Position numbers and translations under genes: made by a program
Notes under the pieces: model-generated
Database searches by the model: none
What the model was told of the DNA's origin: nothing
The model's input: the letters and a program-made list of their open reading frames with translations, nothing else
DNA from: Candidatus Peregrinibacteria bacterium
GTDB taxonomy: Bacteria; Patescibacteriota; Gracilibacteria; UM-FILTER-43-11
Length of the DNA stretch: 64,000 nt
Direction of reading: 5' to 3'
Assembly (NCBI GenBank): GCA_016934215.1
Contig: JAFGTE010000013.1
Span: forward strand, 1 to 64,000
Shown: one piece after another, positions 1-64,000 of the stretch
Numbering within the stretch: the first letter of the stretch is position 1
Layout of the letters: each line of letters starts with the position of its first letter

Positions 1-1
1 C

Positions 2-988
2 GGCACGAAGGCTGAAGACCGAAAGGCGACCCCCGGCTGCGACACGCTCGCCGCCAAGATCGCTCCCAAGGTCGACGCAGCCATCACGGCCTCCCAGGCC
101 GAAGAAGCGGTGAAGCAGAATGCTCGGTACCTCTACGACAAGGCCATGGGTACTGGCGCCGACCCCAACGACAAGTTGATCGGTGACCAGAAGATCGCGA
201 TGCTCCATCTGGCCGGCCTGATGCTGCCCTTCGGGGAATGGCAACAGGCGTTCGGTCTGGTGGACGACACCGGCAGCCTCGTTGGCAAGGACGCCTGCTT
301 CCTCCGAAGCGGCGAAGAGGCCAAGTGCGGCAAGATCACCGCGGCGGACAGCAGTGGCGTCACCATCGACGGCGAGAAGGTCGGCTGGGACCGCATGGTG
401 AGTGGTGGCGACACCGCTCTGGCCATCGGCGACATCGATCTGATCCAGCCCAACTGGGGCGGCGGTGGCGGCGGAACCAACAACGACGGGTTCCACCTGC
501 GTGCTGGTGCGGATTTCCGCACCATCTTCATGGAAGGCAGCGTCACCAACGTCCACGTGATGAGCATGGGCGTCGGCGTCGGCTACACCCTGCCCACCTT
601 CCCGATCACCGGTGAGGTCATCTTCGGTGGACGCACCAGCCTCAACGGTGGGATCGCTCCGCACTACACGGAGCACGAGACCATGAGCGAGCGCTGGACC
701 GGCTACGCCGGTGTTGGGGTGGGTTACCGCCCCAAGTTCACCGGCTGGCTGGGCATGCACAGCATGGTGCTGGGCTACGCGCACACCAACGGTGGTGGCG
801 GGTTCGACACCGAGCTGGGGTTGGAGTTCTACCCCACCAGCTGGCTGAGCATCGTGACGGCCGCGCAAGGCGGGTACCTGGTAATGGACAACGAACCCTA
901 CGGTGACAACCCGGGTTCGACCCTCGCCAACCCCACCCCCGAGGGCGGTCACTTCGGTGGCACGCTCCAGTTGGTCGTCGGCTTCTAG
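2..988 (+). CDS. 5'-truncated protein with C-terminal outer-membrane beta-barrel-like region
   Basis: Frame stays open to the window start upstream of the GTG at 110. Gly-rich linker (GGGGGGTNND) then amphipathic strand pattern ending ...GGTLQLVVGF with terminal Phe. Strongly GC-rich codon usage. Confidence 0.6.
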   Translation, partial: GTKAEDRKATPGCDTLAAKIAPKVDAAITASQAEEAVKQNARYLYDKAMGTGADPNDKLIGDQKIAMLHLAGLMLPFGEWQQAFGLVDDTGSLVGKDACFLRSGEEAKCGKITAADSSGVTIDGEKVGWDRMVSGGDTALAIGDIDLIQPNWGGGGGGTNNDGFHLRAGADFRTIFMEGSVTNVHVMSMGVGVGYTLPTFPITGEVIFGGRTSLNGGIAPHYTEHETMSERWTGYAGVGVGYRPKFTGWLGMHSMVLGYAHTNGGGGFDTELGLEFYPTSWLSIVTAAQGGYLVMDNEPYGDNPGSTLANPTPEGGHFGGTLQLVVGF

Positions 989-1013
989 CCGCATCCCCCC
1001 CATCCCTACTAGG

Positions 1014-1079
1014 GACGAGCTACAAAAACCCTGAACTGCTTCGGCAGTTCGGGGTTTTGCTCGTATCCGATTTTTTTTG
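1014..1079 (+). terminator. Rho-independent terminator with UUCG loop
   Basis: gacgagc..aaaaccctgaactgc-ttcg-gcagttcggggtttt..gctcgt followed by an 8-T run. Confidence 0.8.
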
Positions 1080-1106
1080 ACTCATAAAATTCGTTTAATA
1101 AAAACC

Positions 1107-1135
1107 TTGACATAAATTTATTAATATGCTAGAAT
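1107..1135 (+). promoter_or_regulatory. sigma70-type promoter
   Basis: TTGACA - 17 nt - TAGAAT. Confidence 0.7.
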
Positions 1136-1143
1136 TTTGCTCC

Positions 1144-1205
1144 TAAACATTGTAGGAGGGGTCTCCCTGAGCCCCCGGGCCGGGAGTGCAAACTCCTCAT
1201 GTTTA
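1144..1205 (+). promoter_or_regulatory. extended 5'-terminal leader hairpin
   Basis: Nested pairs TAAACAT/ATGTTTA, AGGAG/CTCCT, CTCCC/GGGAG, GCCC/GGGC, starting about 9 nt after the -10 box. Confidence 0.6.
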
Positions 1206-1431
1206 TGATCTTTCACACTTGCAATAGGAACTAATTAACACTGGATTTGTGTCAGGCACCCTGTTTTATTTGCGTGTTTGTGGCCGTTTTTCTATGTATA
1301 GAAACGCGCGCGCACGTATAAATAAATCAGCGTGTCTGGCACAAGCAATACCGGACACGCATGGCCATGCGGGCCTTGCGTTTGATTTTGTTTGATTCCG
1401 GGCCCACAAGCCCCGAGAAAGGAACGTTCTG

Positions 1432-2847
1432 ATGAACCATCAGTCCGTCCATACGGCGCTCTGTGGCGCCCCCAAGCCTGTCCATTCGACCCCCAACCTG
1501 GAGACCACCAAGATGCGTAACTACTCCATCCTCGGAACCCTGGTGGCCGCGCTCTGCGTGGCTCCCATGATCACGGCCTGCGGCGACGACGAAGACCCGG
1601 GCGCTCTGTTCGAGCCCCCTGAGGTCGCGGTGAACCTGGTGTACTCGCAGGACTGCGAGAACGCCGAGATCTCTCCCGGTCTCCCCTTCTGCAACGGCAC
1701 GCTCAGCGTGACCCGTCGCGTCCTCGTCCCTGAAGGCGAGGGTGACGATGGCGTGGTCAACGTGGACTCCCGCTCCGTCGACCTCACCCGGGACAACCCG
1801 ACTGGGACGCTTCCGTCCTACACGGTGGACGCCGGCCAGAACGCGTACCTCTACTTCGAGTACGCGCTCGACGGCGAGCCGCTCGTGCTCCCTGAGGGCT
1901 ACGAGCTGCAGTCTTGCGACGGCGGCCCCCGGCCCACCGAAGACCGCGACGTGAACCTCACCTCCATCTGCCTGCGCTTCGCCAACACGAACGCTGGCGT
2001 CACCAACACGGCTGGTCCCCCCAGCACGGGTGGCACTGGCGGTGCTGGCGGAACTGGCGGCACTGGCGGCGAAGGCGGCGAAGCTGGTGGCGACACCGGC
2101 GGAACCGGCGGCGACACCGGCGGAACCGGCGGCACGGAAGTGGTCTACACTCCCGACACCAACGGCAACGCCTGCTTCGACATCCAGAGCTGGGACCTCA
2201 ACGATGCCACCGGCTGCACGATCACCCTGAGCCAGGTCGGCGACGTCACCCCCGTGGATGATGACGATTCGGTGGACCCGCCCGCCAACTGCAGCGCGTC
2301 CAACGAGTACTACGTCCACGGTCTGACCGAGGGCTGGTACCACGTGGTCTTCGACTGTGGTGACTTCGGCGGCGGGCAGACCGACATCTACGTCGAGGCC
2401 GACGTGGACTCCAATCCCGAGGACGACAACCGCTTCCCGGTCACCCTCGCGGAGCCCGTCGCCCCCGGCGATCTCTGCGTGGCGATGGACGGCATCCCGC
2501 TGGAGCCGCCCACCACGGAGAATCCCGATGCTGACATGGCCGACCTCTCGGTCTACATCGGTGAGGGGTGCGGCAATGGCTGCTGCGTGCTCGACGATGC
2601 CTCTGACATGACCATCACGGCGATGGAGCAGATCGCAGGTCCTGGTACCTGCACTGCCCTCGGCGACGATGGCTGTGAGATCGAGGTCGACGGCCTCGTC
2701 GTCTCGGTGAAGCCGAGCCCCAACGGGTTCGACAACTTCGCTGAGAACGAGCAGCGCGTCTACGTCCTCACCCTCGAGGACGAGACTCGCCTCGTGTACG
2801 CCTACGTCGACGTGGTCAACGAGCCGTTCCGCACGCCTGCTCCGTGA
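1432..2847 (+). CDS. GC-rich secreted lipoprotein with Gly-rich (GGTGG-type) linker
   Basis: AAAGGA upstream of ATG 1432; internal ATG 1513 begins signal peptide MRNYSILGTLVAALCVAPMITAC with lipobox-like ITAC. True start may be 1513. Confidence 0.7.
   Translation: MNHQSVHTALCGAPKPVHSTPNLETTKMRNYSILGTLVAALCVAPMITACGDDEDPGALFEPPEVAVNLVYSQDCENAEISPGLPFCNGTLSVTRRVLVPEGEGDDGVVNVDSRSVDLTRDNPTGTLPSYTVDAGQNAYLYFEYALDGEPLVLPEGYELQSCDGGPRPTEDRDVNLTSICLRFANTNAGVTNTAGPPSTGGTGGAGGTGGTGGEGGEAGGDTGGTGGDTGGTGGTEVVYTPDTNGNACFDIQSWDLNDATGCTITLSQVGDVTPVDDDDSVDPPANCSASNEYYVHGLTEGWYHVVFDCGDFGGGQTDIYVEADVDSNPEDDNRFPVTLAEPVAPGDLCVAMDGIPLEPPTTENPDADMADLSVYIGEGCGNGCCVLDDASDMTITAMEQIAGPGTCTALGDDGCEIEVDGLVVSVKPSPNGFDNFAENEQRVYVLTLEDETRLVYAYVDVVNEPFRTPAP
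2028..2136 (+). repeat. Gly-codon tandem low-complexity repeat
   Basis: Repeated ggcggaacc / ggcgacaccggcggaacc units encoding GGTGG/GGDTGG. Confidence 0.8.
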
Positions 2848-2885
2848 TCCGGCAACCCCCCAGTGTGTCAGTTTCCTGACGCAAG

Positions 2886-2925
2886 TGAAGAAGCTTCCTG
2901 CCTTCGGGTATGGAAGCTTCTTTGC
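2886..2925 (+). terminator. Rho-independent terminator
   Basis: gaagaagcttcc-tgccttcgggtat-ggaagcttcttt. Confidence 0.75.
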
Positions 2926-2975
2926 TATGCAAAAAAATGTATTAGAAAATATTTTAAAAAATACGTCAAAAAGCC

Positions 2976-3004
2976 TTGACAGCTTTATTAAAAAAGTGTA
3001 GAAT
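2976..3004 (+). promoter_or_regulatory. sigma70-type promoter for giant surface protein
   Basis: TTGACA - 17 nt - TAGAAT, same CCTTGACA..TTTATTAA..TAGAATT pattern as at 1107. Confidence 0.7.
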
Positions 3005-3188
3005 TGGGGCCTGTCTTTCGATTGGAAGAAAGGCTTTGCGCTTAGATAAGCGCTAAAAACAAAACTTTACAAAACAAATATTTTTCTGTATTTGCTATTT
3101 TTTTGAAAATTATTCAACTATTTATACCTAATTTATATATACCTACCAACAATTTAGATTCCTAAATTGACACTAACCCCAATACATC

Positions 3189-6100
3189 ATGTTTACTAAT
3201 CCGATCCGCAAGATCGCCTCGAAAATTGTCATGGTTTCCATGCTTTTTTCCGTGCTTGCGCCATTAGCGGGTAATTCCGCAATTGCGTCCGGTCCGCTTG
3301 GAACCCTCCGTGTGGGCTTTGACCATGTCGATGGTGGTTATACCATTAAGAACGTCCGACAGGAAGTTGTGTCCGACAAAGATTCCGGCGACTGCTCATA
3401 TCAAAGCAGCGGTTATTTTACCTGCAATGAGATCCTTCCCATCGGTACTTATACAGTCACTTTTGACGATGTCGACGGTATGATTACTCCTGATCCGGCT
3501 CATGCTGTGGTCCTCGAGTCATCGGTGACAGAGGCATACGGTGATTACGTGGCTGAAAATGTCCCGACTATTGGTGTATTAGGTATTGGTGTCAATCATA
3601 TAAATGGAGGTTATATTATCAAAAACGTCCGACAGGAACAGGTGGCTGATGTGAGTGCTTCAAGTTGCGGCCCGCTGCAGCCCAGTGGCTACTATCTGTG
3701 CAGCCAGAGCCTGCCTTTCGGTACCTATACCGTTGAATTTGATTCCATACAAGGTTATCAGACTCCGCCTACTGCCCATGTCGCGTTAACAGACAACTAT
3801 TCTTTTAATGTTGATTATGTCGCTAACGCTCCAACGCTTTATACCTTGACCGTTGGTGTGGACCTGGCACAGGGCGGCTTTACGATTGATAATGTAAGAC
3901 AGGAAACTGTGGCTGATGTGAATCCTGTCAGTAGCTGCGGCCCGCTTCAGCCAAGCGGTTATTACCAGTGCAATCAGATTCTTCCACCCGGTACGTATAC
4001 TGTAAGATTTGATTCCGTTAATGGTTATAATACCCCGGACGATATTCACGTCGCACTCACACAGAGCGGAAATATCTGGGCCAACTACATAGCTGAAGCT
4101 CCCGTTTTGCCTACGCTGACTGTCGGCGTTAATCTGGCACAGGGCGGCTTTACGATTTACAATGTCCGTCAGGAAGCAGTTACTGAATATGATCCTGTAA
4201 CGGATTGCGGCGCACCGGTTGACGGTTACTATATGTGCGATGCCGTGCTTCCTGCAGGCACTTACACAGTACGATTCACTTCAGTTGATAATTATGTTAA
4301 ACCATCTGACATTCATGTAGCGCTCACGCAAAGCGGTACGGTCTGGGGCTTTTACAGCACCATTCCAACCGGTGTCATTCAGGTTCAGGTGGTTAATCAA
4401 AATAACGAACCTATCACCGATTTACCTGCCAACGAATGGCAGTTAAAACGCTGCAGCAATTCCAATCCTGCTTCCTGTACCGATATTATGGCAAGCGGCG
4501 GGGTTGGCGGTGTTTATGACAATATTCTTTACAATACCTATCGTATTCACTTCCCGAATCCCGTCGTTCCGGCCGGATACAGCGGGCGCACTGTTCTGCC
4601 TAGTGTTTATCAGGTTCTTGACGCAGAACACAATACCCTTACTTTTACCATCAAATATACTGAAACAAGTCAGCAGACAGGTGTCGCTTACGTCAACGTA
4701 CGCACTACTCCGGTACCGGCTAACGTTACCATGGTGACTACCGATCCTGCCCGGCCTGATCAGCAGGGAGTTACCAGCGATCTGGTTGCGGCTACTCCTA
4801 TTTATGATCTTTCTGATCCTGATCGCTTCACGTTACCTACGACTGTTTCCGGTTTCACGGTACCAACCGATTACTATATTATATGTAATCCTGTTCCGGG
4901 CGGCTATCTGGCCCCTGCTAATATTGTTGTTTCCAATGCTCAGTATGCCGTCAACACAGAATACCTTGCCGGTACTTGCGTGTACACCCAGACCAATGAA
5001 GTCGTTACCATCACGATTGATACCGTCGGCATTGAAGAGGCAGCCATTTATGTAGATGGCGTTGAAGTACGTGACACAAACGATGATTCAGAAATCTCTG
5101 TCGTTATCACGACTGAAGAAGAGCACGTGATTTCTTTTGAAGACAAAGACCCTGCTCATTTCACTACCCCCGTCGACATTACTATTCCAGCAGACAGCCT
5201 TGATTCCAGCATGACCCCTGATCAGCTCAGATATCTGGGTTACTATGTACCGCTTGGTAATCTGGCTACGGCTGAAATTAATACTTATAACGAAACCGGC
5301 TGGGTTTACCTGGTCATTGGTGGCGGTGGTGACAGCACTATGTGGAATGTCGGTCTTGCCACTCCTGGTGCTCCTTCACTGATCGTTCATTTTAATGAAA
5401 CAGTCAGTCATGAGTTCCACTTTCAGGATCGCAATCCAAATTACTATCTGCGGGCTGTTCCTGTTACCAATCCGAATACTCCAGGATTTTCTGTTTCACA
5501 GAATATTAGCCAGTCAGGTAATGATGTTACCCATTTCCAGGAATACTACAGCTATGACGGCAGTGAATCACTCGATACGGTTTACCTGACCGGCGATTAT
5601 ATCGCTCAGGCCAATGCCGCTTTCTTCCATGCCAGAACGACCAATCCTGACCCGATCTTCGGTGAAATCTATCTGGATATCAACGGAGAACCAATCGAAA
5701 CTTTAGTTCCCGGCGCCCAAGTCTGGATCCGCGTGTTCATCTCTGATGTGGTCAACGATAGTGACACCACCAGCTTCCAGTCACCTATTACTGTTGACTC
5801 TCTCCAATATACCGCTGTACCAGCTAGTTATGATTTAAGTACCTATACTCCGAGTTCAACGATTTACGATCTTGAATCAACTTATCAGCCTGGCGTTGGT
5901 TCTAATTTGATCGTTCAGCTTATTCCTGCCGGAGTAGGCAGCGCTGGCTTAGATGTTACGCTTGATAGCACTATCACCCAGCAAACCATTGATAATGCCG
6001 GAACTTTTCAGACAACTTTCTTAGATATTGATCCTAATGCGGACCATACTGTCAGTTGTCCTGCTGTTCCGAATTACGCCACCCCTAACGACCTGTTTAT

Positions 6101-9100
6101 TGCCTCTGAACTCATTCAGCCTGGTGATAACTTTGCTTATTGTACTTATATACCTCTTATCTGGGCCGCTGAGATCCTGATTGAAACATCCGCCGACGAC
6201 AATATTAACTTCTCAGCCCCAACCATCATTCAGGTAAACGGTGTCAATCAGCCTATTGTATGGACTGATGATTCAGTTGCAGGAACCCCTGCTACCCGAA
6301 GTGTCTGGATTGATACCCGGGATACCAACATCATCATTTACGGTGATATGCCTGGTTACGTTACCCCTGCTTCTGATGTCGTCAATGTAACTCCTGGTTC
6401 CAGCTGGCAAGATCCAAATCCGGCCAATATATTCAGTGGCCATTATACCCTGCCTCAGGCCGGTGCGGACCTGATCTTCCACCTTCGTGAACTGGATCCG
6501 GACGGTGGCCCCGTGCCAAGCACTGATGTCACGGTCAACGTGACCACTCAGCAGTCTGATGCTAATGGTGACACCACCTTTACCGATGTGGATACGACTC
6601 AGGTAATCGATATTAGCTTTGGCGATCATCCGCTGGGAACCGGCGCTTACGTGACTCCTCTGCCTCTTAATTTCCAGGCCAACGAACTCCAGGGCGGTCA
6701 AACTTATGAATTCTATATTTACTACGTACCCGTTGCCTTTGCGGTCACCCTTGATGTAGAAACTCTTGATGAACTGACTCAGCTGATCAACGTCAACGGT
6801 GCCATCCGCTTAGTGGTTAACGGTACTTCTACCTTATATGGTTACGGTACGGCTCAAATCGTAGTCAGTACGGACCCTCAATTCAGCTACCTGATCGACT
6901 GGGGTCCAACCAATCCTGCCAGCCAGTATATTGAACCAGCGGTTGATCCGCTTCCGGTGAATGTCATCGGAATGACGGCCGGTCAGACCAGAAATATTGA
7001 TGGTCTTTACAGACTCTGCCAATCCGGCAACTGTGAAGTGGTTACCATCACGGCCTGGGATCAAACCGGAACTAATATTCTAAATACGGTTGATATCACC
7101 GTGAACGGAACCGTTGTTGGCAGCGGCCAGCATACCGGTACTTACGATGTCGGTGCCGTCCTCAACATTGCATTTGAAGATGTTGATACACATGGTGTTC
7201 CTGACATTCATGTAAATGGCGTATCTGTGGGCACCAGTCATACCACTTCGTATACGGTTTTAGATGCACCCAGCCCCAACACCGTTGATGCTTACTTCCC
7301 GCTTGAGGGAGGCATTGGCTTCAACGTTGCTACCCGGGACAATCAGGGTAGTGCGCTGACTCAAAATATCACTCACGGTATCACCGGTACCGAAACTACT
7401 GAACCGACTCCTGCCTTCTTCGTGGTTGATGAAGATGATCTAACTAGTTACACCATTCATTTTTCTGATCGTGTCGGTTATATCACTCCGGGTTCTGTAA
7501 TCGTTAGCAATCAAGCTATCAACAGCATTCCGGCTAACGTAACCATTACCAATAACGGTGTAAATTATGTCGCCGGTACCCAGCTCAATGCGGGAGATAC
7601 CTATGATATAACGGCCACTTATGTTCCTCACTTTGTGATTGAAAAGAACATTACCAGTGAGCAGACCATTACCAATAATAATAAACGTGTTGATTATCAG
7701 ATTGTCGTTACCAGACATCCTGATACGGCTCCCGGACCGATGAGCATTACGCTGCAAGATACGATTTCTAATAGCGGCCGCACCTTAAGCGGCAGCAATG
7801 GAGGTACCATGAGCGTGGTTCCTCAGAACAGTTTCTACAGCATTTGCAGCAATGGCTGCGGAGATATTACGGCCGGACCGGTAACGATTAATATCGACAA
7901 TCCTGGTAATTCAGTGACCATCACTTACCAAACCCTTTCCAATAACAGCTCCATTCCGGCTAATCAGAGCTCTGACTTCACCAATACATTAACCGGTAAT
8001 TACAGTGACGGCGGACAAACTGTTACCGTTACCACCAATGCTACTGTTAATGTTCTTGCACCACCTACTTCCGGTCCTACTCCTCCTGGTGGCGGCGGAC
8101 CTAGTGGCGGCGGCGGTCACATCCTGATTCAGGGTGATATGATCCTTGAAGTCACCAAACTGGTCAGCATCAATAACCGCGACTGGTTCGATGCTTCCGA
8201 TGAAGAAGATCCTTTCATCCTTCGTGAACGCTACCATGGCCCGCTTTACACTAAAGTGAATGTTAAGAACCTTGGCCAGGTAACTGCTACCAATATTCGC
8301 TTCACGGAAGGTTTTGACCAGGGAGATTCTGAAATTACTTCCAGTGAAATCGACAATGTCGAAGGGGAAGAAGGATTTGAATACAATGAAACCACTGGTG
8401 TCATGACCATCGACAGCTTGCCTGTTGGCGGAGAGATTAACTTCTCTTACGAACAGACTGTTGACGAAGACGGCACCCGGGGTGAACTGGCTGAAGAATA
8501 CCTTGTACTCGAAGGTTTCAGTACCCGCCTGAGCGCCAGTCAGGACGGCCTGACCAAACATGGCATTGGTGATCACTACCCAAGCTGGCTGACAGCTGGC
8601 ACACCGGAAACGCCTTATGAAGGCAGTCTGCTTGAACTTGAAATTGATACCGACCGAAATCCTGCCAGAATCGGTGACGAAGTGGTCTACCATATTACCG
8701 CTACCAACAATGCCGACTTTGACCTGACCGGCGTCATCATCACCTGGGATTACGATGAAAATGCCCTTGATATCTTAAATCCTTTTGGCGGCCGCAATAA
8801 CGGTACCGAGATCCACTGGGATCGGGGTATCTTAAGACCCGGTGAATCGGCTGAATATCAGGTACGCGTTCGCGTGGCTGACAGCGCGCCAATTGGCAGC
8901 AATGTCCGAACGACCGCCCGTGGCCTGGTCAATGAACTGGAAAATCCTGCCGCCGCTGAACACCTCCTGAGCATTCTTGCCGCCATTGGTGACGGACCGA
9001 TCGAACTGGCTCAAACGGGTATGCCTACCTTCCTGCTGATCCTTGCTTCTATCTTCGCCTACCTTACCTATACAAATACCGGCAGACGGAGATACCTGGC

Positions 9101-9131
9101 CCTCAAAAAAGCTGCTCTACGGCCATTCTAA
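3189..9131 (+). CDS. giant repeat surface protein with sortase-like LAQTG C-terminus
   Basis: 1980 aa; N-terminal signal-like segment; four tandem ~86-aa two-Cys repeats; prealbumin/SpaA-like and DUF11-like segments; Gly/Pro linker; C-term LAQTG-hydrophobic-GRRRY. Confidence 0.9.
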   Translation: MFTNPIRKIASKIVMVSMLFSVLAPLAGNSAIASGPLGTLRVGFDHVDGGYTIKNVRQEVVSDKDSGDCSYQSSGYFTCNEILPIGTYTVTFDDVDGMITPDPAHAVVLESSVTEAYGDYVAENVPTIGVLGIGVNHINGGYIIKNVRQEQVADVSASSCGPLQPSGYYLCSQSLPFGTYTVEFDSIQGYQTPPTAHVALTDNYSFNVDYVANAPTLYTLTVGVDLAQGGFTIDNVRQETVADVNPVSSCGPLQPSGYYQCNQILPPGTYTVRFDSVNGYNTPDDIHVALTQSGNIWANYIAEAPVLPTLTVGVNLAQGGFTIYNVRQEAVTEYDPVTDCGAPVDGYYMCDAVLPAGTYTVRFTSVDNYVKPSDIHVALTQSGTVWGFYSTIPTGVIQVQVVNQNNEPITDLPANEWQLKRCSNSNPASCTDIMASGGVGGVYDNILYNTYRIHFPNPVVPAGYSGRTVLPSVYQVLDAEHNTLTFTIKYTETSQQTGVAYVNVRTTPVPANVTMVTTDPARPDQQGVTSDLVAATPIYDLSDPDRFTLPTTVSGFTVPTDYYIICNPVPGGYLAPANIVVSNAQYAVNTEYLAGTCVYTQTNEVVTITIDTVGIEEAAIYVDGVEVRDTNDDSEISVVITTEEEHVISFEDKDPAHFTTPVDITIPADSLDSSMTPDQLRYLGYYVPLGNLATAEINTYNETGWVYLVIGGGGDSTMWNVGLATPGAPSLIVHFNETVSHEFHFQDRNPNYYLRAVPVTNPNTPGFSVSQNISQSGNDVTHFQEYYSYDGSESLDTVYLTGDYIAQANAAFFHARTTNPDPIFGEIYLDINGEPIETLVPGAQVWIRVFISDVVNDSDTTSFQSPITVDSLQYTAVPASYDLSTYTPSSTIYDLESTYQPGVGSNLIVQLIPAGVGSAGLDVTLDSTITQQTIDNAGTFQTTFLDIDPNADHTVSCPAVPNYATPNDLFIASELIQPGDNFAYCTYIPLIWAAEILIETSADDNINFSAPTIIQVNGVNQPIVWTDDSVAGTPATRSVWIDTRDTNIIIYGDMPGYVTPASDVVNVTPGSSWQDPNPANIFSGHYTLPQAGADLIFHLRELDPDGGPVPSTDVTVNVTTQQSDANGDTTFTDVDTTQVIDISFGDHPLGTGAYVTPLPLNFQANELQGGQTYEFYIYYVPVAFAVTLDVETLDELTQLINVNGAIRLVVNGTSTLYGYGTAQIVVSTDPQFSYLIDWGPTNPASQYIEPAVDPLPVNVIGMTAGQTRNIDGLYRLCQSGNCEVVTITAWDQTGTNILNTVDITVNGTVVGSGQHTGTYDVGAVLNIAFEDVDTHGVPDIHVNGVSVGTSHTTSYTVLDAPSPNTVDAYFPLEGGIGFNVATRDNQGSALTQNITHGITGTETTEPTPAFFVVDEDDLTSYTIHFSDRVGYITPGSVIVSNQAINSIPANVTITNNGVNYVAGTQLNAGDTYDITATYVPHFVIEKNITSEQTITNNNKRVDYQIVVTRHPDTAPGPMSITLQDTISNSGRTLSGSNGGTMSVVPQNSFYSICSNGCGDITAGPVTINIDNPGNSVTITYQTLSNNSSIPANQSSDFTNTLTGNYSDGGQTVTVTTNATVNVLAPPTSGPTPPGGGGPSGGGGHILIQGDMILEVTKLVSINNRDWFDASDEEDPFILRERYHGPLYTKVNVKNLGQVTATNIRFTEGFDQGDSEITSSEIDNVEGEEGFEYNETTGVMTIDSLPVGGEINFSYEQTVDEDGTRGELAEEYLVLEGFSTRLSASQDGLTKHGIGDHYPSWLTAGTPETPYEGSLLELEIDTDRNPARIGDEVVYHITATNNADFDLTGVIITWDYDENALDILNPFGGRNNGTEIHWDRGILRPGESAEYQVRVRVADSAPIGSNVRTTARGLVNELENPAAAEHLLSILAAIGDGPIELAQTGMPTFLLILASIFAYLTYTNTGRRRYLALKKAALRPF
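3297..4370 (+). repeat. four tandem copies of a ~86-aa two-cysteine domain
   Basis: GG[FY][TI]I.NVRQE.V ... C...GY..C...LP.GTY.V.F..V..Y repeated at about 3300, 3585, 3845 and 4110. Confidence 0.9.
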
Positions 9132-9157
9132 TTTTATAAACGGATGAACGTTTCATA

Positions 9158-9191
9158 AGAAAAAGCCCTGCTCCCGCGGGGCTTTTTCTTA
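9158..9191. terminator. terminator hairpin
   Basis: aagaaaaagccctgctcccgcggggctttttctt. Confidence 0.85.
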
Positions 9192-9401
9192 ATGACAACT
9201 GCGGTTATCGACTCCAGACGAGCATTAGACAAATTTCTAGTAAATTACTATACAATAGCATGTTTTTAATAATAGAAATGACCTTTTTAAGCCAAATTTC
9301 AAAAAAGTATTAAGCAATTTTCTAGTAAAATCATAGTAATTTGTATAATGCTTCCCAATAGAGTCTGGTCAGCCACTGATAAAATAAGCTAGAATGACGC
9401 C

Positions 9402-9848
9402 ATGAAAGCACTTATTCAAAGAAGCAAAGGAGCCAAAGTAAGCGTAGACGGTAAGACTATTGGTGAAATCGGTGACGGATTAGTGATTTTGCTGGGGGTA
9501 ACGCATAAAGACACTGAAAAGGACGTTGATTTTTTGGTGAATAAGATCGTCAATCTAAGGATTTTTCCGGGTAAAGGAGGCAGTTTTGACACTTCTGCTT
9601 TAGACGGGAAAAAAGAGATACTTGTGGTATCACAATTTACTTTATACGGAAGCTGCAAAAAAGGACGGCGCCCTGACTTCACTGAAGCGGCAGGGCCAGA
9701 ACAAGCGGAAACGTTGTATAAATTTTTTGTTCAAAAACTCCGTGAAGCAGGTCTGAAGGTGGCAACAGGCCAGTTTCAGGCTTATATGCAGGTCGATTTA
9801 AACAATGACGGGCCCGTAACGCTCGTGCTAGAATCAAAGGCGTCCTAA
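9402..9848 (+). CDS. dtd: D-aminoacyl-tRNA deacylase
   Basis: MKALIQRSKGAKVSVDGKTIGEIGDGLVILLGV...SQFTLYG family signature. Confidence 0.95.
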   Translation: MKALIQRSKGAKVSVDGKTIGEIGDGLVILLGVTHKDTEKDVDFLVNKIVNLRIFPGKGGSFDTSALDGKKEILVVSQFTLYGSCKKGRRPDFTEAAGPEQAETLYKFFVQKLREAGLKVATGQFQAYMQVDLNNDGPVTLVLESKAS

Positions 9849-9858
9849 TTTTATAAAA

Positions 9859-11787
9859 ATGAAAAAACTCAGTTTTCTTCTGTTATTATTAATTTTTGGC
9901 GCACAAAGCGCTCTGGCTCTCACTCCAAGCTATTCAGATGTGCCTTCTGACGCCTGGTACAGGGGTTATGTAGAGCAATTACGTGATAACGGCATTGTGG
10001 ATGCCGGAGAATTTTACCGCCCCGCAGACAGCCTGAATCGGGCCGAGCTTACTAAAATGATCATCACGACGATAGACGGGCTAAAAAATTACACTCCCCC
10101 GCCCAACCCAACTTTTGATGACGTTCGCCCCGGAGAATGGTACACCAATTATATTGAAGCAGCGGCAACCCTTGGCATCGTTACCGGGTATAGTGATTCC
10201 CGCGGGAATCTGATCGGTATTTTTGGCCCCGGAAATATTGTTAATCGTGCGGCAGCCACAAAAATGCTGGTGGAAGCTTTTAACCTGGAAATGACCGAAG
10301 GAGGTGTCAAAACATATCCTGATATCAATGAGAGTGACTGGTTTTATGAATATGTGCTTATTGCCGGTCAGTATGGAATGGTTTCAGGCTATGATAATGG
10401 TTATTTTGGTCCTGCTGACCCAGTCACCCGGGCTCAGATCGCTAAAATGGTGGTTTTAGGGGCTCAGGCGGCTGGATTGATGGAAGTCATAAAGTCTGAG
10501 GATAAAGAAGCCCCTGAAGCAGTCCCTGAAGAAGAAATTTCAGAGGAAGAAACTCAGGAAGAAGCTGCTTCCAAACCGGTGGCAGTGGCCAATACGGCCA
10601 ATATTGAAGAAATTAATGTGCCTGCCGGCAATGACGAAGTTTTTGTGGCTAAATATAGTTTTCAGGCTAGTCTGGAAGAATTCAGAATTGAAACAGTGAC
10701 CGTGGTCAATGACATAACGGGCGACAAACTCGGTGATCAGCCGGAAGGCACCCCTGCCGTAAAAAATGTGATTCTCAAATTTCCTGATAAGAACGGTCTT
10801 TTAGTCACCAAATCCCAGTCTCTGGGCTCAGACGGCAAAGTCCGTTTCGCCAATCTGAGTTTTTACGCTCAGCGTAACACAGAAACTTTCTTTGAAATCT
10901 ATGCGGAGCTTAATAAGTTTTCTGACATCGGTGAAAGTCTGAGCGGCGAAGTCTTCCGCCTGGGCCTGCAAGATACGGGCAATGACCAAAATTCTTACCG
11001 GGCTGTCGGGGACGTGAGCGGTTATGTCATCGGCTTTGACACCAGCAGGCTCAGAATCAGCAACGCTAATGCCGCCCTCTTTACCGTCCGCAAATCCGTT
11101 CCGGTCTTCCGTATGAATGAGCTCAGTCAGAACATGTCAAACGGTGAAAATACGCTTATTTCTTTCACTATCCAGGCAGATCAGGCAGGTTCCATTGGAT
11201 TGGCCCGGCTGGTTCTTGAAGTGGGTGTTTTTGATGCTTCCGGTGCGGATCTGAGCCTGAGTAATTTTAAATTCTATCGCGGTTCCAGTTATCTTAATAA
11301 TGTGACCATTTATGATGGAACCGGTATGCAGGATTTGGGACTTGGTATGGGCGGAAGTCTTGTGGATGGCTTGTCTTATATTATTATTACTTTCGATCAG
11401 GAAGAAACCATCGGTGCGGGAAATACGAATACTTATTCACTCAAGGCAGGCGTCAGTAATTCGGACAGCAGTGACAGTGTGAATACCCGTATCGCTCAGG
11501 GGGACGAAGAAACCCCGCTTTCAGGTCTCACTTCCGTTAACCAGCCAAATACTGGTAAAATCTACGTAAACGGAAATCCGACCGCTGGAATTTTTACGGG
11601 CGTAAATGACTTTGCTCAAACACTTGGCACCGCTCATAATGTGATCTGGTCTGATAAGTCGGCCAAATCTCACTTTTATCCAACTGTTTCCGGTGGCGCT
11701 ATTACCAGCGATTCCGGCTCGGCTGACTGGACCAATGGTTACCAGCTGGATCTGACCGCCCTTGAAGATCAATTAATCGAAAAATAA
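9859..11787 (+). CDS. SLH-domain surface protein
   Basis: Signal peptide and three SLH motifs (FDDVRPGEWYTNYIEAAATLGIVTGYSD etc.), Glu-rich linker. Confidence 0.85.
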   Translation: MKKLSFLLLLLIFGAQSALALTPSYSDVPSDAWYRGYVEQLRDNGIVDAGEFYRPADSLNRAELTKMIITTIDGLKNYTPPPNPTFDDVRPGEWYTNYIEAAATLGIVTGYSDSRGNLIGIFGPGNIVNRAAATKMLVEAFNLEMTEGGVKTYPDINESDWFYEYVLIAGQYGMVSGYDNGYFGPADPVTRAQIAKMVVLGAQAAGLMEVIKSEDKEAPEAVPEEEISEEETQEEAASKPVAVANTANIEEINVPAGNDEVFVAKYSFQASLEEFRIETVTVVNDITGDKLGDQPEGTPAVKNVILKFPDKNGLLVTKSQSLGSDGKVRFANLSFYAQRNTETFFEIYAELNKFSDIGESLSGEVFRLGLQDTGNDQNSYRAVGDVSGYVIGFDTSRLRISNANAALFTVRKSVPVFRMNELSQNMSNGENTLISFTIQADQAGSIGLARLVLEVGVFDASGADLSLSNFKFYRGSSYLNNVTIYDGTGMQDLGLGMGGSLVDGLSYIIITFDQEETIGAGNTNTYSLKAGVSNSDSSDSVNTRIAQGDEETPLSGLTSVNQPNTGKIYVNGNPTAGIFTGVNDFAQTLGTAHNVIWSDKSAKSHFYPTVSGGAITSDSGSADWTNGYQLDLTALEDQLIEK

Positions 11788-11788
11788 G

Positions 11789-13162
11789 ATGCCTGATGAA
11801 AATCTGATGGAAAAAATCGTTTCTCTTTGTAAGCGCCGCGGCTTTGTGTTTCCGGGTTCTGAAATCTACGGCGGTCTGGCCAATACCTGGGATTACGGCC
11901 CTATAGGAACGGTTCTTAAAAAGAATATTCAGGATGCCTGGTGGAAGTTTTTTGTGACGAATCGTCTGGATATGGTGGGGCTCGATGCGGCCGTGCTGAT
12001 GAATCCCAAAGTCTGGAAAGCCAGCGGCCATGTGGACAGCTTTAACGATGCCCTGGTGGACTGTAAAAAATGCAAAGCCCGTCATCGCGCGGACCACCTG
12101 ATTGAAGATGCGCTTGATGATATAAAAGTGGAAGGTCTGGAGCCTGCCGATCTGGATAAACTGATTGAGAGCAATAAAATCAAATGTCCTGATTGCGGCG
12201 CGCACGATTTTACGAAGGCCCGGGTTTTTAATCTGCTTTTTCAAACCTACATCGGGCCCGTGGCAAAAGATTCTACTCCGGTTTATCTGCGAGGTGAACT
12301 CGCCCAGTCGATGTTTGTGGATTTTAAACTGATTCTGGATACCAGCCGCAAAAAAATCCCCTTTGGAATTGCGCAGGCGGGCAAATGTTTCCGGAATGAA
12401 ATCACGCCGGGAAATTTTATCTTCCGTACGATCGAATTCGATCTGATGGAATTCGAATGGTTTATCAAAGAAAAAGAATGGAAAGAGTGGTTTGATTACT
12501 GGCTGAAAGAAATGCACAAATGGCTGGACATTGTAGGTATTAACAGCAAAAAAACGCGCGTACGCGAACATACCAAAGATGAACTTTCGCATTATTCCAA
12601 ACGCACCGCCGATATTGAATATGAAACACCGTTTGGCTGGAAGGAACTTTACGGGATTGCCTACCGCACGGATTTTGATCTGAAGAATCATATTCAGAAA
12701 AGCGGTGAAAAGCTGGAATACTTTGATGCGGAAACCAATGAAAAATTTGTGCCGCATGTCATTGAACCGACCTTTGGCCTGACCCGATCGGTTCTGATGG
12801 TTCTGCTTTCAGCTTACGACGAAGAAGAAGTGGAAGGTGAAACACGTATTGTTCTTCGGTTAAACAAAAATATCGCCCCCTTTAAAGCGGCTGTGCTTCC
12901 TTTAATGGGCAAGCTCAATGATGAAGCCAGAAAAGTCTGGGAAAAACTGGCCCCTCATTTTCCCACCGACTTTGATATTACCGGTTCGATTGGCAAACGT
13001 TACCGCCGCCAGGATGAAATCGGTACGCCTTACTGTGTAACTTTTGACTTTGATAGCCTGGAAGACAAGGCCGTGACGGTCCGTGATCGGGATACGATGA
13101 AACAGGATCGGATCAAAATCGATGCACTGGAAAATTATCTCAGAAAAAAACTTATTTCTTAA
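11789..13162 (+). CDS. glyS: glycyl-tRNA synthetase (single-chain class II)
   Basis: KIVSLCKRRGFVFPGSEIYGGLANTWDYGPIG; RNEITPGNFIFRTIEFDLMEFEWF. Confidence 0.95.
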   Translation: MPDENLMEKIVSLCKRRGFVFPGSEIYGGLANTWDYGPIGTVLKKNIQDAWWKFFVTNRLDMVGLDAAVLMNPKVWKASGHVDSFNDALVDCKKCKARHRADHLIEDALDDIKVEGLEPADLDKLIESNKIKCPDCGAHDFTKARVFNLLFQTYIGPVAKDSTPVYLRGELAQSMFVDFKLILDTSRKKIPFGIAQAGKCFRNEITPGNFIFRTIEFDLMEFEWFIKEKEWKEWFDYWLKEMHKWLDIVGINSKKTRVREHTKDELSHYSKRTADIEYETPFGWKELYGIAYRTDFDLKNHIQKSGEKLEYFDAETNEKFVPHVIEPTFGLTRSVLMVLLSAYDEEEVEGETRIVLRLNKNIAPFKAAVLPLMGKLNDEARKVWEKLAPHFPTDFDITGSIGKRYRRQDEIGTPYCVTFDFDSLEDKAVTVRDRDTMKQDRIKIDALENYLRKKLIS

Positions 13163-13172
13163 TTATTTATTT

Positions 13173-13415
13173 ATGAAAAACCTGTCAAAACTGTTTATTA
13201 CAGCGATCAGCTTTGCCCTTCTTGCAGGCTGCAATCTGAGTAAAAGTGAGCCCGTAGCTCCAATGCCGCCCACTACGCCTGCCACCACTAAAACGGAGGT
13301 GGAAGTGACTGAACCCGTCGACGTGGAAGTTCTGGATGAAGAAGTAGAAACGATGATGGACGAAGAAGCTGCCATTGACGCCGAACTTGATACTCTGGAA
13401 GCAGAAGAACTTTAA
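13173..13415 (+). CDS. small acidic lipoprotein
   Basis: MKNLSKLFITAISFALLAGC lipobox; Thr/Pro then Glu-rich tail. Confidence 0.7.
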   Translation: MKNLSKLFITAISFALLAGCNLSKSEPVAPMPPTTPATTKTEVEVTEPVDVEVLDEEVETMMDEEAAIDAELDTLEAEEL

Positions 13416-13482
13416 CGAAAGAAAATAGATGCTGTCTGCGTATTAGCAGATGTAAAGCAATTATTTTTTAACTTTTGCGATC

Positions 13483-14052
13483 ATGAAAACTAAATTACTT
13501 GCACTGGCATTAGCGCTTACTTTTGTTATGCCGGTAACTGCTTTGGCTGAAGATGCTCCTGCAGCTACTGATCCGGTGGATGAAATCCGTGCGGAAATTC
13601 AGGAGCTCAGAAATTACCTGACAGAATTGCGGGAACAGGTACAGAATGGTGAACTCACCAAAGAGGAAGCCAAAGAAGCCTGGAAAACCACCCTCGCTGA
13701 AATTCGTGAAAAAAAAGAGGCACTGTTTCAGGATATGATGGATAAAGCTGAACAGAAATATGAAAATCTGGCTGAAAATAATCCCGAATTGGCCGAAGCG
13801 ATTCGCAACCGCTTTGAAGGTTTTACAGCGGCCCGCACAGAACGTCATGAACGTTTTAAGGAATTACGGGAATCTTTTGATAACGGTGAAATGGATCGGG
13901 GCCAGTACAGGCTTGGCATCAGAGAAGCTCATCAGGAATTTAAAGCCAAAAGACTGGAACATAAAGAACAGTTCCGAAGCTTTATTCAGGACAGACGTGA
14001 ACAACTCCGCGAAAGACGGGGTATGGATGATTCAGAAGAAACGGGAGAATAA
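13483..14052 (+). CDS. secreted helical protein (Spy-like composition)
   Basis: Signal peptide MKTKLLALALALTFVMPVTALA, then charged coiled-coil. Confidence 0.6.
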   Translation: MKTKLLALALALTFVMPVTALAEDAPAATDPVDEIRAEIQELRNYLTELREQVQNGELTKEEAKEAWKTTLAEIREKKEALFQDMMDKAEQKYENLAENNPELAEAIRNRFEGFTAARTERHERFKELRESFDNGEMDRGQYRLGIREAHQEFKAKRLEHKEQFRSFIQDRREQLRERRGMDDSEETGE

Positions 14053-14078
14053 TTATTTTTTTATTAAAGAAGGCCCAT

Positions 14079-14105
14079 GGGAGTCGCTTCCGTGGGTCTT
14101 TTTTC
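14079..14105 (+). terminator. terminator
   Basis: aggcccatgggagtcgcttccgtgggtctttttt. Confidence 0.7.
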
Positions 14106-14475
14106 AATCCCGGCTGCTGAAATAAAACTCAATTAAAAGCACGATTGCCAAGAGTAAAATGCCATCCCACCAGGTGAGCACACGGAGGCGCTGGAAGGCC
14201 AGGCCTATAATGATCATGGCAGAAAGTAAAATTCCCTGACGCAGGGAGGTATTCAGATGAACATTGTAAATTTCTTTCTTGTTAACCCACACCCTCAGAA
14301 AATAAAAAAGCATGACAAAGGTGCCGGCCAGAGCGATGAACAGACTTGAATAAAAAAGCGATAAGGCGAGTACCGGCTGAGAAAAAGGACTTAATTTATA
14401 AAGCACCACAAACCAGGAAGCCCAGCTTAAAAAGGTAGCAATCAGAATGGCGGTAATGTAGGTGCTGTGAATCAT
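14104..14475 (-). CDS. small integral membrane protein
   Basis: About four hydrophobic segments over 123 aa. Confidence 0.55.
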   Translation of the reverse strand: MIHSTYITAILIATFLSWASWFVVLYKLSPFSQPVLALSLFYSSLFIALAGTFVMLFYFLRVWVNKKEIYNVHLNTSLRQGILLSAMIIIGLAFQRLRVLTWWDGILLLAIVLLIEFYFSSRD

Positions 14476-14546
14476 CTTTTATAATTTACATCAAGTATCC
14501 CCTTTTGTGAATTTTTTGGTATAATGCTTTCGATCTAAAATGAATC

Positions 14547-17297
14547 ATGAAAAAAATCACCGCCATCTCTTTTTTTGTTGCCGCTTTTCTGACACTCAAT
14601 CAACCGGCTCTGGCTATATTTACGGATGTAGCCACGAATTACAAATACTATGATGCTATTACCTATCTACAAGATTCTGGCACCATTGAGGGCTACGAAG
14701 ACGGCAGTTACCGGCCGGATGCCACGGTCAATCGGGCAGAAGCCCTGAAAATCATTCTGCTGGGTTCTGATGTACTGGTTCCGGAAATTGCCGAACAGGA
14801 TATTTTTCCGGACGTCCCTTACGGCACCTGGTATGGAAAATATGTGGCTAAAGCCAAAAATCTGGGCATTGTTCACGGAGATGACGACAGCGGCCTGTTC
14901 CGTCCCGGCGACACCATCAACCTGGCGGAAATTGTGAAAATTTTACTGGAAACCAATAACATTGAACCGATTTACGAAATGAGCCGAAGGCCGTACGCCG
15001 ATGTGCCTACGGAGGAATGGTTTGCTCCTTATTTTGCCTATGCCGATTCCGTTCATCTTCTGGAAGAAGATGAAAACTACAATGTTTTTCCGGCCACCGA
15101 GGTAACGCGCGGTTTGATGGCACAACTGATGTACCAATTACACCTGAAACCGGAAGGATATCAGGAAGGCAAAGCCACTTTTTACGGTTCGGCTTTTCAC
15201 GGGAAAGGTACGGCCAGCGGTGAAGTGTTTGATGCCTCCCTTTTTACAGCGGCTCACCGCACACTCCCCTTCGGCACCTGGCTTCGCGTGAAAAACCTGG
15301 CCAACGGTCTTGAGACTTATGTGCGTGTCAATGATCGCGGGCCTTATGGCGACGACAGCCGGATTATCGATCTTTCCAAGGCCGCTTTTGAATCCATCGC
15401 CTCCCTTGGAAGCGGTATCATCAATGTTTCTATCACGCCGGTGAGCGGACCACCGGGCGGTATTATTGATTCGGATAGTCAGGCACTTTGCCCCGGAATT
15501 CCAACGCTTGACTACTACTCCGGAAACATCTTTGAAAACATCACACTGAATACCTCACTGGCAAATGTCTACCTGGCCGATGAGGTATTTTTTGTCGAAG
15601 GGAAGTCAGCCAGCTCGGAAAAAACAGTCAGTGCTTTTTTAGCAGATGACAGCGAATCTCAGTTTCCTTTTTACACGGAGCGGAGCAGTGATGGTTCTTT
15701 CAGTATCCCTGTGTACTTTCCGCAAACCGGTGATTACAGCTTCGGTGTGCTTCCCGGTGAATCAGGTTCCAGCATTGTCGAGACCATTTCGGTGCTTCCA
15801 AGCAGTTGTTTAACACAATCTGAAAATAACGATCTGCCCACCCCTACAGACCTTAAGCTGAGTATCGATCAGGGCGATCTGGTAGTTCGCTGGACTCAGA
15901 ATGCCAGTCACAATGTGAGCCGTGTTCGCTTCACACAAGGGGCCAGGCAAAAAGAATATTTTTTACGCGGCAAAACTGAGCTCATTCCCCACTACCGTCA
16001 TTTTGAAGGCTGGCAGGCAGGCACTGTTGATGTGCAGGTACGCAGCGGCACTCTGACCGGTCATTCTTTCCTGGAAGATGGCTCGATCCAGTGGAGCCCT
16101 CCGGTTAGTTACACTTTTAACGCCGACACGCATCATCAATATATCGTGGAACCTGAGAGCGTGGGTGTGATCGATTTACCGAATGTTCTGAAATCGGGCA
16201 GTTCGCTCACCTTAAAGGTGGACCCGAAAGTAAATTTGGCTGCAACCGGTTACGTCATTCTGCCAAGCGGACAGGTCGAAGATATTCCGCTCGCCAGCCC
16301 CACGCATACCCCAACCACCGGCAATTATGATACGAAAGTCTTTCCTTCTTCAGCCAGTGACGTGCGTCTTACTTACCGACCTCTTCTTGCCCGTATTCAC
16401 TTTTTTGAAATCAACGATGAACAGGGAATCGCGGCTGTTAATATTCCTGTTTATCCTGAGGGTATTTACCCCCTGCTTCCTAACCCTTCCGATCTGGCAT
16501 CTTTGAAAAGGATTGATTTGGGTTCTGATTTTTCCGCCATCGGGAATGAAATGCTCAGGCTGGTGAACGCAGATCGGGCTGCTTACGGACTTCCCCCTCT
16601 TAACCTGAATGACGGCCTGACAAAACTGGCTCAGGCCCGAAGCGATGACATGGCAACGCGCGATTATTTCGGGCACTGGAATCCGGAAGGGATGACGGCC
16701 AATGACCTTCGTAAGAATTACGCCATTCAACCCTTCGTTTCTGAAAATATTGCCCGGGATGTTTCAGCCCCTTTAGCAGAATACGGTCTGATGCGCAGTG
16801 CCACCCATCGAAGCAATATTTTAAATCCTGAATGGCAGCGTATCGGGTTAGGTGTTTCAGATGATGAAAACGGCACACTCTTTGTGCAGATTTTTTCTGA
16901 TAACCCCATTTATTTAAGTGATGTGGCAGGTCTGCGCACCGAAATCGTGTCCGCCTTAAATGCCAACCGAAATATGGCGATCAGTCTCAATGAAAATCTC
17001 AACTCGCTTTCCCAATCCTGGGCGGATAAATGGGTGTCTGAAAAATGGTGTGATATAAAAGATGATTCCTGTAATCCACTCACTGCCCCGGGAAGTACTT
17101 TCACGAGCACACTTCAGGAGAATGGAATAGTTGTTTCACTGGGGGCTTATTATCGCGGCGATAGCAGTTTTGACAGTGCCAAAGACGCGATCGCTGAAAA
17201 CGCCGGCCTGCTGGATCCGCGCTGGAAGAAAATCGGCCTGGGCATTCATCAGGACAATCTTGGACTGATTCACTTAGTAGTGGCTTACACCGAATAA
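14547..17297 (+). CDS. SLH - RlpA-like double-psi barrel - CAP/SCP surface protein
   Basis: Three SLH motifs; GKATFYGSAFHGKGTASGEVFDASLFTAAHRTLPFGTWLRVKN..VNDRGPY (RlpA); MLRLVNADRAAYGLPPLNLND..SENIA..HRSNILNPEWQRIGLG (CAP). Confidence 0.9.
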   Translation: MKKITAISFFVAAFLTLNQPALAIFTDVATNYKYYDAITYLQDSGTIEGYEDGSYRPDATVNRAEALKIILLGSDVLVPEIAEQDIFPDVPYGTWYGKYVAKAKNLGIVHGDDDSGLFRPGDTINLAEIVKILLETNNIEPIYEMSRRPYADVPTEEWFAPYFAYADSVHLLEEDENYNVFPATEVTRGLMAQLMYQLHLKPEGYQEGKATFYGSAFHGKGTASGEVFDASLFTAAHRTLPFGTWLRVKNLANGLETYVRVNDRGPYGDDSRIIDLSKAAFESIASLGSGIINVSITPVSGPPGGIIDSDSQALCPGIPTLDYYSGNIFENITLNTSLANVYLADEVFFVEGKSASSEKTVSAFLADDSESQFPFYTERSSDGSFSIPVYFPQTGDYSFGVLPGESGSSIVETISVLPSSCLTQSENNDLPTPTDLKLSIDQGDLVVRWTQNASHNVSRVRFTQGARQKEYFLRGKTELIPHYRHFEGWQAGTVDVQVRSGTLTGHSFLEDGSIQWSPPVSYTFNADTHHQYIVEPESVGVIDLPNVLKSGSSLTLKVDPKVNLAATGYVILPSGQVEDIPLASPTHTPTTGNYDTKVFPSSASDVRLTYRPLLARIHFFEINDEQGIAAVNIPVYPEGIYPLLPNPSDLASLKRIDLGSDFSAIGNEMLRLVNADRAAYGLPPLNLNDGLTKLAQARSDDMATRDYFGHWNPEGMTANDLRKNYAIQPFVSENIARDVSAPLAEYGLMRSATHRSNILNPEWQRIGLGVSDDENGTLFVQIFSDNPIYLSDVAGLRTEIVSALNANRNMAISLNENLNSLSQSWADKWVSEKWCDIKDDSCNPLTAPGSTFTSTLQENGIVVSLGAYYRGDSSFDSAKDAIAENAGLLDPRWKKIGLGIHQDNLGLIHLVVAYTE

Positions 17298-17309
17298 CCC
17301 CTGAAATCT

Positions 17310-17771
17310 TTAAGCCTCGCCTTCTGCATAAAGATACTCTTCTGCCATCATATCCCATTTAAAGAGTTCCTCTTTTTTGAAGAACCGCTTTACTTCTTTT
17401 TCAGCGGTTTCTTTGCTGTCGGAAGCATGCACAATATTGGACTGCATACTGATGGCAAGATCGCCACGGACAGTGCCGGCAGCGGCTTTCCGGGCGTTGG
17501 TCACGCCGCAAAGAGTACGAACCGTTTCGACACACTGCGCCCCTTCCCAAACCTGAATAATTACAGGGGCGGACATCATGAATTTTTTGATTCCGGGAAA
17601 GAATGGTTTATCAGCCAAATGAGCGTAATGCTCATTTAGTACTTCATCGCTGAGTTTTACCATTTTATTTGCCACCAATTTGAGCCCCTTCTTTTCAAAA
17701 CGGGAGGTTACCTCCCCCACGAGTCCGCGTTGCAGAGCATCCGGTTTAATAATGATTAGAGTGCGTTCCAT
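17310..17771 (-). CDS. ndk: nucleoside diphosphate kinase
   Basis: MERTLIIIKPDALQRGLVGEV; NIVHASDS active-site His. Confidence 0.95.
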   Translation of the reverse strand: MERTLIIIKPDALQRGLVGEVTSRFEKKGLKLVANKMVKLSDEVLNEHYAHLADKPFFPGIKKFMMSAPVIIQVWEGAQCVETVRTLCGVTNARKAAAGTVRGDLAISMQSNIVHASDSKETAEKEVKRFFKKEELFKWDMMAEEYLYAEGEA

Positions 17772-17795
17772 AAGAATAATAGTAAATAGTAAGCC

Positions 17796-19064
17796 TTAGC
17801 TATAGTGTAGCAGATTTTCAAAATGATCCTGATCTTCATAGGGGCCGATCATGGCCATTTTTAATTTATCTTCTTTAAACAGGTCTGAAGCAACCCGTTT
17901 GATGTCGGCTGCCGTGACCGCATCGATTCGTTTTAAAATGTTATCCACGGTTCGGACATCCGGATAAAGCAAGGCCTGTTTGCCCATCATATGAGCGTAT
18001 TCTTCAGAATCTTCCAGGCGCAGAATAATTTTTCCTTTCATGAATTCCTTTCCCTTTTTTAATTCCGCTTCACTGACTTCTTTTTCGGTAATGAGCCTGT
18101 ATTCATGCAGAATGGCTTCAATGGCCATGTCTACACGGGTCAGATCAACCCCGGCTGACGTGGTGATCGCACCGACATCCGTGTAGTCGTCCGTGCCGGT
18201 TCGGATGTAATAACACAGACTCTTTTTTTCGCGCACATGCAAAAACATGCGCGAGCTCATGTTTCCGCCAAGAATAACACTGAGAAGTTTTTCGGCATAT
18301 TCATCGTTGTGACGGGCAGGAAGTCCCGGAAATCCAATGATGATATGTCCCTGCTCGGTCTTTTTGTGCTGCATGATGATTTTTTTCCCGGACGGAATTT
18401 CCTGATAAGGCTGAAAGTTAATCGCCCGTTTAACGGCCGGCATGGGAAAATATTTTTCAATGAGTTTCATCACCTCATTTTCATCATATTTTCCCGAAAC
18501 GCTGATGACCGTGTTCTCAGGGGTATAGAGGTCATTTTTGTACTTAACAAACTGATCCCGCTGAAGTGCTTTAATTATTTTCTTGGTACCGATCTGATCC
18601 CAGCCCATCGGCTGATCGCCAAAAAGCAGACGTTCAAAATCCCAGCCGACCTGATACATGGGGGTATCCTGATACATATTGTATTCCTCCAGAATCACAT
18701 TTCTTTCTTTTTCGACTTCTTCGGGAAGAAAGGTAGCCCCTGTCATCATGTCACCGATGACATCAAAAGCAATCTCTTTTTGGTGCGCGGCCAGTTTTAC
18801 GTAATAACCGGCGTATTCTTTGCCCGTAAACGCATTGAAATCACCCCCCACACTGTCGATGGCGGATGAAACCTCAGCCGCATTTTTATAGCGCTGAGCC
18901 CCCTTAAAGAACATGTGTTCCAGATAATGCGAAATACCGTTGATCTCTTTTGTTTCGTAACGCGAACCGGCTCCCACCAGACAGAGGACCGTACAGGATT
19001 TGGTGCCTTCAATGGGCTGCATGATGATTTTCAGGCCGTTTGGAAGGGTGGTGAGTTTGTGCAT
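17796..19064 (-). CDS. M16 family (pitrilysin-like) zinc peptidase
   Basis: HYLEHMFFKG (HxxEH) and family-wide architecture. Confidence 0.93.
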   Translation of the reverse strand: MHKLTTLPNGLKIIMQPIEGTKSCTVLCLVGAGSRYETKEINGISHYLEHMFFKGAQRYKNAAEVSSAIDSVGGDFNAFTGKEYAGYYVKLAAHQKEIAFDVIGDMMTGATFLPEEVEKERNVILEEYNMYQDTPMYQVGWDFERLLFGDQPMGWDQIGTKKIIKALQRDQFVKYKNDLYTPENTVISVSGKYDENEVMKLIEKYFPMPAVKRAINFQPYQEIPSGKKIIMQHKKTEQGHIIIGFPGLPARHNDEYAEKLLSVILGGNMSSRMFLHVREKKSLCYYIRTGTDDYTDVGAITTSAGVDLTRVDMAIEAILHEYRLITEKEVSEAELKKGKEFMKGKIILRLEDSEEYAHMMGKQALLYPDVRTVDNILKRIDAVTAADIKRVASDLFKEDKLKMAMIGPYEDQDHFENLLHYS

Positions 19065-19189
19065 TTTTGACTTTTAGATTGCAAAAGGGAGTTTACCGAA
19101 AAAGACTGCAAGATACAAGGCAGGCATGGGGAAGCAGGCCAACCAATGTGGAGTCGGTTGACCTGCTGGAGTACTGATTCCCCACAAGT

Positions 19190-19597
19190 CTACTTGCCGA
19201 AGTAGGAGCCGTAAACGGTCCGGCCACGGCCGTCGAGGCAAACCTCGCTTTCCGCGAGCTTTTCGAAGCCCTCGATGCCAGTGAATCGGATTCGGTAGAG
19301 GCCAGCAGGCAGTGTGAGGCTGCAAACATGGTAGCTCTCATCCACCTCAGCACAGTCGCTTCCGGGCCTTTCCTCAAGAACACGGCCCATACTGTTCATG
19401 ACCGTGAAGCCGCCCTCCGGACGGTTGAGGGCCACCTTCAGCTCACCGGGTGACGCGAGAACTTTGTTTGCGGCCTGTAGGATAGGGGCAACGTAGAAGT
19501 ATCCTGCCGACAAAAGGAGAACGACCCCCAGTGAACGGAGCTCACTCACAAAACAGATGACTGCCATCACGAGGAAAACAGTGACCAACCATGACAT
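19190..19597 (-). CDS. small membrane protein with one copy of the giant-protein two-Cys domain
   Basis: AAGGAGG 5-6 nt before ATG 19597; N-terminal TM helices; GGFTVMN...SDCAEVDESYHVCSLTLPAGLYRIRF matches the repeats of CDS 3189-9131. Confidence 0.75.
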   Translation of the reverse strand: MSWLVTVFLVMAVICFVSELRSLGVVLLLSAGYFYVAPILQAANKVLASPGELKVALNRPEGGFTVMNSMGRVLEERPGSDCAEVDESYHVCSLTLPAGLYRIRFTGIEGFEKLAESEVCLDGRGRTVYGSYFGK

Positions 19598-19615
19598 GAG
19601 AACCTCCTTATCAAC

Positions 19616-19691
19616 TTCGCTAAGGGGAATCAATTTCCAGATCCTGGACTTCCGGTGTGGAAGCCCTCGGGATACTGATGTCCTTAGCGAA
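19616..19691 (-). promoter_or_regulatory. structured 5' leader element
   Basis: Perfect 10-bp inverted repeat ttcgctaagg/ccttagcgaa (19616-19625, 19682-19691) enclosing GGGCTTCC/GGAAGTCC hairpin. Confidence 0.65.
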
Positions 19692-19726
19692 AACAATTGT
19701 TATTAATGAACTGAATGGGCCGTATT

Positions 19727-19755
19727 ATACTACAAAATTTTTACTATTTTGTCAA
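19727..19755 (-). promoter_or_regulatory. sigma70-type promoter
   Basis: Minus strand TTGACA - 17 - TAGTAT (TATAAT also overlapping). Confidence 0.65.
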
Positions 19756-19796
19756 CTCTAATTAGCCTAAAAAACAGCTGAACACAAAATTTGTTA

Positions 19797-19825
19797 TTGA
19801 CCAAATTTTTTGTACAGACTATGTT
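19797..19825 (+). promoter_or_regulatory. divergent sigma70-type promoter upstream of rsmH
   Basis: TTGACC - 17 - TATGTT. Confidence 0.45.
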
Positions 19826-19909
19826 AAGTATGTAAAACAAAAACGAGCGAATGAAAACACAAAAAAATACTGCCTTTGTATACAAATTTGGCTCAGATAT
19901 AAGTGATTT

Positions 19910-19939
19910 AGCGCCCTTTTAGGCGCTTTTTGTGTCTTT
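19910..19939 (+). terminator. terminator/attenuator immediately upstream of rsmH
   Basis: agcgcc-cttttа-like loop-ggcgct followed by tttttgtgtctttttt, 15-40 nt before ATG 19954. Confidence 0.6.
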
Positions 19940-19953
19940 TTTGCTCCACTACT

Positions 19954-20880
19954 ATGGCTGAACTAACTCATACTCCCGTACTGCTTTCCGAAACACTTGA
20001 TCTTTTAAATCTTGAGGCAAATAAACATGTGATCGATGGCACCCTTGGTTTGGGAGGACACAGTGAAGCGATTTTGAAAAAAATTGGTCCTAAGGGAAAA
20101 CTGATGGCATTTGAGCAGGATGAACGAAACCTGAAAGAAGCCAAGAAGAGGCTGAAAAAATATGAAAAACAATGTCTCTTCATCCATTCGAACTTTGAGC
20201 ATCTGGCTGAAGTAGTGTCTAAGCACGCTTTTCAGCCGGATGCTATCTTTTTAGATTTAGGTCTTTCCTCTCCGCATATCGATGACCCGGAACGTGGCTT
20301 TTCTTTCCTCAAGGAAGGTCCTCTGGATATGCGATTCGATAAACGTCAGAAGCTGACCGCCGAAAAAGTCGTGAATACTTATTCTGAAAAAGATCTGGCC
20401 GATATTATTTTCCACTATGGTGAAGAAAGGCACAGTCGGGTGATTGCGCGAGCGATATTTAAAGCGCGGAAAGCAGCCCCCATTAAGACGACAACTGAAC
20501 TGGCCAGAATCATCGGTAAAACCATTCGATCCAAAGGAAAAATCCATCCTGCCACCCGAACTTTTCAGGCTCTGCGGATTTATGTGAACCGCGAACTGGA
20601 AGTACTCGAAAGTGTGCTGGAACAGTCTTTGAAACTGCTGAAAAAAGGAGGTCGGCTCGTCGTCATCTCCTATCACTCTCTCGAAGATCGTCTGGTGAAG
20701 AATTTTTTTCGGGATCAAACCCGCAATTGTATTTGCCCCAAGGAACTGCCTGTCTGTCAATGTAATTTCCAGAAAAAGCTTTATATCTTAACGAGAAAGC
20801 CTATAATACCTGATGGTATTGAGGTCTCTCACAACCCCCGTTCGCGAAGCGCGAAACTGCGGGCTGCGGAGAAATTATGA
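19954..20880 (+). CDS. rsmH: 16S rRNA m4C1402 methyltransferase
   Basis: HTPVLLSETLDLL..DGTLGLGGHS; PDAIFLDLGLSSPHIDDPERGFSF. Confidence 0.95.
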   Translation: MAELTHTPVLLSETLDLLNLEANKHVIDGTLGLGGHSEAILKKIGPKGKLMAFEQDERNLKEAKKRLKKYEKQCLFIHSNFEHLAEVVSKHAFQPDAIFLDLGLSSPHIDDPERGFSFLKEGPLDMRFDKRQKLTAEKVVNTYSEKDLADIIFHYGEERHSRVIARAIFKARKAAPIKTTTELARIIGKTIRSKGKIHPATRTFQALRIYVNRELEVLESVLEQSLKLLKKGGRLVVISYHSLEDRLVKNFFRDQTRNCICPKELPVCQCNFQKKLYILTRKPIIPDGIEVSHNPRSRSAKLRAAEKL

Positions 20881-21269
20881 TCAACCTCAACTCCCCCATA
20901 CAAACACATAAATACATGTCTTCAGCATTATTTATTGAAGGTAAATACTCCGAGCACGTGCGAAAAAGGACCTTGTCTCAAAAAATTGAATTTGGCATGA
21001 CGTCGCTGACTTTCTTCACGATTATACTCATCGCCATCATTAGCCTTGTCTATCTGGCTCACGCCAACCGTAATGCGACTAAAGGCTATGCGCTTAAAAA
21101 TCTGGAACTGAAACGGTCCCAGCTAATTACCGAAAATGAAGTCTGGGACATGCAGATCGCTCAGGTAAAATCACTTCAGGCACTTGAAAATGACCCGAAG
21201 ATCCGCACGATGGTCAAAGCGGATCAGCCTCTTTTTGTCAGAGGAGACAGTGCGATTGCGTCTAAGTAA
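20877..21269 (+). CDS. FtsL-like bitopic cell-division protein
   Basis: Position after rsmH, one TM helix, short coiled periplasmic region. Confidence 0.55.
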   Translation: MINLNSPIQTHKYMSSALFIEGKYSEHVRKRTLSQKIEFGMTSLTFFTIILIAIISLVYLAHANRNATKGYALKNLELKRSQLITENEVWDMQIAQVKSLQALENDPKIRTMVKADQPLFVRGDSAIASK

Positions 21270-21277
21270 ATTGCCTC

Positions 21278-22402
21278 ATGGAGCTCACTTGGGTTGAAAT
21301 CTCCAGAGAGGCTCTGACCTCTAACATCAAAACTTTCCGCCGTCTTGTGGGGTCGGCTGTTAAACTTGGCGTGGCGGTCAAAGCCAATGCTTATGGGCAT
21401 GGGCTTACTTTAAGTTCCAGGATTTTTTTAAAAGCGGGTGCCGATTACCTGTGTGTCAACGCTATTTATGAAGCCGAAACTCTTAGAAAGGCGGGCGTGA
21501 AGGCTCCTCTGCTGATTATTGGTTATACTCCCCTTTCGGATCTTCCAAAAGTCGTACAGCTGAAGTGTGAGTTAGTCGTTTACAATGTGGAAACGATTCG
21601 CGCACTGGGAAAACTCAGCAAACCGGTCAAAGTGCATCTGAAAATCGAAACGGGCAATCACCGGCAAGGTGTTCGTCTTTCTCAAATTCCTGCTGTACTG
21701 ACCGAATTTAAAAAGTACAAAAACCTGCAGATGGGCGGAATCTCCACGCACTTTGCCAACATTGAAGACCGGGTACACCATCATTACGCTCTGCATCAGC
21801 TAAAAGAATTTAAAAAAGCCATCCGCATTCTGGAAGAAGCCGGTCATGCCCCCCATTACCGTCACTGTGCCAACAGCGCAGCGGCCATTGTACTCCCTGA
21901 AGCCCATTTTAATTTTGTTCGTGTGGGCATCGGTGCTTACGGCCTCTGGCCCAGCGAAAAAACTTTGAAAGCCGCCCAGCATGCGGGCATCAACATTAAA
22001 CTCAAACCCGCCCTTACCTGGAAGACTATTGTAGCCCAGATCAAAGAAGTTGATAAAGGGGCTTTAGTGGGCTATGGATGCACTTATCAAATGCCTCACA
22101 CGGGCCGCATTGCGGTTCTTCCTGTGGGTTATTATGATGGCTATGTGCGTCTGCTCAGCAACAAAGGTCATGTGCTTATTCACGGTAAAAAAGCACCGGT
22201 CATCGGCCGCGTGTGCATGAATATGATCATGGTCGATGTCAGTCGTATTCCCGAAGCTCAACTGGAAGATGAAGTGATACTAATTGGTAAGCAGGGCAAG
22301 GAAGAAGTAACAGCGGAAGAAATGGCGGAACTTTCACAGACCATCAATTATGAAGTGACCACCCGTATCAACGAAAGAATTCCCAGAATATTCATTTCCT
22401 GA
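21278..22402 (+). CDS. alr: alanine racemase
   Basis: VKLGVAVKANAYGHG PLP motif; RVCMNMIMVDV. Confidence 0.95.
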   Translation: MELTWVEISREALTSNIKTFRRLVGSAVKLGVAVKANAYGHGLTLSSRIFLKAGADYLCVNAIYEAETLRKAGVKAPLLIIGYTPLSDLPKVVQLKCELVVYNVETIRALGKLSKPVKVHLKIETGNHRQGVRLSQIPAVLTEFKKYKNLQMGGISTHFANIEDRVHHHYALHQLKEFKKAIRILEEAGHAPHYRHCANSAAAIVLPEAHFNFVRVGIGAYGLWPSEKTLKAAQHAGINIKLKPALTWKTIVAQIKEVDKGALVGYGCTYQMPHTGRIAVLPVGYYDGYVRLLSNKGHVLIHGKKAPVIGRVCMNMIMVDVSRIPEAQLEDEVILIGKQGKEEVTAEEMAELSQTINYEVTTRINERIPRIFIS

Positions 22403-22475
22403 CTGTCAATCGCAACTGTTTTCAAGCATGCCTTTTTTGGAGTAGATTATTTTTGTTCTCTAATACTTTAAATAT

Positions 22476-23744
22476 ATGGACTTTTACAAAAACACGCTTT
22501 TTAATATGCAGAAAGCAGCCAAGATTATGAAACTTGATAAAGAGTCACTGGAAGTGCTTTCTTATCCGCAGAAAACACTGATTGTTTCGGTGCCGGTGCG
22601 GTTGGATGACGGTACTCTCAAAGTATTTGAAGGCTATCGCGTTCAGCACAGTGAACTTCGCGGGCCTTTTAAAGGAGGCTTTCGGTATCTGCCGGATGTA
22701 TCACTGGATGAGATCAAAGCCCTGGCCACCGAGATGAGTTTTAAATGTGCTGTGGTGGGCATTCCTTATGGTGGTGCCAAAGGGGGTGTGAAGTGTAATG
22801 CGAAGCAAATGAGCGAAGGTGAACTGGAACGGCTTACCCGCAAATATGTGCAGGCCGTTTATCAAATCGTCGGTCCCCGGCATGACATTCCTGCCCCTGA
22901 CATGTACACCAATCCTCAGATCATGGCCTGGTTTATGGATGAATATTCCAGATTGGTGAATGAATACCGGCCTGGGGTAGTAACCGGTAAACCGATTGAA
23001 GTCGGCGGCTCACTGGGGCGCGACACAGCCACCGCTCAGGGAGGCGTGTATGTACTGGAGGAATATCTGAATTCTCTGGATAAAAAAGCCCGTAAAAAAA
23101 ATTACACTGTCGTTGTTCAGGGCTTTGGAAATGCCGGCATGCACGTGGCCGACATTCTGCATGGGCTTGGTTTTACCATTGTGGGCGTCAGCGACTCCAA
23201 AGGCGGTCTTTACAATCCCAAGGGCCTTGATATTCAACAAGTTATTAAAGATAAAAAAGCCAAGGGGTCTGTGACAGAATGCAAGGAGGGTAAATGTGTT
23301 AAGCCGCATGAGATTCTTGAGAAACCCTGCGATATTCTGGTTCTGGCCGCGATGGAAAATCAGGTCACGGAAGCAAACATGAAACAGATCAAAGCACAGA
23401 TTATTCTGGAACTAGCCAATGGTCCGACCAGTTTTGAAGCAGATGAATACCTGGCTAAAAAAGGCGTGGTCATCATTCCCGATATTCTGGCCAATGCCGG
23501 TGGGGTAACCGTTTCTTATTTTGAATGGCTGCAGAACCAGCAGGCTTATTACTGGCCGCTTGAAGAGATCAAAATGAAGCTCAAGCGCATCATGCAGGAG
23601 TCTTTTGCCCGCGTGCATCATTTTAAGGAGGAACATAAATGTACAATGCGTGAAGCGGCTTATGTTTCAGCCTTTGACCGCCTGGAAAAAGCCATGAAAC
23701 TCAGAGGTTCAGGGGCTAATTTGAGGTGCAAGATTTATCACTAG
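22476..23744 (+). CDS. Glu/Leu/Phe/Val dehydrogenase
   Basis: GPFKGGFRYLPDVSLDEIKALATEMSFKCAVVGIPYGGAKGGV; VQGFGNAGMHVA. Confidence 0.93.
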   Translation: MDFYKNTLFNMQKAAKIMKLDKESLEVLSYPQKTLIVSVPVRLDDGTLKVFEGYRVQHSELRGPFKGGFRYLPDVSLDEIKALATEMSFKCAVVGIPYGGAKGGVKCNAKQMSEGELERLTRKYVQAVYQIVGPRHDIPAPDMYTNPQIMAWFMDEYSRLVNEYRPGVVTGKPIEVGGSLGRDTATAQGGVYVLEEYLNSLDKKARKKNYTVVVQGFGNAGMHVADILHGLGFTIVGVSDSKGGLYNPKGLDIQQVIKDKKAKGSVTECKEGKCVKPHEILEKPCDILVLAAMENQVTEANMKQIKAQIILELANGPTSFEADEYLAKKGVVIIPDILANAGGVTVSYFEWLQNQQAYYWPLEEIKMKLKRIMQESFARVHHFKEEHKCTMREAAYVSAFDRLEKAMKLRGSGANLRCKIYH

Positions 23745-23748
23745 ATTT

Positions 23749-24066
23749 AAGAAAGGGGCGACAGCTTGCGTGATGCGTACTGCCGCCCCCATGGGTACCT
23801 TCTGCAGGTTGCGCTGCGACGTGGCGCGCCGGACCATGCAGCCCTTCAAACCTTGAAGAGAGTTTTTGGCGTAGCGGGGTTAACTCTCATGAGGCTCCCA
23901 CCCCTCCAGGTGCAAAACTGTTCGTAGTGTGCCCACACACACAAGGGCGGTAACCCTAACGACAGTTTCTTCGTCTCGCTTTGTTGGTGCCCAGCGGGGG
24001 GAGAGTCCGCCGGGCTAAAGTATGCAGATGCCGCTAGGCATACTAACGTCCTTTCTCTTTGGAGAC
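23749..24066 (-). ncRNA. GC-rich structured RNA of unknown family
   Basis: Own minus-strand promoter (TTGACA 24095-24100, TAAAAT 24073-24078), at least six local hairpins, terminal hairpin ggggcgacag/ctgccgcccc plus U-tract; no convincing long ORF. Confidence 0.6.
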
Positions 24067-24157
24067 TTGTATATTTTACCATTTATTTATATTTTGTCAA
24101 TAGTATGTTTACTAAATGTGTTACACTGTTTTTTAGCAATCTATAAAACAATAAAAT

Positions 24158-24598
24158 ATGACCCTCAAAGAACAAATCGTGGCCGATATGACGGCCGCTA
24201 TGAAATCCAAAGATCCGAGTCTGAGTACCCTGCGCATGCTCAAGGCGGACATTATGAAATACGAAGTCAGTGGTGCTAATATGGTGGCCACGGATGATGT
24301 CGTTTTAGATCTTATCAAGCGCGCTATTAAGCAACGCAAAGAAGCTGCGGAAGGTTTCACGCAGGGCGGGAATAAAGAGGCCGCCCAGAAAGAACTGGAC
24401 GAAATCAAGATTTTAGAGCATTATATGCCCGAACAAATGAGTGAAGAACAGCTGAAGAAAATTGTTCAGGAAGTAATTACTCAGCTGTCTGCCGGACCCG
24501 CTGACTTTGGAAAGGTAATGGGCGCCGTGATGGGTAAGGTGAAAGGTCAGGCGGATGGCGGACTCGTCAATAAAATCGTCAAAGAGTTGCTGTCTTAA
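24158..24598 (+). CDS. YqeY/GatB-like domain protein
   Basis: MTLKEQIVADMTAAMKSKDPSLSTLRMLKADI; YMPEQMSEEQL; GKVMGAVMGKVKGQADGGLVN. Confidence 0.92.
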   Translation: MTLKEQIVADMTAAMKSKDPSLSTLRMLKADIMKYEVSGANMVATDDVVLDLIKRAIKQRKEAAEGFTQGGNKEAAQKELDEIKILEHYMPEQMSEEQLKKIVQEVITQLSAGPADFGKVMGAVMGKVKGQADGGLVNKIVKELLS

Positions 24599-24607
24599 AA
24601 ACAAAAT

Positions 24608-24907
24608 ATGATAAGTAGTCTCCCTCCATCCCCCATTGAAAAACCGACAGATTCTCAGGATGACCTGAGTAATATTACGGTTGCCAATAATACACAAAGC
24701 TCGCCTCCGGAAGCGCTTAAATCAGGCGTTTATCATAGCCTTGATCTTCTAGGACTTGATATTTCAGATGATCCGGGAAATAAACCCCTTGGAAATGCCT
24801 ATCGATTAGAGCAAATCAGTGTGCGAATGGAAGAAGATAACGAAAGAGCCCGCCGATTAAGAGAGCAAATGGATGAACTGCTTGCACAGATGGAGAAAGA
24901 GAAGTAA
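24608..24907 (+). CDS. small hypothetical protein
   Basis: ORF directly downstream of yqeY-like gene. Confidence 0.45.
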   Translation: MISSLPPSPIEKPTDSQDDLSNITVANNTQSSPPEALKSGVYHSLDLLGLDISDDPGNKPLGNAYRLEQISVRMEEDNERARRLREQMDELLAQMEKEK

Positions 24908-24912
24908 CTCTT

Positions 24913-27900
24913 TTAATTTTTATACTCCTCCCAATCCTTAATTTCTAAATCCTCTACCTTATACTTGGCCAGAGAGCGGATGAGGGTTTTGGCGAACTGA
25001 ACGTTGGTAAAAAGTGGAATGTGTTTGTCCACGCACATACGGCGGATGCGGTAGCCGTCGGTGAGTTCATCGTGGGCGTATTTGGTGGGAATCACAAAAG
25101 CGAGGTCAATTTTGCCGCCCAGCACGTGATCGGAAATATTGGGTTTCTTTTTCGTGGAAACTTTATGAAGCATGGTTACCTTTATTCCGTTTTCCTGCAG
25201 GAAGGCAGCGGTATTTTGGGTGGCATAAAGCGGATAGCCCATCTTCTGCATTTTCTGGCAGGCTTCGAGCATACTGACCTTGTCCTTCATCTTTCCGATC
25301 GAGAGTAAGATGCCTTTTTGCGGAATTTTATGTCCCACCGCCAGATAGGATTTTAAGAAGGCGGCTTCCAGATCGTTTCCAAAACAGGCCACTTCCCCGG
25401 TACTGGCCATCTCAACGCCCAATACAGGGTCGGCACCTTTCAGCCGGGGGAAGGAGAATTGCGGAAATTTGCAACCCACATAATCGAGGTCGACGGTTTG
25501 GTAACGAACGTCTTTTTTTACGTCGCCCAGCATGGCTTTGGTGGCGATATCGATAAAATTGTAACCGGTCACTTTTGACACAAAAGGGAAACTGCGGGAG
25601 GCACGCAGGTTACATTCGATGACTTTGACCTGATTGCTTTTCGCCAGAAACTGGATATTGAAGGGGCCGGTGATATTCAGACCTTCAGCGATCTTTTTGC
25701 CGATTTTTTTGACACGGCGCAGGGTTTCCAGATAAGTGCGCTGAGGCGGAAGCACAATGGTCGCATCGCCGGAATGGACCCCGGCGTCTTCGACGTGTTC
25801 CGAAATGGCGTAGATCAGTACCTTTCCTTTATAGGCCACCGCGTCCATTTCTATTTCGCGGGCGCCGACCTCGAATTTACTGATCACCACGGGAGCTTCC
25901 GTGTTCACTTTAACCGCTTTTCCTAAAAAGTTCTCCAGTTCGCCGTGCGTGTGGCTGACGCGCATGGCGGCGCCGGAAAGGACGTAGCTGGGGCGAACCA
26001 GTACAGGGTATCCCACTTTCTCAGCAAATGCGTAAGCGTCTTCAATATTACTGAAAGCTTTCCAAAGAGGCTGAGCCACTCTCAGTTTATCCAGCAGGGC
26101 TGAAAATTTATCACGGCTTTCGGCGCGGTCAATGTTCTGCACACTCGTCCCCATGATCTTAACACCGGCCTTATCAAGTTTGAGCGCCAGATTATTAGGA
26201 ATCTGCCCGCCCATCGAAATCACCATACCATTCGGTTTTTCTTTGTCGTGCACATCCATTACCCGCTCCAGACTGAGTTCATCAAAATAAAGCTTGTCGC
26301 ATTCATCGTAATCGGTGCTCACCGTTTCCGGATTGTAATTGATCATGATCGATTCAAAACCTGACTTGTGGAGCGTTTTGATAGCATTCACACAGCACCA
26401 GTCGAACTCAACCGACGATCCTATACAGTACGGCCCTGAACCGAGTACTATCGCCTTCTTTAAACTCGAAGTTTTTAAACTCGAATTTCGAGTTTTGAGT
26501 TTCGAGTTTTCAAAAGATATATCGTCTTTGTCGCCCCAGTAGGTCAGATAAAGGTAATTGGTTTTAGCCGGAAACTCCGCGCCTAAGGTGTCGATCTGTT
26601 TGACCACGGGAAGAATGCCCAGCTTTTTTCGGTACTCGCGCACTTTCATTTCTTCCGCGCTGACCCGATCACCAATCTGACGATCTGAAAAGCCGGCCCG
26701 TTTGTATTTTTTCATATCGGCCGGACTGATTTTATTCAGCGTTTTATTTCGTTTGATCTCTTTAGCTAATTTGGCAATGTTTTCGATTTTTGAAAGAAAC
26801 CAGGGATCCACGCCGGTCAGTTTATAAAGTTTTTTAACGTCATAGCCTTTACTGAATGATTCTGCCAAGGCGAAAATGCGACGCGGTGTGGGGATTCGGA
26901 CGGCTTCGTCGATATTGTCAAATTTAAAAGGATGATCGGTGAGGCCAAAGGCGCCAATCTGGATCATACGCAGACCTTTTTGGAGCACTTCTTCAAAATT
27001 CCTTCCAAGCGCCATCACCTCGCCCACCGATTTCATTTCGGTGGAAATCTCATCGGAGACTTTGCGGAATTTATTTAAGTCCCATCGGGGAATTTTGAGC
27101 GCCACGTAATCCAGAGCCGGCTCAAAACAGGCAGAGGTTTTTCCGGTGACGCTATTTTTTAATTCCGGCAGGCGGTAACCCAGCCCCAGTTTGGCCGCAA
27201 TATAAGCCAGCGGGTAACCCGTGGCTTTGGACGCCAGAGCGGAAGAGCGGGACAGACGGGCGTTGACTTCAATCACACGGTAGTCATCGGATTTAGGATC
27301 GAGCGCGTACTGGATATTGCATTCTCCCACAATGCCGAGGTGCCGGATGGTCTCCAGGGCGATGTTCCGCAGTTTCTGGTATTCGTGATTATTCAGGGTC
27401 TGACTGGGCGCGATCACAATGGATTCCCCGGTGTGGATACCGAGTGGATCCAGATTTTCCATGTTACAGACCGTGATGCAGTTATCGGCGCAGTCACGCA
27501 CTACTTCGTATTCAATTTCTTTCCAGCCGCGCAGATTTTCTTCGATGAGTACCTGAGGCGAGGCGGCAAACGCTTTGCTCAAAATCGTGTTGAGTTCTTC
27601 TTTGTTATGAGCAAAACCGGAACCGAGGCCGCCCAAAGCAAAAGCCCCCCGGACCATGAGCGGAAAGCCGATTTTAGTGGCTGCCTTTCTGGCTTCAGCA
27701 ACAGAATTACAGGCGTATGAGCGAGGCGATTTAATGCCAATCTCTTCCATTGATTTTTTAAAAAGATCACGGTCTTCTGTCAGCTGAATCGATTTGACGG
27801 GTGTTCCGAGGACGGTGAGTTTATACTTTTCAATGATGCCGGATTCATACAGCGCCACCCCACAATTCAGGGCCGTCTGTCCGCCAAAACTCAGGGCGAT

Positions 27901-28209
27901 GGCGTCGGGTTTTTCTTTTTTGATCACCTCCTCTACGAAATAAGGAGTGACCGGTAAAAAATAAATTTTATCAGCCAGTCCACGGCTTGTCTGGTTGGTG
28001 GCGATGTTCGGGTTGATTAAAATAACCTTCACGCCTTCCTCTTTAAAGGCCTTGATGGCCTGACTGCCTGAATAATCGAACTCCCCTGCCTCACCTATTT
28101 TCAAGGCTCCGGAACCAAGAAGCACGATTTTCTTAAATTTTTTCGATGGCATTTTCTTAGGTAGTTTAAAGAATCGATTGACACTTGGCAATGATTTTTT
28201 TATATCCAT
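24913..28209 (-). CDS. carB: carbamoyl-phosphate synthase large subunit
   Basis: Two ATP-grasp halves (VLLGSGALKIGEAGEFDYSGSQAIKA; VLGSGPYCIGSSVEFDWCCVNAI) and C-terminal MGS-like domain. Confidence 0.97.
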   Translation of the reverse strand: MDIKKSLPSVNRFFKLPKKMPSKKFKKIVLLGSGALKIGEAGEFDYSGSQAIKAFKEEGVKVILINPNIATNQTSRGLADKIYFLPVTPYFVEEVIKKEKPDAIALSFGGQTALNCGVALYESGIIEKYKLTVLGTPVKSIQLTEDRDLFKKSMEEIGIKSPRSYACNSVAEARKAATKIGFPLMVRGAFALGGLGSGFAHNKEELNTILSKAFAASPQVLIEENLRGWKEIEYEVVRDCADNCITVCNMENLDPLGIHTGESIVIAPSQTLNNHEYQKLRNIALETIRHLGIVGECNIQYALDPKSDDYRVIEVNARLSRSSALASKATGYPLAYIAAKLGLGYRLPELKNSVTGKTSACFEPALDYVALKIPRWDLNKFRKVSDEISTEMKSVGEVMALGRNFEEVLQKGLRMIQIGAFGLTDHPFKFDNIDEAVRIPTPRRIFALAESFSKGYDVKKLYKLTGVDPWFLSKIENIAKLAKEIKRNKTLNKISPADMKKYKRAGFSDRQIGDRVSAEEMKVREYRKKLGILPVVKQIDTLGAEFPAKTNYLYLTYWGDKDDISFENSKLKTRNSSLKTSSLKKAIVLGSGPYCIGSSVEFDWCCVNAIKTLHKSGFESIMINYNPETVSTDYDECDKLYFDELSLERVMDVHDKEKPNGMVISMGGQIPNNLALKLDKAGVKIMGTSVQNIDRAESRDKFSALLDKLRVAQPLWKAFSNIEDAYAFAEKVGYPVLVRPSYVLSGAAMRVSHTHGELENFLGKAVKVNTEAPVVISKFEVGAREIEMDAVAYKGKVLIYAISEHVEDAGVHSGDATIVLPPQRTYLETLRRVKKIGKKIAEGLNITGPFNIQFLAKSNQVKVIECNLRASRSFPFVSKVTGYNFIDIATKAMLGDVKKDVRYQTVDLDYVGCKFPQFSFPRLKGADPVLGVEMASTGEVACFGNDLEAAFLKSYLAVGHKIPQKGILLSIGKMKDKVSMLEACQKMQKMGYPLYATQNTAAFLQENGIKVTMLHKVSTKKKPNISDHVLGGKIDLAFVIPTKYAHDELTDGYRIRRMCVDKHIPLFTNVQFAKTLIRSLAKYKVEDLEIKDWEEYKN
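26461..26512. repeat. palindromic repeat in carB inter-domain linker
   Basis: aaactcgaagtttttaaactcgaatttcgagttttgagtttcgagtttt. Confidence 0.7.
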
Positions 28210-28285
28210 CGTAAAGCGGAGTGAATTACTTTACTTTTTTTATTTATATGTTATAATATTTCTGATTTATCCTTTCCGTGCAATT

Positions 28286-29761
28286 ATGGGACGAACCGAA
28301 CAAATAAATGAAGGGCCAGGAATTGAGACGTTATCAGCTCTTAAAATCTGGGCAAGGCGAGCTTTGCTCATTGCCCCTCTTCTTGCTGCAGAATCAGGAT
28401 GCCACTCTCCATTACCCAAACAACCTCATCAATCTGTTTCAGTTGCAGAGAATGAGACCGTCTCAGCTGCAGCAGATAATATTTGTTGGAATGGAATGGA
28501 TCCAAATGATGATTTCGATTTTTCCTTTCCAAATGCATTTATCACGAAAGGCGCCTCAATTTATTTTAAGGCATCTAAAGTCCCTGTACCTGAATTGAGA
28601 TTCGAAAAAATTAAGAATGATGCTAGTAATTCATTCTATCTAGATTCTGACGATCAAAAAGAAATGTTTGAGAGAAGATGCAGAAAAAACAGCTATGAGC
28701 CTCTGAATGTAATCGCTCCTAAATCTCTGGAAGTTGTAACAATTTCATTTGATAACAGAGAGGAACTCGTACCAATTTATAGTTTAACCTGCCAGCTAGT
28801 TAATGATAATGGTTATCCTGCCAGAGGCCTATATACATCAGGACAGATTTTTATGCAGGAGCCGAAGACACAGGATACTATTCATCATGAAGCATGTCAC
28901 GCCTACCTGGATATGAAATGGGCAGACGCTGGAATTAGCCCTGGTGATCGCAGATGGATTAGTGCCGGAAGAGTATTCTCCGAAACTGAATTGAAAATGG
29001 CTGGTCTTGAATCATGTGAACCTGTCAATATGCTCATGGCTAATGAAACGGTTTGCTATGCTTTTGAGGAAAGCAAGAGAGAAAGCAAAACTGATACTGT
29101 ATTGAATAATTTGGCGAGCCTTGGCAGCAGCGCGCGTTTTGCACTTGGAATGAATGCGATGAGCCGAATCGCTTCTGTTTTAAAGAATGGAAATCGGATT
29201 ATTACCAAAGAGAATTTTAGAGAATTTGATCCCTATCATCTGCTAAACAGGGCATCTGAATGGATTGATGAACCTTGGGCTGAAAACGCTATCTCATTCG
29301 TCGTAGAGACATCTCCTGTAGCAGCGTTATTCGCCAGTGAAAGAAAATCCAATAATGCTTTAGCAAAGAAGATTGCCGAACAATATCCATTTCTACAAGA
29401 TCTTAATTCTGATGTTTTTGAAGCTACAAATTGTTCAGCGGGTCAATTGAATCCGAGTGTTTGTCAGGAAATAGAAACTTCTATTGTTGAAGAGGTGAAT
29501 TCAAGGCAAGGTTACGATCGAGAATATATCCACGCTGTGATTTTCTATCTTTCCTTTAGGGCGGAAAAATCGAATCTGGAAAGCGTTCTTGACTCATTTT
29601 ATGAGAAAGATCCTAATGAGACCCGAAAAGCATTGAAAATTGTATCGAAAATTCTGCTTGATTCTTTGAAGAGGAGGGGGAAATCATCAAGAAAATGGTT
29701 AATTGATATTCTAGAGAAATATGACATTGACACTCAATCGCTTAGAGATGCTATTGATTGA
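28286..29761 (+). CDS. putative secreted metallopeptidase-like protein (HEACH motif)
   Basis: N-terminal hydrophobic segment; IHHEACHAYLDMKW contains HExxH. Confidence 0.55.
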   Translation: MGRTEQINEGPGIETLSALKIWARRALLIAPLLAAESGCHSPLPKQPHQSVSVAENETVSAAADNICWNGMDPNDDFDFSFPNAFITKGASIYFKASKVPVPELRFEKIKNDASNSFYLDSDDQKEMFERRCRKNSYEPLNVIAPKSLEVVTISFDNREELVPIYSLTCQLVNDNGYPARGLYTSGQIFMQEPKTQDTIHHEACHAYLDMKWADAGISPGDRRWISAGRVFSETELKMAGLESCEPVNMLMANETVCYAFEESKRESKTDTVLNNLASLGSSARFALGMNAMSRIASVLKNGNRIITKENFREFDPYHLLNRASEWIDEPWAENAISFVVETSPVAALFASERKSNNALAKKIAEQYPFLQDLNSDVFEATNCSAGQLNPSVCQEIETSIVEEVNSRQGYDREYIHAVIFYLSFRAEKSNLESVLDSFYEKDPNETRKALKIVSKILLDSLKRRGKSSRKWLIDILEKYDIDTQSLRDAID

Positions 29762-29804
29762 GTTCTGATTGGCAATAAGACTCTTCCAGAATATAATAAA
29801 TACA

Positions 29805-30443
29805 ATGGAATGTCTGAAAAATAGTGCTGAAAATATCGGGAAGGCGGTGGAAGTGTTAAAAAAAGGCGGAGTGATCGTCCATCCGGCAGACACCTGTTTC
29901 GGGCTGGCCGGAGATCTGATGAAAGAAGACGCCCTCAGAAAGCTTCAGGAAATCAAGGGCAGAGACGCTCAAAAACCGATGAGCATCATGCTCCCCCCTC
30001 ATTTCAAACCCTTATTGGGTGAATTTACTGTTCTCAATGATTTTTCTGAAATGGCCTGTGAAAAGCTTTTTCCCGGCCCTGTGACCATTGTTCTCCCTAA
30101 AGGCCCCCGTATACCGCCGTATTTCTTTCCTGACGTTTCGACCATCGGAATCCGCATGCCTTACGTCACCAATCAGTATGACATCATGCTGAAATATTAT
30201 CATCCGCTGATCACGACAAGTGCTAATCTTTCTGATCAGCCTGTCTGTACGACTTGTGCAGACGTTATAAAAATATTTGAAGGAAGCAAGCATCAGCCTG
30301 ATTTACTTTTAGACGGTGAAATTCAGGGTAACGGTATGCCTTCTACGGTTATCTCTCTGGAAGGTAATCAGGTCAAGATATTACGTGAAGGCCCTTTGGG
30401 AAAAAGGCAACTGGAAACCATTTTGGGATTGAATATAAATTAA
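29805..30443 (+). CDS. tsaC: YrdC/Sua5-family threonylcarbamoyl-AMP synthase
   Basis: GGVIVHPADTCFGLAGD; KGRDAQKPMSIML; ITTSANLSDQP. Confidence 0.9.
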   Translation: MECLKNSAENIGKAVEVLKKGGVIVHPADTCFGLAGDLMKEDALRKLQEIKGRDAQKPMSIMLPPHFKPLLGEFTVLNDFSEMACEKLFPGPVTIVLPKGPRIPPYFFPDVSTIGIRMPYVTNQYDIMLKYYHPLITTSANLSDQPVCTTCADVIKIFEGSKHQPDLLLDGEIQGNGMPSTVISLEGNQVKILREGPLGKRQLETILGLNIN

Positions 30444-30501
30444 AAGCAATTTTGGCTTTGCCACTTTTATGGTAAAGTCTTTTCTGTAACCCTTAAGAAA
30501 G

Positions 30502-32271
30502 ATGTACCGTTCTCATACTTGCGGAGAGCTCTCCTCCAAAGATATAGGTGAAACCATTACTTTAAGTGGCTGGGTTCATCGTCGCCGTGACCACGGCGGT
30601 ATTATTTTTATCGACCTGCGCGACCGCTACGGTCTGACTCAGATCGTCTTTGATCCTGAATTCGATCAGAAAGCTTTAGACATCGCCGATAAAGTCCGGC
30701 CTGAATATGTGCTGAAAGTCACGGGCGAGGTCCGGAAGCGTCTGGAAGGACAGGATAATCCGAATATGGCGACCGGTGAGATCGAAGTATATATCAATGA
30801 GATCAAAATCCTTAATGATGCCAAGACGCCGCCTTTCGAGATCGATCAGGAAAAGACAATTAACGAGGAACTTCGTTTAAAGTACCGTTATCTGGACCTC
30901 CGAAAAGACCGGATGAAAAATAATATTGTGCTTCGCCATAAAGTGATCAAAGAGATCCGGGATCTGATGGATAATGAGAATTTTGTGGAAATCGAAACGC
31001 CGATTCTGATCAAAGGAACCCCTGAGGGAAGCCGGGAATATCTGGTTCCTTCCAGACTGTATCCCGGTAAATTTTATGTGCTTCCGCAGAGTCCTCAACA
31101 GCTCAAACAGCTCCTGATGATCGCCGGTTATGACCGTTATTTTCAGATTGCCCGCTGTTTCCGCGATGAAGATCAGCGCGGTGACCGGCAGCCGGAGTTC
31201 ACTCAGCTCGATATCGAGATGAGTTTTGTGGAAGAAAAAGACGTGATGGCGGTGAATGAAAAACTGCTCATCGTCCTGACCAAGAAGTTCATGCCGGATA
31301 AAAAGATTCAGAAAGAGCCGTTCCCGGTACTGACATGGAAAGAGGCCATGGAAACTTATGGCAGTGACAAGCCGGATATCCGTTTTGAAATGAAGATCGT
31401 GGACGTGACAGACATTGTGACAGGTTCCGGCTTCAGTGTGTTCAGCAATGCCGTGAAAGAAGGCGGTGTAGTCAAAGCCCTGCGCGTGAAAGGCGGCGGC
31501 AAATTCACCCGCAAAGAGATCGACGATCTGACGGAACTCGCCCGAATCCACGGAGCAAAAGGTCTGGCCTACTTTCTGTATGAAGAAGACGGTAGTATTC
31601 GCTCGCCGCTGACCAAATTCATGAGCGAGGAAGAGATCAAAGGAATTACCGAAAAGACCGGCGCCAAACCCGGTGACTGTGTGTTTTTCGGTGCCGATCA
31701 GTTCAATACGGCCTGTGAAGCTCTCGGTCAGGTCCGCCTGGCCTGTGGTGACAAATTCAATCTGCGTGATCCCAATGTTTTCGCGTTCCTGTGGGTGCAT
31801 GAGTTCCCGATGTTTGAACGGGATCAGGCCACCGGTGGGCTGGGGGCCATGCATCATCCGTTTACCCGCCCCATGACGGAAGACATCGACCTACTTGAAA
31901 CAGCGCCAGAAAAGGCCCGTTCCATTGCTTATGATGTGGTTTTAAATGGCAACGAAATAGGTGGCGGAAGCATGAGGATCCATGAGCAGAAACTTCAGCA
32001 GAAGATCTTTGATATCTTAAAAATTACTCCTGAAGACGCTGAAATAAGGTTCGGCCATATGCTGGAAGCCTTCAGTTATGGGGCTCCTCCTCACGGCGGA
32101 ATCGCCTGGGGACTCGATCGCCTGATCATGATCTTTGCCGGTGAACCCAATATCCGCGAAGTCATCGCCTTCCCGAAAGATTCAAAAGCCAAAGACTTAA
32201 CTCTTGGTGCCCCTTCTGTCATGCCGGAAAAGGATGTGAAAGAAGCGAATGTAAAAATCATCAATGCCTAA
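30502..32271 (+). CDS. aspS: aspartyl-tRNA synthetase
   Basis: MYRSHTCGELSSKDIGETITLSGWVHRRRDHGGIIFIDLRD; FRDEDQRGDRQPEFTQLDIEMSF. Confidence 0.97.
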   Translation: MYRSHTCGELSSKDIGETITLSGWVHRRRDHGGIIFIDLRDRYGLTQIVFDPEFDQKALDIADKVRPEYVLKVTGEVRKRLEGQDNPNMATGEIEVYINEIKILNDAKTPPFEIDQEKTINEELRLKYRYLDLRKDRMKNNIVLRHKVIKEIRDLMDNENFVEIETPILIKGTPEGSREYLVPSRLYPGKFYVLPQSPQQLKQLLMIAGYDRYFQIARCFRDEDQRGDRQPEFTQLDIEMSFVEEKDVMAVNEKLLIVLTKKFMPDKKIQKEPFPVLTWKEAMETYGSDKPDIRFEMKIVDVTDIVTGSGFSVFSNAVKEGGVVKALRVKGGGKFTRKEIDDLTELARIHGAKGLAYFLYEEDGSIRSPLTKFMSEEEIKGITEKTGAKPGDCVFFGADQFNTACEALGQVRLACGDKFNLRDPNVFAFLWVHEFPMFERDQATGGLGAMHHPFTRPMTEDIDLLETAPEKARSIAYDVVLNGNEIGGGSMRIHEQKLQQKIFDILKITPEDAEIRFGHMLEAFSYGAPPHGGIAWGLDRLIMIFAGEPNIREVIAFPKDSKAKDLTLGAPSVMPEKDVKEANVKIINA

Positions 32272-32539
32272 ACTGGAAGAAATGACCCTGGAGGAAAAAG
32301 TGGATGAACTTCTGAAGTATCAGAGGAAGCTCCATTATATGGCTATTCTGAAAACGGTTTTCAGTTTCCTGACTTTTCTGATTCTGGTTGTCCTGCCAAT
32401 TGCGGGCGCTTTTTATCTGGCCGACTATGTGAGAGATGCCCTAGGACTCAGCCTGACTGAAATCGGGGAAACTTTACGAAAGATAAAAGGCGTCACTGAT
32501 ATCAATGGCGTTGACAGCATCAAGAACTTTCTAAAATAG
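32264..32539 (+). CDS. small membrane protein overlapping aspS end
   Basis: 8-nt overlap with aspS stop, one TM helix. Confidence 0.5.
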   Translation: MPKLEEMTLEEKVDELLKYQRKLHYMAILKTVFSFLTFLILVVLPIAGAFYLADYVRDALGLSLTEIGETLRKIKGVTDINGVDSIKNFLK

Positions 32540-32558
32540 ACTGTTTGTTGTTTTTCTT

Positions 32559-32750
32559 TTAAGCTTTTCCCCTTTCCCTTATGGACGGCCAAACCCACGG
32601 CAGTCTGCCGTTTTCATCTAAAAGGCCATCGATGATCTGACGCTCATTTTCCACTTCTTTGCCGGGATCTTTGGGAACTATTTCAAGCTGTTCTTCGAGT
32701 GGCGGAGGCAATTGACTGGGATTATTGCCAGGATCGGATGTACGAGACAT
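32559..32750 (-). CDS. small hypothetical protein
   Basis: 63-aa ORF, hydrophilic. Confidence 0.35.
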   Translation of the reverse strand: MSRTSDPGNNPSQLPPPLEEQLEIVPKDPGKEVENERQIIDGLLDENGRLPWVWPSIRERGKA

Positions 32751-32793
32751 GATGGAGAGGTAAATACTTTATGTTATTATTTTATAACATTTT

Positions 32794-33912
<1,119 letters not shown>

Positions 33913-33915
33913 TTA

Positions 33916-34380
33916 TTAAGCAGCATTTACTTTTTTTCCGGGATGCGCTGAGGGGCGTATTTCACTACTTCGACCCGGATTTGGTGTGGGATCATCCGGC
34001 GGATCACTTTCACCTTTTGACATTTTCAGCACTTCCATTTCTTGTGTAATACGTTCTATTTCTTCAATACGTTCGACAATGTTTTGCATTAGTGTGCGTT
34101 TTTCTTGATCTCTCTCATTTAATACCTCTAATACCTCCAAACGGTCTACTATAAGCTGTCTGACGGCCACCCGATAATTTACATTATCTTCGATCTGCCC
34201 GGTTCTGAGCCGGTCCGGTAAACCCAACAGCTGTTGGATCTGCAGACGGGATGCCTGCGAAAACAGTGATTCAAGTCTGGACAAAGCGCTCCTTTTTTCC
34301 TGCGAAAGTTCATATTCCCGTTGCTGGTTTCTAAAATCTTTAAAACTCATAAATATTGCTTCTGGGTTATTATGATACAT
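33916..34380 (-). CDS. hypothetical coiled-coil protein
   Basis: ORF in gene-consistent position. Confidence 0.45.
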   Translation of the reverse strand: MYHNNPEAIFMSFKDFRNQQREYELSQEKRSALSRLESLFSQASRLQIQQLLGLPDRLRTGQIEDNVNYRVAVRQLIVDRLEVLEVLNERDQEKRTLMQNIVERIEEIERITQEMEVLKMSKGESDPPDDPTPNPGRSSEIRPSAHPGKKVNAA

Positions 34381-34412
34381 TAATTTTTATTTTTTTCAAG
34401 TATTTCACAAAA

Positions 34413-35402
34413 TTATATCTGCCATTCATTTTCCAGCGCATTACGCCGCGCCTTTGCCTCCTCGATTTCCTGATCGGAGAGCCTTCTTACCCCGATCATT
34501 TCGTAATAGAGATCCATCTTATGATTGTAGTGAAAAACCTCATAAATCGCCTGACGCAGGGTATTTTTGGCATGCTCCACATCATCGTCACTTCTTATTA
34601 TTTTGATAGCGCCACGTCTTGTGTACATGCCCAGCGCCGTACGCATTGCCTGCTCCACGTCGGGACGGGGGTTCATCAGAAGGAAGCGGCCAAAAAGGTC
34701 ATCCGGATTGGCGTGGCTTTTCTCGATGGCCGGTAAGGCAATTCCCGCATCTGACAGGGTGTCGCCAAGACCAAGAGCCAATGCCTTATTCTTAACCAGT
34801 TCCACGCAGACATCGGTCTTCATCGCCTGCACTCCCGTGTTTTCATCGGTAAAGATCTCAGAATCACAATAGGCTCCTTTGCCATTGACCGGAGCCATCA
34901 TTGCCACAACATGCGGAAATTTCATTTCGACCGCAAAAGGATAGGCGATTTCACCGGGGGCGCCCGTCAGAAGCATACGGTTAAATCTGAATTTATCCGC
35001 TTCTGTCATCATGGGAATGGCACAGGGCTTTATTTTTTTGTGACCATCTTTTCTAAACCAGTTACCGGCTGTTTCCATTACGTTCGTACGGGTCATTTTT
35101 GCGGCATAAAGCATTTCTGACCATCGATTTCCCATGGCGGCCAGATGAGCATCGTATTTCTCGGGGGTAATTTTTTCGTCATGCCATTCTCTGAAAAGTT
35201 CACAGAGTTTATTGCGGATGACTGAATTCCCCACCTCAGGATTGGCTTCCACAAAGGCTTCCATTAAAAGTTTCTGTCCTCCTCTGGTCAGCGTTCCATC
35301 TAAGTCTGACACCAGCCATGGCCGGTTTTTAGGAAGGGATCGAATATCACCCATTTTATGAAGCCGAGGCTTAAAATCTCCCATTACGTTTTCCGGATAC
35401 AC
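34413..35402 (-). CDS. HAD-like hydrolase
   Basis: WLVSDLDGTLTRGG (DxDGT). Confidence 0.7.
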   Translation of the reverse strand: MYPENVMGDFKPRLHKMGDIRSLPKNRPWLVSDLDGTLTRGGQKLLMEAFVEANPEVGNSVIRNKLCELFREWHDEKITPEKYDAHLAAMGNRWSEMLYAAKMTRTNVMETAGNWFRKDGHKKIKPCAIPMMTEADKFRFNRMLLTGAPGEIAYPFAVEMKFPHVVAMMAPVNGKGAYCDSEIFTDENTGVQAMKTDVCVELVKNKALALGLGDTLSDAGIALPAIEKSHANPDDLFGRFLLMNPRPDVEQAMRTALGMYTRRGAIKIIRSDDDVEHAKNTLRQAIYEVFHYNHKMDLYYEMIGVRRLSDQEIEEAKARRNALENEWQI

Positions 35403-35481
35403 AAATAAAGGTAAATATTATAACAAAAAAATACCCTTTGTCAATAATCAAGTGTTGTTTTTCTGTAACACCTTATCCGTC

Positions 35482-36069
35482 CTATTTTCTCCGTTCAATG
35501 ATTTTATCCACAATCCCGTATTCCAGTGCCTGCTTGGCCCGCATAAAATAATCGCGTTCCGTATCTTTTTCGACTTTATCCAGCTTCTGCCCTGTGTGTT
35601 TGGCGATCATCTCGTTCAGCAGTTTTTTGGTCTGAATGATGTGGTCGGCATGAATCGCAATGTCGGTTGCCTGACCTTCCGTACCGCCTAAAGGCTGATG
35701 GATCATGACTTCGGAATGCGGCAGAATAAAGCGCTTTCCTTTGGTTCCGCCCATTAAAATAATGGAACCGCCCGAAGCCGCAATGCCCACGCAAACCGTC
35801 GAAACATCGCATTTTATCAGTTGTATGGTGTCGTACATGGCCAAAGTGGAAGAAACAGAACCACCCGGAGAATTCACGTAAATAGTGATATCCTTATTTG
35901 GGTCTACCTTTTCCAGAAAAAGCAACTGGGCAATCACGGTATTAGCCACTTCATCGTTGATGGCAGTACCCAGAAAAACAATGCGTTCCTCAAGCAGGCG
36001 GGAGTAAATGTCGTAAACGCGTTCTCCGCCCTGAGGAGTTTTATCGATAACGGTTGGAATGATTGGCAT
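35482..36069 (-). CDS. clpP: ATP-dependent Clp protease proteolytic subunit
   Basis: RIVFLGTAINDEVANTVIAQLLFLE; GIAASGGSIILMGGTKGKRFILPHSEVMIHQP. Confidence 0.96.
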   Translation of the reverse strand: MPIIPTVIDKTPQGGERVYDIYSRLLEERIVFLGTAINDEVANTVIAQLLFLEKVDPNKDITIYVNSPGGSVSSTLAMYDTIQLIKCDVSTVCVGIAASGGSIILMGGTKGKRFILPHSEVMIHQPLGGTEGQATDIAIHADHIIQTKKLLNEMIAKHTGQKLDKVEKDTERDYFMRAKQALEYGIVDKIIERRK

Positions 36070-36186
36070 AACTTTTGGAATTTTTAATTTTTAAATTTTT
36101 GAATTTTTCTTCTTTATAATTATAGCATTTTTGGCTAATTCCTGCGAGCAAGGAGGCTTGACGGATATAGCTTGTCAGGCAGAATA

Positions 36187-36438
36187 CTATTTATGCCGTT
36201 TTTTTGTTTTCTGCTTTTTATGTTCATCATCAGGCACAATTTTCATGCGGTCCACCACCAGTTCGCCGATGGCAGCAAAAGGTATGGCTACTAAAGTCAC
36301 AATCCACACGACCCGCCAGGTAATCGGCTCACCTGTGGCTAGTTTCAGCGCAACCAGATCTTCCACTAATCCCATTGCCACACCGAAAATCAGAAATTCC
36401 AGGAAAATTTCAAGTCTTTTGACGTTTATTTTTCTCAT
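36187..36438 (-). CDS. small membrane protein
   Basis: Two hydrophobic segments, Lys-rich tail. Confidence 0.5.
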   Translation of the reverse strand: MRKINVKRLEIFLEFLIFGVAMGLVEDLVALKLATGEPITWRVVWIVTLVAIPFAAIGELVVDRMKIVPDDEHKKQKTKKRHK

Positions 36439-37841
36439 TATGTTAACAGTTTACGTAATATCTCATTGACGGATTTTGGGTTGGCGGAGCCCTTGGTAGC
36501 CCCCATAACCTGCCCCACCAGACTACCGATCGCTTTTTCTTTACCGCCTTTAAAATCAGCCACGATCTGCGGATTATGTTTGATGACTTCCTGACAGATT
36601 TTTTCGAGTTCACCGGTATCTTCCATGACTTTGAATGGTTCGAAGTACTTTTCCGGATCGGGATTCCGAAAGCATATTTCATCAAGGTGGTCTTTGGCGA
36701 TTTTTCCAGTAATCACCCCCTCTTCAATCATCTTCACCATTTTTCCGATGGTCTCTGGAGTGGCGCAATAAGTACTTAATGCTCTGAGCGGTTTAATTTC
36801 TGACAGTAGCCAGTTGGCGGTTTTCTTCGGATACCCGGAAATTTCTACCGCTTTTTCAAAATCATCAGCCAGTTCCATATCGGCGATAAGCGTGGCTGCA
36901 TCATTATCAGAAAGTCCCATCTCCTTGTACTTGGCCAGTTTCTGGTCCGGGAGTTCAGGAAGTTGCCCTTTCAGTTCCTCCACCATCTCTCTCGTCACTA
37001 CGATGGGCGGAACATCAGGTTCCGGAAAATAGCGATAATCGGCCGCTTCTTCTTTACCCCGCTGGGAAACGGTGATTTCTTTGTCATCCAGCCAGCCACG
37101 GGTTTCCTGTACGACCTGACCGCCACCTTCCAGAATCTCTTTTTGGCGCTGGATTTCGTACTCCAGGGCTTTTTCCAGACTGCGGAAAGAATTGAGGTTT
37201 TTGGTTTCCGTACGGGTGCCGAATTTCTTCTGTCCTTTGGGACGCAGGGAAACATTGATGTCAAAACGCATCATTCCTTTTTCCATATCCGCATTGGAAG
37301 CCCCCACATAACGCATGATCTTCTGAAGCTGACGGGCATAAGCGCTGGCTTCCTCCACGCTGCGAATATCCGGTTCGCTCACGATTTCCATCAGGGGCGT
37401 ACCGGAGCGGTTATAATCAACTAATGTGCCTCCTGCGGTGTGGGTCAATTTTCCGGCATCGTCCTCTAAATGAAGCCTGGTGATACCAATATCCTTTGTG
37501 CTTCCATCGGACTTAGTAATCGTCAGTTTGCCTTTTACGCTCACGGGCAGATCGTACTGAGAAATCTGAAAACCTTTGGGTAAATCAGGATAAAAATAAC
37601 TCTTGCGGTCCATTTTTGAAAACTCCGGAATCTCACAACCCAGTGCCAAAGCGCCCAGAATCCCCTTCCGCACGACTTCTTCATTTAAAACCGGCAGCAT
37701 TCCCGGAAAGCCCATACAAATGGGGCAGACATGCGTATTCGGCTCTGCGTTAAAAATATCGTTACTGCAACGGCAGAACATCTTGGTTTTGCTTGAAATC
37801 CGGCAGTGTACTTCTAAACCAATAACGGGTTCGTATTCCAT
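36438..37841 (-). CDS. gatB: aspartyl/glutamyl-tRNA amidotransferase subunit B
   Basis: MEYEPVIGLEVHCRISSKTKMFCRCSN; HLEDDAGKLTH; DYNRSGTPLMEIV. Confidence 0.96.
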   Translation of the reverse strand: MEYEPVIGLEVHCRISSKTKMFCRCSNDIFNAEPNTHVCPICMGFPGMLPVLNEEVVRKGILGALALGCEIPEFSKMDRKSYFYPDLPKGFQISQYDLPVSVKGKLTITKSDGSTKDIGITRLHLEDDAGKLTHTAGGTLVDYNRSGTPLMEIVSEPDIRSVEEASAYARQLQKIMRYVGASNADMEKGMMRFDINVSLRPKGQKKFGTRTETKNLNSFRSLEKALEYEIQRQKEILEGGGQVVQETRGWLDDKEITVSQRGKEEAADYRYFPEPDVPPIVVTREMVEELKGQLPELPDQKLAKYKEMGLSDNDAATLIADMELADDFEKAVEISGYPKKTANWLLSEIKPLRALSTYCATPETIGKMVKMIEEGVITGKIAKDHLDEICFRNPDPEKYFEPFKVMEDTGELEKICQEVIKHNPQIVADFKGGKEKAIGSLVGQVMGATKGSANPKSVNEILRKLLT

Positions 37842-37862
37842 TTTGAGTTTCTTACCTGTCAA

Positions 37863-38444
37863 TTATAGCTTAGCCAGAATGGAATTCAATTTTTTGTAGA
37901 ATTCCTGAAAACTGCCTTCATTTATTACGGTATAATCAGCATCCTTTGGCTCTGTTTGATTTTTTATCGAGATTTTAAAAAGATCGTAATCGATCCCGTC
38001 TCGTTTACGGATTCGCTCGTAAGCAAGTGCCTCGCCTGCTTTAGTCAGCAGTACTTTGTCGCAGAGTTCAAAGAATTCTAATTCTTTCCACAGGGCTCCG
38101 ACCACTACCGCATTCGCTTTCTTCTTTTTCAGGTAATAAAGTTCATTCTTCAGATGTCTTTTGAGTTCAGGATGAACGATGGCATTCAGATCTTTAAGCG
38201 CCTGTTTAGCTTCAGGCGTGTTTCCAAAAACGATGCTTTTCAGCTTCTGACGGTCGACGGTATCATCTTTTGTAAGGATATTCTCGCCAAAACGATCCAC
38301 TATCTCCCGCCAGATTTTCTGATAGGGGCGATAGAGTTTGTGCGCTATTTTATCCGCATTCAATACTTTCCAGCCTCTTTGTTCAAGGAATTGAGCGGCG
38401 GTGTGTTTACCGGTTCCGCTTTTTCCGGTGATTCCTAATATCAT
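37863..38444 (-). CDS. coaE: dephospho-CoA kinase
   Basis: MILGITGKSGTGKHTAAQFLEQRGWKVLNADKIAH. Confidence 0.85.
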   Translation of the reverse strand: MILGITGKSGTGKHTAAQFLEQRGWKVLNADKIAHKLYRPYQKIWREIVDRFGENILTKDDTVDRQKLKSIVFGNTPEAKQALKDLNAIVHPELKRHLKNELYYLKKKKANAVVVGALWKELEFFELCDKVLLTKAGEALAYERIRKRDGIDYDLFKISIKNQTEPKDADYTVINEGSFQEFYKKLNSILAKL

Positions 38445-38446
38445 GG

Positions 38447-38488
38447 TTCGTGGTTCGTGGTGCGCAGATTTTCTCCACGAACCACGAA
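38447..38488. repeat. perfect 14-bp-arm palindromic element abutting coaE start
   Basis: ttcgtggttcgtgg-14 nt-ccacgaaccacgaa. Confidence 0.9.
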
Positions 38489-38491
38489 CAT

Positions 38492-38893
38492 TTAAAATAT
38501 TTTCAAATCCTTAAAGGCCTGTTTGAACTTCAGCATGGTAGCTTTGTAGGTTTTTTCATCAACCCGATAGTTGATTTTGTGCGCAATGTCATTTCTGACC
38601 TTATGTGCCGCCCAAACATCATTGATATTTTCAAAAAGTGTGGGGGTCTTCTTTAGTTTGGCTCCCAGACTTCCTTTGTAGCCCATCCTGGTCAGCGCAT
38701 AGTCGAGTAGTTTATCGGCCTCCAAAATGGCATATTTATGATCCGGTTCGTGTATGATTTTTTTCCATGTCTCCCGGACTTCTTCCTTGAGTACTTTGCT
38801 GATTTTTCGGCGCAATCGTTTAAAAAGAACGTACCCAACAATCAGTACATCCGCTATCACAAAAATGAGGATGATAGTGACGATTAATTTCAT
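38492..38893 (-). CDS. hypothetical membrane-anchored protein
   Basis: N-terminal TM helix. Confidence 0.5.
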   Translation of the reverse strand: MKLIVTIILIFVIADVLIVGYVLFKRLRRKISKVLKEEVRETWKKIIHEPDHKYAILEADKLLDYALTRMGYKGSLGAKLKKTPTLFENINDVWAAHKVRNDIAHKINYRVDEKTYKATMLKFKQAFKDLKIF

Positions 38894-38961
38894 TTTTTAT
38901 TTTTGTTTTTTGCGCTCTTTAGCTCTATTTTAAATGAAAATCAGGAAAAGTAAATAAAAAT

Positions 38962-39540
38962 TTATTTTTTATGGCGTAAATGATGCGCCACCATTTGTGA
39001 AAGAAGTTCTTTTAACCCTCCGGCATGACTCATTTCACGGCTGTTTAAGTAATTTCCCTGATGTTTCATCAGAGCCAGTTCAATCTTCTTGGGATTTTTG
39101 GCATTTTTCAGATGAATATGAGACCCTGAAATGACTTTGAGGGTCACATCGCCGTATCGGAGAACAGTTCCCCAGAACCCTTTGATCACAAAGGCAACTC
39201 CTTCTGTATCTTCGTAGCCGATCCGCTGGGACGTGTTAGAAAAAAGTCCATGCCACTCCACAATAATGATACTCATGTCAGTAAAAAGCCAAACATCAGA
39301 ATGCCAATCGATGAGTTCATAAAATAACTTGATACACGCCAGAATCATCCAGGCAACAATAACAAGTACGAAAACGGGACTTTTAAAACCAATAAAATAA
39401 AGGATCCATGGCAGCATAAAGCCAAAAAACAATATCCCGACAAAGGGGCCGGCAAATTCGGCCCAGTGTTTATGGGCGGCATAGAGCACATTTTCCCCTT
39501 TTTCCAGGTGTTTTTTGAAAATCAGCTTATCGACGAACAT
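38962..39540 (-). CDS. PH-domain-like membrane protein
   Basis: Two TM helices followed by bPH-like segment. Confidence 0.5.
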   Translation of the reverse strand: MFVDKLIFKKHLEKGENVLYAAHKHWAEFAGPFVGILFFGFMLPWILYFIGFKSPVFVLVIVAWMILACIKLFYELIDWHSDVWLFTDMSIIIVEWHGLFSNTSQRIGYEDTEGVAFVIKGFWGTVLRYGDVTLKVISGSHIHLKNAKNPKKIELALMKHQGNYLNSREMSHAGGLKELLSQMVAHHLRHKK

Positions 39541-39637
39541 TTGTTTTTGGTTTTACTGGGGCCATTATCCCAAAAAAAACTGGACTTGTAAATGCTCGCC
39601 AATCCCTATAATCTATACGGGCTAACCTGCTTCAAAA

Positions 39638-40627
39638 ATGCAGACATTTAAACCCGAATTAGAGTATCGAAGGCCAAAATCAGGCAATGTCAGGAAGTTT
39701 TTTAAGGAAACCGGCTTATTTATTGCAGATATCTTTTACAACGCCATTGTTATCATTGTACTGGTGGTACTGATTCGCAGTTTTCTGATTTCCCCTTTTC
39801 GGGTGGTCGGTTCATCGATGGCTGACACGCTCGACAATAAGGAATTTATACTGATCGACAAGCTCAGTTATCTGGTGGGTGATATTGAGCGCGGCGACCC
39901 GGTTGTCTTTTTACCGCCTGCTACCAGCAAAGACACACCCAAGTTTGAAGAAATGGTTCAGGTTAAGGCTTCCGGGACCGGTGTCTTCAATTTTTCTGAA
40001 CTGCGACACGTCAAAAATGCTGTTTATTGTGATGGTCATTTGCTTAGCGCTTTTTGGTTCTGTAAAGAAAAGGTGAAACCCGGAGATCTTGTTTATTACG
40101 CTCCTCAGAAGGAAGTCGCAGGCAGTTCAGGAAAACAAACCAACTGGAACCTGGTTAAAAGAATTGAAGTGGATGAAAATACCTATAAACAAGGTACGAT
40201 CGCTTTTGAAGGAGAAAAAGAAACTATTTACACCGTGCGGGTCTATGGATCAAAAGGGCCTGAATATTTTGTGAAGCGTGTTATTGGCATTCCGGGTGAT
40301 ACAGTTAAAATTGACGGGGGGCGCGTTTACATCAAAAGGTCTGAAGATCAGGATTTTTGGCAAATTGATGAATCTTTTCTGAACTCAGAAAACCTCAATA
40401 GGACCTATATCAGCCAAAAACACCGTCAAAATGTCTACGAGGTGCCGGAAGGTCATTATTTTGTTATGGGAGATAACCGGAATCATAGTAATGACAGCCG
40501 GAGCTGGCTTGAGCCTATCACACAGGAAGCCTTTGCTTTTGTGCCTGAAAATAATATCAGCGGTAAAGTTTTAATTGTCCTTTGGCCGATTAATAACTTC
40601 CGACTTATTGAATCGGCCGATTTTTAG
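39638..40627 (+). CDS. lepB: signal peptidase I with large insertion
   Basis: FLISPFRVVGSSMADTL (Ser), FVKRVIGIPGDTV (Lys), YFVMGDNRNHSNDSR. Confidence 0.93.
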   Translation: MQTFKPELEYRRPKSGNVRKFFKETGLFIADIFYNAIVIIVLVVLIRSFLISPFRVVGSSMADTLDNKEFILIDKLSYLVGDIERGDPVVFLPPATSKDTPKFEEMVQVKASGTGVFNFSELRHVKNAVYCDGHLLSAFWFCKEKVKPGDLVYYAPQKEVAGSSGKQTNWNLVKRIEVDENTYKQGTIAFEGEKETIYTVRVYGSKGPEYFVKRVIGIPGDTVKIDGGRVYIKRSEDQDFWQIDESFLNSENLNRTYISQKHRQNVYEVPEGHYFVMGDNRNHSNDSRSWLEPITQEAFAFVPENNISGKVLIVLWPINNFRLIESADF

Positions 40628-40691
40628 CAATATTACCCTTGAAAAAAGGTCCAAAAAATGATATAATGGACTGATAATAATTTATCAGCCA

Positions 40692-41315
40692 ATGGATCAG
40701 AACTCATCTCAAAATCCAGGTCCGCAAAGCGTTACCCCCGCTCAAGCTTCTATTCCTGCACCCCCTCCTTCACAAGATGCTTCCGCAACTCAAAAAGGTG
40801 CCGATTTAAAAGATCAGAGTGTGCTCAGTAAGAGTCAGGATCCTGCCACGCTGGAAGCCCCGCTCAAAATTACGATCATTCTTCCTACGAATGCTTATTT
40901 TATGGCTGGTATTCGTGATTTTACTATGACCGTCACTCAGAATATGACAGGCTTCTCTCAGCAATGGGCTTATCGTTTTCAGTCGGTTGTGGATGAACTT
41001 ACGAACAATGCGATTGAATTTGGTTCTAAGGCCGGAGAAAATATCACCATCACTTTTGTGAGTGTAAAAGGAAAATACATTGAAGTTTACGTAAGAGATA
41101 CTGGTACCGGTGTTAAAAAAATGACAGCGGCTGATATGATGCAGTATCTGGAAACCCATAAAAATATCGATCCGACCACCATTACCACCATTCGCGGCCG
41201 CGGCCTTTCTCAGATCGTGGCTAACTGGGCTGATAAAGTTGGATTCACTGACAATGAAGGTGGTGGTTTAACGGCTCATGTAGTGAAATACTTTGATGCC
41301 AATGAACAACTTTAG
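40692..41315 (+). CDS. RsbW-like anti-sigma/HATPase protein
   Basis: VVDELTNNAIEFGSKAGENITI; VRDTGTGV; GRGLSQI. Confidence 0.8.
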   Translation: MDQNSSQNPGPQSVTPAQASIPAPPPSQDASATQKGADLKDQSVLSKSQDPATLEAPLKITIILPTNAYFMAGIRDFTMTVTQNMTGFSQQWAYRFQSVVDELTNNAIEFGSKAGENITITFVSVKGKYIEVYVRDTGTGVKKMTAADMMQYLETHKNIDPTTITTIRGRGLSQIVANWADKVGFTDNEGGGLTAHVVKYFDANEQL

Positions 41316-41340
41316 ATAAATAACGATTAATTACCAAGCT

Positions 41341-41838
41341 ATGTCAGATATTCAAATAGCCTTTCAGGACTTAACCCTCGGTGCAAAAGCTGCCAAACTC
41401 ATTACTTTTGTGGGTCAGCTGGATGAAACCAATGTGGATCATGAGGCAAGAAAAATCTATCAGGTGATCACTGAAATGGCTGAGCCGGTCCTGCTTCTGG
41501 ATTTTTCTGATCTTGAATACATGAATTCAAAGTCCATCGGTTATGTGACTGACTGGTTTACGCAAGCGAGCGCAAAGAACGGTTCGATTTCCATCATTGG
41601 TCCTAAACCAAATATTCTGGATATACTGAAAGTCGTTGGTATTACTCAGATCATCACTGTCTATAACACTCTGGAGGAAGCAAAAACTGCTCTCGGAGGA
41701 GCTTTTATTGCAGAGGTAGCCCCTGCTCCGGTTACCCCAGCTGCCCCTGCCGCATCCCCGCCCGCTGCCCCCACTGAGACGCCTGTTTCAGTCGCTCCCG
41801 CTGCCCCCACTGAGACGCCTGCCCCTCCGGCGGTTTAA
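41341..41838 (+). CDS. STAS-domain anti-anti-sigma-like protein with Pro/Ala/Thr tail
   Basis: LLLDFSDLEYMNSKSIGYVTDW. Confidence 0.85.
   Translation: MSDIQIAFQDLTLGAKAAKLITFVGQLDETNVDHEARKIYQVITEMAEPVLLLDFSDLEYMNSKSIGYVTDWFTQASAKNGSISIIGPKPNILDILKVVGITQIITVYNTLEEAKTALGGAFIAEVAPAPVTPAAPAASPPAAPTETPVSVAPAAPTETPAPPAV
41761..41820. repeat. 24-bp direct repeat
   Basis: cccgctgcccccactgagacgcct at 41761-41784 and 41797-41820. Confidence 0.95.
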
Positions 41839-41860
41839 TTTTTGTAATTGGTTTAATTTT

Positions 41861-41893
41861 AAAGAACACGCTTTTTCTTGCGGGTTCTTTTTT
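41861..41893 (+). terminator. terminator
   Basis: aaagaacacgctttttcttgcgggttctttttt. Confidence 0.7.
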
Positions 41894-41933
41894 GTTATAA
41901 TTACTTTTGAATCATTTTAGTCACTGAGAGAAA

Positions 41934-43367
41934 ATGAAAAAATTTTTACTTTTTTTAATACTGATCGCTGTCCTGGGCGGAGGGGTTTATTATTACCGAG
42001 CTATGATTTTTCCTGACAGAGGAAATACTCTCCGAGTTGTTATGAATACAGGGGCAACGGATATTTCGCCTTACGCTCTTAATTTAAATAACACAACCCG
42101 TATCAGAAATATTTATGAAGGGCTTGTGAGTTTTAATAAAAATTTAAAAATTGCTCCCGCCCTGGCCGTCAGCTGGGGCAATCTCGATAGCACCCATTGG
42201 GAATTCCGTCTCAGAGAAGGAGTGAAATTTCATGACGGCAGTGATTTTTCCGCTCAGAATGTAGTAGATTGCTTCAATAAAGCGAAAAACAGTTCAGATT
42301 CGCAAATTGCGAGCTATATCAGTACGATCGAAGATGTGAGTATCAGTTCAAAGAACCGTATTGTCGTAACAACCCATTCTCCCGATCCTTTACTTCTTTC
42401 CAAATTGACGAAAATTTTTATTTACAAAGACAACAATATTGGGACCGGTCCTTATATGCTGGATGAATGGATTCAGGGCAAACGGTTTAGCCTGAAAGCA
42501 TTTCCCGATTATTGGGGTGAAGCACCTTTTTTCCCCCAGGCTGAATATGAAGTCATATCAAATCGTTCAGAGCGAGAAAAAGCTTTTGCTGAAGGTGAGA
42601 TAGATATTCTGGTAGGTCTTACTGAAGAGCAGGCGTTGGATTTGCCTAAAGATCAGGTCATTACCAATTATGGTCTTGAGGTGAATTTTCTGATGTTTCA
42701 ATTGGATGATCCGGTTTTTGAAGACCGGAATATTCGCGAAGCCATTCAAACACTGATTGACCCTGATGAAGTGGAAGAAATTGGCAACCATTTTGTCAGA
42801 AGAAGCAATCAGTTTATTGCTGAAGGTGTATTTGGATATAACAAAGAGATTCCTTATTTCAAATATGATCCTGAAAATGAAGCCCGTGATTTATTCGGTA
42901 AAAGGCTTCAGCCGATTCGTCTGGATTATCTGGCCAGCTATGGAACGCTGGTCCAGTATCTTAAGAATAAGCTCCGGCTGGCCGGCTTCTCCGTAACGGA
43001 AACGGCTGATCAGCCCGACGACCTTCTGGAGAAAATCGGCCGCAATGAATCCTCGTTCTTCTTAATCGGATGGCGCGCAGAAGATGGCGATGCCGGAGGA
43101 TTTTTTGATGCCTTCATCCATTCTGACGGCCTTTATAACAATGGCCGATACAGTAACCCTGAAGTCGATGAACTCATCGAGCAAAGCCGGACGGAGATGG
43201 ATCCTCAAAAAAGGCTGGTCATGCTGCAGGAGATCAGCGCCAAAGTTTCGGAGGACCTTATTGGCATTCCTCTCTTTGAGACTTCCAGACTTTATGGAAT
43301 TGATAAGGGGGTCCTATGGGAGCCGCGACTGGACGGCGAAGTTCTTGCCGCTGAAATTAGCCGATAG
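41934..43367 (+). CDS. extracellular solute-binding protein family 5
   Basis: YALNLNNTTRIRNIYEGLVSFNKNLKIAPALAVSWGNLDSTHWEFRLREGVKFHDG. Confidence 0.88.
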   Translation: MKKFLLFLILIAVLGGGVYYYRAMIFPDRGNTLRVVMNTGATDISPYALNLNNTTRIRNIYEGLVSFNKNLKIAPALAVSWGNLDSTHWEFRLREGVKFHDGSDFSAQNVVDCFNKAKNSSDSQIASYISTIEDVSISSKNRIVVTTHSPDPLLLSKLTKIFIYKDNNIGTGPYMLDEWIQGKRFSLKAFPDYWGEAPFFPQAEYEVISNRSEREKAFAEGEIDILVGLTEEQALDLPKDQVITNYGLEVNFLMFQLDDPVFEDRNIREAIQTLIDPDEVEEIGNHFVRRSNQFIAEGVFGYNKEIPYFKYDPENEARDLFGKRLQPIRLDYLASYGTLVQYLKNKLRLAGFSVTETADQPDDLLEKIGRNESSFFLIGWRAEDGDAGGFFDAFIHSDGLYNNGRYSNPEVDELIEQSRTEMDPQKRLVMLQEISAKVSEDLIGIPLFETSRLYGIDKGVLWEPRLDGEVLAAEISR

Positions 43368-43425
43368 TCCTTTTCATCAGAATAAATTTATGGTACGGTT
43401 ATGAAAGTCCTTTTTAAACATTTTT

Positions 43426-44736
43426 ATGTCCAACCCAAAATACCAATCCCCCAAAGGTGTTCACGATGTTTTACCGGATGATCACCTGTATTTCTCTTTT
43501 ATTAAAAAGGTTGTCAGGCATCATTGCAGACGGGCCGGTTTCCGCCGCATTTCGACTCCCATATTTGAAAATATCGAAGTGTTTAAACGGAGTATCGGAG
43601 AAACATCAGATATTGTGGAAAAAGAGATGTTTCTTTTTGAAAGTAAATCCGGTAAGAAGTACGCGCTTAAGCCGGAGGGAACGGCCGGCGTGGTACGCGC
43701 CTATCTGGAACACGGAATGAGCAATCTGCCGAAACCGGTGGAACTTTATTACATCGAACCTCATTTCAGGTACAACCGGCCACAAAAAGGCCGGTACCGG
43801 CAGTTTCATCAGTTTGGTTTTGAAGTGATCGGTGAATCTGATCCGGCGATTGACGCTCAGGTGATCTACATTTCTCATCGTATCAATCAGGATTTGGGCA
43901 TTGCGGACCGACTGACCTTGCAGCTGAATACCATTGGCAGCAGTGAGGATCGTATTAAATTTCGTGAAGATTTAGTGAATTATTACACTGGCAAAGAAAG
44001 AAGTCTTTGTGAAGACTGCCGCAGACGAATGCATGAAAATCCGATGCGCCTGCTTGATTGTAAGGAGGAGGATTGTCAAATTCTGGCTTCTATGGCGCCC
44101 AAACTGGAAAATGTCATGAGTGACGAAAGTAAAGAACATTTTAAATTACTTCAGGAATATCTGGATGAACTGGGAGTTAAATATGAACTCAATCCTACTT
44201 TAGTTCGCGGGCTTGATTATTACACACATACTGTTTATGAATTCTGGAGCAAGCATGACGGTGCTCAGAATGCGACTGGCGGAGGTGGTCGTTATGACGG
44301 TTTGGTTGAACTGATGGGGGGTGAAAGTACCCCTGCCGTCGGTTATGCAGCCGGCATGGAACGTATTGTGGAATACATGAAGGAGGCAGGTATTCGCCCC
44401 CCGAATAAAGATAAAGTAGATGTCTTTGTGGCCCAACTTGGTCTCGTCGCTAAAAAGAAATCCCTGTCACTGATCAATGAACTCCGTGATCTTGGAATCA
44501 ATACAGTAGGCGCTATCGGAAAGTCTTCGATGAAGGGGCAGATGGGACTGGCTGACAAGCTGAATGCCAAATACAGCCTGATTCTGGGGCAGATTGAAGT
44601 ACAGGAGGGCACCATCATTCTGCGCGATATGGAAAAAGGCAGTCAGGAAACGGTGTCTTATGAAGGTATTGTGGAAAAGATGAAAAAGATTCTGGGCGAG
44701 AAAAAATTGTCTTCGAAAAAACTCTGGGAAGAATAA
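43426..44736 (+). CDS. hisS: histidyl-tRNA synthetase
   Basis: KGVHDVLPDD; RYNRPQKGRYRQFHQFGFEVIG; VRGLDYYTHTVYEF. Confidence 0.96.
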   Translation: MSNPKYQSPKGVHDVLPDDHLYFSFIKKVVRHHCRRAGFRRISTPIFENIEVFKRSIGETSDIVEKEMFLFESKSGKKYALKPEGTAGVVRAYLEHGMSNLPKPVELYYIEPHFRYNRPQKGRYRQFHQFGFEVIGESDPAIDAQVIYISHRINQDLGIADRLTLQLNTIGSSEDRIKFREDLVNYYTGKERSLCEDCRRRMHENPMRLLDCKEEDCQILASMAPKLENVMSDESKEHFKLLQEYLDELGVKYELNPTLVRGLDYYTHTVYEFWSKHDGAQNATGGGGRYDGLVELMGGESTPAVGYAAGMERIVEYMKEAGIRPPNKDKVDVFVAQLGLVAKKKSLSLINELRDLGINTVGAIGKSSMKGQMGLADKLNAKYSLILGQIEVQEGTIILRDMEKGSQETVSYEGIVEKMKKILGEKKLSSKKLWEE

Positions 44737-44888
44737 TTTCTGACAACTTTAAAAAAGTTTTCAGTACTTTCAAAATATCTGACCTCGCTCTTCATCTTCT
44801 CGCTCAGCGTCAGGACTTCCCTCAGGGTACATGCCCCCTCGGGGTTCCTTCCAGCTTCGCTCAAAGCTTCATCACTCGCTAATTATAT

Positions 44889-45710
44889 ATGACAAAAACT
44901 TTTGGTATCGTCGGGCATCCGGTGGAACATTCACTTTCCCCTGCGATGCATAATGCTGCTTTCAGGTCTGAAAGTATTGATGCTGAGTACAGGCTTTTTG
45001 ATGTCCATCCGGACAATCCTGATAATCTGGCAAATTTTTGCTATGAGACCGATATGAATCGTATTGGCGGTTTTAGTGTCACTATGCCTTACAAGGAACG
45101 TATTATGGATTACTGCGACCATTTCGATCCTTTGGCTAAAATCATTGGTGCCGTGAATACCATTAAGAATGAAAAGTCGAATCTAAACGGTTACAACACT
45201 GACAGTCCTGGCGCTATGCAGGCTTTACAGGAAAAGACTAAATTACCCGGTAAAAAGGCGCTTGTGCTCGGCACCGGCGGTGCCGGACGCGCTATTATTT
45301 ATGGGCTTAAGGAATACGGTGCGCAGGTGCATATTTTTGATCGCATACTTTCGAAGATGGAAAAAACGGCTGAACAATTTGAGGTAGACACAATTGATTT
45401 AAGAACTATTAAAGAGGCCGAATTCGATATTATTGTGAATGCCACTCCGGTAGGCAGCTTTCCGCAAATTGAGCAGAGTCTGCTGACTGCCGAACAGATT
45501 AAACAAGGAGCCCTAGTTATGGATATTGTGACTAATCCTTTGGAAACACAGCTGCTAAAGGAAGCTAAGAAAGCCGGTGCTGAAACGATTTCGGGCGAAA
45601 GGATGCTGCTTCATCAGGCGGCCGGCCAATTTACTATTTGGTTTGAGAAACCCGCCCCCTTTGAAGTTATGGAAAAAGCACTTTATGAGGAACTGAAAAA
45701 AAGGAGGTAG
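44889..45710 (+). CDS. aroE: shikimate dehydrogenase
   Basis: FGIVGHPVEHSLSPAMHNAAF; VTMPYKERI; VLGTGGAGRAIIYGL. Confidence 0.93.
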   Translation: MTKTFGIVGHPVEHSLSPAMHNAAFRSESIDAEYRLFDVHPDNPDNLANFCYETDMNRIGGFSVTMPYKERIMDYCDHFDPLAKIIGAVNTIKNEKSNLNGYNTDSPGAMQALQEKTKLPGKKALVLGTGGAGRAIIYGLKEYGAQVHIFDRILSKMEKTAEQFEVDTIDLRTIKEAEFDIIVNATPVGSFPQIEQSLLTAEQIKQGALVMDIVTNPLETQLLKEAKKAGAETISGERMLLHQAAGQFTIWFEKPAPFEVMEKALYEELKKRR

Positions 45711-45742
45711 CATACCTCTTCAGAAAGATACCCACCAATGTT

Positions 45743-46369
45743 ATGAATCGAAAAAAAAGGGCTCAACAGATCATGCAGATTCTTGACCGACTCTATCCGA
45801 AGGCGCCTATTTTGCTTAAACATAAGCAAGACAACCACTTCACCTTTCTGGTGGCAGTATTGCTTTCAGCGAGAGCTACAGACAAAGTAGTGAACAAAAT
45901 CACCCCGACACTTTTTGAGCTGGCTGACACCCCTGAAAAAATGATGAAGGTACCTGTAAAAAAAATCCGGGAGATTATTAAACCGATTGGCCTCTCCCCT
46001 GCTAAATCAAAGAATATTAAGGCGCTCAGTCAGATTTTGGTGAATCAATTTAAAGGTAAGGTTCCTGATTCCTTTGCAGCGCTTGAGAGTTTGCCTGGTG
46101 TAGGCCACAAAACAGCGTCGGTGATCATGGCCCAGGCGTTTCATCATCCGGCTTTTCCCGTGGATACCCATATTCACCGCCTGGCCAAACGCTGGGGACT
46201 TTCTAATGGCAAATCTGTAGTTCAGACGGAACGGGATTTAAAAAAAGTGTTTCCCAAAGAAAAATGGAAAAAATTACACCTTCAGATGATTTTCTTTGGC
46301 CGCGAGTATTGTAAAGCTCTGAAACACAAAGAAACTGATTGTCCCATCTGCTCAAGGTTTCAAACTTAG
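45743..46369 (+). CDS. nth: endonuclease III
   Basis: LPGVGHKTASVIM; VDTHIHRLAKRWGL; C-terminal Fe-S Cys residues. Confidence 0.95.
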   Translation: MNRKKRAQQIMQILDRLYPKAPILLKHKQDNHFTFLVAVLLSARATDKVVNKITPTLFELADTPEKMMKVPVKKIREIIKPIGLSPAKSKNIKALSQILVNQFKGKVPDSFAALESLPGVGHKTASVIMAQAFHHPAFPVDTHIHRLAKRWGLSNGKSVVQTERDLKKVFPKEKWKKLHLQMIFFGREYCKALKHKETDCPICSRFQT

Positions 46370-48402
46370 CGTACCAGAGCTATATCTGATACAAAAGTCT
46401 GATTGCGATTCAGTTCGGTTTCAAATATCGGTATCAGTGAAAAAGCGTTTGAAGAAATCGGATTGCTGTTCGTGACTATTAAGGAATCCGGTAAAATGAT
46501 TTCTTTTTTTAACGTAATATTTTCGGCACCCGCCTGCTTTTCGGCAACAAACTGATAACTGTCTTCGGGATGGAAACTGAGATTAAAAGGTAAGAGGTAA
46601 CGGATGGTGACTTCCTTTTCATCTCCTGCGTTGATGGGTCCGAGGGTGAAGGCAAATACGGTCCAGTCCAGGTCTTCGGATACTTCGATGGCCGTAAGAT
46701 CGATACCGCTGGCATCCTGAAGAGCGCTGCCTTTTGGCACATAAACCCGCATATAATCAACGTTGGGGCCACGACCCAAAATAAAGTAAGCTGATTCTTC
46801 ACCGAGGGCACCCGTGCCATAACGGCTGATCAGATTGGCCAGTTTTGTTTCAGCATGATGATTCCAGGTGTGCGTTTTTTTAATCGTCAGGACATCTTCA
46901 ATTTTTCCTTTCTCGCTGATATGACTAAGGTGATGTAACTGCATGTGCATGTACTCATCACTTTTATTCCCACCGATCGCTGTAGTGATCACAGAAAGAT
47001 AATCTTTTTTTTCAGCCGGCTTTTCTATAGCTCCATCTAAACCAATACGCACAATCAATTCCTGGACTCCCGGATGCATGGAATACATTTGCACATGACC
47101 TTCTTTAATGAGTTTTTTTCCTAAGTCAATCAGACGGCCCGTTTCGGAAAGATCAGGAATTTTTTTCTGCAGTACGGGGATCAGATCAAAAAGAAGCTGT
47201 TTGGGCGTAGCCGACTCACTGAGTTTAGCTTCCGTATAAAAAGAAATGATGTCGCTGAAATTCCCGGCACGGATCTGAAACGGAAAACTGGGCAAAACCA
47301 CCGGCCCTGTCAATTCCAGCAAGCCTTCAACCACATTCTGGTCAATGGCAATGACCGTATCGACCGAAGGCCCTTTGCTGTGTTCTAAAAACCACATAAT
47401 ACTCTGAGCGCTTGTCGGAAAGTCGGGGCTGTAATTGGCATCCCGCATGTATAAGCGGTCGGCCACCTGGTCAATTCCCGGCGGCGGATCGACCATATCG
47501 TGAAGCTGACCATCGGTTTCATAAACGTCCTTCGTCTCCATTTTGCTGATCTTTCCGTCGTTCACATCAACGATCATATAACTGCCAATGAAGCCGCCTG
47601 TCGCCCTGAGCTCGTGGTTGTTCTGAAAAAGCAGCAGATAGCGATGCGGCACGTCATCCCCCAGCAGGCTTAAGAGCACATCAAAATTCTCATCCACTTC
47701 CAGCAAAGCCGCCATCATCTGACCGATTTGCGTGCGGGCTGAGGCGATTTTCCTTCGCAGGTCTTCGGGCAGAATGTCATCGTTGATCGTCGCCATTTTA
47801 CGCTGCAGTGAAGCTGCCATGGCCAGAATTTCATCAAAAGCTATTTTTCTTTCTTTGAGCGCCTCAACCAGCCCTCCGTCCTCTCCGCCGGCCATTGCCA
47901 GCATAGCCTGGGGCAGTTCATTAAAACTCAGCATCAGCTCCGAAAGCTCCTGACCAATCTGAGTTACTTCCAGCGCACTTTCGATTAGTTTGTTGGCCGC
48001 GTCCAGATACAAGCCTTCCGACATAAATTGCTCATTTTGCGAGATTATAGGTTCCGCCGTCTGACTGAGCTTTTGAAAACTGGCTTCCGCCTCTAAAAAA
48101 TGTGTTTTGGCGGCGGCTGCATTCTTTGCCAGTAAACTCTCTGCCCCTAATTTTATGCTTTCATAGCCTTCATAGGCGTTTTCCTGCCCCTCAAATATCA
48201 TTTCCCGCCCCAGTACGTAAGCGTTCCCGATGCTCAGAAACAGAAAAGCTACCAAAGTGACGATCGCAAATAGGAAAAAATCGCTTCGCCGGCCCAATTG
48301 GGGCGGATTGGTCCCCTTTTTGGAAGGCCTGATATCAAAAAATTTTCCCTGCATGGGTTCGAGTCTGATGCCGCCTTTTTTTGGACTTTTCTTTTCGGAC
48401 AT
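46366..48402 (-). CDS. DUF4012-type membrane protein
   Basis: RYLLLFQNNHELRATGGFIGSYMIVDVNDGKI. Confidence 0.85.
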   Translation of the reverse strand: MSEKKSPKKGGIRLEPMQGKFFDIRPSKKGTNPPQLGRRSDFFLFAIVTLVAFLFLSIGNAYVLGREMIFEGQENAYEGYESIKLGAESLLAKNAAAAKTHFLEAEASFQKLSQTAEPIISQNEQFMSEGLYLDAANKLIESALEVTQIGQELSELMLSFNELPQAMLAMAGGEDGGLVEALKERKIAFDEILAMAASLQRKMATINDDILPEDLRRKIASARTQIGQMMAALLEVDENFDVLLSLLGDDVPHRYLLLFQNNHELRATGGFIGSYMIVDVNDGKISKMETKDVYETDGQLHDMVDPPPGIDQVADRLYMRDANYSPDFPTSAQSIMWFLEHSKGPSVDTVIAIDQNVVEGLLELTGPVVLPSFPFQIRAGNFSDIISFYTEAKLSESATPKQLLFDLIPVLQKKIPDLSETGRLIDLGKKLIKEGHVQMYSMHPGVQELIVRIGLDGAIEKPAEKKDYLSVITTAIGGNKSDEYMHMQLHHLSHISEKGKIEDVLTIKKTHTWNHHAETKLANLISRYGTGALGEESAYFILGRGPNVDYMRVYVPKGSALQDASGIDLTAIEVSEDLDWTVFAFTLGPINAGDEKEVTIRYLLPFNLSFHPEDSYQFVAEKQAGAENITLKKEIILPDSLIVTNSNPISSNAFSLIPIFETELNRNQTFVSDIALVR

Positions 48403-48416
48403 GGTTTTATTTTAGC

Positions 48417-48863
48417 GTGAAAAGTATTTACGACCAAATCTGGGAATCCGCTTTAAAAAAGCTGGAAGTACGTCATCATAGCAAAGCGGAACTCTTGCGC
48501 AAGCTCACTGAGAAATTTCCGGGCGATCGGGGCACGATTCTTACGGTGATTGAGGAGATGGAGCGGGTTCAGCTTTTAAATGACCGCCGTTTTACCGAAG
48601 AGTTTGTGCATCATTTAATCCAAAAACCGATCGGGCGTTTTAAAATCATGATGGAATGTAAAAAGCGAGGTTTGGATGAAGCTATGGTAGAGCAGGCTCT
48701 GCTGGACGCGGAATGGAGCGAGGAAAAGGCGATCAAAGAAGCTGTTGCCGAAAAACAGCGCGTGTTTCATGAAAAAGATGAACGCAAACGGAAACAGAAG
48801 CTGGTGAATTTCCTGAAAAACCGGGGTTTTACGGACCGTGTGATTTTTCGTTACTTTAAATAA
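48417..48863 (+). CDS. recX: RecX-family regulatory protein
   Basis: GTG start; LEVRHHSKAELLRKL, NDRRFTEEFVHHLI, GRFKIMMECKKRGL. Confidence 0.85.
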   Translation: MKSIYDQIWESALKKLEVRHHSKAELLRKLTEKFPGDRGTILTVIEEMERVQLLNDRRFTEEFVHHLIQKPIGRFKIMMECKKRGLDEAMVEQALLDAEWSEEKAIKEAVAEKQRVFHEKDERKRKQKLVNFLKNRGFTDRVIFRYFK

Positions 48864-49144
48864 AAGGTCCGCCCCCTTCCTTCAATGCTATACAAATAAC
48901 TGTCACTCAGATATTTATTTTTTCGGTATGTTTGCTTTTTCTGGCTTATTAAAGCCATTTTTATTTCTGTTTTATGCATAATTAATGTCATTGAGACAGC
49001 AATTTGTATAATGCGTTTCTACTACACTGGGGAGCCGGAGCGGCGCTGTATTGTAAAATAATTTGCTTTCTGAAGCTTTTTTGTGTATACTTTAAGTGAT
49101 GTAGGGCTTGACAGGCCTACCTTTCACTGTAACCCAATGAAAAT

Positions 49145-50497
49145 ATGAAACCGCAATTCTTTGCTGCCATCCACCAGATCTGCGATGAAAAGAATATCCC
49201 CTATGAGCGCGTCATCGACACGATCAAGGCCGCTTTAGCGACCGCCTACCGAAAAGATTTCGGAAATAAAGAACAGGAGGTGGAAATCGTACTCCAGGAT
49301 GATAGCGATATCGCCACGGTACTTCTTGTCAAGGAAGTAGTGGAAGAAGTGGAAAATCCGAACATTGAAATCAGTCTGGCTGAAGCACATAAAATGAAAA
49401 AAGACGTGGAAGTCGGTGATATTATCAAAATCGACGTCACCCCGCTCGAATACGGCCGTATTGCCGCTCAGAGCGCTAAGCAGGTGATTCTGCAGCGTTT
49501 GCAGGAAGCCGAACGGGACGCGCTTTATGAAATGTTCAAGAACCGTGAAAATGAAATCATGACCGCCCAGGTCATGCGCGTGGAGAACGGCGTCGTGCAT
49601 ATCCAGATCGAAAAGCACAACGTGATGCTCGGCCCCCGCGACCAGATTTCAAACGAAAAATATTACAACGGAAAACGCATTAAGGTATACCTCGACAGAG
49701 TCGTGCATACCAGTAAAGGGCCTCAGCTTTCCATCAGCCGCACTCACCCCAACCTGGTCGTGCGTCTGCTCGAAATGGAGATTCCGGAAATTGCGGAAGG
49801 TGAAGTGGAAATTAAATCAATCGCCCGTGATCCCGGCACCCGCAGTAAAGTCGCTGTGTGGTCCGAAGACGAAAAGATTGATCCCGTCGGCGCCTGTATC
49901 GGCCAGAAAGGGGTCCGTATTCAGGCAGTGATGAACGAACTCAATGGCGAACGGGTGGATATTATTGAATGGACCAAAGATCCGAAAGAATTTATTGCCA
50001 CCGCCCTTCAGCCAGCGAAGATTGCCGAGGTTATTATTGTGAATGCCGGCGAAGATCCTAAGGTGCCCAAGCGCGCCGCGGTTTTTGTGGAGGAATCGGA
50101 ACGGCCTATGGCGATTGGCAAGCAGGGGCAGAACGTGCGCCTGGCGTCGGATTTAACGGGCTATGAACTAGACCTTTACAATCTGGAACAGCTCCCTGCC
50201 TTTAAGGAAAAGCTCAAAGAACTGATGAAGTCCGACCGTCCCACCACGGCGGGCAGGCGTATTGATGATAAGGAACTGGAGGCCGCTGCCACCGAAAAGG
50301 AACTGGAGGCCGCTGAAAAGAGTCTGACAGAAGAAGGCGGTGAATGGGGCAAGCTGACCAAAGCCATTACCAATAAACTCGAAGCCGCCGGCTATGCCAG
50401 CCTCGAGGATCTGAAAGGCATGGATTTAAAAGCTCTGGAAGGTATTGAGGGAATCGGTAAGGTGAGTGCCAAAAAGATTCTGGAAGAACTGAAATAA
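49145..50497 (+). CDS. nusA: transcription termination/antitermination factor
   Basis: S1 and KH signatures (DPVGACIGQKGVRIQAVMNELNGERVDIIEW), C-terminal HhH. Confidence 0.96.
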   Translation: MKPQFFAAIHQICDEKNIPYERVIDTIKAALATAYRKDFGNKEQEVEIVLQDDSDIATVLLVKEVVEEVENPNIEISLAEAHKMKKDVEVGDIIKIDVTPLEYGRIAAQSAKQVILQRLQEAERDALYEMFKNRENEIMTAQVMRVENGVVHIQIEKHNVMLGPRDQISNEKYYNGKRIKVYLDRVVHTSKGPQLSISRTHPNLVVRLLEMEIPEIAEGEVEIKSIARDPGTRSKVAVWSEDEKIDPVGACIGQKGVRIQAVMNELNGERVDIIEWTKDPKEFIATALQPAKIAEVIIVNAGEDPKVPKRAAVFVEESERPMAIGKQGQNVRLASDLTGYELDLYNLEQLPAFKEKLKELMKSDRPTTAGRRIDDKELEAAATEKELEAAEKSLTEEGGEWGKLTKAITNKLEAAGYASLEDLKGMDLKALEGIEGIGKVSAKKILEELK

Positions 50498-50510
50498 TAT
50501 TTAAATACTA

Positions 50511-50538
50511 AAAAACCCCGCCCGTGGCGGGGTTTTTT
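50511..50538. terminator. bidirectional terminator
   Basis: aaaaaaccccgcccgtggcggggtttttt between convergent genes. Confidence 0.9.
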
Positions 50539-50562
50539 AAATGTTAAATAATCAACTAAGTA

Positions 50563-51183
50563 TTAGTTGTAAACAACATAAATGGTATCATCAGCACCTA
50601 AAGCGTCAGCATCCTCAATTGCCTGTGCAGTTGTAGTAGTCAACTCTGTGCCAATGTCTGTTGTATCATCCACACCATCCAAGCCATCAGCTAAAATATT
50701 TGCTTTTTGATATGTTTCAACATCAGTGATTAATGCATAGCCATTGTTATCAATGCCTCGGCTACTTAGAGGAATATAGACGTAAGAACCAACACAAATA
50801 TTTGTATCGGTTGAATCATAACGCGTTTGCTGAGATTCAGATGGTGAAGGGACAACGCCGCCCTTCAGGTAGCTTGCGATGTTACCAATAATATCTACAC
50901 CATCCTCACCTGTACAATTAGCACATGGAGATGTCGTATAATCTCTTAAACAATAAACCGTCGCATTTGTTCCGGGATATTGACCGTGGTCATCGAAATA
51001 AGTTTCGAGGGCCTGGCCGATGGCGTTCAGGTCCGCGATACGTCCTGTGTCACGAGCTCGAGCCTGTGCACCTGTAAGACGTGGGAGAATTGTACCCATC
51101 AAAATACCGAGGATGACGATGACGATCATCAGCTCGATCAGGGTAAAACCTCTATGAAAAGCGCTTTTCGTAGTCTTTTTCAT
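50563..51183 (-). CDS. type IV pilin/pseudopilin
   Basis: G|FTLIELMIVIVILGILMGTILPRL. Confidence 0.92.
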   Translation of the reverse strand: MKKTTKSAFHRGFTLIELMIVIVILGILMGTILPRLTGAQARARDTGRIADLNAIGQALETYFDDHGQYPGTNATVYCLRDYTTSPCANCTGEDGVDIIGNIASYLKGGVVPSPSESQQTRYDSTDTNICVGSYVYIPLSSRGIDNNGYALITDVETYQKANILADGLDGVDDTTDIGTELTTTTAQAIEDADALGADDTIYVVYN

Positions 51184-51264
51184 TTTTGTTTTATTAAAGA
51201 AATAAATAAGTTATTTAAATGTTAGCATAAAAAATTTGTTCAATGCAAGTCTTTTTTTTGCATT

Positions 51265-52461
51265 TTATACGGCAAGGTCGGAGGCGGATAAAATCGGTGT
51301 CATCACGGCCATGACCAGGAAGGCGACCGCGCCACCCAAAACGACCATAATAATCGGCTCCATCAGGGAGGAAAGACTTTTAACCATGGTGTCCACTTCG
51401 TCCTCGTAAAAGTCGGCCAGTTTCTTGGTGATCTGGTCGATCTGGGCCGTCTGTTCGGCGACACCGATCATGCCCACCACCATATTCGGAAAGTAGTAAA
51501 GGTCGTCTTTCATGTTTTCAGCCATGCCGATACCGTGTTTTACATCGTCGGCAATTTTATTGATACGTTCTTTATATAGTTGGTTTCCCACGCTGGCGGC
51601 CGTGATGCGCAGTGCTTTGATAATAGGAATACCGCTGGAAACCATGGTGGCCAGGCCACCGCAGAAGTGCGCAAGAGAAGCTTTTTTGGAAAGCTTTCCG
51701 AAAAGCGGCAGGACAAAGACGATGCGGGTCCATATCCGATCGCCCCATTTAGTCGCTTTCCACCGAAGGAAAATTATTACAAAAACAACCAGGGTTCCGA
51801 TTCCCCACAATACATTGGGCAGTCCCCAGGTCTTATTGACCAGCCAGTCTGACATACTTACTAAAGCCTGTGTCATGGCCGGAAGTTCCCCTCCAAGCCC
51901 TTCGAACATTTCTTTAATCTTCGGCATCACGAGCACCATAATCGAAACAAAAGCGGCGATCATAATAACCACGATCACAATCGGATAAATCATGGCACCT
52001 TTGAGTTTGGACCTGAAAGCGGCTTGTTTTTCAGACTGCGTCGCGATTTCAATCAGGGTTTGGTTTAAGCGTCCGGAAGCTTCACCGGCTTCCACCATAC
52101 CGATCTGGGCTTCTGAAAAATATTTGGGAAATTCCGCAAGCGCCTGAGAAAAACTGCTTCCTGATTCAATTCTTTCCACAATTTCTTTAATGATCAGTTT
52201 CATATGACCGTTGTCTGTCTGATCGATCAGAATATGCAGCGCTTTCACAATGGAGATCCCCGCATTGATCATGGTCGCCAGAAGTCTGAAAAAAGCGACC
52301 TTATCCGCTGTTTTGACTTTCTGATATTTCGCCAGAAATTGGTTCAGGGAGTCCATAAGACCACCCCCTCTGGCCCCGGCTTTCATGGGACTTTCCTGAG
52401 GCACTTCAGGCCCTCTTGGGCGTAATTCTTCAGCGCCGATATGTAATGAAGTTTCTGTCAT
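51265..52461 (-). CDS. pilC: type II secretion/type IV pilus inner-membrane platform protein
   Basis: GspF-type repeats; MVEAGEASGRLNQTL. Confidence 0.9.
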   Translation of the reverse strand: MTETSLHIGAEELRPRGPEVPQESPMKAGARGGGLMDSLNQFLAKYQKVKTADKVAFFRLLATMINAGISIVKALHILIDQTDNGHMKLIIKEIVERIESGSSFSQALAEFPKYFSEAQIGMVEAGEASGRLNQTLIEIATQSEKQAAFRSKLKGAMIYPIVIVVIMIAAFVSIMVLVMPKIKEMFEGLGGELPAMTQALVSMSDWLVNKTWGLPNVLWGIGTLVVFVIIFLRWKATKWGDRIWTRIVFVLPLFGKLSKKASLAHFCGGLATMVSSGIPIIKALRITAASVGNQLYKERINKIADDVKHGIGMAENMKDDLYYFPNMVVGMIGVAEQTAQIDQITKKLADFYEDEVDTMVKSLSSLMEPIIMVVLGGAVAFLVMAVMTPILSASDLAV

Positions 52462-52475
52462 TCTATTGATTATTG

Positions 52476-53870
52476 TTATCCGGATATTCGGAAGATTTCT
52501 TCCAAGGTGGTCAATCCCTGAAGCGCTTTAATAAAGCCATCCTGTTTCAGGGTGATCATCCCCTGTTTTCTTGCCGCATCCTCCAGTTCGGCATCAGGAG
52601 CATTCTTGATTACAAGCTGTCCTACTTCGCGTTCCAAAGCCAGAATCTCAAAAACCGCGACACGGCCTTTATAGCCGAGATTGTTGCATTTCTGGCACCC
52701 CTTTCCTTTATACATTTTCATGCCCTTTAAAAGAGCGGGATCCAGGTCTTTTTCTTTGACGGCTTTGAGTTCTTCCTGAATTTCTTTTGCCACTTCCGGT
52801 TCCACCGTTATTTCTTCCTTACATTCCGTGCAAATACGGCGTACTAGACGCTGAGACACAATCCCGCGAATAGAGGAAGTGATCAGAAAGGGTTTAACGC
52901 CCATATCCGTGATACGGGTCAGCGTTGATACTGCCGAATTCGTGTGGATCGTAGATAGTACCAGGTGACCGGTCAAGGCGGCGCGGATAGCAATTTCGAT
53001 GGTTTCCTGATCGCGGATTTCCCCCACCATGATGATGTCCGGATCCTGACGCAGGGCGGTACGAAGCCCCCTGCTAAAGTCATACTGAATCTCCGGACGA
53101 ACCTGAGACTGGTTGAGACCGTCCATTTGGTATTCCACCGGATCTTCAAAAGTCATGATGTTTACGCCGATTTCATTCAGCCGGTTGAGAACTGAATATA
53201 AGGTATTCGTTTTACCTGAACCCGTCGGTCCGGTCACCAGAATGATTCCGTTCGGCAGTTTACAAAAGCCTTCCATCAGTTCCAGTGAGCTTCCCCGCAG
53301 ACCCAAATCAGGAAGATCAGGAATAGTTTTAGTCTTGTCCTGTAAACGTTTACAGATCTTTTCACCGTTTACTGTGGGCAGGGTGCTTACACGCAGATCA
53401 ATGTTGCGGCCGTCTTCGGTGGTCACTTGGGTGCGGCCGTCCTGAGGAACGCGCTGTTCATCGATCTTCAGGCTCGACATGATCTTCACGCGGGATACCA
53501 CGGCCGGATGGATATTATTCGGGTATTCAACAATAAGCCGGAGTACTCCGTCGATCCTGAGGCGGATACGAACGGTCTTTTCTTCGGGCTCAATATGAAT
53601 ATCCGAAGCGCCCATTACGAGAGCTAAGGTGATCGTATACATCACGATCTGAGGAATATTGCCTGCCAGAATGGCATTTTGCAGTTGTTTGGTCAGTGTC
53701 GCGGCCTGCCCTTCGCTATTTACTTTGCCATTTGGTTTTTTTCCGGCCTCTTCCTTTTTAACCTCTTCTTTAACGGAAGGTACGGCTTTGGCCGGTGCCA
53801 CTGCAGGCGCCGCTGCTGCCGCTTTAGCCCCCACTTCTTCCAATGGTGTAAGCGTTACCTGGTTTGCCAA
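52476..53870 (-). CDS. pilB: type IV pilus assembly ATPase
   Basis: VTGPTGSGKTNTLYSVL; EDPVEYQMDGLNQSQV; zinc CxxC pairs. Confidence 0.95.
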   Translation of the reverse strand: MANQVTLTPLEEVGAKAAAAAPAVAPAKAVPSVKEEVKKEEAGKKPNGKVNSEGQAATLTKQLQNAILAGNIPQIVMYTITLALVMGASDIHIEPEEKTVRIRLRIDGVLRLIVEYPNNIHPAVVSRVKIMSSLKIDEQRVPQDGRTQVTTEDGRNIDLRVSTLPTVNGEKICKRLQDKTKTIPDLPDLGLRGSSLELMEGFCKLPNGIILVTGPTGSGKTNTLYSVLNRLNEIGVNIMTFEDPVEYQMDGLNQSQVRPEIQYDFSRGLRTALRQDPDIIMVGEIRDQETIEIAIRAALTGHLVLSTIHTNSAVSTLTRITDMGVKPFLITSSIRGIVSQRLVRRICTECKEEITVEPEVAKEIQEELKAVKEKDLDPALLKGMKMYKGKGCQKCNNLGYKGRVAVFEILALEREVGQLVIKNAPDAELEDAARKQGMITLKQDGFIKALQGLTTLEEIFRISG

Positions 53871-53880
53871 AGGTTATTTG

Positions 53881-54669
53881 TTAGTTACGGGTTTTTTGGG
53901 GAATTCTGGAATACACATTGAGCTTCACACTGAAATCCACACCTAAATTCTCACCGGTTTTTTCGTCTACCCCGCGATAATTGATACTGATATTGGATAT
54001 GTTCATCAGGCGGATTTTTTTACTGACCACTGTCTTATCTTCTCCTTCACCCGTATACACATAACCTGAGCGATCAACCAAACTCAAAAACCGGTCAAAT
54101 CCCGCCAGGCTCGAATAAATGGAAGTGGAAACGGGAATGACTAAGTAACCGTCTTTCTCCTGAGGTTGTGACAGACTGATGGAAGTGAATTCGAAAGGCG
54201 GGTAAGCCGCTGCCACCTCCGTAGCAAAGGATTCAAACAGCTGAATCATTCCCAATTTATCGATTTCTGCAGGAAATATATCGTCAAGCGCTTTAAGGAC
54301 TTCGGCGTGTTCTTCATCGTAAGCTGATTTGTGAAGATCTCTTGTTTTTTCCAGATCGGGAATGATTACGTCTTCATATTCCTGAATTTCTTCCTGCAAC
54401 TGGGCAATCTGGGCCGGCGCCTTAAGGTAGGCCACCGTATTACTGTAAAAGAAGAAAACGGAATAAAGCAGAAGAACCATGAGTGAACCGCCAAGTTTGG
54501 CATAGGCCATCTTCTTATTTTTTTCTTCGAGATATTTGGCCTTTTTGGCTTTTACCATTTGTCCGGCAACCAGTGTTTTGCCGAATATACTTTCCTTTTT
54601 TTTCTGGGCATCTGATTCAGGCTGATCTGCCTTATCTTTTCTGCCAATAATACTTTTGAATGAAATCAT
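53881..54669 (-). CDS. PilO-like pilus assembly protein
   Basis: Position after pilB, one TM plus coiled-coil. Confidence 0.5.
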   Translation of the reverse strand: MISFKSIIGRKDKADQPESDAQKKKESIFGKTLVAGQMVKAKKAKYLEEKNKKMAYAKLGGSLMVLLLYSVFFFYSNTVAYLKAPAQIAQLQEEIQEYEDVIIPDLEKTRDLHKSAYDEEHAEVLKALDDIFPAEIDKLGMIQLFESFATEVAAAYPPFEFTSISLSQPQEKDGYLVIPVSTSIYSSLAGFDRFLSLVDRSGYVYTGEGEDKTVVSKKIRLMNISNISINYRGVDEKTGENLGVDFSVKLNVYSRIPQKTRN

Positions 54670-54690
54670 GGGGTTGGGTGTAAACTTTAA

Positions 54691-56235
54691 TTATTCATTT
54701 AATGTGAAAGAGAGCTGGAAACTGGAATGATAACGTCCTGTATCAGCATCCAGACTTTTACTGAAAGAGGTGAATTCTTTGAATCCTGTGAAGTAAGGCT
54801 TTGTGGTGTCTTCCGGATTGTTTTTATCTTTGGGGAAGTATTTGAAAGCTTCCTCCAGTTCCACCAGTTTCGTCAGATTTCTGCCCAGCGGATCGCTGAG
54901 GGTGCCGCTCACCCGGATCGCACCTTTCTCGGCATCAAATGAGTAATTGTTATATTCGATGTATTTGAAAAAATCGTTCAGTTCATAAACGGAATTGGTC
55001 ACCTGTTTGATTTTATCAAAAATATCAGGCCAGTTAATGCGTTCGCTGATGAGCTTATTGACCGTTTCAACCGTTTTGTCTTCGTAGCCTTCTTTAAATA
55101 ATTCAATATCTTTATTGAGCTGAATTTCCTCTTCCTGAAGATCTTCTATTTTAAGTGAGGCATTATGAAGTCTTCCGCCTGTATTTTCTGAAATACCCGC
55201 TAAACCCAGCACCGTATTGTCTTTATCAATCCATTCAACATACAAAAAAGCTGCGCTGAGCGCGATGAAGATGATCGTGAAGTTCATGAATATTCTGGAG
55301 AAAGTCAGAAGCCCTGCCATTTCCTGTTTTTTAGCAGGCTGCTTTTCCTCTTCTTTTCTGACAATAATTTTTTTCTCTTCTTCTTTTTTTACTTCTTTCT
55401 TATCAGTTTTGGCCACGATGGTATCGATGATTGATTTTTTATCGATTTCTTCTTCTTTCTTGCCAAACATCTTGGTAAAAAGATTGCCTTTGCCTTCTTC
55501 CGGCGCCTTTTTAATTTCAGTTTTTGGGGTGACGGGAGCAATCGGAACGGAAGCAGCAACGGCAGGGGCCGGCGCTTTCGGAATGACTGGGGCGGCAACG
55601 GCAGGGGCCGGCGCTTTCGGAGCTTCGGGAATTTTAAAACTGGGGGCCGGCTGTGGCATTTTTGGCATCCCGAGAGGTTTGATCGGAGCTGCCGGGGCAG
55701 GTTTCATAGGCGTTGGTTTGACTTCAGCCTTAGCTGGTTCCTCTTTCTTTTCTTCTTCCTTCAGTCCGATTCTGAATATTCCTTCTTTCTTTTCTTCTTT
55801 TTTGGGTTCCGCTACCGGTGGTTTTGTTTCAGCTGCTTTTTCGCTCACCTTACCTGTCAGTTTTTCCTGTAATTTTGCCGCTTTTGCTTCCCATTTGGCG
55901 GTGTCTTTGTTCTCAGGATCAAACTCTTTAAATTCTTTTGTCAGAGCTACAAGCTTTTCAACGTCATTCTCTTTGTAGAGTTTCTTGAGCATATCGACAT
56001 ACTCTTCTGCTTTTTTTTCTTTTGCCTTTCTTGCTTCTTTGTCTTTTGCTTTTTCGATTTTCTGCATCAGCTTGTGAGCCAAACGATTTTCTGCATCATG
56101 TCTGATGATCCTGTCATACAGGGTTTTGACGGCTTCAAAGTTTTCACCTTTGTAAGCCATTTTCATTTCCTGCTCCAGTGCTTTAATGTCCTCCGGAGCT
56201 TGGTATTGTTTATTTTTGTCTTCCTGCGGGTCCAT
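54691..56235 (-). CDS. PilN-like protein with long Lys/Glu and Pro/Ala N-terminal region
   Basis: TM helix and PilN-like C-terminal portion in pilus cluster. Confidence 0.45.
   Translation of the reverse strand: MDPQEDKNKQYQAPEDIKALEQEMKMAYKGENFEAVKTLYDRIIRHDAENRLAHKLMQKIEKAKDKEARKAKEKKAEEYVDMLKKLYKENDVEKLVALTKEFKEFDPENKDTAKWEAKAAKLQEKLTGKVSEKAAETKPPVAEPKKEEKKEGIFRIGLKEEEKKEEPAKAEVKPTPMKPAPAAPIKPLGMPKMPQPAPSFKIPEAPKAPAPAVAAPVIPKAPAPAVAASVPIAPVTPKTEIKKAPEEGKGNLFTKMFGKKEEEIDKKSIIDTIVAKTDKKEVKKEEEKKIIVRKEEEKQPAKKQEMAGLLTFSRIFMNFTIIFIALSAAFLYVEWIDKDNTVLGLAGISENTGGRLHNASLKIEDLQEEEIQLNKDIELFKEGYEDKTVETVNKLISERINWPDIFDKIKQVTNSVYELNDFFKYIEYNNYSFDAEKGAIRVSGTLSDPLGRNLTKLVELEEAFKYFPKDKNNPEDTTKPYFTGFKEFTSFSKSLDADTGRYHSSFQLSFTLNE
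55556..55621. repeat. 27-bp direct repeat
   Basis: gcaacggcaggggccggcgctttcgga at 55556-55582 and 55595-55621. Confidence 0.95.
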
Positions 56236-56392
56236 AGTTTGGTTGGTTTATTTTGTTCTTTTTTTGTTTGGCTTTGCCCGTTCGATATTTCTATCTAGGG
56301 GTATATCTTTTAATTTTATCATTTTTTCATGCATTTTTCAAGTCTTTTATGCTAGAATAGGCGGGATTATTACTAACCAGGAGCACCCCTCA

Positions 56393-57464
56393 ATGAACCT
56401 TTCTGAACTTGCCAAAAAAATCAGTCAGGACCTCCACTATCTTTGAAGGCACTGGTATCAAGGAGAAAAAAGCTGCCGCTGAACAGAAATCCCAGCAGAA
56501 AGGACTTTGGAATGACCAAAAAAGTGCTGAAAAAGTGCTCAAAGAGCTGAAATACTGGACGGACCTTGAAGCACTTTGGCAAGGGCTTTCGGCAAAGGTC
56601 AAAGATCTTCAGGAACTGGATGAAATGGTCGAAGAGGGCAGCCCTGAGGCCGGTGAACTGGAATCGGAACTGGAAAAGCTTGAAAAAGCTTACCAGAAAG
56701 CGCATGTGGAGCTTCTTTTGAGTGGTCCTTATGACCAAAATGACGCCATTTTAGTCTTATCCGCCGGTACCGGCGGCGTGGACGCCCAGGACTGGACGGA
56801 AATGCTGCTGCGGATGTATCTGCGGTTTGCTGAAAAAAAAGGCTGGAAAACGGAAGTGACCGATAAAACGGTCGCCGCGGAAGCCGGCATTAAGAGTGCC
56901 ACCATCCACGTCAAAGGAATGATGGCTTACGGGCTTTTAAAAGGCGAGCATGGGGTGCACCGACTTGTCCGGTTATCCCCTTTCAATGCCAAGAATCTGC
57001 GTCAGACTTCTTTTGCCCTGGTGGAAGTCCTTCCGGTCATCGCTGAAGATGCAGGAGTTAAGATCAATGAAAAAGACCTTAGAATCGATACCTACCGGGC
57101 CAGCGGAGCGGGTGGCCAGCACGTGAATACCACCGATTCCGCCGTCCGGATCACTCACCTGCCCACGGGACTGGTAGTCACCTGTCAATCGGAGCGCAGT
57201 CAGGCCCAGAACAAGGCTCAGGCCATGAGTGTTTTAAAGGGGCGGCTGGCCCAAAAACTGATGGAGGAAAAAAAGGAACGAATTGACGAGCTTAAGGGGG
57301 GCTACAAAGAGGCCGCCTGGGGCAACCAGATCCGTTCTTACGTGTTTCAGCCCTACACCATGGTCAAAGACCACCGCACGAACGCGGAGACCAGTCAGGT
57401 CGACGTGGTGATGGATGGAGAACTTGATCAATTCATTGAAGCCTATTTACTAAAAAGAACTTAA
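56393..57464 (+). CDS. prfB: peptide chain release factor 2, +1 programmed frameshift at CUU-UGA
   Basis: MNLSELAKKISQDLHYL (56393-56446, TGA) joined +1 to EGTGIKEKKAAAEQ...; LSPFNAKNLRQTSF (SPF motif), GAGGQHVN (GGQ). Confidence 0.93.
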
Positions 57465-57483
57465 CCGTTATTCTTTTTTTACG

Positions 57484-57969
57484 ATGTTACTTCCTATTGA
57501 AACCGGCACAGACAATCCGATCCTCCGGAAAAAATCCACCCCCGTGGAAAAAATCACCAAGAAGACCTTAAAGCTCGTGAAAGATATGCACGAAACGATG
57601 ATTGAGGCCAACGGCGTGGGTATTGCCGCGCCCCAAGTGGGGGTAAATGAACGGATTTTTCTGATGACCCTCGACAATAAAAAAGTCCTGCCGATGATCA
57701 ACCCTGAGATTCTGGAAGTGTCGGAAAAAACGGAATGGGGGGAAGAGGGGTGCTTAAGTCTGCCCAACCAGTGGGGCAGTGTGGAACGAAGCAGGGCCGT
57801 GATGGTCCGCTTTAAAGATTTAAAGGGGCAGACACTGACCATGAAATTCGAAGGTTTCGAAGCCCGTGAGATCCAGCATGAACTGGATCACCTGAACGGT
57901 ATCCTGTTTACGGATTATCTGGAAGACCATCAGATCGCTTTTGAGGTACGCGAAGGGGAAATGGTGTGA
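57484..57969 (+). CDS. def: peptide deformylase
   Basis: GVGIAAPQVGV; EGCLSLP; IQHELDHLNG. Confidence 0.96.
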   Translation: MLLPIETGTDNPILRKKSTPVEKITKKTLKLVKDMHETMIEANGVGIAAPQVGVNERIFLMTLDNKKVLPMINPEILEVSEKTEWGEEGCLSLPNQWGSVERSRAVMVRFKDLKGQTLTMKFEGFEAREIQHELDHLNGILFTDYLEDHQIAFEVREGEMV

Positions 57970-57977
57970 TGCTCTTT

Positions 57978-58733
57978 TTAATAGAAATGATTTTCAAATC
58001 GCAATTGCCAGCGGGGATCGTGCGGATTGTTTTTTTGTAAAATCCTGTACAACCTGATTCCGTTTAAAATGGCTGCCTCATCTTCTTTGGCATAGAGCTG
58101 AATGATTTTTTTATAACCCAGCCTGGCGACTTTTTCATAAAGTGCCAATAAGATTCCTCCGCAAGTCGGAATTTTACTGATATTTGCTTTAATTTCATTA
58201 TCGATTCCTGCATTGGCCAATAAAGTCAGCCATGAACTCGGTTTTTTACTTCTGTCTTTTTTTAAACGGGTACTGACTATATTCCGCATTTCTCTTTCTG
58301 TAAAAATCCGTATTTCATTATTTTTCAGCCCCTGTTTCTGAATATAATGATTGATCAGGCGGGGTATTACCTGTTGATTCAGGATATGATCTTTTGATTC
58401 TTTTCCCGCTTTATTTAATATAATCAACGCGTCTTTATAGTCCTTCCAGTTGATCACACTTTTGATTTCCTCAAACTGAGGAAAGGAGCAGAGGGGTTTT
58501 GCAGTCCCGCATTTAATCCGTTTTCCGTAGTGCTTTTCCACTAATTCCTTTCCGCCCATCTGGTAATAAACCACCTTTCTTTTAAAATCGATGTCATTTA
58601 TTAATAAAGCCAGGTCCCCTTCCAGTCTTCTTGCCTCGGTAATCGTTTTAACCTGAACCGGCCGGATTTTTTCTCCGATACAAAAGTGTCCGGTAAAGAT
58701 AATCGTGGCTTGTGATTGCATCTTATTTCCCAA
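57978..58733 (-). CDS. hypothetical protein coupled to ABC cassette
   Basis: Overlaps downstream end of the ATPase gene by 11 nt, same strand. Confidence 0.55.
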   Translation of the reverse strand: MGNKMQSQATIIFTGHFCIGEKIRPVQVKTITEARRLEGDLALLINDIDFKRKVVYYQMGGKELVEKHYGKRIKCGTAKPLCSFPQFEEIKSVINWKDYKDALIILNKAGKESKDHILNQQVIPRLINHYIQKQGLKNNEIRIFTEREMRNIVSTRLKKDRSKKPSSWLTLLANAGIDNEIKANISKIPTCGGILLALYEKVARLGYKKIIQLYAKEDEAAILNGIRLYRILQKNNPHDPRWQLRFENHFY

Positions 58734-59475
58734 AATAGACCTCCTGAAGGCGCTGGTCGTTTTTGATGTCTTCGGGTTTTCCTTCCATGTAAATCTGTCC
58801 TTCGACCATCACGACGACCCGGTCGATGATGTCAAAAAGGAATTTGAGATCATGTTCCACGATGACGATGGAATGGCCGTCTTTTTTGGAAAGTCCCTGA
58901 ATGGTTTTGCCAAGCTGCTGGCGAAGCAGGGGGGCCACTCCGGCCGTCGGCTCATCGATCAACAGAATAGGCCGGCTGGAAAGCCTGAGACGCGACAGTT
59001 CCAAAAGTCTGAGCTGCCCTCCGGAGAGAATTCCCGCCTGAGATTTTTTGTATCTTAAAAGTCCAACTTCTGTCAGTGCTTCGTCAATGATCCGGTCCAT
59101 CTTTTTTTGATGCTTTTTGGAAAAATTCCAGTACCAGGGAAAATCCCCTTCTCTTTCAATCGCGATCATCAGATTTTCTTCCAGCGTCATTTGTTTAAAC
59201 ACGCCCACCTCCTGAAAACTGCGGCCGATGTATTTTCCGGCCCGCTGGTAGCTTTCCATTGAGGTCACGTCTTTTCCCGCCACAAATACTCTGCCGTGAG
59301 CTGGCTTTAAAAAGCCTGAAACTGCGTTGAGCAAGGTCGTTTTTCCGCAGCCATTGGGCCCGATGATACCGACGATCTCACCGGCTTTCATCGAGAAAGA
59401 CAGATTATTCAGAATGACACTTTCGCCAAACTGAACGCGCAGGTTTTCAGTGGAGAGAATGGAGTTATTTTGCAT
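58723..59475 (-). CDS. branched-chain amino acid-type ABC transporter ATPase
   Basis: GIIGPNGCGKTTLLNAVSGF; LSGGQLRLLELSRL; LIDEPTAGV. Confidence 0.92.
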   Translation of the reverse strand: MQNNSILSTENLRVQFGESVILNNLSFSMKAGEIVGIIGPNGCGKTTLLNAVSGFLKPAHGRVFVAGKDVTSMESYQRAGKYIGRSFQEVGVFKQMTLEENLMIAIEREGDFPWYWNFSKKHQKKMDRIIDEALTEVGLLRYKKSQAGILSGGQLRLLELSRLRLSSRPILLIDEPTAGVAPLLRQQLGKTIQGLSKKDGHSIVIVEHDLKFLFDIIDRVVVMVEGQIYMEGKPEDIKNDQRLQEVYFGK

Positions 59476-59485
59476 GAAAAAAGGG

Positions 59486-60340
59486 TTAGCAGGAACGGTC
59501 GGCGCTGAGTCCTTTCGGAGAAAGGGTGCGGATCATCAGCATGACGAAGACGGAATACAAAAGCAGCCGCATGTGCCCCAGGATCACTGAAGAAAAATCA
59601 AAAAAACGGAGCAGTTCCGGAACCATAACCACTAAGAATGTGGCCACGGCCAGATAGAGAGTCTTTGGTTTGTGGGCCATGATAGCAATCGTCAAAGTCG
59701 TAAGGAGCAGCGGAATTCCGGAAAAGGAAGGATCCAGATACTGAATGCGCCAGATGGTCAGAATACCGGAAATGGCGGCCAAAAGCCCTGCCAGAATCAC
59801 CACGGTCCTTCCCGCCTGCTTCCATGAAAACCCCAGAGAGCTGAGAGCTACTTTGCTTTCTTTGAGCGCTCTGAGCCGCCTGCCAAAGGAAGACTTTAAA
59901 AGAAAATATTCCAGCCCTATTATAAGGACGGTAACAAAGGCCTGTCCCACTATCAGCGCGGGTAAGGTCTGGATAAAATCCGGGCGGGCGATTCCGGCGA
60001 TTCCCAGTACCCCGCCGGTCACTGAATTCCATGATTTAAGCAGGGCGTCTGCTGCCACCACACTGGCCAGAGTCAGAACAGCGTAACTGTCCTGAGACAT
60101 CTTTGTGTAAGCGAAGCCAAAAAACAAGGCTATTCCCAGCGCGAACAGAACTGACAGTAAAACGGCAGGGGGTAGAGGCAATCCTGCCTTCTGCAGAATC
60201 ACCATGACATAAGCGCCGCTGGCGTAAGTGACCGGCACGGCCAGAAAAAAGATCCCGGTCACTGTTACGGTCAGATGCGCCCCTGCCGAAATAATCACTC
60301 CTTCCAGAAACTTTGCTGTAATACTTAAAAGGTATCCCAT
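59486..60340 (-). CDS. LivM-like ABC permease
   Basis: Polytopic; position and permease pattern. Confidence 0.8.
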   Translation of the reverse strand: MGYLLSITAKFLEGVIISAGAHLTVTVTGIFFLAVPVTYASGAYVMVILQKAGLPLPPAVLLSVLFALGIALFFGFAYTKMSQDSYAVLTLASVVAADALLKSWNSVTGGVLGIAGIARPDFIQTLPALIVGQAFVTVLIIGLEYFLLKSSFGRRLRALKESKVALSSLGFSWKQAGRTVVILAGLLAAISGILTIWRIQYLDPSFSGIPLLLTTLTIAIMAHKPKTLYLAVATFLVVMVPELLRFFDFSSVILGHMRLLLYSVFVMLMIRTLSPKGLSADRSC

Positions 60341-61209
60341 CAGCTGTTTCGTTTAGAGGAATAAAAGAGGCCACGGGGCCAGAGACTGAGCATAATGGCC
60401 GCCAGCAGAAAGACAAACACCATTTTCCAGGCGGCGGAAAAATCGCTGAAGCTGATGGCTATCTGCGGTACCAGCGCCACCAGATATGACGCAATGAAAG
60501 TGCCGGCAATATTGGCCTGGCCGCCGATCAGAAAAGCGATAAAGGCCATGATAATCAAATCAAAGCCCATTCCGGGTGTCAGAGCCGTATTGAGTCCGAG
60601 CGTGATACCGATAAAACCGGCCATCAGGATGGCGAGTAAATAAGTGACAAAACGCATTCGATGGGAATTGATCCCTTGTGCTTCAGCACTGTTGCGGTTT
60701 TCCGAAAGACTTCTCAGGGTTCTTCCGAAAGGCGTTTTTTGAAGCACAAAGGCCATTAAAAGAAAACACAGTATTCCGGCCGCAATGGTGATCAGGCCGG
60801 GCAGGGTGAGGTTGAGTCCGCTAAAATGGAAAGTCGGCAGAACGCCTTCGATTATACTTTTTCCATCCGATCCAAAACCGATTGCAATCAACGCCTCCAG
60901 CGCCACTCCCGCTGAAAAACTGGCCAGCAGGGCGAACAGGTATTGTTTTCGTTCAATGTATTTTTCCAGCAGAAAGTAGGAAAAGACGGAAAAGATGATT
61001 CCTGTTACGACAGCTATTATGCCCGCCAGGTAGAAATCGCCGGACCATTTCACGATCATATAAAACAGGTAGGCGATAACGGTCGACATCGCGCCGATAC
61101 CCAGATGGAATACCTTGCTGACGCTGTAGATCATATAAAGCGGAATAGCGATGAGCAGGATCTGCGTACCGAGCACCAGGCTGTTTAGCAGAATCTGGAG
61201 GAAAAACAT
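60340..61209 (-). CDS. LivH-like ABC permease
   Basis: SLVLGTQILLIAIPLYMIYSVSKVFHLGIGAMSTV; translationally coupled to next gene. Confidence 0.85.
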   Translation of the reverse strand: MFFLQILLNSLVLGTQILLIAIPLYMIYSVSKVFHLGIGAMSTVIAYLFYMIVKWSGDFYLAGIIAVVTGIIFSVFSYFLLEKYIERKQYLFALLASFSAGVALEALIAIGFGSDGKSIIEGVLPTFHFSGLNLTLPGLITIAAGILCFLLMAFVLQKTPFGRTLRSLSENRNSAEAQGINSHRMRFVTYLLAILMAGFIGITLGLNTALTPGMGFDLIIMAFIAFLIGGQANIAGTFIASYLVALVPQIAISFSDFSAAWKMVFVFLLAAIMLSLWPRGLFYSSKRNS

Positions 61210-61226
61210 GACTTTATTATTTAGGA

Positions 61227-62345
61227 TTATTGATTAACAGCTTCGCCGTTTTGCACTATGAAACGGCTGACAGGAATGTTCTGAACGAAGTTGTTTTCTC
61301 CGAAATAGATCTTTCCGATGTAACCTTCGAAGCTTTTCTTCCGCAGGGCGTTTTTGACCTTTGCGGGATCAGGTCCTTCACTTTGAATGGTCTCTGTCAG
61401 AATATCCAGTACATCCAGGGCAGATGCCGTGTAATACATACCCAACGCTTCGATGACTCCCTTTTCGGCTTCGATGCCTTCGTAAACCTGTTGGAATTCA
61501 GGAGAACTTAAAGTGGGTGCGTCGATAATGATCATTCCTTCGTCTGCTTTGGCAGCGTTTATTCGTGAAACATTTGGCAGATAAGCATACTGGCTGACCA
61601 GCTGTACATCTGCCAGGGCCGGGATTTCCGCCAGCTGTTTAAGCAGATTTTCAGCGGTTATACCGGGATTCGGATTTAAAAATAATGCTTCCGGCTGACT
61701 GACCGCTACTTTTTCCAGCATGTTCCGGAAATCACTGCCTCCTTTCGGGAAGGTCTCATCAGCAATTATGGTCACATCGGAATCCAGGTTTTCACGCACC
61801 ACTTTCTGCAGGCCTATATTGTAATCATTCTGTTCTGTGATCATCGCTACTTTTTTATACCGGTTCAGTTCTTTGGCAATTCCCTGCCCCACCACGTCAT
61901 CGTTGTAAGAAATAGTAAAAACAAAATCGCCTTCCTTTTCCACGTCCGGATTAGAGGACCATCCGGAAAGGAGTACTACTTGGTTACTTTGTGCAATCGG
62001 AGCAACTGCTAATGTTTCAGAAGAGCATGTTCCGCCCAATACAAAATCCACCTGATCGAAGTCGACCAGCTTCTGAAAAGCCAGTACTGATTCTGCACCG
62101 CTGCACTTGCCATCTTCGTACACCAGTTCAAATTGATAATCATTTGCCTGCTGATTTACCTTCTCCACCTGATAATCCAGCACTTTCTGAATTTCTATAC
62201 CCAAAGCGGCAGCATCTCCGCTTAAAGAAGTGAGCACTCCCAGTTTGACGGTTTTAACCGGCTGATCTCCCGTACTTTCTATCACGGAAGCATTGCAGGC
62301 GGTCAGTAATAGAAAAGAAATAAGAGTTAAAAGTATTTTACGCAT
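61227..62345 (-). CDS. LivK-like substrate-binding lipoprotein
   Basis: LLTAC lipobox; VKLGVLTSLSGDAAALGIEIQ. Confidence 0.9.
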   Translation of the reverse strand: MRKILLTLISFLLLTACNASVIESTGDQPVKTVKLGVLTSLSGDAAALGIEIQKVLDYQVEKVNQQANDYQFELVYEDGKCSGAESVLAFQKLVDFDQVDFVLGGTCSSETLAVAPIAQSNQVVLLSGWSSNPDVEKEGDFVFTISYNDDVVGQGIAKELNRYKKVAMITEQNDYNIGLQKVVRENLDSDVTIIADETFPKGGSDFRNMLEKVAVSQPEALFLNPNPGITAENLLKQLAEIPALADVQLVSQYAYLPNVSRINAAKADEGMIIIDAPTLSSPEFQQVYEGIEAEKGVIEALGMYYTASALDVLDILTETIQSEGPDPAKVKNALRKKSFEGYIGKIYFGENNFVQNIPVSRFIVQNGEAVNQ

Positions 62346-62380
62346 GAATAAGGTAATTAAAAATTAGAATGGTGATGATA

Positions 62381-62480
62381 TTATACAATTTTTTTCGACA
62401 TGACAAGTGTATGTTTTCATTTTTCTTTTAAAATAAAGCAAAAACTGCTATAATTGATGTGTCGAAAAATGTCGACATTT
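62381..62480. promoter_or_regulatory. divergent promoter region with inverted TGTCGAAAAA sites
   Basis: tttttcgaca at 62391-62400 and tgtcgaaaaa at 62460-62469; TATAAT at 62449-62454 (+) and attata at 62380-62385 (-). Confidence 0.65.
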
Positions 62481-62499
62481 CAATTATCAGACCATAATC

Positions 62500-63228
62500 G
62501 TGTATAAAATCTACCTTCATCCGCTGGGCTTCAGCAACAAAGAAGCAGAGGTCTATCTGGCCCTGAATACCTTTGGCCCCTCCCCTGCCGCCACACTGGC
62601 CCGCATCACAAACATTAAACGGACTTCTATGTATGACATCCTGAATGCGCTTATGGCGAAAAATCTGATCGTCACTTTTAAAAAAGGACAAACCACTTTT
62701 TACGCCATCGATGACCTGAATAAACTCCTGCATAATGAACGGGAAAAAGTCCGGCTGGCCGAATCAGTAGTCCGGCAGCTGGATGCTGAAAAGGCCACAC
62801 AGGAAGGGATTCCTATCAATCACTACATCGGCGAAGAGAATTACCGTGAGATGTACGAAGATATCCTCCGTGCCAACCCCAAAGAACTGATGGCCTGGCT
62901 GCATCTGGATAAGTTCTACAAAGCGCTGGATCCGGTCCGTGAGGAAGAATGGACCCTGCAACGGATCAAACAGGGCATGTACGCCCGCCTTATTCTGGTG
63001 GATACTCCGTTAGCCCGCAAATTCCGCAGGCAGGACAAAGAAAGGCTTCGGTCAACCGTCATCATTCCGAAGGAATTCGCCTTTGATACCAACTGCTTTT
63101 TATACGAAAATCACATCATGCTTTTTGATGCCGATAAAGTCGTCACGGGCATACGCATTAACCATCCGGGAATCTACACCATGCAGAAACAGATCTTTGA
63201 GATGACCTGGAATTACTTTAAAGGTTAG
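62500..63228 (+). CDS. TrmB-like transcriptional regulator
   Basis: GTG start; LGFSNKEAEVYLALNTFGPSPAATLARITNIKRTSMYDILNALMAKNLI. Confidence 0.88.
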   Translation: MYKIYLHPLGFSNKEAEVYLALNTFGPSPAATLARITNIKRTSMYDILNALMAKNLIVTFKKGQTTFYAIDDLNKLLHNEREKVRLAESVVRQLDAEKATQEGIPINHYIGEENYREMYEDILRANPKELMAWLHLDKFYKALDPVREEEWTLQRIKQGMYARLILVDTPLARKFRRQDKERLRSTVIIPKEFAFDTNCFLYENHIMLFDADKVVTGIRINHPGIYTMQKQIFEMTWNYFKG

Positions 63229-64000
63229 ACGGAATATCAATACCGTTATTTTCCAATTGTTCTGCCACTAGTTCTTTGGCTTCAAGTAATGAAATAAAAG
63301 TCCGTCTTACATCCTCTCGTTTATAGTAGGAATCATCATAGCTATCCAATGCCTCCTGAACATTTTCATAGATAAATTTAATACCGTTAATGGATGCCTT
63401 TGTTTCATCCGGAAGCACTAAATTATCTTCAACTCGAACAGCCCAGGAAAGGATGGCATCAGCCTCCCCCTGGATTTCATTCAGATTCAGCGGTTCATCA
63501 CCTGAGTAGTCTCCTTTTGCATAGTCCGTTCCCCTGTGTCTCATATCTTCAAAACGTCGGCGTAACTGCTCAGCTATTTCGTAAGTATATTTTTCCTCAC
63601 CGGGAATCCGCGCTAAAAAACATCTAAAATCGGTATGTTTGTCTTCATCATAAATGGGAGCGAGCAAGTATTCATAGCCGAATCTTCCCCTGAAATCTGA
63701 ATAACTTTCCGGTTTTCCGGTTACTGTAACGAATTCCTGCCCCTGACAGGCATATTCTCCATCATTCCAAAGACTGCTGGCATTTGCCATTTCTGTGAAT
63801 TGAGGATAAAAACGATGAAGCTGCAAAGCATCAAAACGCTCCTGCGTGTAAAGCCACTGTTTGGCTATCGGTTTGGCCTTTTGAGTTGAAAAGACTTGGA
63901 TAATCCGCAGCCTTGTTCCAATGCACTCCATTTTCCTCTCAGGACTTACTTCTTTACAATATTTTTCTGCTTCTTCTCTATTCTTTTCTTCTGCCCTTTT
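63218..64000 (-). CDS. hypothetical protein, 5' end beyond window
   Basis: Frame stays open to the window edge upstream of ATG 63931 (KRAEEKNREEAEKYCKEVSPERKMEC...). Confidence 0.6.
   Translation of the reverse strand, partial: KRAEEKNREEAEKYCKEVSPERKMECIGTRLRIIQVFSTQKAKPIAKQWLYTQERFDALQLHRFYPQFTEMANASSLWNDGEYACQGQEFVTVTGKPESYSDFRGRFGYEYLLAPIYDEDKHTDFRCFLARIPGEEKYTYEIAEQLRRRFEDMRHRGTDYAKGDYSGDEPLNLNEIQGEADAILSWAVRVEDNLVLPDETKASINGIKFIYENVQEALDSYDDSYYKREDVRRTFISLLEAKELVAEQLENNGIDIPSNL

Follow-up and report, generated by a model that had tools for sequence, protein, structure and literature searches.

A gene for a predicted membrane-anchored Cna-B/prealbumin-like domain lies in a cassette locus of Candidatus Peregrinibacteria whose complementary flanking sequences covary across species

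The small protein P0002 and its relation to a giant surface protein

The window, that is the whole stretch of 64,000 nucleotides analyzed here, contains on its reverse strand a small gene (19190..19597; ATG at 19597, stop codon at 19192-19190) encoding P0002, a predicted membrane protein of 135 amino acids. Its coordinates and translation, first given in a reading made from the letters alone (hereafter the sequence-only reading), were exact, and a strong Shine-Dalgarno sequence, AAGGAGG (19603..19609, reverse strand), precedes the ATG. The gene is bordered downstream by an M16 peptidase gene (17796..19064, reverse strand; PF00675, PF05193) and upstream by the divergent rsmH (mraW) gene (19930..20880, forward strand; PF01795). 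A sigma-70-like promoter, TTGACA-17-TAGTAT (19727..19755, reverse strand), recognized by consensus match only, lies upstream of a putative leader RNA hairpin (19616..19691, reverse strand), and a terminator-like hairpin with a GC-rich stem and without a long U tract (19128..19166, reverse strand) lies on the 3′ side of the gene. The higher GC content attributed to the gene was also found: 0.57 overall, with a GC3 of 0.68 versus 0.41–0.51 in the adjoining genes.

Residues 2–45 of P0002 (19463..19594, reverse strand) form a hydrophobic N-terminal anchor made of two stretches separated by a short ELRS turn, with Kyte-Doolittle maxima of 2.2 (residues 2–20) and 1.9 (residues 22–43). Hydropathy thus supports the proposed anchoring in the membrane; the proposed division into two segments is likely but uncertain, since AlphaFold predicts a single long helix over residues 2–48. 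Similarity of this N-terminus to the small two-TM protein of one relative (G013), which would have made P0002 a fusion, was not significant (E 0.04–0.09 in a database of four).

The remainder of the protein (residues 53–135; 19193..19441, reverse strand) is a single domain with a pair of cysteines, Cys82 and Cys92. The sequence-only reading had noted that the same domain recurs in a large protein 10 kb away, a distance which the coordinates bear out. This giant surface protein of 1980 amino acids (3189..9131, forward strand) displays a signal peptide, four N-terminal copies of the domain (3306..3557, 3579..3827, 3846..4097 and 4116..4364, forward strand; the fourth being nearest to P0002 in sequence), DUF11 and a C-terminal LAQTG plus TM segment. 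Its tail (window 8700-9131), in which LAQTG is followed by a hydrophobic stretch and a basic end, is of the sorting type, and two sortases are encoded in the same genome (C32:53573-54001 and C30:14570-14974). The description of this protein as polymeric was not borne out.

Searched in six frames with P0002, the own genome (1.01 Mb, 34 contigs, 95.8% complete) returned above noise only P0002 itself and the four giant-protein repeats, with E values of 1.4e-12, 2.7e-11, 3.6e-7 and 9.1e-7. Aligning P0002 with the four repeats left 13 invariant columns, including the two Cys, LP.G, Y and F. These two results confirm that the domain is the same in both proteins. A profile-profile comparison of the small domains (window, G001 twice, G009 and L127) with the giant-protein repeats (window, G013 and G010) agreed, with a probability of 99.4% and an E value of 2.3e-21. 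AlphaFold, given an eight-sequence alignment, predicted the domain at a pLDDT of 95.6 with seven strands, and Foldseek matched this model to the B. anthracis TIE protein, SdrD B domains, FbaB CnaB, SpaA pilin and transthyretin (TMq 0.55–0.69, probability near 1, with modest E values of 6e-3 to 0.2). Transthyretin also ranked first, weakly (E 0.27), in a sequence-profile search of the PDB. The Pfam SpaA model scored above its cut-off in one relative (G015; 30.0 vs 23.1 bits) and below it for P0002 and the window repeats.

By its predicted fold, the P0002 domain is a Cna-B/prealbumin-like seven-strand sandwich. We classify it on this fold and do not call it an isopeptide CnaB, because the isopeptide Lys of the first strand is not conserved, as judged from the alignments alone; the Cys pair, LPxG, Y and F are conserved instead. 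The domain resembles the Cna-B/SpaA prealbumin-like domains of Gram-positive surface proteins and pilins in its predicted fold and in its repetition within a sorting-tailed wall protein, and differs from them by the lack of a conserved isopeptide Lys, by its conserved Cys pair and by the existence of a single-domain membrane form. Sequence comparison and structure prediction together show P0002 as a membrane-anchored protein with one such surface domain, a paralogue of the giant-protein repeats. This domain is likely to point outward, given its Cys pair, the occurrence of its orthologues as lipoproteins and a basic residue in the turn that separates the two hydrophobic stretches. Nothing pointed to a phage or plasmid origin of the gene: tblastn with P0002 found no relative in plasmids, and pattern scans of GTDB genomes and viral contigs gave no confirmed one.

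Variable cargo between rsmH and the M16 peptidase gene

The locus was compared in relatives by anchoring on rsmH and the M16 peptidase gene (Pfam), lipoproteins being assigned by eye from their lipobox. The sequence-only reading had mentioned neither the locus nor the complementarity around it. The space between the two genes is a cassette locus, in which the surface-type genes, mostly lipoproteins, differ among relatives: they were found in the window and 11 relatives, while five others (L122, L126, L128, L130 and L131) have 260–440 bp of AT-rich DNA and no cargo.

The domain itself is carried by two lipoproteins in tandem in G001 (where the ends of contigs C55 and C68 overlap), by a 126-aa lipoprotein in G009 and by a lipoprotein with a PDZ-like region in L127; in G002 a lipoprotein with a shortened domain is followed by a Phd/ParE-like pair. 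Elsewhere the cargo consists of a small TM protein plus a Cys-bearing lipoprotein (G013 and L120), SLH lipoproteins (G007 and L132), a large collagen-like lipoprotein (G015/L125), a large lipoprotein with a tandem cassette behind it (G004), or short TM ORFs at a contig end (G018). G010 holds only a toxin-antitoxin pair in this space. The leader is repeated in each of the tandem cassettes of the two relatives that have them, G001 and G004, and at some loci a second gene is present or the leader is invisible to the covariance model described below.

Several smaller observations were made on these genes. The G002 copy of the small gene (L057:7217-7693) ends in the middle of the domain and is followed by AT-rich sequence. 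The Phd/ParE-like toxin-antitoxin pair recurs in the rsmH-M16 space of several genera (L057:6482-7014; L084, in G010; L012:1066-1606; L132:3351-3934). A G001 lipoprotein (L008:1066-1815) has a short VanY-like stretch, SSHHEIGMAVDI, before the domain (E 7e-5, under the Pfam cut-off). Small lipoproteins that weakly match the single domain adjoin an FtsK-like gene in G014 (L024:331-687) and G011 (L026:1297-1635), and this neighbourhood is perhaps a second site for small single-domain lipoproteins.

Large extracellular proteins have been presented as a main source of strain variation in Peregrinibacteria, in which S-layer proteins and a sortase were also reported; the portions of that study drawn on here describe neither the cassette locus nor its paired flanks (PMC4736985). 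The present comparison marks a variable surface-protein locus in this uncultivated lineage; the surface of these bacteria may play a part in their attachment to other cells.

The leader RNA and its complementarity to the post-stop segment

The predicted leader hairpin is 76 nt long, with a basal stem UUCGCUAAGG/CCUUAGCGAA, and in other genera, too, it is kept at this locus ahead of the cargo. A 141-nt leader fragment folds at −41.6 kcal/mol (z −2.95), and the leader and 3′ hairpins are both locally stable, with z about −3. In G001 and G002, leader DNA at the same spot is 81–82% identical to that of the window, versus 15–29% identity of the encoded proteins to P0002. In G013, G018 and G009 the leader stem is retained with altered base pairs, and the basal stem covaries. 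A covariance model built from four copies found matches in 8 of 244 genomes of the class, all in this family, and every match at E ≤ 2.3e-4 lies at the rsmH-M16 locus, as does the G007 match (E 0.034–0.048); three further matches (G011:C3, G003:C42 and G001:C32; E 0.01–0.24) were counted as unproven. The diverged leaders of L125, L127, G004 and L132 fall outside the model, so that confinement to the locus is weaker for those genera. Rfam gave no family at the gathering score in window 18900-20000 (two matches were far below it) and no match at that score in nine related loci.

The 3′ arm of the leader contains a strand, B (UGAUUCCCC; 19624..19632, reverse strand), which is complementary to a segment, A′ (GGGGAAUCA; 19175..19183, reverse strand), located 6 nt past the stop codon. 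Within the 64 kb, TGATTCCCC occurs only twice: in the leader 3′ arm and, inverted, 6 nt after the P0002 stop codon. A 9-nt complementary run is not rare on its own, being reached by 3 of 49 window genes. The same arrangement was found in all ten cassettes readable at both ends (window, G001a, G001b, G013, G009, G007, L127, L125, L132 and G004), the segments A (the leader 5′ arm), B and A′ having been picked out by eye after the first cases were seen. Strand B lies 35–107 nt upstream of the start codon (from −35 in the window) and A′ 0–29 nt after the stop codon, and the genes bridged in this way are unlike one another (0.4–3 kb, proteins of 126–985 aa). A′ is absent from the truncated cassette of G002.

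Positions −3 to +4 of the B-A′ helix are paired in 9–10 of the ten cassettes, and seven positions show compensatory alternatives among them (e.g. T-A/G-C, G-C/A-T, C-G/T-A and C-G/G-C). Cognate duplexes have a mean of −21.8 kcal/mol versus −14.7 for swapped partners (permutation p 1e-5, kinship ignored). Duplexes between upstream and post-stop sequences average −35.6 kcal/mol in the cassettes versus −15.9 for 33 other window genes, which is partly an effect of GC. These comparisons of sequence show that B and A′ covary across species. The exact core GGATTCYCTCG is also scattered elsewhere in the family; in the contigs read, the rsmH-M16 locus is the one place where it makes up a B/A′ pair. In G015, a second A′-like segment follows a downstream pilin-like gene for which no B is visible (L199:3662-3672, reverse complement).

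Pairing of the message ends and other readings of the locus

With moderate confidence, we propose that the locus carries leader-bearing surface-gene cassettes in which B and A′ pair as the 5′ and 3′ UTRs of one mRNA, most likely shielding it from nucleases. Both segments would be transcribed, given the promoter-like site before the leader and the hairpin after A′, and we infer from their sequences that the pairing takes place in the mRNA. Strand B would initially fold onto the 5′ arm A of the same leader; once the 3′ end is made, it could switch to A′ and bring the message ends together. On the model of B. subtilis hbs, this joining would most likely protect the message from nucleases, and so may set the output of surface protein whichever gene sits between the ends. 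A stability role is favoured because strand B leaves the Shine-Dalgarno sequence uncovered. The B-A′ duplex would compete with strand A and, in several cassettes, with a UUCCCC located past the 3′ stem. Joining leader and trailer is predicted to change the folding energy by −13.2 kcal/mol in G001a, −6.7 in G001b and only −1.7 in the window, where A′ can also pair locally with this UUCCCC. It is possible, and we advance it tentatively, that the three strands make up a family-specific RNA switch (A-B versus B-A′) retained while the cargo is swapped, by which only full-length messages would become end-joined.

To our knowledge, few bacterial mRNAs with 5′-3′ end pairing are known. The hok-type type I toxin mRNAs combine long-distance tac/fbi end pairing with an alternative metastable 5′ hairpin; the cassettes share with them complementary ends and an alternative 5′ hairpin, and differ in their cargo of surface-type proteins of 126–985 aa. 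In the icaR mRNA of Staphylococcus aureus, a 3′ UTR UCCCCUG pairs with the 5′ UTR and covers the Shine-Dalgarno sequence, leading to a translation block and RNase III cleavage (PMC3868564). The cassettes have a similar C-rich/G-rich pairing of UTRs (UUCCCC/GGGGAA), but strand B excludes the Shine-Dalgarno sequence, the AAGGAGG of the window being downstream of B. Closest to the proposed role is the hbs mRNA of Bacillus subtilis (Braun et al. 2017), for which the account in PMC7821165, as far as it is drawn on here, gives a 14-nt complementarity between the 5′ and 3′ UTRs that protects the 5′ UTR from RNase Y cleavage. The cassettes would likewise have a short complementarity between the UTRs of one mRNA, of about 8–14 nt; unlike hbs as presented in that account, their pairing is kept across differing coding regions, covaries and would compete with a leader hairpin. 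End pairing of B and A′ thus has comparative support, in the form of compensatory change across species while the cargo is replaced, and the cassettes provide a set of sequences on which mRNA end-joining can be tested from an evolutionary angle.

An inverted B/A′ pair could act equally as DNA. The main rival reading, which we judge rather unlikely, holds that B and A′ are inverted repeats serving with the leader hairpin as recombination sites, the covariation reflecting site identity. It would account for cargo that varies between species at one fixed locus and for the tandem cassettes of G001 and G004, and it fits a cargo GC of 0.49–0.67 in several relatives, the neighbouring genes of the window being near 0.45, as well as the breaking of several MAG contigs at rsmH-M16. 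However, no confident copy was found elsewhere in the family, attC-like RYYYAAC/GTTRRRY ends were not seen by eye, B and A′ keep set places relative to the start and stop codons within the predicted transcript, and the leader stem covaries beyond the portion that it has in common with A′.

It seems improbable that P0002 is a hitch-hiking local paralogue of a giant-protein repeat, flanked by hairpins that are ordinary mRNA stabilizers without functional long-range pairing. The seven compensatory B-A′ positions over ten cassettes with differing cargo, and the preference for cognate over swapped partners, argue against this explanation, even if the giant and small genes are near each other in the genus, both hairpins are stable in themselves and the window copy folds locally nearly as well as over the long range.

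Compatible with any reading of the flanking RNA or DNA is the suggestion, already made in the sequence-only reading, that the single domain of P0002 binds, caps or competes with the giant-protein repeats at the cell surface. We consider it doubtful. Both proteins share the domain, occur in the same genus and are predicted at the surface, and homologues of the giant protein, present in 12 of 19 family genomes, are often 10–15 kb from rsmH in several relatives. The expected co-occurrence held within the genus, where the small gene is not absent from giant-bearing genomes (3 of 3 sampled members carry both, one small copy being truncated), and was loose across the family, which speaks against binding or competition. 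No small domain gene was found at the rsmH-M16 locus of the giant-bearing G003, G005, G010, G012 and G014, and no giant protein was detected at E ≤ 1e-5 in G009, which carries a small lipoprotein, both lists of absences being limited by MAG gaps. The SLH and collagen-like cargo at the same locus, in which Pfam finds no such domain, likewise weighs against it. The locus also connects the giant wall protein with a family of small anchored proteins bearing its domain. An integron gene cassette was rejected, as the leaders and trailers have, by eye, no attC RYYYAAC/GTTRRRY ends.

Apart from this locus, two ORFs at the start of the window (1-988 and 1432-2847) have 65–67% GC and a GC3 of 0.85 in a region otherwise of about 45% GC; the second, without a Pfam match, has a lipoprotein-like start (LVAALCVAPMITACGDD).

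Follow-up and report, generated by a model that had tools for sequence, protein, structure and literature searches.

A structured non-coding RNA of about 318 nt is predicted on the minus strand between an ELFV dehydrogenase (GDH) gene and a YqeY gene of a Candidatus Peregrinibacteria bacterium. With moderate confidence, we regard it as a real, independently transcribed gene that acts in trans and represents a new family, of very rare occurrence, in the class containing Candidatus Peregrinibacteria. The RNA is probably real and very rare because a distant relative keeps much of its fold; the most probable reading is an orphan RNA family that is genuine though seldom encountered. Orphan structured ncRNAs are of a known kind; as a family, this one appears to be new. 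A literature search yielded nothing on this RNA and nothing for Peregrinibacteria in combination with noncoding RNA.

Genomic context and proposed transcription unit

The window, i.e. the whole stretch of 64,000 nt that was analysed, originates from a genome of 1.01 Mb in 34 contigs and carries the feature on contig C14 of this genome (G000). The neighbour at lower coordinates is the GDH gene (22476-23744, plus strand; Pfam PF00208, E 1e-75), the other one is yqeY (24158-24598, plus strand; Pfam PF09424, E 1e-41). The stand-alone unit between them consists of a sigma-70 promoter, a GC-rich RNA and a 3′ hairpin. All coordinates of its elements given below refer to the minus strand. The predicted RNA spans positions 23749-24066, with its 5′ end placed by promoter spacing and its 3′ end by the hairpin. 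The consensus promoter claimed in the preliminary description was recovered as TTGACA (24095-24100) and TAAAAT (24073-24078) with a spacer of 16 nt and a TG extension preceding the second hexamer (match 11/12). This sigma-70 promoter would start the RNA at approximately 24066.

The G + C content is 57.9% for the RNA, 18.7% for the gap toward yqeY and 47.3% and 47.6% for the flanking genes. The RNA had been described as GC-rich against AT-rich flanks; the first part holds, whereas only the upstream flank is truly AT-rich, because the gap with its 18.7% stands against genes of 47.3% and 47.6%. The predicted fold energy of the whole RNA is -124.3 kcal/mol, a value attained by 2 of 100 shuffles (z -2.55). 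The core by itself showed no advantage over shuffled sequences in the window (z -0.94). The RNA would end at a terminator-like 3′ hairpin (23754-23790), with an energy of -25.7 kcal/mol that was equalled by none of 200 shuffles (z -5.18). The earlier claim of a strong terminator is thus justified for the hairpin, but the U-tract following it is short (TTTCTT) and the element was not listed by a simple terminator scan. An 18-nt part of the hairpin (approximately 23766-23783) was also observed in genome G013 (L047 1440-1575), within an intergenic series of GCAGTACGCATCACGCA-type units arranged almost in tandem.

Predicted secondary structure

Every stem arm named previously was located on the minus strand of the window: AGTATGC/GCATACT (24044-24038/24025-24019), GCCCGGCGG/CCGCTGGGC (24015-24007/23997-23989), AACTGT/ACAGTT (23967-23962/23921-23916), GTGTG/CACAC (23942-23934 with three overlapping GTGTG places/23931-23927), AGAGTT/AACTCT (23887-23882/23864-23859), CTTCAA/TTGAAG (23858-23853/23849-23844) and CTGCA/TGCAG (23841-23837/23806-23802). 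All of these helices have counterparts in the homologue described below except CTTCAA/TTGAAG, which was consequently dropped as a conserved helix. The pair GTGTG/CACAC does have a counterpart, but is drawn better as GTGY/GCAC.

In the proposed fold, a long-range helix P1, formed by GTCTC (24062-24066) and GAGAC (23973-23977), would close two 5′ hairpins, P2 and P3, and the fold would further comprise a branched P4, a P5 and a P6 domain. A conserved, Shine-Dalgarno (SD)-like purine segment AAAGGA (24049-24054) lies ahead of P2, in which GTATG (24039-24043) pairs with CATAC (24020-24024) and the loop contains a conserved AGCGG (24031-24035). P3 is the hairpin GCCCGGCGG/CCGCTGGGC with a loop of 9 nt (23989-24015). 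P4 (23916-23967; AACTGTCGT/ACG-A-ACAGTT) encloses P4a (GGG/CCC) and P4b (GTGT/GCAC). The remaining elements are a conserved ACCTGG (23906-23911), the invariant P5 (GAGAG/CTCTC, 23858-23888), a block TTCAAGGTTTG (23847-23857) that is invariant between window and homologue, and the P6 domain (CTGC/GCAG, 23802-23841). The P3 loop would pair with a strand before P5, forming a pseudoknot (PK1). Additionally, ACCT within ACCTGG may pair with AGGT (23850-23853) as a second pseudoknot, PK2, which is invariant and shows no covariation. Moreover, each member has CCTTT at its 3′ end, to which AAAGG is complementary; this alternative closing helix is used in the unconstrained fold of the homologue.

Comparison with a distant homologue

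The distant homologue is located in Candidatus Peregrinibacteria bacterium isolate CSMAG_310 (JAUVDZ010000068.1, 4582-4135, minus strand; L124 in genome G311). It is intergenic, flanked by genes other than GDH and yqeY, and features a promoter of its own (TTGACA-17-TATAGT, 11/12) as well as a favourable fold energy (z -3.54, 0 of 100 shuffles). Just upstream of this promoter, a broken copy of the nearby ABC-transporter ATPase gene (5398-6117) was observed at L124 4733-4624, a sign of rearrangement.

The starting point for the comparison was an 18-nt seed match, which by itself has an E-value of 0.02 per genome. Around it, the homologue presents GTCTC, AAAGGA, TATG, AGCGG, CATA, GAGAC, AACTGT, AGGGT, GGGCACACT, ACAGTT, ACCTGG, GAGAG and AACTCTCTTCAAGGTTTG in the same order as the window. 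The local alignment of both sequences scored 183 compared to 128 for shuffled sequences (sd 7.8; reached by 0 of 500). The part left of the seed alone scored 111.5 compared to 82.4 (sd 6.9; 0 of 1000 shuffles), while the 3′ part to the right of it is at chance level (92 of 1000 shuffles as good). A model built solely from the window sequence gave the homologue a score of 14.3 bits (E 0.007; 197 kb searched), and a second collinear piece of it, on P3, a score of 5.3 bits.

P2, P3, P4 and P6 differ in sequence between the two members while pairing is retained. P1 is unchanged. P2 changes from GTATG/CATAC in the window to ATATG/CATAT in the homologue (one double change), the upper five pairs of P3 from GGCGG/CCGCT to GATGG/CCATC (two double changes), P4 from AACTGTCGT/ACG-A-ACAGTT to AACTGTAAC/GTTACAGTT (three double changes) and the base of P6 from CTGC/GCAG to CTAG/CTAG (two double changes), the primary sequence of the P6 region not being conserved above chance. 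For PK1, CTCCC (23999-24003) occupies positions 4-8 of the nine-base P3 loop and pairs with GGGAG (23895-23899), whose start lies 11 nt ahead of P5. At identical loop positions the homologue has CTTCC, and its GGAAG begins 13 nt ahead of P5. Such complementarity arises in 69 of 20000 shuffles.

Among 49 pairs of P1-P6 and the loop pseudoknot, chosen by hand with both sequences already in view, 38 are the same, two show one-sided and nine double changes, and none is broken. In a core of 21 pairs, all are standard in both members, with three double changes; no double changes were found once the partner was slid by 1-3 positions, and 70 of 500 shuffles matched the observed core values, because two sequences carry little power. 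The covariation amounts to one comparison, since the family has two members only. The preliminary proposal of a novel structured RNA of about 320 nt is supported by a diverged homologue with compensatory changes and a promoter, in combination with the lack of an Rfam match.

5′ end and coding potential

Both members carry AAAGGA, followed after 7-8 nt by an AUG inside P2 and by AGCGG in the loop, which is in frame with the AUG (Ser-Gly). The predicted tiny frame of the window (24015-24041, ATG..TAG, MPSGICIL) has its start codon within P2 and comprises 8 codons, that of the homologue (MYTSGFIHIRS) 11 codons. Shuffling the two members yields an SD-ATG arrangement at some position in 26% and 32% of cases, so this feature is a lead only. 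The homologue also has AAAGGAGGTG, which we take to be approximately the full complement of the anti-SD sequence. Judged from these motifs, the 5′ end may either be bound by the ribosome, whether or not a tiny peptide is made, or be conserved as RNA.

A conserved protein was rejected because the two members have the frame reading TLFKV in common just within the 18-nt seed, relative to which GGGCACACT, as assessed by eye, lies in different reading frames; the frames are not kept between the members. A 78-aa ORF across the RNA, with its ATG upstream of the -10 hexamer, had no match in Pfam. A sequence AGGGTTACCGC in the window, which we assume to be a T-box-like motif, was discarded, since no T-box family of Rfam matched and the homologue lacks it.

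Dual-function sRNAs additionally code for a small peptide, and the RNA resembles them as a structured RNA with a predicted SD sequence and tiny ORF. If it belonged to them, AAAGGA-ATG would be the real start of a tiny peptide and the structured remainder would regulate or respond to its translation. The SD-ATG at the matching place in both RNAs, AGC-GG in frame with the ATG and the presumed near-complete anti-SD complement AAAGGAGGTG point in this direction. However, indels separate the frames after Ser-Gly, beyond which the frame is not kept, the AUG lies within helix P2 in both members, the arrangement is frequent in shuffled sequences, a downstream gene for attenuation is lacking and the 5′ segment could be kept as RNA alone. 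We therefore consider a peptide-encoding RNA unlikely.

In the preferred reading, an independently transcribed ncRNA, the molecule would exert its effect in trans, and its most likely role would be that of a compact scaffold or ribonucleoprotein RNA. Large bacterial RNAs with complex folds often turn out to be catalysts, scaffolds or regulators. AAAGGA beside the AUG locked in P2 might mediate contact with the 30S ribosome, a suggestion that, taken on its own, we hold with low confidence. It is a more speculative thought, and one we regard as rather doubtful, that the two RNAs establish a novel class of complex bacterial ncRNAs with pseudoknots, namely a bare promoter-RNA-terminator cassette that travels between small-genome bacteria and acts on the ribosome via its SD-like 5′ segment, switched by the opening of P2.

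Distribution and origin

A BLAST search in 98 relatives returned only the window itself. Among 353 genomes of the class, nine including the source genome gave matches at E-values up to 0.05, the foreign ones being 18-37 nt long; upon inspection, the match in CSMAG_310 (G311:C125) was the one that stood apart, due to the ordered motifs around the seed. Model R1 (128 positions) scored 148.7 bits in the source genome, 55.0 bits in CSMAG_310 and at most 17.8 bits in all others of the 353 class genomes, while R2 (227 positions) detected two of 343 genomes at E up to 0.1; the scores of the homologue are circular, because both models include an edited copy of it. In a phylum-wide sample of 379 genomes, three besides the source genome reached E 0.05 (best 21.5 bits), but the conserved blocks were absent from their alignments and none is a convincing third member. 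Six viral pattern scans likewise yielded no convincing member. Pattern loci were scored in full in three sets (49, 67 and 31 loci), and in a further pattern scan for 80 of at least 120 stretches. Of the other weak DNA matches in the class, the weak model hits and the pattern hits, those inspected as sequence or alignment, a part of the total, lacked the ordered motifs and mostly lay in coding-looking sequence. The two members in 353 class genomes are a lower bound, because the score of the window-only model was modest and equally distant relatives could be missed. Lack of conservation had been named as an argument against the candidate; one diverged homologue exists, but conservation is very sparse.

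In 13 other loci showing both genes, GDH is followed by yqeY with a gap of 20-156 bp in 12 cases, compared to 417 bp in the window. The 13th gap, in genome G001 of the same genus, measures 907 bp; the RNA was not detected there, but a 265-aa ORF lacking any match in Pfam was (L003 1986-2783), so the gap seems to accept varied inserts within the genus. In G002, also of this genus, 20 bp separate the GDH and yqeY matches. The comparison with sister genomes, proposed earlier, speaks against the candidate: neither of the two other genomes of the genus carries the RNA, which is, for that reason, dispensable. Since the gaps of relatives lack it, the RNA was presumably gained here or lost repeatedly; either lateral gain or repeated loss would explain the patchy spread, which suggests transfer.

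The RNA might also derive from a mobile element or phage, as cargo or relic that is carried between genomes and functions for the element. Its two unrelated contexts, its absence from the nearest relatives and the broken ABC-transporter copy next to the homologue would fit such an origin. Yet no integrase, transposase or reverse transcriptase was found among eight adjacent or overlapping proteins tested, and nothing credible emerged from the six viral pattern scans or from phages (10 weak records) and plasmids (one record), where each match covered 5-16% of the query. Cargo is hence rather improbable. We rate as improbable that the locus has no function, being a chance GC-rich insert or a bidirectional terminator between GDH and yqeY with a homologue of chance resemblance. 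Its rarity, dispensability, two members and a seed of E 0.02 per genome would be expected in that case, but the collinear similarity outside the seed (0 of 1000 shuffles), the promoters matching in both members and the compensatory changes argue against it.

Comparison with known RNA families

The Rfam scan proposed earlier (Rfam 15, covariance models, gathering score) found no family match in the whole window and hence none above the gathering cut-off at the locus. At E-values up to 10, the locus gave only two chance matches far below the cut-offs, ar14 (15.6 bits vs 58.8) and the hairpin ribozyme (14.8 bits vs 65), and the homologue gave none. The initial failure to recognise tmRNA, RNase P RNA, SRP RNA or 6S RNA agrees with the all-Rfam scans of window and locus, in which none of them, including 6S RNA, matched the locus. 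RNase P RNA and tmRNA both hold pseudoknots. RNase P RNA (RF00010) and tmRNA (RF00023/ARAGORN) are similar in length to the novel RNA, but lack a sequence match at the locus and have separate copies above cut-off on contigs C10 and C4 of the same genome.

SRP RNA (RF00169, RF01854), whose large form is structured and comparable in size, did not match the locus either. RF00169 was not detected in the source genome and CSMAG_310 (0 of 2; control genomes 11 of 14), nor was RF01854 in these two, G001 and G002 (0 of 4; control genomes 10 of 14). As SRP RNA went undetected in all genomes checked, the locus is set apart from this family by the models only and not by a separate copy, and the SRP RNA of the class may have diverged strongly or be missing. 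A highly derived housekeeping RNA, above all SRP RNA, is nevertheless highly improbable: the sister genomes G001 and G002 lack both an RF01854 match and the novel RNA, unlike what holds for a housekeeping RNA, locus and homologue had no housekeeping-family match even at E-values of up to 10, the genome encodes RNase P RNA and tmRNA elsewhere, and the S-domain motif in its familiar form was not seen.

To our knowledge, few classes of large bacterial RNAs with complex folds are known, and an additional class, occurring in streamlined genomes with little non-coding DNA left and in a patchy distribution suggestive of transfer, would merit biochemical work. According to an excerpt of PMC11706538, the raiA-motif RNA is a structured bacterial ncRNA discussed among ncRNAs with complex tertiary structure and is present in more than 2,500 species. 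Going by that excerpt, the window RNA resembles it as a structured bacterial ncRNA, but was found in two species and lacks a match to raiA or any other Rfam family.

A minor observation concerns the neighbouring gene: yqeY matches with in-frame TGA codons (1 and 6) were present in G026 and G037 (L025, L026), which fits a recoding of TGA in some members of the class.
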